A stretch of DNA of 33,357 nt from a virus, in the IMG/VR virus record IMGVR_UViG_3300029319_000236, positions 1 through 33,357 of that record; one strand, 5' to 3'. Positions within the stretch are counted from its first letter, which is position 1. Every line of letters begins with the position of its first letter. The notes below the pieces were generated by a model that did not search any database, was not told the DNA's origin, and saw only the letters and a program-made list of their open reading frames with translations. Of this stretch, positions 1 through 33,357 are shown piece by piece. The translations under genes and the position numbers were made by a program.

Positions 1-29
1 GCAGATACATAGAATAGGAGATAGACACA

Positions 30-368
30 ATGGACATGACAACAGGTAGACCAAATCATATTGAAGATGTTCTTGTAACATTGAACACAGGGCAATGGTT
101 TGGGTGGACAGATAGTTCAAATAAAGTTTATGCAAACTTAACAGTTGCTAGTGGTCACAGTAAACCTACAGAGTCAAGTTTGACTACAAAGTTAGCCGAA
201 CTACAAGCAGCTTGGGATGCAGATAACGCTGCATATAGACTTAACAGAGCAGCAGAATATCCTAGTATTGGTGACCAGTTAGACATGCAGTATCATGACG
301 CAGTCAATGGTACATCTACCTGGAGAGATGCTATTGCAGCAGTAAAGAGTAAGTATGCAAAATCATAA
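30..368 (+). CDS. Small tail-associated protein (putative)
   Basis: A 112-residue protein whose C-terminal third (about residues 75-112) reads R-A-A-E-Y-P-S-I-x-D-Q-L-D followed by Y-H-D and a K-Y-ending helix. That pattern recurs at the ends of tail-fibre-associated or tail-assembly-like small proteins in many phages, where it is usually annotated as hypothetical. The N-terminal half has beta-type sequence with several Trp and Thr. An AGGAG motif at 16-20 lies 9 nt before the ATG, which supports this start. It is the first gene of the rightward block and precedes the polybasic cluster. Its real role is unknown; tail assembly is inferred from the C-terminal motif and from the structural genes that would precede it on a circular map. 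Confidence 0.6.
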   Translation: MDMTTGRPNHIEDVLVTLNTGQWFGWTDSSNKVYANLTVASGHSKPTESSLTTKLAELQAAWDADNAAYRLNRAAEYPSIGDQLDMQYHDAVNGTSTWRDAIAAVKSKYAKS

Positions 369-383
369 TAATGGGTTATGATT
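361..383 (+). other. Hairpin over the stop codon of the first gene
   Basis: Perfect 8-bp inverted repeat AATCATAA / TTATGATT with a 7-nt loop. The left arm contains the TAA stop of the preceding gene (366-368). No T-run follows, so it is not a classical terminator; it may stabilise or process the transcript. Confidence 0.45.
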
Positions 384-407
384 ATATAAAATATTAAGGA
401 GATAAAA

Positions 408-587
408 ATGGATCAAGAAAATTTAGGAACAATAACTATGGATGATGTACTTTTGTTATGCAAACATAATAAAGTTTTTGAATCACAGTTAATTCTAATA
501 GCACAATCAAGAATAAACACAGAACAGAAAGGAACAGCAAATGGCATACGGAATGAAGACAAAGAAAAGATCAATGAAAAAAAATAA
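408..587 (+). CDS. Small hypothetical protein
   Basis: A 59-residue ORF starting at ATG 408 behind a good AAGGAG (396-401, 6-nt spacing). The first two thirds contain a hydrophobic amphipathic stretch (V-L-L-L-C, then Q-L-I-L-I-A). The last third turns highly charged (D, E, K, N). It overlaps the next gene (start 541) by 47 nt in another frame, so the charged tail may partly reflect the lysine-coding A-rich sequence of that gene. No family was recognised. The strong ribosome binding site is the main reason to call it a gene. Confidence 0.5.
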   Translation: MDQENLGTITMDDVLLLCKHNKVFESQLILIAQSRINTEQKGTANGIRNEDKEKINEKK

Positions 588-645
588 TGGTATGCGAAAA
601 GCGGGCATGACTGCAAAACGTAAACCAAAAAAAAAGAAATACTAA
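541..645 (+). CDS. Tiny polybasic protein (34 aa)
   Basis: A 34-residue protein beginning M-A-Y-G-M-K and ending in a run of lysines plus tyrosine. 15 of 34 residues are Lys or Arg and none is acidic, so the charge is extreme. An AAAGGA motif lies upstream of the ATG at normal spacing. Short proteins beginning M-A-Y-G-M-K and rich in lysine are, from memory, frequent in marine podovirus genomes, with no known function. It is the first of six consecutive polybasic proteins (541-1721). Nucleic-acid binding or genome condensation is a reasonable inference from charge alone. Confidence 0.6.
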   Translation: MAYGMKTKKRSMKKNNGMRKAGMTAKRKPKKKKY

Positions 646-646
646 T

Positions 647-820
647 ATGAAAGTAAAGAATGTAAACATAGACTCTTTGACTAAGAGGCAACAGGCTTCT
701 ATGAAAAGACACGGCAAACACCATACTGCTAAACATCTTAGAGAGATGGTGAAGTCTATGAATAGAGGTAGAACCTTTACTCAATCACATAAATCTGCTA
801 TGAGAAAAGTAGGAAAGTGA
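647..820 (+). CDS. Small basic protein, helix-forming (57 aa)
   Basis: A 57-residue protein starting one base after the previous stop. It reads S-L-T-K-R-Q-Q near residues 10-16, then a His/Lys-rich stretch (R-H-G-K-H-H-T-A-K-H-L), then M-V-K-S-M and F-T-Q-S-H-K-S-A-M-R-K-V-G-K. About 16 Lys/Arg against two acidic residues, plus several His. The S-L-T-x-R-Q-Q ... T-x-x-H-x-x-A-x-x-x-V-G arrangement resembles a recurrent small protein of uncultured marine phages; this is recalled, not searched. Function unknown. Tight packing with its neighbours indicates one transcript. Confidence 0.65.
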   Translation: MKVKNVNIDSLTKRQQASMKRHGKHHTAKHLREMVKSMNRGRTFTQSHKSAMRKVGK

Positions 821-894
821 TAGGTGACAGAGTGTTTAGTTTTATATTGTTTATAGCAATGCTAATCACTTTATTATTTATAGGAGAAATGTAA
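817..894 (+). CDS. Membrane micropeptide (25 aa, GTG start)
   Basis: A 25-codon frame from GTG 817 to TAA 892-894, fitting exactly between the overlapping end of the upstream gene and the ATG of the downstream gene (1-nt overlap at 894). After V-I-G-D-R it is almost wholly hydrophobic (F-S-F-I-L-F-I-A-M-L-I-T-L-L-F-I), enough for one membrane helix. An AGGAAA lies just before the GTG. Size and position suit a small phage membrane peptide, possibly holin-related, but such a short frame could arise by chance in AT-rich DNA. Confidence 0.35.
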   Translation: MIGDRVFSFILFIAMLITLLFIGEM

Positions 895-1085
895 TGGCTA
901 CTAAAAAGAAAAGAAAATCAACAGTCAATCAAGCAGGTAATTATACTAAACCTACTATGAGGAAACGATTGTTTCAGAAAATAAAAGCAGGTAGTAAAGG
1001 TGGTGCTAGAGGACAATGGTCTGCTCGTAAGGCTCAGATGTTGGCTAAACAATACAAAGCAAAAGGTGGAGGGTACAGAAACTAA
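894..1085 (+). CDS. Polybasic protein (63 aa)
   Basis: A 63-residue protein with 19 Lys/Arg and no acidic residue. It opens M-A-T-K-K-K-R-K, has a central R-K-R-L-F-Q-K-I-K-A-G-S-K-G-G-A-R-G segment and a predicted helix A-R-K-A-Q-M-L-A-K-Q-Y-K-A-K. An AGGAG lies at 883-887, 6 nt before the ATG. It overlaps the next gene by one base (TAATG). The K-A-G-x-K-G-G-x-x-G-Q-W-S-A-R-K-A-Q pattern looks like a conserved phage small basic protein, but no function is known. DNA or RNA binding is inferred only from charge. Confidence 0.7.
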   Translation: MATKKKRKSTVNQAGNYTKPTMRKRLFQKIKAGSKGGARGQWSARKAQMLAKQYKAKGGGYRN

Positions 1086-1204
1086 TGCCAAAAGGAAAAA
1101 GAGGATACTCTGCTAAACAAAAAAGAATAGCAAGGGTAGCAGCACCAAGAAACAAAATAACTGGTGCAGATTTTAAAAAACTAAAACGAGGTAGACGCAA
1201 GTAA
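1085..1204 (+). CDS. Polybasic protein (39 aa)
   Basis: A 39-residue frame, ATG 1085 to TAA 1202-1204, overlapping both neighbours by a single base (TAATG at each end), which is strong positional support. 16 of 39 residues are Lys/Arg with one Asp. It reads M-P-K-G-K-R-G-Y-S-A-K-Q-K-R-I-A-R, then ends K-K-L-K-R-G-R-R-K. The P-K-G-K-R-G-Y-S opening resembles DNA- or RNA-binding tails. No family recognised. Confidence 0.65.
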   Translation: MPKGKRGYSAKQKRIARVAAPRNKITGADFKKLKRGRRK

Positions 1205-1446
1205 TGGCTAAGACCAAACGTCAACAATCTTTAACTAAGTGGACTAAACAGAAGTGGGATTACGTTTCACCTGGAGATAAGAAAAAACCTAAAGGTAAAC
1301 GTGGTAGGTACTTACCTGCCAGTGTTCGTGCTAGTCTAAGTCCAGGAGAAAAGGCAGCTACTAACAGGAAGAAGAGGAAAGCTGGTGGTGTAGGTAGTAG
1401 GGCAAAGTATTCAAAGAAAATAGCAAAGGGTGTAAGGAGTGCTTAA
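1204..1446 (+). CDS. DUF5872-like basic protein
   Basis: An 80-residue protein with about 26 Lys/Arg. The order S-L-T-K-W-x-K-Q-K-W (9-18), G-R-Y-L-P-A-S-V-R-A-S-L-S (34-46), A-A-T-N-R-K-K-R (51-58) and a C-terminal K-K-I-A-K matches what I recall of DUF5872, a short family found in phages and marine or aquatic viral contigs (W-x-x-Q-x-W, R-Y-L-P, L-S-x-x-E-x-A-A-T-x-x-K). Function is not established for the family. It is joined by 1-nt overlaps to both neighbours, so translation is probably coupled within the basic-protein cluster. Confidence 0.75.
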   Translation: MAKTKRQQSLTKWTKQKWDYVSPGDKKKPKGKRGRYLPASVRASLSPGEKAATNRKKRKAGGVGSRAKYSKKIAKGVRSA

Positions 1447-1721
1447 TGGTAGCAAAGAAATATCAAAATCCTAAAGGTGGGTTGAATGCAGCAGGTAGGG
1501 CATACTTCAAAAGAAAAGAAGGATCTAATCTAAAGAGACCACTGAAGTCTGGTACATCACCTAGACGTGTAAGTTTTGCCGCTAGGTTTGGTGGCATGAA
1601 AGGTCCTATGAAAGATAGTAAAGGTAGACCTACTAGAAAGGCATTAGCGTTGAGAGCTTGGGGTTTTAGAAGTCCTGAGTCTGCAAGAAACTTTGCGAGA
1701 AGACACAAAAAAAAGAAATAA
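1446..1721 (+). CDS. DUF6321-like basic protein
   Basis: A 91-residue protein. N-P-K-G-G-L-N-A-A-G-R-A-Y-F (8-21), G-S-N-L-K-R-P-L (26-33), the F-A-A-R-F-G-G-M-K-G-P region (44-54) and G-R-P-T-R-K-A-L-A-L-R-A-W-G (60-73) follow the order of the DUF6321 pattern as I remember it (G-G-L-x-x-x-G-R ... G-x-N-L-K-x-x-x-K ... R-F-x-x-x ... G-x-P-T-R-x-A-L-x-x-x-A-W-G). Family function unknown. It closes the six-gene polybasic run and ends in a lysine tail. A lysine-coding A-rich tract near the stop could also act as a slippery sequence, but nothing requires a frameshift here. Confidence 0.75.
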   Translation: MVAKKYQNPKGGLNAAGRAYFKRKEGSNLKRPLKSGTSPRRVSFAARFGGMKGPMKDSKGRPTRKALALRAWGFRSPESARNFARRHKKKK

Positions 1722-1724
1722 TAT

Positions 1725-2009
1725 ATGGTAGATAAATCTCAAAAAGATATCAAAGAGAAAGATGGGAATGTAAATCTAACTGGAACACAGTTGATTACCT
1801 TCCTTATTTTTTTCCCAATCGTAGTAGTGTGGTTGTTCCTCGCTGCTAGAATAGTATGGAGTGCATCAAACAACCCAGAAACACTAGACAGCATAGAGGG
1901 ACTGTTGACAGCGCTAGCAGTACTCTCACTCCCAGTGGCAGGTGGTCTCAGCGAAATCCTCAGGGCTTATGCAGCAGAAGTTACAGAAAAGAAAAAAGGA
2001 GATGACTGA
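1725..2009 (+). CDS. Small two-helix membrane protein (holin candidate)
   Basis: A 94-residue protein with a charged N-terminus, one clear membrane helix at about 22-45 (L-I-T-F-L-I-F-F-P-I-V-V-V-W-L-F-L-A-A) and a second hydrophobic segment at about 58-80 (I-E-G-L-L-T-A-L-A-V-L-S-L-P-V-A-G-G-L), followed by a lysine-rich tail (E-K-K-K-G-D-D). Size, two hydrophobic segments and a charged C-terminus fit class II holins, but no endolysin gene was found nearby to confirm a lysis cassette. It overlaps the next gene by one base (TGATG). Alternatives are a membrane anchor partner of the following protein or a superinfection-exclusion protein. Confidence 0.55.
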   Translation: MVDKSQKDIKEKDGNVNLTGTQLITFLIFFPIVVVWLFLAARIVWSASNNPETLDSIEGLLTALAVLSLPVAGGLSEILRAYAAEVTEKKKGDD

Positions 2010-2887
2010 TGAAGATAACATTCAAGTCAAAAACATTTCGGTTTCCTAAAATCTACATACCGAAGATTAGAGCAAAGCTCAGTCTACCAGTATTGCAGAT
2101 GGCTATACCACGAATTAAAACGAAGTTAGGTTTAGGAGATAACTTTAAGAAAATAATGGGCATATCATTGTCGTTAGCAGGTTTGATAATAGTAGGTTCA
2201 GTTTACTTTGCTATTGCAGGAGTAAACCAAGCACCTATCTTTCCTCAGTCTGCGACATACGATATGAACGAAAACACAACTAACGTCCCAGTAGGTAACG
2301 AGGGATCGGAACTAACACAGACCTTAGCCTTGAATATAGGTGGTGCTAGGATAGAGTCAATTATTATTGATGACATCAATGTAGGTAGTACAACTATTAC
2401 CGACTCGCTAAAGATATTCGCAACAGGTTCTTATTGGATAGAGGTAGATGAATTACTGATAGACAATCTAACTGCACCAGACTTTGTTTTGGGCAATAGT
2501 GAGATCTATGAGTTAGTTGTTAAAGACAACAAAGCAGATGGTAATTCGTTTAGTCCAACATTGACTAATGGAATAGCAGATATTACATTGGCATCTACTC
2601 GTGGTGCAATAGACCTACCCGCAGTTACAGGTTCAGATTATGACCGAATAGTAATTGAAACAGCAGGTGCTAATGCACAGATAGGCAAGTTACACATCAA
2701 GAACTTGAAGGCGTATGATGAAGGCATTGTTCTAAACAACTTGAAGGTTGGTAAGTTAACAATACAAAACTCTTCAATTGGAGATGGCGATGGGATTGAC
2801 TCCGCAGATTTTATTATTCAATCAGATACTAAGATCGCACAGTCAACATTGACCAACAATGCTGAAGTACCGATTAGTGTAAAGTAG
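2009..2887 (+). CDS. Membrane-anchored beta-repeat protein
   Basis: A 292-residue protein. Residues 1-50 are basic with short repeated P-K-I / P-R-I segments. A single membrane helix follows at about 52-73 (I-S-L-S-L-A-G-L-I-I-V-G-S-V-Y-F). The remaining 220 residues are beta-rich, with repeated strand-turn units such as I-E-S-I-I-I-D-D-I, E-L-L-I-D-N-L, I-G-K-L-H-I-K-N-L and V-G-K-L-T-I-Q-N-S, the look of a right-handed beta-helix. Topology suggests a basic cytoplasmic leader and an external or periplasmic beta domain. AAGGAG before ATG 2009 supports the start. No family recognised. A spanin-like, receptor-modifying or virion-surface role is possible; none is demonstrated. Confidence 0.55.
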   Translation: MKITFKSKTFRFPKIYIPKIRAKLSLPVLQMAIPRIKTKLGLGDNFKKIMGISLSLAGLIIVGSVYFAIAGVNQAPIFPQSATYDMNENTTNVPVGNEGSELTQTLALNIGGARIESIIIDDINVGSTTITDSLKIFATGSYWIEVDELLIDNLTAPDFVLGNSEIYELVVKDNKADGNSFSPTLTNGIADITLASTRGAIDLPAVTGSDYDRIVIETAGANAQIGKLHIKNLKAYDEGIVLNNLKVGKLTIQNSSIGDGDGIDSADFIIQSDTKIAQSTLTNNAEVPISVK

Positions 2888-2894
2888 TTCTATT

Positions 2895-3047
2895 ATGATG
2901 GGTAAACTAAGACCACAGATATTTCTAGCGATAATTGTCCTAGCTGTTTTATCTGTGGTTGGTCTATATAAAGGGCATAACGAGATTGCTAGTGGTGCTA
3001 TTGGTGGCATCATTGCTCTAGGTATGAAAGTCCTAGAGTCAGAATAA
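2895..3047 (+). CDS. Small membrane protein (50 aa), holin-like
   Basis: A 50-residue frame, ATG 2895 to TAA 3045-3047. It has K-L-R-P-Q-I-F-L-A-I-I-V-L-A-V-L-S-V-V-G-L-Y at the start, a short charged turn (K-G-H-N-E), then a second hydrophobic stretch rich in Gly/Ile ending G-M-K-V-L-E-S-E. The L-R-P-Q opening and the G-M-K-x-L-E-S-E ending match small membrane proteins I recall from many marine phages, where they are sometimes guessed to be holins. No strong ribosome binding site is visible; translation may be coupled to the preceding gene, which ends 7 nt upstream. Confidence 0.6.
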   Translation: MMGKLRPQIFLAIIVLAVLSVVGLYKGHNEIASGAIGGIIALGMKVLESE

Positions 3048-3113
3048 ACAATCCCCTAAGTTTTGATTTCTAATTATTTTTTCAAAACAGTAGTTTTTGT
3101 TTTAACTTTTTTT

Positions 3114-3161
3114 ATAAACAAGATGATGTCTTTGCGTTTAACAATATGGCATAAACAAGAT
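3114..3161 (+). repeat. 11-bp direct repeat, 37-bp period
   Basis: ATAAACAAGAT occurs at 3114-3124 and 3151-3161 in the 156-nt gap before the gene at 3204. Two copies in a short AT-rich leader could be a regulator or phage promoter element, or chance. No clear -35/-10 pair could be chosen here. Confidence 0.35.
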
Positions 3162-3180
3162 AAAAAGTAGTTGTGATAGA

Positions 3181-3205
3181 ATGTTACCAGGAAGGAGAGT
3201 AACAT
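3181..3205 (+). promoter_or_regulatory. Hairpin presenting or masking the ribosome binding site
   Basis: ATGTTAC (3181-3187) and GTAACAT (3199-3205) form a perfect 7-bp inverted repeat with an 11-nt loop. The GGAAGGAGA Shine-Dalgarno lies in the loop, and the first two bases of the start codon at 3204 lie in the right arm. Folding would tie up the start codon, suggesting translational control of the downstream gene. Confidence 0.5.
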
Positions 3206-3413
3206 GTTCAATAGTATAGCAAGTCTTTTCTTGAGTAAAGAGAAGAAAGTATTATTAGATTTAGCAATGCATATAGTTCAGTCTTTGGACACCAAAGAAG
3301 AAAGACTGGCTGCAGCAGAGACAGTGATGGAAGCTTTGAGTGATGGGAAGATTACCACCATAGAGTGGACTAAAATAGGCAAGTCTCTTGGTGTATTTGG
3401 TAAAAAAAAATAA
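3204..3413 (+). CDS. Small hypothetical protein, helical (69 aa)
   Basis: A 69-residue protein with a hydrophobic N-terminus (M-F-N-S-I-A-S-L-F-L-S) followed by amphipathic helices (V-L-L-D-L-A-M-H-I-V-Q-S-L; L-A-A-A-E-T-V-M-E-A-L), then D-G-K-I-T-T-I-E-W-T-K-I-G-K-S-L-G and a K-K-K end. The D-G-K-I-T-x-x-E-W-x-x-x-G-x-x-L-G-V pattern resembles small holin-neighbour proteins of marine phages and vaguely an EF-hand-like loop, but binding is not shown. A strong GGAAGGAG precedes ATG 3204, inside a hairpin loop. It is the last gene of the rightward block and is followed by a terminator. Confidence 0.65.
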   Translation: MFNSIASLFLSKEKKVLLDLAMHIVQSLDTKEERLAAAETVMEALSDGKITTIEWTKIGKSLGVFGKKK

Positions 3414-3430
3414 TCTGATACAATAATTTT

Positions 3431-3530
3431 AAGGCACTAAACCACTGCTTTCGGTTTTATACCAAGATCCTTTTAGTAAATAAGACATTGCGAAGCATTC
3501 TAATCCTTTGGTTTAGTGTCTTTTTTATTT
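3431..3530 (+). terminator. Long-stem terminator enclosing a 64-nt loop; possible ncRNA
   Basis: The arms 3431-3444 (AAGGCACTAAACCA) and 3509-3522 (TGGTTTAGTGTCTT) pair over 14 bp with one G-U, and TTTTTTATTT follows. That is a rightward intrinsic terminator, except that the arms enclose 64 nt rather than a short loop. The enclosed segment can form small helices (GGT/ACC at 3453-3463; GCTT 3447-3450 with AAGC 3493-3496). It is not a tRNA by inspection. It may be a structured small RNA whose closing stem doubles as the terminator. Confidence 0.6.
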
Positions 3531-3574
3531 AAAAGAAAAGGCAGTAGCATTAGAATGGAAAGGAACTACTGCCT
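3524..3574 (-). terminator. Terminator of the leftward early operon
   Basis: AGGCAGTAG (3539-3547) and CTACTGCCT (3566-3574) pair perfectly over 9 bp with an 18-nt loop. Read leftward, the stem is followed by TTTTCTTTT. It lies just beyond the RusA gene stop at 3607 and faces the rightward terminator, closing two convergent transcription units. Confidence 0.7.
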
Positions 3575-3606
3575 CTTGAGAGAATTGGATGGATCTCTGT
3601 CTTAGT

Positions 3607-4026
3607 CTACCAAAAGATAGATACTTCTGCACGACCCTCTCCTGGTCGACAGTATATTTTTGTTGCATGTATCTTCCAGACTTGGTTATCGTCAGCCCAA
3701 ACCTTTGCCTCAGTCAATGCATCTTTGATAGGTTTTATTAGGTTGTCAGTGTCTGGAGTCTTTATATGAGGGTTACCAATTAAATCTGGTATCCTTTTCT
3801 TAGCCGTTGCCTTGGGCAGAGGCATGTGTGCATTGATAAATATGTTGACTGGTATGCCTTGGCTCGCTCTAACCCCCTTAGAAACGACTTCTACCTTTGC
3901 CATATCTCTCACTAAGTCCATCCAGTTTCTTACTCTTTTAGTATTGTAAGAACCAAACCTAGAAAATTTTACTGCTCTAGGTATTGGTGTACCTGGTATG
4001 TTTATAAAGTATCTTAATTCACTCAT
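3607..4026 (-). CDS. rusA: RusA-family Holliday junction resolvase
   Basis: A 139-residue protein of usual RusA length. The family's metal-binding core is visible: T-P-D92-T-D94-N95-L-I-K-P-I-K-D102-A-L, then V-W-A-D112-D113-N-Q-V. RusA enzymes are dimeric endonucleases that cut four-way DNA junctions; in phages they remove branches before packaging. The N-terminus (F-I-N-I-P-G-T-P-I-P-R) is the usual first beta strand. It is the last gene of the leftward operon, and its ATG overlaps the stop of the winged-helix-like gene by 4 nt (4023-4026), so they are translationally coupled. All key Asp residues are present, so it should be active. Confidence 0.9.
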   Translation of the reverse strand: MSELRYFINIPGTPIPRAVKFSRFGSYNTKRVRNWMDLVRDMAKVEVVSKGVRASQGIPVNIFINAHMPLPKATAKKRIPDLIGNPHIKTPDTDNLIKPIKDALTEAKVWADDNQVWKIHATKIYCRPGEGRAEVSIFW

Positions 4027-4316
4027 AATAGTTTTCCTTGTCTTGGGTCTTCAGTGTTTAGTATTAGTCTGTAATAATACAATCCATCTCCATGATAATC
4101 TTTTTCTAATGTGTGGTTACCAAACTTAGGTTTCCTAAAGTTTCTAAGTTGTGCAGAGACAGAAGCCTCGGGAGCATTAGTTACATATGCTATGTGTCTT
4201 AGTGTTCTCCATTCTCCATCTCTCATTAGATTGAATATTTTTTCTTGTTGTTTTGATAGCCTCTGTGAGTCTCGACTATGATCGTAGTCACTACCATCAA
4301 ATGTTTTTTGTTGCAT
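4023..4316 (-). CDS. Small winged-helix-like phage protein
   Basis: A 97-residue protein. T-F-D-G-S-D-Y-D ... L-S-K-Q-Q-E-K-I-F-N-L-M-R-D-G-E-W-R-T-L-R-H-I-A (20-42), E-A-S-V-S-A-Q-L-R-N-F-R-K-P-K-F-G (50-66) and G-L-Y-Y-Y-R-L (77-83) match a common phage protein beside RusA and replication genes (family wording: D-G-x-W-R-T-L-x-E-I ... E-A-S-V-S-A-R-L-R-D-L-R-K-x-K-F-G ... Y-R-L). The helices and terminal strands look like a winged helix-turn-helix, so DNA binding is likely. AAGGA precedes ATG 4316. Its partner or target is unknown. Confidence 0.75.
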   Translation of the reverse strand: MQQKTFDGSDYDHSRDSQRLSKQQEKIFNLMRDGEWRTLRHIAYVTNAPEASVSAQLRNFRKPKFGNHTLEKDYHGDGLYYYRLILNTEDPRQGKLL

Positions 4317-4354
4317 AATTCTAATTCCTTTCTATTTTAGAATTGATTCCAAAG

Positions 4355-4630
4355 TTACTTGGACAGTTTGTTTCCCTGCGATTCAGAATGTTCCCTTCCT
4401 TCATCACAGTAGTCACAAGGCAATATAACATTGTCCTTGCATGGTCCTTTAGGACCGTGAATACATTCCTTATAGTTCCACTCCTTTCTTATTTTCTTTT
4501 CTAGTCTGTAAAATTCTAGGAGAAAGACCACATAGTCTTCACTGTGTGGGTGTAGTTTCTCTAGTTTTTCTTGCAACCTTCTCAAAGGTTTACAAGCCTT
4601 TCCTATATTGTTTGGTATTGATTTTACCAT
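4355..4630 (-). CDS. Hypothetical Cys-containing helical protein
   Basis: A 91-residue protein if ATG 4630 is used. An in-frame TTG at 4648 would add six residues and overlap the helicase gene by 10 nt; neither has a clear ribosome binding site. Residues 10-50 are predicted helical and basic (L-R-R-L-Q-E-K-L-E-K-L; F-Y-R-L-E-K-K-I-R-K-E-W). The C-terminal part has spaced cysteines (E-C-I-H-G-P-K-G-P-C ... L-P-C-D-Y-C-D-E-G), a likely zinc site. It sits between the helicase and the winged-helix-like gene in the replication operon. No family recognised. Confidence 0.6.
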   Translation of the reverse strand: MVKSIPNNIGKACKPLRRLQEKLEKLHPHSEDYVVFLLEFYRLEKKIRKEWNYKECIHGPKGPCKDNVILPCDYCDEGREHSESQGNKLSK

Positions 4631-4638
4631 AGGTTCTT

Positions 4639-6033
4639 TTAATCCCAACTGTTATCAGCTCCTTGTATTAGAGACCAAGTTCTATTCCGTTTGTCATTAG
4701 ACCCAAAGAATAACTTACCCTCGTTCTTTCTTAGTTCATTGCTAACATGTTTTGTATCTTTGTTAATTGCATCTGCAATATTATTTACTGTTTGGTTTGG
4801 AGTTTCTTCCAACACCTGCATGATCTGTTTGTATACAGGCATCTCTGAATTTACTATCTCACTACTACTGTTCTCCTCAGAGTAGTATCTGATACCATCC
4901 TCAAAGTCTATGCGATATGCAAGAGGTTCATGTAGTTCTCCATCGTTTGACTTGTCATGTCTCAGTGCAATGTACACCTGTTTCTGTGTAGGTGTTTGAT
5001 CCTTTATCAACTCCCAGTAGTTTCTAGATTGATTCCACCACTGTGCCACACCTGATGGACCACGACCAGTATTGTCTTTAGGTTTATGTGCAATGGTCAG
5101 TATCGTAACACCAAAGGTTGCACATGCATTGAAGAATGGGATGACTGACTCTTCTGAATTAGTCTCACCACCCACTGCCTTAGAAGCAGAGTCAATAATA
5201 ACTAACCCTACTTCCTTGGTCTTTATGATGTCGTGTAACTCTGTGACTGCATCGGTAATTGGAGTTAAGAGTTTTCTATAATATATTTTCTTTCCATCTT
5301 TTAATTCCAACCCCATAGACTTTACTAATTGTTTCTTTCTAAAGGCAGCCCTTTGTTTGTTTGTTTCGTAGTCTATGTATAAGGTAGGTTTTGATTCCCT
5401 ACTTGGAGTCATACCTGGAAGAACAGATACACCATAACTATATGAGACTGCCACTGCCATTGCAAACAATGACTTGGTTGAACCACCATCGGCAGCAATC
5501 ATGTTGTGTTCATTCTCCTCAACTACTGGAGACAAGGTATAACTAGGAGGACCAGGATCTTCTATCTCGTCTAGGTCAACCAGTGGTTCTCCTATCTCTA
5601 TGTTGTTAGCAACTGCATCTTCTACTAATGCCAACCTCAAATCCCATTGTCTATCAGCTAATCTCCTCTCAAGTATTCTCCTATGTGTTTCTGTAGAACT
5701 AGATGAGTTTAAGTCCCAGTTTTTATTGGTCAAAAGATTTACTGGTTCTGACTTGTGATGTCTTCTGTAAACTACAGTAATGTCACAGGTACTTCTCTTA
5801 CCAGTTCTAGTAAGATGGGCAACCATCACTCTAATAATCTCACCAGTTCTTTTCTCTTGCCATGTATACATATGGTCACCTTTTATGTTCCTTGTATACT
5901 CAGGTTTAGGAAAGTCTTCCTCTTGGTTCAGAGGAATGCCAGTGCCTATAGGTAGACCTTGACTCTGTCCTAATGCTCTCGCTGCATCGAGTTGTGTGTA
6001 TTTCTCTCCCAATTTATTTTCCTTTCCATGCAT
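4639..6033 (-). CDS. RecA-fold replicative helicase (RepA/AAA_25-like)
   Basis: A 464-residue protein. Residues 1-170 are of unknown fold. From about 175 comes a RecA-type ATPase core: degenerate Walker A G-G-S-T-K-S (183-188), L-Y-I-D-Y-E-T near 218-224, Walker B G-L-V-I-I-D (276-281) followed by S-A-S-K, and a T-I-A-H-K-P-K motif. A C-terminal helix-turn-helix-like segment follows (V-N-N-I-A-D-A-I-N-K-D-T-K-H-V-S-N-E-L). This is the AAA_25/RepA-like hexameric helicase layout of many phages, which unwinds DNA at the fork. The ATG at 6033 overlaps the zinc-finger gene by 64 nt; an alternative TTG at 6012 sits 8 nt after AAGGA and may be the true start. Confidence 0.82.
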   Translation of the reverse strand: MHGKENKLGEKYTQLDAARALGQSQGLPIGTGIPLNQEEDFPKPEYTRNIKGDHMYTWQEKRTGEIIRVMVAHLTRTGKRSTCDITVVYRRHHKSEPVNLLTNKNWDLNSSSSTETHRRILERRLADRQWDLRLALVEDAVANNIEIGEPLVDLDEIEDPGPPSYTLSPVVEENEHNMIAADGGSTKSLFAMAVAVSYSYGVSVLPGMTPSRESKPTLYIDYETNKQRAAFRKKQLVKSMGLELKDGKKIYYRKLLTPITDAVTELHDIIKTKEVGLVIIDSASKAVGGETNSEESVIPFFNACATFGVTILTIAHKPKDNTGRGPSGVAQWWNQSRNYWELIKDQTPTQKQVYIALRHDKSNDGELHEPLAYRIDFEDGIRYYSEENSSSEIVNSEMPVYKQIMQVLEETPNQTVNNIADAINKDTKHVSNELRKNEGKLFFGSNDKRNRTWSLIQGADNSWD

Positions 6034-6602
6034 TCTTGCACTAATTGAATTACATCGCCACCAGTATTACACCTACCAAAACATCTCCACGTCTGTGAGT
6101 CTGTCCAAACAACGAAGGATCTACCACGTTGTTCCTGGTGTAGAGGACACTTACCTGTAAGTAAATTCCCTACACCTTGTAGGTCTGTAATAACCTCGGC
6201 TACGTCTAATATATCTACAGAGTTTTTAACCATATCAAAAATGTTTGGGCCAAATCCAGTTTTATTAGTGGCTTGACCCAACCTTTTATTTGATACCCAA
6301 AACTCAGGTTGTGATTCCCATTTTGGAATAGGGCATGGTCTTATATTTCCATCTAGATCAGGACCATGTGCCTTTATCATCTTTAGTTCATACAAAGAAA
6401 GATGTATCCATCTAAGTTGTGACAAACTGTATTGACCATGAGGGCAACCTTTACATGCATCGATGTATCTCATTGCCTGTAAATAGTCTACCCTGTCGTT
6501 AGGATCTAGTGTCAATACTATATCCGAACAAGGCATACAGTTCCCATTCTTATCTTTAATCATAGCAATTCTCGGGTTGTTGTTGGCAGACCAGACTCTC
6601 AC
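5970..6602 (-). CDS. CHC2 zinc-finger protein, primase-like, lacking TOPRIM
   Basis: A 210-residue protein. The C-terminus carries a CHC2-type finger: G-K-C152-P-L-H155 ... W-R-C174-F-G-R-C178-N-T-G-G-D-V-I, the DnaG motif used to recognise template DNA. The last pair is spaced C-x3-C rather than the usual C-x2-C. The N-terminus has two further pairs, C22-M-P-C25 and C50-K-G-C53, probably a second zinc site. There is no TOPRIM or archaeo-eukaryotic primase domain, so it cannot make primers alone; it may act with the adjacent helicase and host primase. The start shown is GTG 6602; ATG 6563 (residue 14) is an alternative. Neither has a strong ribosome binding site. Confidence 0.75.
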   Translation of the reverse strand: MRVWSANNNPRIAMIKDKNGNCMPCSDIVLTLDPNDRVDYLQAMRYIDACKGCPHGQYSLSQLRWIHLSLYELKMIKAHGPDLDGNIRPCPIPKWESQPEFWVSNKRLGQATNKTGFGPNIFDMVKNSVDILDVAEVITDLQGVGNLLTGKCPLHQEQRGRSFVVWTDSQTWRCFGRCNTGGDVIQLVQECMERKINWERNTHNSMQREH

Positions 6603-6696
6603 TGGTCTTAGGTTCTATCATGAACGTTGGTATTTTTTTATAAACCTTGTGTTCTACATTGAAGGACAGGAAGAAAATCTTAACTCCCATGGACAT
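6556..6696 (-). CDS. Possible small ORF (46 aa) upstream of the zinc-finger gene
   Basis: An open frame from ATG 6696 to TAA 6556-6558 covers most of the 122-nt gap between the SSB-like gene and the zinc-finger gene, then overlaps the latter. Its stop overlaps an in-frame ATG (6563) of the zinc-finger gene, as in coupled translation. The sequence begins M-S-M-G-V-K-I-F-F-L-S-F-N-V. No strong ribosome binding site and no family. Could be chance. Confidence 0.22.
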   Translation of the reverse strand: MSMGVKIFFLSFNVEHKVYKKIPTFMIEPKTSESLVCQQQPENCYD

Positions 6697-6724
6697 GCAT
6701 ACTCTACACACCAACAACAATTTG

Positions 6725-7378
6725 TTATATAGTTTCTACCTCCTCGTCATCATCTGTACCCCAGTCTATTTCGTCTGTGTAAATCTCCTTTCCTAGTTTC
6801 GCCTTGTCAAACTGGTGTTTCCAATCTGTCAACCACTGTTTCTCTACCTCATCTCCAAAGTGTTTAGCAATCAAACCGCTACCAAGTAAAGTAGTCATGT
6901 TGTTGAATGCCATACCTTTCCTTACACCAGTTACATAGTCGTCATTAGACTGTCTGACTGGTGCAGATGGAGTCACTGTAGGTTTTACCTCTAAGTCTTT
7001 AGCAGCTTGAATAACATCCTGGATGTTGTCTGCTGGTGCATTAGTAGGTGTAAAGTCTTTGACGTTAAACCACCATGGATACGTTTGATTGCTTTTGTTT
7101 TCTGTCGCATTCATATTGAACACATATGTCTGTCCTACAACTGGCAGTTCATCTTGTGGAAAATTCACACTGCCTCCTACACTACGATCCCACCTTCCAT
7201 AGTTCCATCTATTTCCTTCTGGGTCACCCTCAAACACAATACCATGGTTGAGTTTGCCGATTGGTTCTCGAACTTCTTTCACCGTAAGTTTTGTATCATT
7301 AAACCAATATTGTTTTGACCCATCAGGTTTGTATGTAGGTTCATTTGCTTCATATGGAAACACATTTATCTTAGTCAT
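6725..7378 (-). CDS. Putative single-stranded DNA-binding protein
   Basis: A 217-residue protein. The first 110 residues are beta-rich with many aromatics (Y-W-F-N-D-T; G-N-R-W-N-Y-G-R-W-D; Y-P-W-W-F-N-V-K-D-F), as in OB-fold proteins that stack on bases. A Pro/Thr/Ala linker and a short helical part follow. The last 16 residues are very acidic (D-W-G-T-D-D-D-E-E-V-E-T-I), the type of tail through which SSBs and T7 gp2.5-like proteins recruit partners. Position upstream of the zinc-finger and helicase genes supports this. No direct family match is claimed. AAGGAG precedes ATG 7378, and a TTAGTAACA dyad lies immediately upstream, so the gene is probably regulated separately from the genes before it. 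Confidence 0.55.
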   Translation of the reverse strand: MTKINVFPYEANEPTYKPDGSKQYWFNDTKLTVKEVREPIGKLNHGIVFEGDPEGNRWNYGRWDRSVGGSVNFPQDELPVVGQTYVFNMNATENKSNQTYPWWFNVKDFTPTNAPADNIQDVIQAAKDLEVKPTVTPSAPVRQSNDDYVTGVRKGMAFNNMTTLLGSGLIAKHFGDEVEKQWLTDWKHQFDKAKLGKEIYTDEIDWGTDDDEEVETI

Positions 7379-7398
7379 TTTTTCTCCTTATCTATTCC

Positions 7399-7420
7399 TT
7401 AGTAACACAGTTGTTACTAA
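7399..7420 (-). promoter_or_regulatory. TTAGTAACA operator dyad
   Basis: TTAGTAACA (7399-7407) and TGTTACTAA (7412-7420) form a perfect 9-bp inverted repeat with a 4-bp spacer, about 20 bp upstream of the SSB-like start codon. A further half-site TGTTACTA lies at 7465-7472. The same 9-mer recurs as a cluster at 14448-14525. Likely the operator of a phage regulator; the adjacent ribbon-helix-helix protein is the obvious candidate. Confidence 0.6.
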
Positions 7421-7439
7421 CTAAGCTTGTAATACTACC

Positions 7440-7458
7440 CACCCCCTTAAGGGGGGTG
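7440..7458 (-). other. GC-rich hairpin between the RHH and SSB-like genes
   Basis: The perfect palindrome CCCCCTTAAGGGGG (7442-7455) is extended to CACCCCC / GGGGGGTG with one bulged G and a TTAA loop. It is exceptionally GC-rich for this phage. No T-run follows on either strand, so it looks like an attenuator, pause or RNA-processing stem rather than a full terminator. Confidence 0.45.
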
Positions 7459-7472
7459 TATTGTTGTTACTA

Positions 7473-7625
7473 TTATATTTTTTCTTTTATTTGTAGGTAC
7501 TTTTCTGCATAGAGTAATGCCAAGTGCAAGGCTTTACCTTGACTGACATTCTGTTCTGCTGCAAAAATCTTTAGTCTTGTGTGTACATTATCTTGCACAC
7601 CTCTGATACTCAAGATCTTATTCAT
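7473..7625 (-). CDS. Ribbon-helix-helix (Arc/CopG-type) regulator
   Basis: A 50-residue protein, ATG 7625 to TAA 7473-7475. It reads I-L-S-I-R-G-V (a strand with alternating polar residues), then a helix V-H-T-R-L-K-I-F-A-A-E-Q, a turn N-V-S-Q-G-K, and a second helix A-L-H-L-A-L-L-Y-A-E-K-Y-L. That strand-helix-turn-helix order and length is the Arc/CopG ribbon-helix-helix fold, whose dimers read DNA with the paired strands. GGAGA precedes the ATG. The start overlaps the upstream gene's stop by 4 nt (ATGA). The TTAGTAACA operators begin right after its stop, so it may control the SSB-like gene and, through matching sites, the late region. Confidence 0.7.
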   Translation of the reverse strand: MNKILSIRGVQDNVHTRLKIFAAEQNVSQGKALHLALLYAEKYLQIKEKI

Positions 7626-7915
7626 ACTTGTCTCCTTTCCATGTCTTGTTGCATTAAACGTATAGTCTCACGACTCTCCAACAAACTCTCTGACATTTTC
7701 TCTAGGTTCTCCACTATATGTCTTAAGTTTGCATCTGTTTTGTTTAAGAGTGCATCTTTCTGGTCTGCCTCCTTGGTCATTCTCTCTACGAATCTTGCAT
7801 TACTATGCATATCCATGTCTTGTTCGCAAGGTGGACATATCCAATCTCTGCCTACCAGTCTTGTGTTATCTCCACCAACTGGTCTGGCACATGCATCACA
7901 AATTTCTTTACCCAT
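7622..7915 (-). CDS. Zinc-binding coiled-coil protein
   Basis: A 97-residue protein. An N-terminal two-pair cysteine site, C6-D-A-C9 and C27-P-P-C30, should bind one zinc. The rest (about 35-97) is a charged helix with heptad-like spacing (L-L-N-K-T-D-A-N-L-R-H-I-V-E-N-L-E-K-M-S-E-S-L-L-E), i.e. a coiled coil. No known family. It lies between another Cys-rich protein and the RHH regulator in the early operon. A role as a host-takeover adaptor or DNA-binding protein is conceivable, but not supported beyond the zinc site. AAGGAA precedes ATG 7915. Confidence 0.6.
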   Translation of the reverse strand: MGKEICDACARPVGGDNTRLVGRDWICPPCEQDMDMHSNARFVERMTKEADQKDALLNKTDANLRHIVENLEKMSESLLESRETIRLMQQDMERRQV

Positions 7916-7931
7916 ATTTATTCCTTTCTTT

Positions 7932-8207
7932 TTATGGTGTATATCTTTCTGTTAGTTGTTCACATGTACACTCATTGCCATCTAATTTTTCATGGAATGC
8001 AGTCTCGCATTCTTCACAATAGTTAGACGGTTTCTTAGACCGTACATGTAAACCATGGTTGTAGTCTTGGAATACAATGTTGCATTCCTTACAACGATAC
8101 CAAGTTGAACCACCTTCGTAGTGACAATCATCCCAATGTTTCTCATAGAAATCAGGGTCACCCAGATAGTGCATTTCATTTTGTATATCTGTCAACGTTC
8201 TACTCAT
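7932..8207 (-). CDS. Small Cys-rich zinc-binding protein
   Basis: A 91-residue acidic protein. Paired cysteines C39-K-E-C42, C64-E-E-C67 and C80-T-C82, with nearby His residues, indicate one or two zinc sites. The N-terminus (L-T-D-I-Q-N-E-M-H-Y-L-G-D-P-D-F-Y-E-K-H-W-D-D) is helical. No family recognised. The start at ATG 8207 abuts the stop of the adenine methyltransferase gene (8208), so the two genes are co-translated. It may be an accessory to the methyltransferases, but that is position-based only. Confidence 0.55.
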   Translation of the reverse strand: MSRTLTDIQNEMHYLGDPDFYEKHWDDCHYEGGSTWYRCKECNIVFQDYNHGLHVRSKKPSNYCEECETAFHEKLDGNECTCEQLTERYTP

Positions 8208-8693
8208 TTATAATTTTTTATACCTTTCTTGAACTGTAATTTTAGGCGTACCATTATCTGTGTTTCCCTGAAACACTATGACTGCACTAGGAAAAGGTGC
8301 AGATGATTTTGATCCACCAAACTTTAACCTACCTCTAACAAGGCGAATTTCCTTAGACTTCATGACGTAATCATGCCACCATTTTGTATCTGTTCTTGAT
8401 GGAACTAAACAAACTACAGTTGCCCCATCAAACTTTGCAGACAGGTATGCCTTTTGTACCCATGAACCAATCCAATTACCATAAGGAGGATTAAGCCAAC
8501 TAACTTCACTCCATACTTTGTCTAGTGCATCGTTCTCCTTGGTATAATATTTATTACATTTTGCCGTTCTTGGTGCTGCTGCAAGATCAATTTCAAAATT
8601 AAATTCTTCATTCAATAAATCAAAAAATTCTTGTGGTGTTTCCCATGTATGTTTATCACTCATGTAATGTACTTTCATTTTCTTTTTACTCAC
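8208..8693 (-). CDS. Phage N6-adenine DNA methyltransferase (Dam/DNMT family)
   Basis: A 161-residue protein. T-W-E-T-P-Q-E-F-F-D-L-L-N-E-E-F (16-31), F-E-I-D-L-A-A, the catalytic S-W-L-N-P-P-Y-G near 69-76, V-V-C-L-V-P-S-R-T-D-T-K-W-W-H-D, and R-L-V-R-G-R-L-K-F-G identify the phage DNA N-6-adenine-methyltransferase family. It transfers a methyl group from SAM to adenine in DNA, typically to evade host restriction or replace host Dam. The GTG start at 8693 follows the C5 methyltransferase stop directly and has AAAGGA 6 nt upstream, so it is preferred over ATG 8678 or 8663. Motifs look intact. Confidence 0.88.
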   Translation of the reverse strand: MSKKKMKVHYMSDKHTWETPQEFFDLLNEEFNFEIDLAAAPRTAKCNKYYTKENDALDKVWSEVSWLNPPYGNWIGSWVQKAYLSAKFDGATVVCLVPSRTDTKWWHDYVMKSKEIRLVRGRLKFGGSKSSAPFPSAVIVFQGNTDNGTPKITVQERYKKL

Positions 8694-9659
8694 TTATAAT
8701 CCTTTCAATATTCCATAGGCAACTGCAGCCTGTTTAGGTACGACTCCATTGCCTAGGAGTTTAAGTTTTGTAGATCTAGCCAACCCTCTTCCCATCCCAT
8801 GAGCCACTGCACGAACAGTGGGTTTAGTCGGTATGGATGGGGCAAGGTCTGGTCTTTCTCTGATGACGTCTTCCCATCTTGGGTCTGTGAGACCTGGGGG
8901 AAATTCCATTGGTCTTCTACTTGGTCTGTTAGACCTTTCCCTTGACCTGTTTTTGTTAGACCTGTCTTGCCCTTTATCCCATCTGCTGCCAATGGTGTCT
9001 TCCAGTTCTCTGCCTGACCCTTTAGTAAGAACGTTCCGTTCGACCTTGTCGCATACTGAGTTGTCGCTGGTGTCTGCCATAGTGCTGCCTCTCCCAGTGA
9101 CGATGGTCTCACCTTCACGTTTGCCGAGGAGTTTGGTGCTTCTGGCATCGTGTCTGGTGTGGGCCAAGATAAAAACTCGTTCTCGTCTGTGAGGTGATCC
9201 GACTTCGTTAGCTCGTAAAGTAATCCATCTTGCATCATACCCCAACGTGGAAAGTTCTCCAACGACAAGTTGGATGCCTCCACGAAAGAGACCTGGGACG
9301 TTCTCCAAGAACAACTCTCTTGGTCGTATCTCGCCAACCAATCTCTTGATGTCTTCCCATAACCATCGTTCGTCTTCTGTTCCTTCTCTTCTTCCTGCAA
9401 TTGAGAATGGTTGACATGGGAATCCTCCAATGATTGCATCCACTCTTCCAACAAATGGTTTGCTGTCGAGGGTGTTGGTGTTAGACCAAACAGGCGCTTT
9501 ATCCAACGAACCTGTTTCCATTTTGTCAACCAAAAGTGTTGCGGCTTCAAAGTCTCTCTCCACATATACGAGTGGGATAGCATTTGGGTTACATCGTTTA
9601 TATGCAACGTCAAGTCCTCCTGCTCCCGAGTAGAGGGACATGTAGGTATGTATAACCAC
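8694..9659 (-). CDS. dcm: DNA (cytosine-5-)-methyltransferase
   Basis: A 321-residue C5 methyltransferase. Visible motifs: I, S-L-Y-S-G-A-G-G-L-D; IV, G-G-F-P-C-Q-P-F-S with the catalytic Cys; VI, F-L-E-N-V-P-G-L; VIII, S-P-H-R-R-E-R-V-F-I-L-A; and at the C-terminus X, L-G-N-G-V-V-P-K-Q-A-A. The segment between VIII and X (about 165-295), where the target recognition domain lies, is unusually Arg/Ser/Asp-rich and low-complexity. The likely reason is that a second reading frame runs through the same DNA. The start is GTG 9659, 9 nt after AAGGAG. It methylates cytosine in a sequence that cannot be read from the gene; self-protection from restriction is the likely role. The adenine methyltransferase follows directly. 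Confidence 0.9.
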   Translation of the reverse strand: MVIHTYMSLYSGAGGLDVAYKRCNPNAIPLVYVERDFEAATLLVDKMETGSLDKAPVWSNTNTLDSKPFVGRVDAIIGGFPCQPFSIAGRREGTEDERWLWEDIKRLVGEIRPRELFLENVPGLFRGGIQLVVGELSTLGYDARWITLRANEVGSPHRRERVFILAHTRHDARSTKLLGKREGETIVTGRGSTMADTSDNSVCDKVERNVLTKGSGRELEDTIGSRWDKGQDRSNKNRSRERSNRPSRRPMEFPPGLTDPRWEDVIRERPDLAPSIPTKPTVRAVAHGMGRGLARSTKLKLLGNGVVPKQAAVAYGILKGL

Positions 9660-9661
9660 AC
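8753..9661 (-). CDS. Overlapping gene in the C5 methyltransferase: W-x-T-P repeat protein
   Basis: A second frame on the same strand stays open for 302 codons inside the methyltransferase gene. Its translation is not random: S-W-R-T-S-Q (118-123), F-P-R-W-G-M-M (138-143), three W-x-T-P motifs (W166-P-T-P, W195-Q-T-P, W220-K-T-P), and an ending R-L-N-P-L-F-V-Q-W-L-M-G-W then G-W-L-D-L (278-297). I recall standalone phage proteins near methyltransferases with this order, ending N-P-x-F-V-E-W-L-M-G-x-P-x-G-W-T-D. The GTG at 9661 shares AAGGAG with the methyltransferase GTG at 9659 (7- versus 9-nt spacing). The family-like part begins near residue 100, so a later start is possible. Function unknown. 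Confidence 0.5.
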   Translation of the reverse strand: MWLYIPTCPSTREQEDLTLHINDVTQMLSHSYMWRETLKPQHFWLTKWKQVRWIKRLFGLTPTPSTANHLLEEWMQSLEDSHVNHSQLQEEEKEQKTNDGYGKTSRDWLARYDQESCSWRTSQVSFVEASNLSLENFPRWGMMQDGLLYELTKSDHLTDENEFLSWPTPDTMPEAPNSSANVKVRPSSLGEAALWQTPATTQYATRSNGTFLLKGQAENWKTPLAADGIKGKTGLTKTGQGKGLTDQVEDQWNFPQVSQTQDGKTSSEKDQTLPHPYRLNPLFVQWLMGWEEGWLDLQNLNS

Positions 9662-9725
9662 TTATAATCTCCTTTCCATTTCATTTAATTTAATTGTATC
9701 ATACATGTTTGTACGATGTGTAAGT

Positions 9726-9995
9726 TTATTCATCTGCATACTCTTTGTAGAACTGATGAACAAATGAACCCAACCCAACACCATTACTTCCTTGTTCTAT
9801 CTCACTATCCCATAGATGTTGTCTGATAGGTTTCAGTTTCTTTAGCATGAAGTCACATGCCTCTTTGCCATTTTGATCTCCTGTTTCTCGCAGAAGTCTC
9901 ATTGTTACATCAACACAGAAAGACATAGCCTCGTTGCCCTCTTGTGTGTTGAGGTAGTTGACTGCAGCCAACTCGTTATCATCATCTGATGCCAT
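9726..9995 (-). CDS. Hypothetical acidic protein (89 aa)
   Basis: An 89-residue, mostly helical protein, acidic at the N-terminus (A-S-D-D-D-N-E-L) with a central helix (E-A-M-S-F-C-V-D-V-T-M-R-L-L-R) and an aromatic C-terminus (F-V-H-Q-F-Y-K-E-Y-A-D-E). No family recognised. TTTCCTT on the forward strand (AAGGAAA leftward) precedes ATG 9995. It ends the run of small genes before the methyltransferases. The following 9660-9725 gap shows only the methyltransferase ribosome binding site. Confidence 0.6.
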   Translation of the reverse strand: MASDDDNELAAVNYLNTQEGNEAMSFCVDVTMRLLRETGDQNGKEACDFMLKKLKPIRQHLWDSEIEQGSNGVGLGSFVHQFYKEYADE

Positions 9996-9996
9996 A

Positions 9997-10149
9997 TTAT
10001 TTTCCTTTCAAGTTGTCTTTGCACACATAGTATGCCGACATTGTATGTATTGTTTGAATTGCCATCTCTTCTGTAATCTTGTCTCTTGATAGCTCACTTA
10101 CCAAGTCTTCAAGATCCTCAAGCAATGTTCTGTTGTTAAGTTTTTCCAT
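9997..10149 (-). CDS. Small hypothetical helical protein (50 aa)
   Basis: A 50-residue frame, ATG 10149 to TAA 9997-9999, immediately after the previous stop (10150) and one base from the next start (9995). This exact tiling supports it. The sequence is two amphipathic helices (L-L-E-D-L-E-D-L-V-S-E-L-S-R; E-M-A-I-Q-T-I-H-T-M-S-A-Y-Y-V). Leucine spacing suggests dimerisation. No family recognised. Confidence 0.55.
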   Translation of the reverse strand: MEKLNNRTLLEDLEDLVSELSRDKITEEMAIQTIHTMSAYYVCKDNLKGK

Positions 10150-10275
10150 TTACTTTTCCTCTCTATCCTTGTTGTTTACAAGTCTATCTTTAATAATCTT
10201 TTGAACTGCAAGTTCTGTTTCTTCGTCTCCATTGATACTTACAATCTTTATGTGACTTCCTATTTGTTTTACCAT
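10150..10275 (-). CDS. Small hypothetical protein (41 aa)
   Basis: A 41-residue frame, ATG 10275 to TAA 10150-10152, abutting the next ATG at 10149. GGAGG lies just upstream (forward strand CCTCC at 10283-10287). It reads as one strand (S-H-I-K-I-V-S-I-N-G) and one helix (E-L-A-V-Q-K-I-I-K-D-R-L-V-N-N), a simple beta-alpha unit. Function unknown; supported by ribosome binding site and tiling. Confidence 0.55.
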   Translation of the reverse strand: MVKQIGSHIKIVSINGDEETELAVQKIIKDRLVNNKDREEK

Positions 10276-10277
10276 TT

Positions 10278-10589
10278 TTATACCTCCTCTCCTGTGTATT
10301 CTATTTCTATACCTATCTGATTTTCTATGTCCTCAATCTGCAAGTCCAGGTCACCGTCTGTCATTGCATAATAGAACATTGTGAAATCATCGAAGTATAT
10401 TTTGTCAATCAATGCAATATCGAGAACTGTTTCAAGGAAAGTGAAAGGTATTTGATCCACAACCTTGTCTCGTACTATCATCCTTATCTCTTGCATATCA
10501 CCCTCATCTATGTTCAATACATCGTACAAGTTGTGACATGTTATCTTGTCTTGTTCCAATGCCTTTTGTATCAGTTCTTGTTTGTCCAT
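10278..10589 (-). CDS. Acidic hypothetical protein (103 aa)
   Basis: A 103-residue protein, strongly acidic, especially in the last 30 residues (D-G-D-L-D-L-Q-I-E-D-I-E-N-Q-I-G-I-E-I-E-Y-T-G-E-E-V). The N-terminal half is helical. Small acidic early phage proteins often mimic DNA or bind host enzymes, but no specific match is seen. AAGGAGAA leftward precedes ATG 10589. Part of the tightly tiled early gene run. Confidence 0.6.
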   Translation of the reverse strand: MDKQELIQKALEQDKITCHNLYDVLNIDEGDMQEIRMIVRDKVVDQIPFTFLETVLDIALIDKIYFDDFTMFYYAMTDGDLDLQIEDIENQIGIEIEYTGEEV

Positions 10590-10599
10590 CTTATTCTCC

Positions 10600-10761
10600 T
10601 TATTCTTTATGTTCTTTTAATTGGTATCCATCTTCACAACCATTACACATCAACAACACCCCATGTTTCAACCCATCTTTAGAACTATCATATATATAAG
10701 TATCTATGTGTCCTTCTGGGCATACTCTTGGTGTAAACTTTCGTTTCTCATTCCAACTCAT
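10600..10761 (-). CDS. Small zinc-ribbon-like protein (53 aa)
   Basis: Starting at ATG 10761 (TAATG overlap with the upstream gene) gives 53 residues; an in-frame ATG at 10794 would extend into that gene and is less likely. It contains R-V-C-P-E-G-H-I-D-T-Y-I-Y-D then L-L-M-C-N-G-C-E-D-G-Y, i.e. a C-x3-H ... C-x2-C set that could bind one zinc. AAAGG lies about 10 nt before the start. No family recognised. Confidence 0.55.
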   Translation of the reverse strand: MSWNEKRKFTPRVCPEGHIDTYIYDSSKDGLKHGVLLMCNGCEDGYQLKEHKE

Positions 10762-10919
10762 TACTCTATTACCTTTCTGATACGAACATCGCATCCATTT
10801 TTTCTCAATTCTTTTGCAATTATCTTTGCATCCTCTAAGGTGTGAAGATAATAGTTATGCTCAAAATCTCCACTGCACACAGAGTACACTTCTTCTTTAT
10901 TATCTGTTCTTACTGCCAT
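10761..10919 (-). CDS. Small hypothetical protein (52 aa)
   Basis: A 52-residue frame, ATG 10919 to TAA 10761-10763, overlapping the next start by one base. Pattern: strand (E-E-V-Y-S-V-C-S-G-D), turn, helix (T-L-E-D-A-K-I-I-A-K-E-L-R-K-N-G), strand (D-V-R-I-R-K-V-I-E). This is a compact beta-alpha-beta domain often seen in small phage proteins that align with 'N-x-x-x-A-x-x-I-A-x-x-L' helices. AAGGAC precedes the ATG. Function unknown. Confidence 0.6.
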   Translation of the reverse strand: MAVRTDNKEEVYSVCSGDFEHNYYLHTLEDAKIIAKELRKNGCDVRIRKVIE

Positions 10920-10933
10920 AATTTTTGTCCTTT

Positions 10934-11710
10934 CTATTTACTGTAGGAATATTCTATTCCCTCTTTGTTCATTCGTATCAATGCCTTTGAAGCCTCACTC
11001 CCACTCTTTTGTGTACCATGTAGTAACAGTGCAAAATTTCCCTTATCCTTGATTGCATATCTCTCATTGTGGTCAATCGGTAAGGTAGTTTCACTTGGAT
11101 GATACACCACCTCTGCACTCTTCATTCCAAACTCATCGATAATATAATCCTCTTTCCCTCCTCTACTTGCATTCATAGAGAAGTTCTCAGGTTGCAGTCC
11201 TTCACTCTTTAGCTCTTGCATCCACTTCACACTCTTTGTGTATGCATAGAACTGGATGTCTTTGTTCATTTTGGCTGCATGAAACCATGCCTCCATGTAT
11301 TCTTTCACAAAGAAATCGCCACCCACATGTACTCTGATGATGTCGGCAGGTCTTGGTATTGAGTTCTTAATTAGGTCTGTCATCTCAATTACATTCTCTT
11401 TATACCTATCTTTTACCCAACGACTTGTCAACAAATCCATGTTGTACTTTCTCTGATTGTACATACCAGTATACTGTGCCTCTTGGATTGCACTGAAACA
11501 CCTGAACTTTGCACCCTTGCCATCTAATACTTCTCGCCTTCCTGTTTTTCTATCTGTGATTGCAAACGTCCTGCATTCATCGGCAGATGGACAAGTAAAC
11601 CCACTCAACAAACTAACGGTGTACACTATAGGATTCTCCTTAGGATACCATTCTTTTATCTTGTTGAGTTTAGCATTGTCCTTCTCCCTACTAAACTTTA
11701 AACGATCCAT
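10934..11710 (-). CDS. GP88-like phage protein
   Basis: A 258-residue protein. T-V-S-L-L-S-G-F-T-C40-P-S-A-D-E-C46-R near the start, K-F-R-C71-F-S-A near 68-74, and the core I-R-V-H-V-G-G-D-F-F-V-K-E-Y-M-E-A-W-F followed by I-Q-F-Y-A-Y-T-K-S match the 'gene product 88' family first described in mycobacteriophages. The three cysteines with the H-V-G-G-D-F motif suggest a metal or Fe-S site, and a radical-SAM-like fold has crossed my mind, but the family's reaction is not established. It is the largest of the early leftward genes before the methyltransferases. GGAGATATAG precedes ATG 11710. Confidence 0.72.
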   Translation of the reverse strand: MDRLKFSREKDNAKLNKIKEWYPKENPIVYTVSLLSGFTCPSADECRTFAITDRKTGRREVLDGKGAKFRCFSAIQEAQYTGMYNQRKYNMDLLTSRWVKDRYKENVIEMTDLIKNSIPRPADIIRVHVGGDFFVKEYMEAWFHAAKMNKDIQFYAYTKSVKWMQELKSEGLQPENFSMNASRGGKEDYIIDEFGMKSAEVVYHPSETTLPIDHNERYAIKDKGNFALLLHGTQKSGSEASKALIRMNKEGIEYSYSK

Positions 11711-11727
11711 CTATATCTCCTCGTTTT

Positions 11728-11949
11728 TTATAATGTACTAAGATTACTTAGTATCTCTTTTGTTATGTCTTGTTCTGCTTTTTTCAACATAGACTCAACA
11801 GTGTCTTCAATTCTCCAGTACAAATCAGAACCTTTTTCGTTGTTCTCTGTACTACCATCTTCCAATTCTATTATGAATTGTTTCTCCCTACCCTCGATCG
11901 CCTTGAAGTATAATTTTTCTGCCAAGTCGTGACAAAATTCTGTACTCAT
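11728..11949 (-). CDS. Hypothetical acidic protein (73 aa)
   Basis: A 73-residue protein: helix (F-C-H-D-L-A-E-K-L-Y-F-K-A-I), a strand (K-Q-F-I-I-E-L-E-D-G-S), and a long C-terminal helix (E-D-T-V-E-S-M-L-K-K-A-E-Q-D-I-T-K-E-I-L-S). No family recognised. Its ATG (11949) directly abuts the stop of the preceding gene (11950), and GGAGG lies 8-12 nt upstream in that gene, giving good support for expression. Confidence 0.6.
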   Translation of the reverse strand: MSTEFCHDLAEKLYFKAIEGREKQFIIELEDGSTENNEKGSDLYWRIEDTVESMLKKAEQDITKEILSNLSTL

Positions 11950-12078
11950 TTAGTTACCTCCCTCATCTGTTCCAGATAGTTTGTATGTTATTTCTTTTCT
12001 ACCATCTACTTCTAATACAGTTTCAAGTTCTAACTCTTGCAACTCATTATTCTGTAACAGGTATATAACCTTATTCAT
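11950..12078 (-). CDS. Small hypothetical protein (42 aa)
   Basis: A 42-residue frame, ATG 12078 to TAA 11950-11952, placed exactly between two neighbours with no gap. Beta-type sequence (K-V-I-Y-L-L; E-L-E-L-E-T-V-L-E-V; K-E-I-T-Y-K-L) suggests a small three-stranded sheet. No family recognised. Confidence 0.5.
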   Translation of the reverse strand: MNKVIYLLQNNELQELELETVLEVDGRKEITYKLSGTDEGGN

Positions 12079-12468
12079 TTACTTACTCCATCCAAGTTCT
12101 CGAAGAAAGTTTGTCGACTCTCCGTTATCGTTACTAATTCTTATCTTGTGTGGTGCAGACTCATATGCCTTCAATAGAATATTCCAAACTATTTTATCGT
12201 AAGGTTTTCTATTGGTCTTGCAGAAGCTAAATGCACCATCTTCTTCATTCTCCCAACTATGTAATCCTCTTCTCTCTTTAGATAGTTTAAAAGTTTCGTG
12301 GGCATTTTCTTCTACTCCATTCAAAGATATAATCCCATCGTCACTTTTATCTTCTTCAATCTCTATACCATGAAAGTGTTCCATGATTTTCTTTTTGTGA
12401 TGTTGAATGTATTCCCATTCCTCATCAGTAAAACTTTCTTTTTGATAATGGTAATTTGTATATCCCAT
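12079..12468 (-). CDS. Conserved phage protein of the 'MGYTxY' type
   Basis: A 129-residue protein beginning M-G-Y-T-N-Y-H-Y. After a helical region (D-E-E-W-E-Y-I-Q-H-H-K-K-K-I) it has I-I-S-L-N-G (46-51), H-E-T-F-K-L (57-62) and F-S-F-C-K-T-N-R-K-P-Y-D-K-I-V (80-94), then S-N-D-N-G. This order (M-G-Y-T-H-Y ... N-G ... E-T-F ... F-C-K-T-x-x-K-P-Y-D-x-x-V ... S-D-G) is a widespread phage family with no assigned function. Strong conservation of C-K-T-x-x-x-P-Y-D suggests an active or binding site. Its ATG abuts the upstream stop. Confidence 0.72.
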   Translation of the reverse strand: MGYTNYHYQKESFTDEEWEYIQHHKKKIMEHFHGIEIEEDKSDDGIISLNGVEENAHETFKLSKERRGLHSWENEEDGAFSFCKTNRKPYDKIVWNILLKAYESAPHKIRISNDNGESTNFLRELGWSK

Positions 12469-12627
12469 TTAAACCCTAACCTCCTCTCTCGTAATTGGTA
12501 CTAGTCGTGGCAACATAGATTGTCTACGTTTTACTATTGCATTACTATTCTTATATGCACTTTTAAATTGTAGGTCTAGATCCCATCTACTTAGATCCCA
12601 TGCAGTTGAAACATCTTTACTGTTCAT
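12469..12627 (-). CDS. Small hypothetical protein (52 aa), first gene of the leftward operon
   Basis: A 52-residue frame, ATG 12627 to TAA 12469-12471, with AAGGA about 10 nt upstream and the next ATG directly after its stop. It contains a short repeated W-D-L motif (A-W-D-L-S-R-W-D-L-D-L) and a basic C-terminal half (V-K-R-R-Q-S-M-L-P-R-L-V-P). Being first after the control region, it is likely among the earliest expressed. No family recognised. Confidence 0.55.
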   Translation of the reverse strand: MNSKDVSTAWDLSRWDLDLQFKSAYKNSNAIVKRRQSMLPRLVPITREEVRV

Positions 12628-12741
12628 AATGTTTAAGTCCTTCTTTTTTTATTGTTAGAAAAAACCAGTTGTTTTTCCTTATACTTTAATTATATAAGTA
12701 TACCTAGATCCATGTGCTAATTTTGTATGTGTTGTATGACA

Positions 12742-12780
12742 TAGAATCTAAACACTTATGAACACAGTAATTAGATTCTG
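12742..12780. promoter_or_regulatory. Two outlying copies of the TAGAATCTA element
   Basis: TAGAATCTA at 12742-12750 and TAGATTCTG at 12772-12780. They start 30 bp apart, exactly two units of the 15-bp period of the main array, on the early-operon side of the region. Confidence 0.5.
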
Positions 12781-12798
12781 TTAACGAATAGACCTTGT

Positions 12799-12820
12799 GC
12801 TGCTAAAAACTTCTAGCAGC
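12799..12820 (+). other. Hairpin in the control region
   Basis: GCTGCTA (12799-12805) pairs with TAGCAGC (12814-12820) across an 8-nt loop. It lacks a T-run, so it is not a terminator; a single-strand structure in an origin or a leader RNA is possible. Confidence 0.4.
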
Positions 12821-12874
12821 TAAAGGTACAGCTGCAGATGTTCTATGATATAACCCATACCTACATTCATAGTG

Positions 12875-12884
12875 TGAATATTCA
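12875..12884. promoter_or_regulatory. TGAATATTCA palindrome
   Basis: A perfect 10-bp palindrome, flanked by two copies of ATTCATA (12865-12871 and 12880-12886). A possible operator distinct from the 15-bp array; could be chance in AT-rich DNA. Confidence 0.35.
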
Positions 12885-12962
12885 TATTGTTTATAAGGTC
12901 GGTGCAAAATTTTATATATAGTATGTATCAAAATAAATTTTTAATGTGTCTGTTTTAAATAT

Positions 12963-13037
12963 TAGGTTCTAACTACATAGAATCTAAGTAAATAGAATCT
13001 ATTTAAATAGAATCTATATAAATTGATTCTAATTACA
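12963..13037. repeat. Five tandem 15-bp repeats (iteron-like array)
   Basis: Units start at 12963, 12978, 12993, 13008 and 13023, exactly every 15 bp. The middle three share TAGAATCTA followed by three variable bases and AAA. The outer two are TAGGTTCTA and TTGATTCTA, each followed by a sequence ending ACA. The 9-bp core TAGAWTCTA is itself palindromic. It ends 91 bp before the orphan gene's start. Fixed-spacing tandem repeats next to a gene are typical of iterons bound by a replication initiator, or of repressor operators. Confidence 0.75.
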
Positions 13038-13128
13038 CCCAAAAAGCCTTGATTTTTGTAGGATATGTAGTACACTTTATATATGGTTATAAATTAACTA
13101 TAAATAGTAGATTAAGGAAATAATTAGA

Positions 13129-14085
13129 ATGTCTACAAAAAATAAAAATACTGTTATTGAACCACAAATAACAGTTAAAAAAAATAACGTGGTTAAGGTC
13201 GAGAAAATAAAAGAGGATAATATTAAGGATTTACCCAAAGAGTTAAGGCAACAAAACAAAGAGGGTAAATTTAATAATAGTTATCCAAAATGTATACAAG
13301 TATTAATTGATGTATTAAATGAAATTGTGAGAGATAACAACTTAGGTTTTAAAGAGGTTCATGAAATTCTAGTAACTACGAGTAATAATAAAAATACTTT
13401 TAGAGAATTAGTAGAAAAAAACGTAATTTCAAAAAATGGTCAAGGTAGATACGTATTACAAAATGGTAATAACTTGATAACTTTAGATATAGTTTTTATC
13501 CAAAGATTAAAAGAGGATAAAGACGATAAAATAGACAATAAAAATAAAAATTTTTATTCTAAGTTATTAAAAGATTTAATCTTGAAATTATCAGTTTTAA
13601 ACATGATGCATAAAGATCTAATTCCATATAGTGTAGATCAAAAAAAGTTTAACAATAGTTGGAAGGTTTATTATTCTAATGGTCATAGATTGGGTAAATT
13701 GTTTGAACAGTTAAAAAACAGTAACAATAAAACAAAACTTAACGTGGCATATCCAAAATTAACGTGGTCAAGTGGTTCAACTGGATTAGTAGATAAATAC
13801 TTTACACCAGAACGAAAAGAAATAATTAACAACACTTTGCATGATGTGGATAGATGGATTAAAAACGATTCTAAAAAATCAAAACCTAAAGTTAAACAAA
13901 ATTGGTTTGATAGTAATGGCAATCCCTTAACACCATCGGGATTTAATGCCACAAAACAAATGCAAACGTGGGAAGAAAACCAAAAATATATTATGGTTGA
14001 AAACTCACAAAATACAAAAGACTTAATTAATGATGGATTAATTCCAATAGAAGAGGTTTACACATTACATGCACAAAAGAAATAA
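13129..14085 (+). CDS. Orphan Lys/Asn-rich protein, possible initiator or regulator
   Basis: A 318-residue protein, the only rightward gene between the early and late blocks. It is very rich in Lys, Asn and Asp, with far more AT-rich codon use (AAA, AAT, ATA, TTA) than its neighbours, suggesting separate origin. About residues 60-110 look helical and end in V-I-S-K-N-G-Q-G-R-Y-V-L-Q, a wing-like hairpin, so a winged-helix DNA-binding domain is possible. The middle is a charged helical region. The C-terminal part has N-W-F-D-S-N-G-N-P-L-T-P-S-G-F-N-A-T. AAGGA lies 10 nt before ATG 13129. It is preceded by the 15-bp repeat array and followed by its own terminator. No family recognised; initiator or repressor roles are inferred from position only. 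Confidence 0.65.
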   Translation: MSTKNKNTVIEPQITVKKNNVVKVEKIKEDNIKDLPKELRQQNKEGKFNNSYPKCIQVLIDVLNEIVRDNNLGFKEVHEILVTTSNNKNTFRELVEKNVISKNGQGRYVLQNGNNLITLDIVFIQRLKEDKDDKIDNKNKNFYSKLLKDLILKLSVLNMMHKDLIPYSVDQKKFNNSWKVYYSNGHRLGKLFEQLKNSNNKTKLNVAYPKLTWSSGSTGLVDKYFTPERKEIINNTLHDVDRWIKNDSKKSKPKVKQNWFDSNGNPLTPSGFNATKQMQTWEENQKYIMVENSQNTKDLINDGLIPIEEVYTLHAQKK

Positions 14086-14152
14086 ATTAGTATATTTGTA
14101 CGTGAGGATTAATGGAATAGAAAAAATCCAAACTACAAAATAAATAAATAAT

Positions 14153-14192
14153 AAATATACCTATCAATTAATTTTGGTAGGTATATTTTTTT
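14153..14192 (+). terminator. Intrinsic terminator of the orphan gene
   Basis: AAATATACCTATC (14153-14165) pairs with GGTAGGTATATTT (14176-14188) over 13 bp with one G-U and a 10-nt loop, followed by a T-run to 14192. It isolates the orphan gene from the late genes. Confidence 0.8.
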
Positions 14193-14353
14193 GGTTTAAA
14201 ATAATTTAATAAAGATTAATATAATTTATTGGTTTATGTATGTAAGAAAATATTTTAATATTTATATTGTGAGGGTATCATTTTAAATATATATCTAATG
14301 ATTAATTAAATTAACATCAGTATTAAAAGCTAAAATTTCCAAAAAAAATATTT

Positions 14354-14369
14354 TAGAACAAATGTTCTA
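14354..14369. promoter_or_regulatory. LexA-box-like palindrome
   Basis: TAGAACAAATGTTCTA has perfect 7-bp arms around two bases. Its core GAAC-AAAT-GTTC fits the Gram-positive SOS box (GAAC-R-N-R-Y-GTTY). It could bind host LexA or a phage repressor. Confidence 0.5.
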
Positions 14370-14377
14370 CTTTGTGC

Positions 14378-14389
14378 CGATACAAATCG
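14378..14389. promoter_or_regulatory. CGAT-ACAA-ATCG dyad
   Basis: Four-bp arms CGAT and ATCG around a 4-bp centre, between the LexA-like site and the next palindrome. Short, so weak evidence alone. Confidence 0.3.
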
Positions 14390-14392
14390 ACC

Positions 14393-14407
14393 GAATACTC
14401 AGTATTC
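14393..14407. promoter_or_regulatory. GAATACT-C-AGTATTC palindrome
   Basis: Perfect 7-bp arms around one base, in the late control region next to the LexA-like site. Likely an operator for a different protein. Confidence 0.45.
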
Positions 14408-14447
14408 ATGTACCTACTTAGAGTGTTGAGATCTTTTTTTATATTAT

Positions 14448-14525
14448 TAGTAACACATAGTAACACCTTAGTAACACCTTTATTACTATTGGTTAGTAAC
14501 ACTGTTATTACTAAGTGTTACTAAC
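14448..14525. promoter_or_regulatory. Cluster of TAGTAACAC sites upstream of the late genes
   Basis: Forward copies of TAGTAACAC begin at 14448, 14458, 14469 and 14494, the first three about one helical turn apart (10 and 11 bp). An exact inverse copy GTGTTACTA lies at 14515-14523, and inverse variants TTATTACTA at 14480 and 14505. GTTAGTAACAC (14492-14502) and GTGTTACTAAC (14515-14525) form a perfect 11-bp inverted repeat. The motif matches the dyad at 7399-7420. Confidence 0.7.
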
Positions 14526-14540
14526 AGTATAAGATTATAA

Positions 14541-14572
14541 ATTAATATATATATTATATATATATATATATT
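14541..14572. repeat. Alternating TA tract
   Basis: About 32 nt of almost pure alternating A and T between the TAGTAACAC cluster and the small terminase gene. Easily melted; may assist promoter or origin opening, or be a simple low-complexity tract. Confidence 0.5.
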
Positions 14573-14613
14573 ACCAAGATTTATTTTTTTGTTTCTTAGG
14601 AATTGTGTTATTA

Positions 14614-14625
14614 TGTTACTAGGAG
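14614..14625 (+). promoter_or_regulatory. TGTTACTA half-site overlapping the ribosome binding site of the small terminase gene
   Basis: TGTTACTA (14614-14621) runs directly into AGGAG (14621-14625), which lies 7 nt before ATG 14633. This ribosome binding site decides the start over an upstream in-frame ATG at 14603. The half-site repeats the TTAGTAACA motif once more at the mouth of the late operon. Confidence 0.45.
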
Positions 14626-14632
14626 AATTGAT

Positions 14633-15205
14633 ATGGTAAAGAAGACTACGGTCAGAAAAAGAAGTGTTGTTGCTAGGACACCTGCTGAGAAGTTTAGAGA
14701 CAATGTATTGGTTGGATACCCTGAATGGGTTACATGGTCTAGGAAGCTTAGAAGGATCTTTGTGTGTTTACCCTCTTATGGGGTAGGTAAAGAAGCATTA
14801 GAGTCTATGTGTGAAGACTTTGATTGGAACTATTCAAACACTGAGAAATTGACCCAGGGTAATGCTACTTTCAAGAAAGCAGTAACAGAGTTTGTAGAGA
14901 ATGGTTACAAGTACAGAACAGTTCTTAGATACCCTAAATCAAAAAACCCTATACCCTTTCAGATCAAGTGGTCTAACCTACAACAAGTCTATATGATGGA
15001 GTCTGGTATAACCTCATTCATCAAAGCAGAGACTGGTAAAATATCACCAGCAGAAAGTAAATTGATAGAGAAAGCAGGTTTGCTAGAAATAGAACCTTTG
15101 GTACACTTACCAGATGAGACACCTAAAAATCTTCCACAACAACAGGTAGACATTTCTGGTGAATCAAGTTTATTTCAATTGCAAACTAACTTAAACGGAA
15201 AATAA
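14633..15205 (+). CDS. Putative small terminase subunit
   Basis: A 190-residue protein if begun at ATG 14633 (AGGAG, 7-nt spacing). It opens with a basic segment (V-K-K-T-T-V-R-K-R-S-V-V-A-R). A helix-turn-helix-like part follows around Y-G-V-G-K-E-A-L-E-S-M-C-E-D-F-D-W-N-Y, and it ends with a Gln/Ser-rich tail. Its stop abuts the large terminase start. Small terminases are poorly conserved, recognise the packaging site and usually sit just upstream of the large subunit. That position and the DNA-binding look support the call, though no specific family match is visible. Confidence 0.6.
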   Translation: MVKKTTVRKRSVVARTPAEKFRDNVLVGYPEWVTWSRKLRRIFVCLPSYGVGKEALESMCEDFDWNYSNTEKLTQGNATFKKAVTEFVENGYKYRTVLRYPKSKNPIPFQIKWSNLQQVYMMESGITSFIKAETGKISPAESKLIEKAGLLEIEPLVHLPDETPKNLPQQQVDISGESSLFQLQTNLNGK

Positions 15206-16723
15206 ATGTCATATCAATATACACCTTCTCCATGGCAGAAAAAGTTTCATGAGTCTAAGAGCAGGATTAAAATTGTATGGGCTGGTCGTAGAGCAGGTAA
15301 AGGTAGAGCAGTTCTTTCGGAACTTATGGTTGCTATCGCAGAGGCAGCTAAGACTCCTTTTCTAGCAGACAAAGAAATGGCAAAGGCAGCCAACCTACCA
15401 GTAGGATATGATCTAACTAACACACTAGAACCTGCAATCCATATATGGGTAGTTGCACCTAACTTTGCACAGAGCAGACAAGCATGGAACGAACTAAAAC
15501 AATTTATACCACCAGAACTTGTAGTCAAACGTAAGAAAGGTCAAGGTGGTGGTCGAGGTGATGGATGGAGAGAAGATGCAAAGTCTGTATGGCTATACCT
15601 AAAAAGTCCTAACCTAGTAAGACGAGATGTCTATATTGAAATAAAATCTGCTGATGATCCAGAATCTTTACAGACTGCAGGACCAGACTTTATCTGGATT
15701 ACAGAGTCACAAGATATAAAAGAAGCTGCATGGAATAAACTAAGACCTATGCTTAACTCAGCTGGTCGACTTGGTAGAGGTTGTGTAGAAGGTATACCAC
15801 CATTCCAAAGAACACACTGGTTTTCAAAACTTTTTAAATGGTCTAAAGAAAACCCTAGTGAAGATTACGAATCCTTTCATGCAACGAGTTTTGATAACGT
15901 TTTCCTATCACAAAAACAGAAGTCTGCTATTGAAGACGAAAAAGCAACTATGCCAGAAATGGTATGGAATAGAATGTACATGGCTAAACAACCAGATGGT
16001 GGAGGTGGTTTCTTCAGACCTAGCAAGATACAAGAAGCTGCTACTGGTAAAGAAATGTTAATGCCAGATCCCAGCAGAAGGTACGTTGCTGGATTAGACT
16101 TAGGTAAGAAACAAGACTATACAGTTTTTGTTGTAAAAGATGCGATGAGTAGAAAATCTGTGTATGCTTTAGAGATGTCTGGTAGTGACTGGGTTAGCCA
16201 AATAGAAACCATCAACTCAGAGATTACTAGATGGAAAGTAGGAGATGTTAGGGTTGACTCAACTGGTCTTGGTGATGTAGTATTTGACCATCTACTATCT
16301 TCTGGATTGCCAGTGACTTCATTTAAATTTAGCGCTCAAAGTAAATATCAATTGTTTCAAAATTACTATCTAGCACTAGAAAATGGGACTGTACATTTCC
16401 CAGAAAGTTGGGATACACTAAAAAGACAACTAGAAGATATAAGTATCAGACCTAGTGGAAATGGTTCATATGTGTTTTATAATGAATCAGGGGAACATGA
16501 TGACTGGGTTGATGCAGAGCTGTTAGCTCTAATGGCTAGTGATCCACCAGGGTATGAAGACGGTGAGTATAATTATTTGGGAGCTATAAGTAGAATGAGA
16601 CCTATAAGACCTACAGACTCTAAGAGACCGTCACGATTTATGCAAATGAGAAGACAACAAAAGACAAAACAAAAATTACAATATTTAGAAGAAAACGAAT
16701 TAATTAGTAGTGAGACTAGGTAA
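15206..16723 (+). CDS. terL: Terminase large subunit (packaging ATPase/nuclease)
   Basis: A 505-residue two-domain packaging motor. ATPase: W-A-G-R-R-A-G-K-G-R-A (25-35, Walker A), V-V-A-P-N near 82-86, and F-I-W-I-T-E (162-167, Walker B with catalytic Glu). Nuclease (RNase H fold): A-G-L-D-L-G-K (Asp near 298), V-R-V-D-S-T-G-L-G-D (Asp near 350) and D-D-W-V-D-A-E near 432-438 supply the metal-binding acids. It pumps DNA into the prohead and cuts the concatemer. Follows the small subunit without a gap and precedes the portal by three bases. Complete and probably functional; the packaging type cannot be told from the sequence alone. Confidence 0.92.
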   Translation: MSYQYTPSPWQKKFHESKSRIKIVWAGRRAGKGRAVLSELMVAIAEAAKTPFLADKEMAKAANLPVGYDLTNTLEPAIHIWVVAPNFAQSRQAWNELKQFIPPELVVKRKKGQGGGRGDGWREDAKSVWLYLKSPNLVRRDVYIEIKSADDPESLQTAGPDFIWITESQDIKEAAWNKLRPMLNSAGRLGRGCVEGIPPFQRTHWFSKLFKWSKENPSEDYESFHATSFDNVFLSQKQKSAIEDEKATMPEMVWNRMYMAKQPDGGGGFFRPSKIQEAATGKEMLMPDPSRRYVAGLDLGKKQDYTVFVVKDAMSRKSVYALEMSGSDWVSQIETINSEITRWKVGDVRVDSTGLGDVVFDHLLSSGLPVTSFKFSAQSKYQLFQNYYLALENGTVHFPESWDTLKRQLEDISIRPSGNGSYVFYNESGEHDDWVDAELLALMASDPPGYEDGEYNYLGAISRMRPIRPTDSKRPSRFMQMRRQQKTKQKLQYLEENELISSETR

Positions 16724-16726
16724 ACA

Positions 16727-18664
16727 ATGGTTTTAGATTATGGAACAAACTCAACTGGAGAAAACTCAGACGTTATTAACGTAGAGGCAGCAAACCCTAC
16801 AGATGAACCAGAGATAACATTACAGTGGGTAAAAGAAAAAGCACAATCAGGTCACGAATTATTTAGAGAGTTTCGTAGTAAAGCAGAAGAACTAGATGAC
16901 TTTTATCTAAACAACTTTGACTTTAGTGTTCCAGAAAACGGAACATTGATTAGACTAGGTACTGCACAGTCAGTAATAAATACTCTAGTTGCACACGTTA
17001 GTCCACAGTTCTTGGATATATCTGTTCCACCTCCAGGTGCAAGAGGACAAGCAAGAGCTGAACTAATGGAAAAGTTTTTGACAGGTGCTCACCATATGAT
17101 AGAACACAGAACACCTGTATACAGAGAAATTACTAAACACGCTGGTCTTTATGGTATTGGTTGGGAGAAGATAGAGTTTACTGCAAATGAATGGAGTGAC
17201 TTTCCAGAAGCACCACCACATGAAGAAGAAACAAGTGCAGAATACAGAGAACAAGTTAGAGAAGTATTAGATAAACGATCTGTTTCATGGCCCATAAAAT
17301 CTGTAGCCGTGAATCCTCAAAACCTTATATGGGATTTGAATAATGGTACACAACCTAGATGGGTTATATATGAATATCAAGTAGATGCAGAATGGGTACA
17401 AGCTCACTTTCCAGAATGGAACGTACACAAAAAAGGTTACGTTACTTTCCAAGAAGTATGGACTGCATCACAAGTAGGATACCTAGCAGATGATAAATGG
17501 GTATTAGAACCTAGAAGACACGGTTATGGTAAACTACCTTGGATTATGTACTGGCCCCAGATGGGATTAGATACTGGTAACTCAGAACCAGAAACTTTAT
17601 ACATGGGATTACTAAACGGATCTATAGATATGCTAAGAGCTCAAAGTCAATTAGCATCACACTATATTGACATCGTAGGTAAATCAGCATGGCCCACACT
17701 AGAATTTACAGGCCCACCAGGAATTACAGAAGAAGTGCAAGCTGCATGGGATGATACTCCAGGTGCAAAGAATATCAAACCACCACAGGTAAATGTAAAC
17801 GCATCAGATACTCCAAGACCACCTTCAGAGATTGGTATTGCAAAACAATTCTTAGATGAAGCTATTGAAGCAAATACAGTTCCTGCTGTTGCTAGAGGAC
17901 AAAGACCTATGGGTGCAGCGTCTGGTTATCATACAGCTGTACTAGCTGGTATTGCATCACTTAACTTTGGTGCAGTAAAAGAAGCAATGGAACGTGGTTT
18001 ACAAGAAAAAGGTGAATTAGTTCTAAGAATAGTAGAACACGTCATTAATGATAAACTAACAGTATTTGGTAAAACAGAAGCTGGAGTTTTAGATGCAGCT
18101 ATCAAACCTTCTGACATCAAAGGGCATTACGTCAACATTGTTCGTATTAACTCTGTGTCGCCAGAAGAACAAGAAAGAAGACTTAACCTTTGGGCTAACT
18201 TGTGGAGATCAGGGTACGTTGATTTGGACACTGCTCTCAGAAAAGGTGGGGTAAGTAATCCTTTGGAAGTTCGTGCTAAGATACTAGAAGAACAATTTAT
18301 AAACTCACCAGGTATACAAGAACAGTTACAGATGGCAGCTGCATCAAGAATACCTACGATACAAAATATTATAGAAGCAGCAGGACAGCAAGGTGCAGTT
18401 CAAAGTCCAACTCCAGAAGAGACGGCAAGAAATATTTTGAACACACAAACATCTATGCAGTTACCTAACGCAGGAAATTTTCAGCAAGGTAACCAAGCTG
18501 GCATAAGACCTAACAACCCAGGTACAGGAGTACCACAAACTACTAGACCAGTAATACCAGGATCTATAGACGAAATGAATCAAACAGCTCGTGCTGTAGC
18601 AGGACCAAGAACTGGTAATGTTAGAGTACCAGGGGCAGACATATCACCAGGAGCAAGAGGATAA
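16727..18664 (+). CDS. Portal protein
   Basis: A 645-residue protein in the canonical place after the large terminase. Portal-type features: N-terminal helical region, G-T-A-Q-S-V-I-N-T-L-V-A-H-V-S-P (75-90), H-A-G-L-Y-G-I-G-W-E-K-I (142-153), N-P-Q-N-L-I-W-D (near 202-209), and a long helical region (Q-S-Q-L-A-S-H-Y-I-D-I) before a Gln/Pro/Asn-rich C-terminus. Portal dodecamers form the DNA channel and head-tail joint. The length is toward the large end, as in podovirus head-tail connectors. The Pro/Gly-rich tail after about 560 is probably disordered. It overlaps the next gene by one base. Confidence 0.82.
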   Translation: MVLDYGTNSTGENSDVINVEAANPTDEPEITLQWVKEKAQSGHELFREFRSKAEELDDFYLNNFDFSVPENGTLIRLGTAQSVINTLVAHVSPQFLDISVPPPGARGQARAELMEKFLTGAHHMIEHRTPVYREITKHAGLYGIGWEKIEFTANEWSDFPEAPPHEEETSAEYREQVREVLDKRSVSWPIKSVAVNPQNLIWDLNNGTQPRWVIYEYQVDAEWVQAHFPEWNVHKKGYVTFQEVWTASQVGYLADDKWVLEPRRHGYGKLPWIMYWPQMGLDTGNSEPETLYMGLLNGSIDMLRAQSQLASHYIDIVGKSAWPTLEFTGPPGITEEVQAAWDDTPGAKNIKPPQVNVNASDTPRPPSEIGIAKQFLDEAIEANTVPAVARGQRPMGAASGYHTAVLAGIASLNFGAVKEAMERGLQEKGELVLRIVEHVINDKLTVFGKTEAGVLDAAIKPSDIKGHYVNIVRINSVSPEEQERRLNLWANLWRSGYVDLDTALRKGGVSNPLEVRAKILEEQFINSPGIQEQLQMAAASRIPTIQNIIEAAGQQGAVQSPTPEETARNILNTQTSMQLPNAGNFQQGNQAGIRPNNPGTGVPQTTRPVIPGSIDEMNQTARAVAGPRTGNVRVPGADISPGARG

Positions 18665-18855
18665 TGGCAAAAAATACACACCCATTAGAATTAGCATTTA
18701 TGAAATTTGATGAGACTACACAGCGAATGCTTAAACAAGTCTCTCAAAGTTTTGGTAACCTAGAAAAAATACCAGAAGTAAAACAACCACAGACTAGAAA
18801 AAAGAAACAAACTATATATAGCAACAATACGCCTAATCCATTTGGAGGGAACTAA
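18664..18855 (+). CDS. Small hypothetical head-gene protein (63 aa)
   Basis: A 63-residue protein joined to the portal stop and to the next start by TAATG overlaps. The N-terminal half is helical (L-E-L-A-F-M-K-F-D-E-T-T-Q-R-M-L-K-Q-V); the second half is basic and Pro/Asn-rich (R-K-K-K-Q-T-I-Y-S-N-N-T-P-N-P-F-G-G-N). No family recognised. Translational coupling implies a virion or assembly role. Confidence 0.65.
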   Translation: MAKNTHPLELAFMKFDETTQRMLKQVSQSFGNLEKIPEVKQPQTRKKKQTIYSNNTPNPFGGN

Positions 18856-20924
18856 TGGCTAGATTTCAAATAGAATATTATGTAAAAGACGCGGGAACTG
18901 TAAATGTGCCATCTGGCCCACTTGGAGGAAGAGCTGACTTTGAAATTCCTTTTTACACTGGAGGAAGACAAGCTGGCCCAGTTGCCTTTCCTACTTTTAG
19001 TTTTGGGTCTCCTCAAAGGACAGTAACTCAAATAGTAGAAGCTGATACTCAACAAGAAGCAGAAGCACAAATACTGGCAAGAAATCCTAACATTGTAGTT
19101 ACTAGGTTATCAACAGCATTACCAGAGGAAGGTGATCCAGGGTTTATTGGACCAGAACAACTTACTATTGAAGATCAATTAGGTGGTGGTGGAACTATTC
19201 CTAGTGGGGCTACTGTTGATATGGCAGGAGCTACTACTAATTTTGAGGCAGGGCAATCTACAGACACCTCTGATGAAAACATTACACCTGCTGAAGTTGA
19301 CTTAACAAATTTGACACAATACTTATCTCAATTAGGAACAACAGCAGATACACTTCTTAATGAAGTTATAAACAACCGAGAGGATTTTATTCAAACAGAT
19401 CCAACAACTGGAATTAGGACATTTGATCCAATTGCACAACTTGTTTTAGATAGAGCAGCAATAGCTAAACAAGAGGAATTAGAAGAACTTCAACGAGCTT
19501 TTGAAGAAGAACAAAATAGACTACAAAGAGATTCAGACAATATTATAGCCTCCTTACAAACTAATGTTGGTATGGATGCAAACCAAAAACAATTAGAAAT
19601 TGCAAAGGCTCAAAATGAATTAGACAGAGAACTTAGTGCTTTAGAAATTGCATCTGCTGAAAAAATTGCCATTGCCAGAGCAGACGCTGAAAAGGCACAA
19701 GCAGATAGATTGTATGCTCAAAATCAACAACAATTTGAAATTGAACAAGATCGAATAAACGCAAATTTAGGATTGCAATTAGCTGAGTTAGAAAAACGTA
19801 GAGTTTTAGATGAAAAACTTGCCAACATAGAAACTCAAAGGCAAATAGACATTGCTAATATACAGGCTCAAGTTGGTCTAGGTGCTAATGTAACACAAGA
19901 AAGAATTGCAGAAGCAAATCGTTTAGCAGCAGAAAGGTCAGCAGACCAAGCAAGAATAGCAGATATAGAAGTAGGTAGAAGGCAAGCTGTTGCTCAAGAA
20001 CAAGTTGCAGAAACTCAAGCAGATGCACAAATAGAAATAGCAAACGCAAACAGAGCTGCACAAGCAGCTATAGCCCAAGCACAAGCTGATCAAACAACTA
20101 CACTTGCTGAAAAAGAATTAGCAATACAAGAAATATTACAAAGTAGAGATGAAGAAATTGCTAGATTAAATCGTGAGGCAGACAAAGCAATAGCCACTAC
20201 ACAGGCACAAACATCTCCTTTCTTTGGTTTAGATACACCTGCTCAAAGAGCTCAAGCCCAACTTGCAGGAACTGGTGGAGCGTTTGGTGCATTAGGAACA
20301 CTAGCTGCGTCTGGAACACCGTTTACAGCGGAGGATATTTCACAAGCACAAAGAGGAGGACTAAGTGCAGCTGAACAACTAGCGTTAGCAAGAGCACCAG
20401 GTAATCCCTTTAATCTAAGTGCTAACCAACAGATAGCATTACAGACTGCCCTAGCAAGGGGAGGGTTAACTGCCGAAGAACAGTTCAACTTGCAAACAGC
20501 ATTAGCAAGAGGTGGTTTATCTGCTGAAGATCAATTTGCATTACAAACTGCTTTGGCTAGAGGTGGACTTACACCAGAACAAAGGTTAGCAGAACAAAGA
20601 GCTGCAATTGCATCAGATATATTTAGGGCATCACCTCAAACATTAGGTGCATTGTCTGGAGTATTAGGTGGCAATCAAAACTTAAGAACTGCACTTAATC
20701 CATTTTTAGGAACTACATTTACAGGTAATGGTACAACTTCAACTCCTACTACCAATATGTCTGTTCCTACACTTAGACAATACCAGTCACAAACTCCATT
20801 TGAACAAGGAGCAACTCAAGCTAATTTTGCTGCAAGTGGTCAAAATTTAGAAGAGTCAATATTGGGAGGAACTCCTTTTGGAGTAAACATCCCTACAGGT
20901 ACACTATCAGCACAAAATATATAG
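18855..20924 (+). CDS. Long coiled-coil structural protein with 17-residue repeats
   Basis: A 689-residue protein. Residues 1-190 are mixed beta/Gly-rich. About 195-455 is a long Ala/Gln/Glu helix with heptad character (E-E-L-E-E-L-Q-R-A-F-E-E-E; A-E-K-I-A-I-A-R-A-D-A-E-K-A). About 529-579 holds three perfect-length 17-residue repeats, L-Q-T-A-L-A-R-G-G-L-[TS]-[AP]-E-x-x-x-x. The C-terminus is Thr/Gly/Asn-rich. GGAGG precedes ATG 18855. Position between portal and a giant protein suggests an internal, ejection or tail-needle-like component. It resembles no single family that I can name; low-complexity helix can mimic many proteins. Confidence 0.6.
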   Translation: MARFQIEYYVKDAGTVNVPSGPLGGRADFEIPFYTGGRQAGPVAFPTFSFGSPQRTVTQIVEADTQQEAEAQILARNPNIVVTRLSTALPEEGDPGFIGPEQLTIEDQLGGGGTIPSGATVDMAGATTNFEAGQSTDTSDENITPAEVDLTNLTQYLSQLGTTADTLLNEVINNREDFIQTDPTTGIRTFDPIAQLVLDRAAIAKQEELEELQRAFEEEQNRLQRDSDNIIASLQTNVGMDANQKQLEIAKAQNELDRELSALEIASAEKIAIARADAEKAQADRLYAQNQQQFEIEQDRINANLGLQLAELEKRRVLDEKLANIETQRQIDIANIQAQVGLGANVTQERIAEANRLAAERSADQARIADIEVGRRQAVAQEQVAETQADAQIEIANANRAAQAAIAQAQADQTTTLAEKELAIQEILQSRDEEIARLNREADKAIATTQAQTSPFFGLDTPAQRAQAQLAGTGGAFGALGTLAASGTPFTAEDISQAQRGGLSAAEQLALARAPGNPFNLSANQQIALQTALARGGLTAEEQFNLQTALARGGLSAEDQFALQTALARGGLTPEQRLAEQRAAIASDIFRASPQTLGALSGVLGGNQNLRTALNPFLGTTFTGNGTTSTPTTNMSVPTLRQYQSQTPFEQGATQANFAASGQNLEESILGGTPFGVNIPTGTLSAQNI
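20439..20591 (+). repeat. Three tandem 51-bp (17-codon) coding repeats
   Basis: Units start at 20439, 20490 and 20541, each encoding L-Q-T-A-L-A-R-G-G-L plus seven variable residues. DNA identity between units is lower than protein identity, so the repeats are old and under selection. Confidence 0.8.
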
Positions 20925-20932
20925 GAGGCTAA

Positions 20933-23900
20933 ATGACAATACCACCTTTTGGAATAGGATATCCTTCTTCTGATAGATCGACATTCTTTGAAAAGTTGAA
21001 ACAAAAAAGACTTGAAGAACAAAAACGTCAAGAACAAAGACTGGCAGTTGCTCGTCAAAACCAACAAGCCGCTCGTGATGCTCAAAGAATCAAAGAACAA
21101 TATGAACAAAATAATGTTGTTACACAGTTAGGCCCAGTAATAACTCCAACTCCAGGGCAATATATTCCTGTGCCTCCAAGCACAGCAAAAGATACTTATG
21201 TAAAAAATCTTAACACTTCAAACCCACACAGAATAGATTACGGTACTTTTTTTGGGTCAGGTGTTTTAGAAAATATAACAGAGGCAGGTATAACTACACT
21301 GGGTAAATTAGAACCAGCTATACAAACTGCTGTAGGATTAGGTGCAAGATTAATTCCTGGAGAACAAGAGTTTGATAAACAACTTAGAGAAGTTATAAAA
21401 GAAAGAGAACAAGCTGGTAAGACTGCTGGTGTTAGACAGTTTTTTGCATCTGGAACTGAAGCAGCTAGACGTGCAGAGAGTTTACAAAGAGGCTCAGAGT
21501 ACATTGCATCTGTAGGTCTTTCTGCATTACCAGATAATTTATTCTTTTCTGGAATAGAAACTGATGCTTTGAATGAAAAAAGAAAAAGATATTTTGAAGA
21601 GTATACAGGAGAGAAATGGACTTTTGGTAATTCTTTGAAATACTTTACTGATGATCTTCGTGCAACTAGACAGGCATACCTAGAAGTAGAACAACCTAAA
21701 TTTGTAAAAGGAACTTTAGAATTTTTTGGTGACCCAATAAACTTATTGTCTGGTGGTACTTTTGCAGAGATTACAGCAGCAACAAAAATTGTCAAAGCAG
21801 CATCAATGAAATCTCTTAGATTGGCACAAAAACCTTTTGGTTATCAAAAGATAATGAAAGGAGATAACACCATTGAAGATAATTTCAAAGCAGGTAGAGA
21901 TGTAACAGACCCAGAAGTAAAAGCAGAAATGGAAGACCGAATAATCTTTGATGTGCCAAATGGACACGATAGAATTATTCCTCCTCTTGAAGGTGTTGAT
22001 GTTGTAAAAAAATACAGAAACGTAAAAAAATCTGAAACAAAATTAAATATATCTTCTAATGCTTTATTTCAAAAAGTAAAAGATGATATAACAAAAACTT
22101 CTCCAGATAAATTGGTCAGACTAATTAAGCAAGGAGACAAAATATTAAACCACCTAGGATTAGGAACTATAGGGAGGCACTTATCTGCTGGAGCTAGATT
22201 AGTAAGTCCTAGGTTTGTTGCTAATGCAAGTACAGATAGTGCAAATGTTAGAAACCTAGAAACATATATGACTATACTAGAAGCAGACATGGCTAGTAAA
22301 GCAGCCGCTAGTTCAAATTTATTAATTAATAAAATAGGGTATTTCAATGATGTTTTCAAACCAGGGGCTCAACAAGGCAATAAAGGTTTTGACATTATAG
22401 AGGAGGTTGGAGATGGAACAATTAGGTTCAATGCTAACTTCAATAAAAAAATTGTAGACGAAGCAATAAAAGCGGATAAAGCTGCAATAAACTTAATGAG
22501 AGAACGTGGTCTAAAGGTAGATGATATTACTGAAAAAGAATTTCTATTAGATATGCAAGGTGTAAACCTTATAGGGCAAAAAATTAGAAAAAATAGAATA
22601 AAACAAGAAATACCATTACATGAATCTACTATAGCAACAGCATTGGTAACCTTTAAACAAACTCCAGGTAACCCAAACAAATATATTGTAGATTTAAATC
22701 CTGCATTTAAAAAAAGTAATAATATGTTTTACGATAAAACAAATGACAAGATAACTCCACTAGGTGATTACTTTATACAAAAGTCAGCTTATTATCAAAA
22801 CATGGCTAACTCTATAGGGCAGTTTGGTAAACCTATAATAGTCAAAAAAACTGTTAGGAAAAGAAATCCAGTTACAGGAAAACTTGAAAAAGATCCAATA
22901 ACTGGAGAACAAATATTAGAACAACTTGATTTTGAATTAACAGGAGCTAATAAGGCTAAGTATTTACAGGTTGCAAACGGACACGTTAGCAGGAAGGCTT
23001 ATTGGGATGCTACATTATCGTCAAGTAATAAATATGAAAAGGTTGGTAATTATAAAAATGCTAACGATAAAATAGGTAAGTACACTGACGAGTATCGTAA
23101 ATCTTTACAAGACGCAGAGGATTTATATTCATTAGCAGGAAGAGGTGAAATTAAATACCTAAGTCCAGAAGATGCTTTGAACTTGGCTACCCAAGCACAC
23201 TTTCATCAAATTGCTCAGATTGTAAGGAAAGACCAGTATACAAAATTATTCTTACAAAACCCTGCTCTTAGAGAACAATACAAGGTAACAGTAGCTGTAG
23301 GAAACAAAGCACCTGAAATAGGATTGTTTGATATAAGAACAAATATAGCAACAGGTAAAACAAAAGTTTACGAAATAAAAAAGCAAACCAAGAAACAAAC
23401 TCCAGTAGAAGAAACAGATGAATTTAGTAGAGTTTACGATCAACTCTTTTTTCAAGATAGACGTTTAGCAGAAGACTTTGCTAGAAAAGCAGGAATATTA
23501 TTAGAGGCTGATGGCAGAACTTTAGCAGATTTGAAATCAGTAGGTGCTATGAGTGACGCTTTCAAAAGAGTGTTGTTAGGAGAAACAGGAAAGACGGTAT
23601 TAGATTTCCCTGCAAAGTCTATAAAAACTGTTACATCAGGTGGTAGGTTGTTTGGTACTGGTATTGATATAGCGGGTTCTTTTCTATACGGAATGATATT
23701 CTTTGGTAAGGCAAACTCAGAAATTCTAAAAGGTATTAGGCAAGGTGACAAGGCTAGAATTGGTGCAGGATTAGATATTGCAAAAACTTTGGCTAGTGCT
23801 CAATCAAATGCGTTTAGAGCTTTTCTTGGTAAAGTTCCTAAGATTGGTAAAGACACAAGAAAAATATCTCAAGACATTTGGAGTCCAGATAAACATGCAA

Positions 23901-25879
23901 GTATAAAAAGAGCTGCACAATCTGGTGTAATTTTTAACAAACAAACAATAGAGACTTTTGAATTAATAAACAGTAACAGTATTTTGAACGTCAAAGGTGT
24001 AAATAGAATATTCAAACCGTTTGAAAACATTTGGAGAAACTCTATTGATGAAATAAAAATAGGTACATGGGATGCCTTAACTAAACACTTAGACCCAACT
24101 AACCCAGCACATGCAACTCAAATGAGAGAGATTGCAGAGTTTATAAACAAAGGTATGGGTACTTTAGATAGTGCAGCAAGAGGTGTTGGTAGGGCTCAAC
24201 GAGATATAGAAAGTGCGTATTTATTTTTCTCTCCAAGGATGACACGTTCTATAATTGCACTGTTAGGTGATGCAGTAACTATGGGTGGTAAGCAAGGTCA
24301 ACTTGCAAGAGAAGGTGCAATAGGTGGTTTTGCAGCATTAAACCTTTACACATATGCAATAGGTCAGGCACTAGGGCAAGAAGTAAACCTCAACCCTATG
24401 GAGAAAGATTATATGCAAATAAAAATAGGTGGTGTTAGTGTAGGACCAGGTGGACAGATAGTTTCATTACCTAGAGCTGCATTTAGATTGGCAGCAGGCC
24501 CAGATGATACAGATGCTTTATATCAAGAAACAGACGTAAATGGAGATTATAGAGATCAACCTTGGTTTAAGTTTATAAGAAGCAGGGCATTTTCTTCACC
24601 AGGTGGTTCTATGTTGTTAGAAGCAGTTACTGGTCAAAATTATTTTGGAGAAGATTATGAAGGTGTAGGAGATTTTGCAATTGCACAGGGTGGTAGACTG
24701 TTACCGTTTTGGGCATCTGGAATTGTTGACAGTGCTTTTGATGAAGCACAATATACTTCTGCATTAGGAGGTGCATTTGAGTTTGGAGGTTTGAGAACTG
24801 CACCAGAAACTGTTTGGTCTCGTAACAAACAATTGTTAGAAGATGCAACAAGATTGTTATACCCTGATTCACTTTCTTATAAAGAACTAGATCCTATTGC
24901 AAAAAAATTACTTAGAGAAGAGTTAGCAAAAGAAGAAGGTGGATTCTTTAGTAGAGAAAATGTACCTGGGGGAATAGAAATATTAGAAGACTATCAAAAA
25001 ACAAATAGGATTATGGAGAACGAAAGGTCTAAAAATAATCAAGACACAAATAAAATTAATGAGTTTTATGATGAGTTAGAAAGAATTAACACTCTAAAAG
25101 AAACAGAAAAACAAACAATGCTAAGTGCATATAAAGATAGCCGTCAAAATACTAGAGACCGAAGGCAGATGATACAAGAACTTAATGCAAAGTACGCACC
25201 AGATTACGATAGACTTTATGATCCTCGAGGTGAATACGCAGATGTTCTGAATTATCTAACAAGACTTGATACTTCTAGAGGGTTAGAAAGCCCAGAGTCA
25301 ACATGGATAACTACATACAAGAATGAAGTTTTATATAACGATGATTTTGATATGGTTTCAGTAGACAATATAGAATACTTTGATTATGCAAGACAAGAAC
25401 AAACAAAAAGAGAGTGGATAAACAAATACGGTACAGAGGCATTTGAATATGTAAGGCAGTATTTTGCAGTAACTCAAGACTTAGCACCAGACGAAAAAGA
25501 ACTAAAAGATGCTAGAGAATACTTTTCCTATTACTGGGATGCTACTGAGTTAGCTGCAATAGAAGATACTGCAAGGCAGTTCAATACATCTAAAGAGATT
25601 ATAGAAAACCTAGTTTACAGTTTGCCAGGACTGACAGAAGATCAAAGGGCAGGGTTTAGAAAGTTCCCTGAGATTAGGTTTTACGAAAAAAGAAGAAAAA
25701 ATATACAAGAAGAATTGCGTAAAAACAATCAAGGATTAGATGGTTTTATATACAGGTGGAACTATTCAGATACACTCTTACATCCTAAAAATAAAGGAAG
25801 TGAGACTTTTTGGACAGACAAACGTGCTATTGACTTGACTAATCCTAATCACTTATACTTTATTTATAATAACAATTAA
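20933..25879 (+). CDS. Giant virion protein (1648 aa), ejection-protein candidate
   Basis: A 1648-residue protein, the largest in the window, with AGGAGG (20924-20929) before ATG 20933. The N-terminus is a charged Gln/Arg/Lys helix (E-K-L-K-Q-K-R-L-E-E-Q-K-R-Q-E-Q-R). The middle has Y-L-F-F-S-P-R-M-T-R-S-I-I-A-L-L-G-D and a Gly-rich hydrophobic segment (G-G-F-A-A-L-N-L-Y-T-Y-A-I-G-Q-A-L-G-Q), then R-D-Q-P-W-F-K-F-I-R-S-R. These resemble giant proteins of marine phages and 'large polyvalent protein' modules. Size, helical content and membrane-active-looking segments suit an internal protein ejected with DNA, like T7 gp16. No lytic transglycosylase or other enzyme motif was identified. Placement before scaffold and capsid genes is unusual. 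Confidence 0.65.
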   Translation: MTIPPFGIGYPSSDRSTFFEKLKQKRLEEQKRQEQRLAVARQNQQAARDAQRIKEQYEQNNVVTQLGPVITPTPGQYIPVPPSTAKDTYVKNLNTSNPHRIDYGTFFGSGVLENITEAGITTLGKLEPAIQTAVGLGARLIPGEQEFDKQLREVIKEREQAGKTAGVRQFFASGTEAARRAESLQRGSEYIASVGLSALPDNLFFSGIETDALNEKRKRYFEEYTGEKWTFGNSLKYFTDDLRATRQAYLEVEQPKFVKGTLEFFGDPINLLSGGTFAEITAATKIVKAASMKSLRLAQKPFGYQKIMKGDNTIEDNFKAGRDVTDPEVKAEMEDRIIFDVPNGHDRIIPPLEGVDVVKKYRNVKKSETKLNISSNALFQKVKDDITKTSPDKLVRLIKQGDKILNHLGLGTIGRHLSAGARLVSPRFVANASTDSANVRNLETYMTILEADMASKAAASSNLLINKIGYFNDVFKPGAQQGNKGFDIIEEVGDGTIRFNANFNKKIVDEAIKADKAAINLMRERGLKVDDITEKEFLLDMQGVNLIGQKIRKNRIKQEIPLHESTIATALVTFKQTPGNPNKYIVDLNPAFKKSNNMFYDKTNDKITPLGDYFIQKSAYYQNMANSIGQFGKPIIVKKTVRKRNPVTGKLEKDPITGEQILEQLDFELTGANKAKYLQVANGHVSRKAYWDATLSSSNKYEKVGNYKNANDKIGKYTDEYRKSLQDAEDLYSLAGRGEIKYLSPEDALNLATQAHFHQIAQIVRKDQYTKLFLQNPALREQYKVTVAVGNKAPEIGLFDIRTNIATGKTKVYEIKKQTKKQTPVEETDEFSRVYDQLFFQDRRLAEDFARKAGILLEADGRTLADLKSVGAMSDAFKRVLLGETGKTVLDFPAKSIKTVTSGGRLFGTGIDIAGSFLYGMIFFGKANSEILKGIRQGDKARIGAGLDIAKTLASAQSNAFRAFLGKVPKIGKDTRKISQDIWSPDKHASIKRAAQSGVIFNKQTIETFELINSNSILNVKGVNRIFKPFENIWRNSIDEIKIGTWDALTKHLDPTNPAHATQMREIAEFINKGMGTLDSAARGVGRAQRDIESAYLFFSPRMTRSIIALLGDAVTMGGKQGQLAREGAIGGFAALNLYTYAIGQALGQEVNLNPMEKDYMQIKIGGVSVGPGGQIVSLPRAAFRLAAGPDDTDALYQETDVNGDYRDQPWFKFIRSRAFSSPGGSMLLEAVTGQNYFGEDYEGVGDFAIAQGGRLLPFWASGIVDSAFDEAQYTSALGGAFEFGGLRTAPETVWSRNKQLLEDATRLLYPDSLSYKELDPIAKKLLREELAKEEGGFFSRENVPGGIEILEDYQKTNRIMENERSKNNQDTNKINEFYDELERINTLKETEKQTMLSAYKDSRQNTRDRRQMIQELNAKYAPDYDRLYDPRGEYADVLNYLTRLDTSRGLESPESTWITTYKNEVLYNDDFDMVSVDNIEYFDYARQEQTKREWINKYGTEAFEYVRQYFAVTQDLAPDEKELKDAREYFSYYWDATELAAIEDTARQFNTSKEIIENLVYSLPGLTEDQRAGFRKFPEIRFYEKRRKNIQEELRKNNQGLDGFIYRWNYSDTLLHPKNKGSETFWTDKRAIDLTNPNHLYFIYNNN

Positions 25880-25909
25880 AACTATCTATGGATAGAAAGG
25901 TCTAAGGAC

Positions 25910-26689
25910 ATGGCAGAAGAAGTCAAACAAAACTCACCAGAAGCAACTGCACAACAAATTCTTGCAGACAATTCCAAGGAACAACCCCAAGAAACTGTAG
26001 CAACTCCTGAACAACCAGCAACAACTGAGACTCCAGACGTATCAAGTTTAGTAGACAAAAGACTACAAGACTTTATAGGAAAAGAACAAGGTAGACTGGC
26101 ACAAGTGTCAGGACAAAAGATAGCCGAGGTGAAACAATCTTTTGACAGTAAGTTAGAAGAATTGAATCAGAGATTAGAACCTTTGATGCAAATGGCTAAC
26201 GCACAAGAAAGAGAAAGACTTCTTAACCTTGACAATGAACAACTAGCAGAGATGGTATTAAAACAAAGGTCACAACCAGCTACGGCACAACCACAACCTG
26301 TACAACAGGAACAACAAGTAGACCCTAATATAAATGCTTTGGCAACAGCTACACAGGATTTGTTAAATCAAAACGGTCTTGATATGAAAATAGAAGACTC
26401 AAGATTGTGGGATGGATATACCCAGGGTATGTCTTTATTGCAGTCAATTGATTTAGCAAGAAAAAATATTGAGAAAATGAAAGGCTCACAACCTCAACAG
26501 ACTCAACAACCTGCGGCAACTACACCACCTCCAGCTACTCCTTCAACTCAAGGTGCTCCACAAAAAAGCGTAAAAACAATTAGCAGTTTGTCTGATGCAG
26601 CACAATTATTTGCAGATGGTAATATAGACTCTACTCAATATAGAGATGCCAAGAAACAAATAAAAAGTTCTGGGTCAGCAACATTATAA
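25910..26689 (+). CDS. Putative scaffolding protein
   Basis: A 259-residue, Gln/Glu/Pro/Thr-rich protein directly before the major capsid gene. The N-terminus is disordered-looking (E-A-T-A-Q-Q-I-L-A-D; P-Q-E-T-V-A-T-P-E-Q-P-A), the middle helical (V-K-Q-S-F-D-S-K-L-E-E-L-N-Q-R-L-E-P-L-M-Q), and the C-terminus is a short basic helix (A-K-K-Q-I-K-S-S). Scaffolds typically are helical, Gln-rich, poorly conserved, adjacent to the capsid gene and basic at the C-terminus where they bind coat protein. No protease motif is visible. AAGG lies before ATG 25910. Confidence 0.65.
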   Translation: MAEEVKQNSPEATAQQILADNSKEQPQETVATPEQPATTETPDVSSLVDKRLQDFIGKEQGRLAQVSGQKIAEVKQSFDSKLEELNQRLEPLMQMANAQERERLLNLDNEQLAEMVLKQRSQPATAQPQPVQQEQQVDPNINALATATQDLLNQNGLDMKIEDSRLWDGYTQGMSLLQSIDLARKNIEKMKGSQPQQTQQPAATTPPPATPSTQGAPQKSVKTISSLSDAAQLFADGNIDSTQYRDAKKQIKSSGSATL

Positions 26690-26701
26690 GGAAATAAAAC
26701 A

Positions 26702-27598
26702 ATGGCAACAGGATTATCCCTTTCAAGCTCCTCGAGTTTGAGTGATATGTCTAAAATCATTGTCGCTGAATCAATTGATAACGTAGAGCCGTCAGCACCT
26801 ATGATGGACCTTGTGATGAGGTATGATATAGAAGCTGGCAGTAAACAGATCAACGTTCCTATTTGGGGAAGACAAAGTGCAGTAGCTCTTACTGAAGGTG
26901 TAGATTTATCTGTACCACAGCAGGTTACAGCAACAGTTGTAAGTTTGACTGCATCTGAACACGGAATACTATCATTTGTTAGTGACCGATTACGACATGA
27001 AAACAACGAAAACGTACTGTCAGCAGTAGGTACTATGCACGGTCGTGCAGTAGGAAGACTACTAGACAGTGACTTATTGACACTATTAGATGGTTTCTCA
27101 AAGTCTGTACCAGGTGCAGGTAGCAATGCAACATTTACTACAATTGCAGGTGCAGTATCTTATTTGAGAACCGACAACAACTCAACATTTGGACCAGCTC
27201 CAAGTAGACCTAATGCAGTTCTACACCCAGAGCAGATACGAAGGTTGACTCAAGAACTTGCAGGTATACAAGCAGGTGGCACAGGAATGCCAGCTCAGAC
27301 TGTACCAGAAGGCCCATCAGCTGACATAATCAGTTCTTACTGGAGAGGTAACGACCCAGTATTTGGTGTCCCGATCTATGAAGATGGAAACATCACACGA
27401 GATGGATCAGGTGACTCAAAAGGTGGAGTCTTTGCAATGGAAGCATTAGCTCTTGCAATGCAGAAAGAAATTACTGCTGAGGAAGAGAGAGACGCATCTC
27501 TAAGAGGTACTGAGATTGTAACAACTGGTACTTGGGGTGAGTCAGAAATCGTAGATACTTGGGGAGTTGAAATACTTTCAGCTACTGATGCTGTCTAA
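26702..27598 (+). CDS. Major capsid protein, HK97-fold type
   Basis: A 298-residue protein in the coat position after the scaffold. Features common to such coats: V-P-I-W-G-R-Q-S-A-V-A-L-T-E-G-V-D-L-S (52-70), helix-rich L-S-A-V-G-T-M-H-G-R-A-V-G-R-L-L-D-S-D-L (105-125), N-A-V-L-H-P-E-Q-I-R-R-L (176-187), then F-G-V-P-I-Y-E-D and F-A-M-E-A-L-A-L-A-M-Q. Codon use has more C/G at third positions than its neighbours, as in highly expressed genes. AAGGAAA precedes the ATG. The N-terminus is Ser-rich and short, with no obvious prohead cleavage domain, consistent with a separate scaffold. Confidence 0.85.
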   Translation: MATGLSLSSSSSLSDMSKIIVAESIDNVEPSAPMMDLVMRYDIEAGSKQINVPIWGRQSAVALTEGVDLSVPQQVTATVVSLTASEHGILSFVSDRLRHENNENVLSAVGTMHGRAVGRLLDSDLLTLLDGFSKSVPGAGSNATFTTIAGAVSYLRTDNNSTFGPAPSRPNAVLHPEQIRRLTQELAGIQAGGTGMPAQTVPEGPSADIISSYWRGNDPVFGVPIYEDGNITRDGSGDSKGGVFAMEALALAMQKEITAEEERDASLRGTEIVTTGTWGESEIVDTWGVEILSATDAV

Positions 27599-27614
27599 GA
27601 AAGGTAGGTAATTT

Positions 27615-27974
27615 GTGGTAACTCAGGATACGTCTCAATGGATTAACAAAAAACGAGGACACGTCAAAAGGTTCTTGAGTGAATCTATTGCAGAGTTAAA
27701 CCTTGATATTCCAGCTGATGCTGAGAAGGTGACACTTTATGACCAGAGAGATGGTTCAAAGTTAGTCATCCCGAGATATGCCGCAGACACTTATCTAAAA
27801 AAACCGTTTACCATTTGTGATATAAAAAATGGAACAATTGTAGATAACATAGACTCCAACAAAAAATTATTTGATTGGAAGCCACCTTCTAAGATTGAGG
27901 ATAGTGTAGCCAGCGCAGGTAAAGCTATCTCAAAAACTAAGAAACGAAAAAGAGGAAAGAGAGGTAGAAGATAA
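27615..27974 (+). CDS. Small head protein with basic tail (GTG start)
   Basis: A 119-residue protein beginning at GTG 27615 after AAGGTAGG. Middle: A-D-A-E-K-V-T-L-Y-D-Q-R-D-G-S-K-L-V-I-P-R-Y (strands), then F-T-I-C-D-I-K-N-G-T-I-V. The last 15 residues are a K-T-K-K-R-K-R-G-K-R-G-R-R tail, probably contacting DNA or capsid. It overlaps the next gene by one base. Could be a head completion, minor capsid or decoration protein; no family recognised. Confidence 0.55.
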   Translation: MVTQDTSQWINKKRGHVKRFLSESIAELNLDIPADAEKVTLYDQRDGSKLVIPRYAADTYLKKPFTICDIKNGTIVDNIDSNKKLFDWKPPSKIEDSVASAGKAISKTKKRKRGKRGRR

Positions 27975-28447
27975 TGGAACAACCAGTTATTGCACCACCG
28001 AAAATAATGCAAAACTATTGGAGGGATGAAGTCATTGCACAACATCCTGACATGGTTAAGGAATATTTGGAGAGGAACAATTTACAGGAATTACCGTTAC
28101 CTGAATACGTTACACCAGATCAAGCGATATTTTATCGTGAGATAAATGGTGAATGGGAAACTCTTAAGTACCCTGGACAGATTCATGGTCTCGCCACTGC
28201 CGTACAGAAAAATTGGCTCATGGCTCGCCCTGTGCTTGAGACGTTAGAAGCCGATAGTACCGAAGCTTCCAGTGAGAGCAGTCTAGAGGTGGCTACCGAT
28301 ATGTTAGCACAAGAGTTAAAGAAACGGGAAACAAGAGAAATTAACAAAAGTAAATCTTTGAAATGTACTGTAAAAGGTTGCAGAAAAAGATTTGCTACAG
28401 AGAGTAACATGAAGATTCATATTACTCGGAAACATAAGGAAAATTAA
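27974..28447 (+). CDS. Head-module protein with C-terminal C2H2 zinc finger
   Basis: A 157-residue protein. Residues 1-125 are acidic and helical, without a recognised domain. The C-terminus carries a classical C2H2 finger: C131-x4-C136-x12-H149-x4-H154, with the expected F140 and hydrophobic M146, inside K-C-T-V-K-G-C-R-K-R-F-A-T-E and ending H-I-T-R-K-H. C2H2 fingers are mainly eukaryotic, but isolated ones occur in phages. Its place between capsid genes suggests it is virion-linked, perhaps binding DNA, RNA or another protein. The four ligands are all present. The gene starts at the TAATGG junction and is translationally coupled. Confidence 0.75.
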   Translation: MEQPVIAPPKIMQNYWRDEVIAQHPDMVKEYLERNNLQELPLPEYVTPDQAIFYREINGEWETLKYPGQIHGLATAVQKNWLMARPVLETLEADSTEASSESSLEVATDMLAQELKKRETREINKSKSLKCTVKGCRKRFATESNMKIHITRKHKEN

Positions 28448-28449
28448 CT

Positions 28450-28803
28450 ATGAGTGCTGGAACACGACAATATGAGAGTGGTTCAACAACCACCACTTTG
28501 TCTGGCAATGCAGATTTAACTATTACTGCTGCTAGTACAAAGTTACAAATCGTTGACCCAGGTGGTTCAGGAAGAAACTTAGACTTGGTAGCTGTAGATG
28601 CTTCTGAAACTGGTGTAACTACAAGTTCTTTTGAAGTTTACATACAGAACGAAGCAGATGCTGACGAAGATCTAACTATCAGAGATGGTAACAACAGTGA
28701 CAACCAAATCGCTTTAGTTCACCAAAACTCTGGTGCTTGGTTTAAATTTGTGCCAGACGGAAGTGCTGGTCAATGGGTTTCTTCAACTTCTGGAGACAAC
28801 TAA
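28450..28803 (+). CDS. Small beta-rich head or decoration-like protein
   Basis: A 117-residue Thr/Ser/Gly/Asn-rich protein with alternating strands (S-T-T-T-T-L-S-G-N-A-D-L-T-I-T-A-A; K-L-Q-I-V-D-P-G-G-S-G-R-N-L-D-L; D-L-T-I-R-D-G-N-N-S-D-N-Q-I-A-L-V; A-W-F-K-F-V-P-D-G). The composition and capsid-side position are typical of decoration or minor tail proteins with a single beta domain. ATG 28450 follows the zinc-finger stop by two bases. A strong hairpin lies downstream of its stop. No family recognised. Confidence 0.55.
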   Translation: MSAGTRQYESGSTTTTLSGNADLTITAASTKLQIVDPGGSGRNLDLVAVDASETGVTTSSFEVYIQNEADADEDLTIRDGNNSDNQIALVHQNSGAWFKFVPDGSAGQWVSSTSGDN

Positions 28804-28820
28804 AAATTAGTAATATTAAT

Positions 28821-28844
28821 AGAGGGGGATTTATTTCTCCCTCT
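28821..28844 (+). other. Strong hairpin between structural genes
   Basis: AGAGGGGGA (28821-28829) pairs with TCTCCCTCT (28836-28844), 9 bp with one G-U, loop TTTATT. No T-run follows. Possible transcript-processing site or attenuator separating upstream capsid genes from those downstream. Confidence 0.5.
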
Positions 28845-28863
28845 GTTAGACAAGGAATATATA

Positions 28864-29169
28864 ATGGCAATATTAGGATATGAGAAATTAGCTGTGACTA
28901 ACACAGCAGTTGGCTTGGCTAGTGTTCCATCAGAAGCTACGGTTGCACATATACAATGTGATACAGCAGCTGTTAGGTTTAGATATGATGGTACTGACCC
29001 AACAACAGCAGAAGGCACAACTATTGCACAAGACGGAAGTATTACATTGATGGGAACTGATGTACTTAATGCAGTAAAGTTCATAAGAACAACTTCTACA
29101 AGTGCGTCACTTAAAGTGGCATATGGTTCACACACATCTGGTGTAGCTGGCTTTCAGGATGCAATCTAA
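28864..29169 (+). CDS. Small beta-sandwich-like virion protein (101 aa)
   Basis: A 101-residue Thr/Ala/Val-rich protein. It begins M-A-I-L-G-Y-E-K-L-A-V-T-N-T-A-V, has A-A-V-R-F-R-Y-D-G-T-D-P-T and ends V-K-F-I-R-T-T-S-T-S-A-S-L-K-V-A-Y-G-S. The R-F-R-Y-D-G-T-D-P-T-x-x-x-G pattern resembles small capsid-associated proteins of marine phages. AAGGAATATATA precedes ATG 28864. It overlaps the next gene by one base. Decoration or head-fibre base are possibilities. Confidence 0.55.
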   Translation: MAILGYEKLAVTNTAVGLASVPSEATVAHIQCDTAAVRFRYDGTDPTTAEGTTIAQDGSITLMGTDVLNAVKFIRTTSTSASLKVAYGSHTSGVAGFQDAI

Positions 29170-29603
29170 TGGCTCATAATAAAAATCACATTGTTAGAAA
29201 ACAAGAACAAACTATCGTAGAAGTAGATGTTCCAGGTAAAGATTTAAAAATTCTTGTACCTGATAATGTATACGCATACGGTGATGATAAATCAGTAGTT
29301 CAAATGACTGAAGATATTGTTGGTAAACATGCTGATAACAACAATAAAGCAGCAGAAAAAGCTGGTGAAGATGCAAGAGAACAATTGCAAACTACAGATT
29401 TTGATTTGAAAAGAAGACAAGTAGCAATAGACAAATTAAAAGCAAAAAAACCTAAAGCATTGTTTTATCCAGACTATGATGACTTCGGTGCAATCAAGGG
29501 TGGCAAGTGGGTGTTTTCATACACAACTGAAGCTGGTTTACAAGAAATAAAAGAACATTACTTTACTACTGAAGAGGTAGCAGGTTTTGGAGTTAAGTTG
29601 TAA
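29169..29603 (+). CDS. Hypothetical structural-operon protein (144 aa)
   Basis: A 144-residue protein: N-terminal strands (T-I-V-E-V-D-V-P-G-K-D-L-K-I-L-V-P-D), a central charged helix (A-A-E-K-A-G-E-D-A-R-E-Q-L), and a C-terminal part with aromatic strands (G-G-K-W-V-F-S-Y-T-T-E-A-G-L-Q-E-I-K-E-H-Y-F). No family recognised. TAATG overlap with the gene before and TAAATG next to the following one show it is expressed within the late operon. Confidence 0.55.
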   Translation: MAHNKNHIVRKQEQTIVEVDVPGKDLKILVPDNVYAYGDDKSVVQMTEDIVGKHADNNNKAAEKAGEDAREQLQTTDFDLKRRQVAIDKLKAKKPKALFYPDYDDFGAIKGGKWVFSYTTEAGLQEIKEHYFTTEEVAGFGVKL

Positions 29604-29900
29604 ATGGCATCTATTACAGCAGGTACTAAAACAGTTAGTTCAGCTGGAACAAGAGTGCAAGTTACTACTACTCCAACACCAGTAAGACGTGTTAGATTTC
29701 AAGCACCACCAGGCAATACTGGTATAACTTATGTTGGTGGTTCAGATGTTTCATCTTCTGTAGCAGGTATTGAATTTTCAGCAGCAGGTGGTAGTGAGAC
29801 TATAGATTTTACGGAAGGTAGACCAGGAGACTTGTCAGAATTTTATTGCGATTCTGCATCGGATGGGGATAAAATACATTTTATTGGAGTATTAGTATAA
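29604..29900 (+). CDS. Small beta-rich virion protein (98 aa)
   Basis: A 98-residue Ser/Thr/Gly/Val-rich protein. V-R-R-V-R-F-Q-A-P-P-G-N-T-G-I-T-Y-V-G-G-S-D-V (27-49) with G-I-E-F-S-A-A-G-G-S-E-T-I-D-F, and an ending I-H-F-I-G-V-L-V. The 'G-x-T-Y-V-G-G-S-D-V-S' type pattern occurs in small head or decoration proteins. Similar composition to the proteins at 28450 and 28864, so all three may be related beta domains, but identity is low by eye. It overlaps the next gene by one base. Confidence 0.55.
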   Translation: MASITAGTKTVSSAGTRVQVTTTPTPVRRVRFQAPPGNTGITYVGGSDVSSSVAGIEFSAAGGSETIDFTEGRPGDLSEFYCDSASDGDKIHFIGVLV

Positions 29901-31219
29901 TGCCAACAACAATTTCATCAACAACATCATTAGCAACTATGCTACCAGAATATGCTAGACGTATAGGTGCATATGTTGGATCGTTTACAACTACAACTGC
30001 TATAGCTGCAAATACATCTGTAGTATGCACAACCCTAGCAGATAGAGGCTTTGATGTAGATGACATACTAAATGATTTTTATATAAAGATAACATCACAA
30101 AATAATGATGGTGCTGTTCGTAGAATATCTGATTACACAGGTAGTAGTGGAACTATAACTGTATCTGGTTCTAGTCTTAGTTCAGATAGTAGTACACAAG
30201 CTACCTTTGAAATATATAGATATGATCCTCAAAGACTAACTGATACGTTGCAAGATGCAGCTCAAGAAATATTTCCTAGAGTATTTGTTCCTGTGTACAA
30301 CAATACAAGTACGGCTAAAGAATTTCAATATAACTTTACTAGACCTACTTCTATTCCAAGAGGATATGTTAGACAGGTATGGATAGAAAAAAGAATAGAT
30401 GCAAAGACAAGTACAGATAATATTCTTAGTGACCAGAACTGTGACATGGAAGATTCATCTTCTAGTATTACTGACTGGACTGCAAGTAATATTACTGCTG
30501 CTGTAGAAGCAGATACTACTGACCCAGATAATGCAATGGTATGGGCAGAATCTCAATCTGCAAAACTAACTGTGTCTGCATCTTCTGTAGGTCAGTTTTA
30601 TTTATCAGTAACTAACCCTACTAATTACGAAGGTGAAGAACTAAACTTTGCTATATGGGTATATTCTAAAACTGCAAGTCGTGTATCTGCATTTTTGCAA
30701 ACAGACTCTGATACTGTAGTTACTGGAGATTCACATACGGGAAACGGCTGGGAAAGAATAACAGTTACTACTGTTGCTAACAATGTTTCTAGTTCTATCA
30801 AGGCAGGACTACAGATAAGTTCTGGTGATGCTTTTACTTGTTATGCTGATGAGGCAATCGCTACTTCTGGTAGAGAAGAAATGCCTAGAGCAGGTAGGAT
30901 TGCAGTTAGAAACTGGAGAGAAGAAGACACACAAATTAGAATTACAGAGGCAATACCAGAAGATCACAACCTAATGATTGTTGGTATGGGTATGCTAGAC
31001 TTTGGAAACTTATCCTCTTCAGCACAAGAGATAAACGAAAACAGTAGAAGGTTGCTATATAACGTAGCTGCTAGTATTTTATTCCAAGGTGAAATAGATA
31101 CAGTTGACTCTACAGAACAGCAACAAGCATTGAATAGATTTAATCACTATAGAAATAGAACAAATGAAATGATGGGTGCAATGACACCTATGGCTATGAT
31201 AAGGAACACAGCTTCGTAA
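29900..31219 (+). CDS. Connector/tail adaptor-like protein with jelly-roll insert
   Basis: A 439-residue protein. The N-terminal beta region (about 20-110) is followed by L-T-D-T-L-Q-D-A-A-Q-E-I-F-P-R-V-F-V (114-131). About 175-325 reads like a carbohydrate-binding jelly roll (N-C-D-M-E-D-S-S-S-S-I-T-D-W-T ... S-A-K-L-T-V ... Y-E-G-E-E-L-N-F-A-I-W-V ... W-E-R-I-T-V ... A-D-E-A-I). A helical C-terminal part follows (R-R-L-L-Y-N-V-A-A-S-I-L-F; R-F-N-H-Y-R-N-R). A helical core split by a beta domain, just before the nozzle-like gene, fits an adaptor or tail-tube protein with a glycan-binding insert. Confidence 0.55.
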   Translation: MPTTISSTTSLATMLPEYARRIGAYVGSFTTTTAIAANTSVVCTTLADRGFDVDDILNDFYIKITSQNNDGAVRRISDYTGSSGTITVSGSSLSSDSSTQATFEIYRYDPQRLTDTLQDAAQEIFPRVFVPVYNNTSTAKEFQYNFTRPTSIPRGYVRQVWIEKRIDAKTSTDNILSDQNCDMEDSSSSITDWTASNITAAVEADTTDPDNAMVWAESQSAKLTVSASSVGQFYLSVTNPTNYEGEELNFAIWVYSKTASRVSAFLQTDSDTVVTGDSHTGNGWERITVTTVANNVSSSIKAGLQISSGDAFTCYADEAIATSGREEMPRAGRIAVRNWREEDTQIRITEAIPEDHNLMIVGMGMLDFGNLSSSAQEINENSRRLLYNVAASILFQGEIDTVDSTEQQQALNRFNHYRNRTNEMMGAMTPMAMIRNTAS

Positions 31220-33357
31220 TGCCACAACATACAGATGTAAAATTACAAAACACAGACGGCAGTTCAAATCCTGTAGAACTTACTTTATGGAAGGATAGTC
31301 CTAGTCTCCCAGGTGGTTATTCTTTAGGCAACAAGGCTTTCTTACCCCCTAGACAACCGACAGATGACGCGAACTACCAACAGGTAGATCCTAATGCCTC
31401 TATGACGTACGACCTTACTTCTTTCCACAGAGGTTTCGGTCAAGGAGAAGATAGAAGTTTTGGTAAAGACAATAGGTATGGGTACTCTGACGGTGTGTTA
31501 GCAAACTTCAAAGGTGAGTTAACTTTAGGTTATGCACAAGAAGAAGTAGATATGATTATTAGAAATGGTAGATTTGAAGATACTGAAATCAATCAATGGA
31601 CTGCAACTAATGTAACACCAGAAAGAGATACAAGTGACCCTAGGTCAGGAGATGCTTCTCTAAAAGTAACAGTTGGTTCTAACAATGGCACTCTAGTTCA
31701 ATCGTTTGTTGCTAAGTCAGCAGCAGCTTTAAATGGGCAGAACTATCAAGTCTTAGCATATGTAAAGAGAGTATCTGGTAGTGGTAGTTGTACACTTACT
31801 ACAACTAATGGTTCTGGTAGTGATAACTCATCTACAAGTACATCTTATTCTTTGATAGAAATACAAGGCACAGCAGCTAGTGCTGGTACTTCAATAACAC
31901 TTACGTTTAGTACAGCATCAGATGTGTGGCAAGTAGATGATATATGTGTAATTCCTGCAGGTGGTGTATCTTTTCCTGTACCTCCAGTCAACTTTGAAGG
32001 ATACCTATATGCAATATGTGGACAGACACTTTTGTTTTGGAATGAAAGTAGGAAGGCATTTGATGTAGGTTATTACTTTGATAGGGTAATGTCTACGATA
32101 GAAGTCTTTGATGGTAAGTTGTTAGTAGGTAGTGACAATATAGATGGCAGTAGTAACTATAAATATTTTTACATAACAGTTGGTGGTAATCCAGCAAGTA
32201 CAACTATTACTGTAAATGCAGTAACAAGTTCAAGTGCATCTGTAGCAAGAGCACAGTTCTTCGTAAAGGCTAGGAACGCCAACGGAGATTATGCAATAGC
32301 AAAAGTATATTCTAATAAGGTTTCATTCCTAGTTGATCCAGCCGTTAGTTCGCCTGTATGGGGTGGAGAACTAGAGGTAGGTAAGTCAGATAGAAATGTA
32401 ACCAATGCATTCTCAGCTAATGACACCTTGGTAGTTGGTAAAGAAGATGGTTTGTTTGTTTATGATAGAAACTTCAACCAGTTCAAAGATGTATCTCCAG
32501 AAGCTAACCTATTCACTGGTAGTAATAATTTCAAAAGAGCAATTGCAAGGGCAGGTAGAATATTTGCAACATCTGGAGACAGAGCATTCTGGTCTATACC
32601 TTTTCTTGTAGAGGGTAACCAGTGGGAAGATATATCTTACTTACTAAAGGCAACCAGTTTCATTGGTTTTGGTGGTAGAGTTACATCAATAGCACAAGAT
32701 GTAAATAATATATTTGTTACCATAGCAGACGATCTAAAGCCAAGTACACAGTTGTTTCCATATTCATTCCCTTTTGATTTTAGTACACAGGGTATTTCCC
32801 AGAAGATATATTTAGTTGGAATAAAAAACCAGAAAGAACCTAACGAGTCAGGACCAGAAACAGTTGCACATACTATTACGTCTTTAGATATGACAGAGTG
32901 TAATCAACTGGCAAGGTATAAAGATAATGTTAGTACCTCAACATCTTTATCTAATACATTTGCTTTTGGTACGTTTACAAACGATGACACAAGTGGGTCT
33001 AACAATCAAGAACCTAGAATAACTAGGTTAGTTATGCCACTAGAAAATGAACATCCTAGTTTGGTTGGTAGTAGACAGATAAGAACATCTGGACAGTTTT
33101 ATACATCCTTCATGGATTTTAATTTCCCAGATCAAGAGAAGTCTTTAGTAAAGGTTGCGTTCCTTACAAAGAACGTAGACTCAGATAGTACAGTAAAACT
33201 TGAATATAAGATAGACGATACAACTGACGATGATGACCAGGGTTGGACTACCATAGGAACTATTAGTTCTTCTGGACACCAAGTATTAACTCCATCACTA
33301 ACAAGTCCAGTTGCATTCAAACGTATTAGATTTAAATTAACTTTGGTTACTGGTAAT
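31219..33357 (+). CDS. Large tail protein, nozzle-like (partial at the window end)
   Basis: Open from ATG 31219 (TAATG overlap with the previous stop) to the last base: 713 codons, no stop. Residues about 1-110 are a tail-type N-terminus (Y-D-L-T-S-F-H-R-G-F-G-Q-G). About 112-255 forms a jelly-roll-like domain (R-N-G-R-F-E-D-T-E-I-N-Q-W-T-A ... D-A-S-L-K-V-T-V ... Y-Q-V-L-A-Y-V-K-R ... W-Q-V-D-D-I-C-V). The rest has blade-like repeats (L-Y-A-I-C-G-Q-T-L-L-F-W-N; S-T-I-E-V-F-D-G-K-L-L-V-G; L-V-V-G-K-E-D-G-L-F-V-Y-D), suggesting a beta-propeller as in podovirus nozzle proteins (T7 gp12-like in role). That role is inferred from order and fold signs. Confidence 0.65.
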   Translation, partial: MPQHTDVKLQNTDGSSNPVELTLWKDSPSLPGGYSLGNKAFLPPRQPTDDANYQQVDPNASMTYDLTSFHRGFGQGEDRSFGKDNRYGYSDGVLANFKGELTLGYAQEEVDMIIRNGRFEDTEINQWTATNVTPERDTSDPRSGDASLKVTVGSNNGTLVQSFVAKSAAALNGQNYQVLAYVKRVSGSGSCTLTTTNGSGSDNSSTSTSYSLIEIQGTAASAGTSITLTFSTASDVWQVDDICVIPAGGVSFPVPPVNFEGYLYAICGQTLLFWNESRKAFDVGYYFDRVMSTIEVFDGKLLVGSDNIDGSSNYKYFYITVGGNPASTTITVNAVTSSSASVARAQFFVKARNANGDYAIAKVYSNKVSFLVDPAVSSPVWGGELEVGKSDRNVTNAFSANDTLVVGKEDGLFVYDRNFNQFKDVSPEANLFTGSNNFKRAIARAGRIFATSGDRAFWSIPFLVEGNQWEDISYLLKATSFIGFGGRVTSIAQDVNNIFVTIADDLKPSTQLFPYSFPFDFSTQGISQKIYLVGIKNQKEPNESGPETVAHTITSLDMTECNQLARYKDNVSTSTSLSNTFAFGTFTNDDTSGSNNQEPRITRLVMPLENEHPSLVGSRQIRTSGQFYTSFMDFNFPDQEKSLVKVAFLTKNVDSDSTVKLEYKIDDTTDDDDQGWTTIGTISSSGHQVLTPSLTSPVAFKRIRFKLTLVTGN

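Follow-up and report, generated by a model that had tools for sequence, protein, structure and literature searches.

Two selected reading frames in one viral gene: a probable split C5-cytosine DNA methyltransferase with a nested recognition subunit

We show here that a locus on the minus strand of a 33-kb virus record (IMG/VR record IMGVR_UViG_3300029319_000236, 33,357 nt, analysed at full length and called the window below) carries two overlapping frames that are both coding and under selection, that the methyltransferase frame (alpha) is devoid of motif IX and the variable region while the frame nested within it (beta) has them, and that this layout is conserved. We suggest, with a probability that we put at about 0.78, that the product of this locus is a split C5-cytosine DNA methyltransferase, both subunits of which would be read from the same DNA, with a recognition subunit, beta, nested in the gene for the catalytic subunit, alpha. 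A first-pass annotation of the window had proposed two proteins from one stretch of DNA; two selected coding frames, with beta open in every relative examined, support this.

The second same-strand frame of 302 codons described by that annotation is indeed present inside the methyltransferase gene (Table 1), and it contains every sequence feature attributed to it, i.e. SWRTSQ, FPRWGMM, three WxTP units and the ending NPLFVQWLMGW...GWLDL. The GTG starts two bases apart, reported to lie behind one AAGGAG, were also found, the sequence there being AAAGGAG. Window-like relatives keep an RTGTGG start layout in which beta begins 2 nt before alpha, and in the largest subgroup the layout is ATGAATGAG, with alpha 4 nt ahead of beta. 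Alpha and a Dam-like N6-adenine methyltransferase (PF05869) form a gapless two-methyltransferase operon. Elsewhere in the window, a 1648-aa ORF without a match among phage protein families lies between the terminase and head genes (20933-25879, plus strand).

Table 1. Features of the alpha/beta locus and its surroundings, in window coordinates
Feature	Position	Strand	Remarks
Alpha, C5-cytosine methyltransferase catalytic subunit	8694..9659	-	321 aa, GTG start, motifs I-VIII + X
Beta, nested protein in alpha's +1 frame	8753..9661	-	302 aa/codons, GTG start; proposed recognition/motif IX subunit
Shine-Dalgarno AAAGGAG common to both	9669..9675	-	7 nt before beta GTG, 9 nt before alpha GTG
Overlapping starts GTGTG	9657..9661	-	beta GTG 9661-9659, alpha GTG 9659-9657; 2 nt apart
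Dam-like N6-adenine methyltransferase downstream	8208..8693	-	Pfam PF05869 8.6e-29; abuts alpha stop, no gap
Beta core, residues 105-144, with LARYDQESCSWRTSQ and FPRWGMM	9230..9349	-	both frames constrained
Beta WxTP repeats (W166, W195, W220), residues 166-252	8906..9166	-	beta-dominated constraint; aligns with in-frame LPTP region of single-chain enzymes
Beta motif IX-like helix LNPLFVQWLMGWEEGWLDL, residues 279-297	8771..8827	-	matched by hhalign to motif IX of in-frame forms
Alpha motif IV Pro-Cys, catalytic cysteine, residues 81-82	9414..9419	-	invariant in 78 alphas
Alpha motif VIII HRRER, residues 157-161	9177..9191	-	H157, R159, R161 invariant in 78 alphas
Alpha gap, residues 181-252, recognition-domain position	8904..9119	-	unstructured, pLDDT about 35; mostly near-unconstrained

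The openness of the beta frame goes well beyond what alpha imposes on it. Over 20,000 synonymous permutations of alpha's codons the beta frame acquired a mean of 8.9 stops, with a longest open run of 249 codons, and since not one of these permutations left the frame free of stops, a chance ORF is ruled out. When the alpha synonyms were drawn according to the codon usage seen in eight other genes of the window, a mean of 24 stops resulted; within those eight genes themselves the longest off-frame open run is 90 codons. For the related loci (n=326), the expectation is 4.2 stops per locus in the beta frame, with a mean probability of 0.03 that a locus has none.

Selection on the two frames was assessed by classing substitutions according to their effect in each frame, using our own OLGenie-like count on 64 close pairs, which are partly non-independent because some contigs recur. 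Beta showed a dNN/dNS of 0.14 (95% CI 0.12-0.16), indicative of strong purifying selection, compared with 0.90 (0.79-1.02) for imaginary +1 frames in 41 flanking genes used as controls; for alpha dNN/dSN was 0.13, the control value being 0.08. The pair formed by the window and its relative L087 alone gave a beta dNN/dNS of 0.36. The comparison of both frames across relatives that the first-pass annotation had proposed thus reveals that beta-changing substitutions are avoided, and purifying selection acts on both overlapping frames, as is required of a dual-coding gene pair.

A segment map further showed that constraint is distributed unevenly along the DNA. Beta residues 1-104 are governed by alpha and weakly constrained in beta; in residues 105-160 and again in 275-302 (the LNP..WLMG part) both frames are constrained; and in residues 161-274, the WxTP part, the constrained frame is beta and not alpha (dNS/dSN about 5), the per-site frequency of changes that are silent in beta and alter alpha being about fivefold that of the reverse class. 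Alpha had been described as oddly Arg/Ser-rich where the overlap is densest. The stretch is there as described; because beta is the constrained frame at this point and alpha nearly unconstrained, its composition is to be read as a by-product of the beta frame.

Part of what is recognizable in beta does follow from alpha: the core hallmarks SWK and GMxxxG are partly dictated by alpha's motif VI and GYDAxW, and the K of SWK is fully forced (expected 0.94, observed 0.94), as would be the case if the frame were no gene at all and were open merely through alpha's conserved sequence and codon usage. The W and T of SWK, however, are not forced, and the residues of LNPxxVEWLMGxP are conserved at 0.80-1.00 per site against 0.16-0.60 predicted from alpha's synonyms. 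Considering this excess conservation together with the dNN/dNS contrast with the controls, the segment map with its beta-constrained WxTP part, and synonymous shuffles that never keep the frame open, we rule out that beta is a shadow of alpha, an explanation that we regard as scarcely credible. Since the conservation of alpha itself can inflate the HMM matches that distant C5 methyltransferases show in their +1 frame, our argument for beta as a selected gene rests on the openness and substitution tests and not on HMM scores. The +1-frame match in the conventional enzyme of Lactococcus phage D7138, which may be forced by alpha, was not counted. In a conventional Lactococcus phage C5 methyltransferase (L417, 1495-2721), which has a motif IX of its own (LQGFPDW), a +1 frame of 165 codons contains SLKT...NWGTMQNG; this may reflect no more than the conserved motifs of alpha.

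Profile searches gathered relatives from contigs of IMG/VR, from named phages and from genomes of bacteria, the last with record titles that include Chloroflexi, Planctomycetota, Myxococcus, Acidobacteria and Alphaproteobacteria, among others. Without exception the 326 related loci, which come from phages and from several phyla of bacteria, have beta in the +1 frame of alpha, and they comprise 246/246 loci of a main group (a few of which are one contig fetched twice) and 80/80 loci of a second group revealed through an E. coli prophage. Both frames are retained in the closest relatives of the window, L087 and L088, whose alphas are 75% and 69% identical to that of the window; they were reached via alpha, the window's beta as sole query having retrieved no relative in the viral scan. 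As profile searches could favour loci that have beta, relatives were also fetched by alpha alone, and in this sample beta was again found in the +1 frame in 80/80 loci, the frame being at least 70% open in 77 of the 80 for +1 and in none for +2. Stop codons thus do not freely enter the second frame where the methyltransferase is intact.

One claim of the first-pass annotation found no support, namely that beta belongs to a phage family whose members stand alone as genes near methyltransferases. All betas that we found sit inside an alpha gene, and neither the main nor the second group of relatives collected held a free-standing member. Genes for which a single frame had been annotated were probably mistaken for such a family. 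In the annotated records that we opened, one gene of the pair is listed, as 'DNA (cytosine) methyltransferase', and the annotated frame is sometimes beta (gp46 of OP131590); in the E. coli and Acinetobacter records examined, RefSeq annotates alpha alone. In an E. coli prophage, a window-like methyltransferase is adjoined by a second, divergent C5 enzyme in which a +1 frame is nested as well (L252, 56-1042; WPTP, LNPAHSRWLMGLP), and neither beta is annotated by RefSeq. Both beta groups match phrog_1008 (7.2e-23 for the window, 1.8e-21 and 5e-28 for relatives). The Paracoccus prophage m5C enzymes of relaxed specificity (PMC3925955, PMC6536676), considered as candidate functional members, were not retrieved by a Paracoccus beta query, and no description of the nested arrangement in phages was found in the literature searched.

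The methyltransferase frame had been credited with all catalytic motifs, which is correct for motifs I-VIII and X and incorrect for motif IX, which is missing together with the recognition domain. Alpha matches the Pfam family DNA_methylase (PF00145, 1.4e-30) over residues 6-200 and has the motifs by which that family is recognized (I, IV, VI, VIII and X), among them motif I, PCQ (IV), ENV (VI), HRRER (VIII) and LGNGVVP (X). Among 78 alphas E119 and N120 are also invariant and N304 is nearly so. In an AF2 model alpha is confident over residues 1-170 and at the C-terminus, and this model superimposes on the large domain of M.HhaI (Z 22.9, rmsd 1.9, 189 residues aligned in a chain of 327). In PDB sequence searches with alpha, motifs I-VIII alone align, and the Pfam match ends before motif IX; judged by that end point and by the disordered residues 181-252, motif IX and a recognition domain are absent from the alpha chain.

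The segment that alpha misses has its counterpart in beta. The WxTP and LNPxFVxWLMG parts of beta align with the in-frame segment of single-chain phage enzymes (hhalign 97%, E 1.2e-10), and the beta profile also matches the in-frame motif IX helix (E 3.6e-6); the predicted helix at residues 281-288 is the best-scored C-terminal part in AF2, and its motif is conserved far beyond what alpha dictates. The number of WxTP units per beta ranges from 1 to 9 by a rough count. Since alpha is without this segment and the beta profile aligns with it in single-chain enzymes, the most likely role of beta is to provide motif IX and the variable region for recognition in trans. The first-pass annotation had left the function of the partner unknown, and the sequence alignment sharpens this to a protein carrying the motif IX/variable part absent from alpha.

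A less likely reading is that beta acts on its own in some unrelated process, for instance as a regulator or in counter-defence, and that its overlap with the methyltransferase is incidental. Beta has no Pfam or NCBIfam model and no confident fold: alone it folds poorly in AF2 (mean pLDDT 56), this low-confidence model has no PDB fold match at Z 2 or more and is uninformative on the fold, and a PDB profile search with beta gave weak, unrelated matches alone. Moreover, residues 1-104 match no methyltransferase part. Yet the C-terminal half of beta has an alignable counterpart in single-chain C5 methyltransferases, namely their recognition/motif IX segment, this is exactly the segment that alpha misses, and beta was never found away from alpha, so that we consider an unrelated job improbable, slightly more so than the frameshift discussed next.

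The single-chain relatives raise the question of whether the second frame is a protein at all or the tail of a longer one. In L003, L004 and L091 EWMMG stands in the alpha frame before motif X, and in Mycobacterium phage ShiLan gp70 (L414, 1489-2658) and Propionibacterium phage PFR1 orf45 (L416, 1555-2601) LPTP motifs as well as EWMMG are encoded in frame with alpha, after motif VIII and before motif X, the Pfam match in such in-frame forms spanning motifs IX and X; in the latter two an SWK/SGM-like core is still in +1. Judging from the sequences, modules have changed frame between these two enzymes and the nested loci. In a further locus (L147, 2326-3775) the C-terminal ends are apparently exchanged between frames, the beta frame ending in motif X, and this exchange could be real or a sequencing error. 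That WxTP and motif IX modules can occupy the alpha frame, and that L147 has its ends swapped, would be compatible with programmed frameshifting, in which translation starts in alpha and shifts by +1 after motif VIII to yield one chain with motifs I-VIII, WxTP and motif IX, the second frame being no more than the shifted tail.

We argue against this possibility, which we hold to be unlikely. Of 130 non-redundant loci, 126 have no stop in the beta frame along alpha codons 7-100, where 38.9 such loci would be expected, and a shift far downstream would not call for this stretch to be open. In most loci, moreover, beta's start codon comes directly after an in-frame TGA made by alpha's own start (ATGA ATG), and the return of motif X in frame 0 means that the frameshift model needs a second shift. 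The open 5' part and the start layout together speak for separate initiation, and against a frameshift further downstream; initiation of beta on its own, at a start site common to alpha, would fit both.

We therefore return to the split enzyme as the preferred reading. Alpha would make the large domain, with AdoMet binding, the catalytic Cys82 and motif X, and beta, from its start 2 nt away in the +1 frame, would contribute the variable WxTP region for target recognition as well as the motif IX helix LNPxFVxWLMG that alpha is without. The single ribosome-binding site may feed both starts, so that the subunits would be made together, and alpha and beta may assemble into one active enzyme that protects phage DNA. 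We infer from the sequence evidence that both proteins are produced from the locus and that beta, translated from the common start, would bind alpha, set specificity and be needed for activity. That the WxTP repeats are specificity modules is our guess.

In a wider sense, we see an even chance that these loci represent an old and very widespread class of C5 methyltransferases that are dual-coded and built from two subunits, the gene for the recognition subunit lying inside that for the catalytic one, with WxTP repeats as exchangeable recognition modules and beta usually left unannotated. If true, this would be among the largest conserved families of genes nested on the same strand that prokaryotes and their phages possess. 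Long overlaps on one strand in which both frames are selected are thought to be rare in bacteria and large phages; the overlap described here occurs in hundreds of cases, and the labour is clearly divided along the DNA. Should beta be the recognition subunit, the specificity of many phage methyltransferases would sit in a protein omitted by annotation, and specificity assignments as well as cloned single-frame constructs would need re-examination. Additionally, the natural series of nested, partly shifted and single-chain forms allows one to ask how protein modules move between reading frames.

Finally, several known systems bear comparison with the nested pair. The family phrog_1008, labelled 'DNA methyltransferase', is matched by both beta groups, and the end of its profile also matches alpha's motif X; it is, however, a mixed family in which the overlap is unrecorded and no role is given to beta. 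The single-chain actinophage enzymes (ShiLan gp70, PFR1 orf45) share the catalytic domain, LPTP and the EWMMG motif IX with the nested pair, but hold these modules in the alpha frame, their +1 frame retaining just a short core ORF. M.EcoHK31I is a two-polypeptide C5 methyltransferase recognizing YGGCCR, and its small gene likewise lies nested, in another frame, inside the large one. It has the same motif division as the window pair, with motifs I-VIII and X on the large polypeptide and motif IX on the small (PMC3404938); its accession is X82231 (PMC6174562). The predicted recognition domain, however, was placed in the large subunit of M.EcoHK31I (PMC3404938), whereas here the corresponding slot of alpha is predicted to be unstructured and the variable WxTP region appears on beta; furthermore, M.EcoHK31I belongs to a restriction-modification system, and a search by eye of the surroundings of the window pair showed no restriction gene. 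M.AquI similarly shows a natural split between catalytic and recognition parts, but has both motif IX and motif X on the small subunit (PMC3404938), whereas here LGNGVVP is in alpha and beta ends before motif X. Since the motif division is the same as in the EcoHK31I family but the variable region is apparently on beta, we do not count the nested family as a member of the EcoHK31I family.
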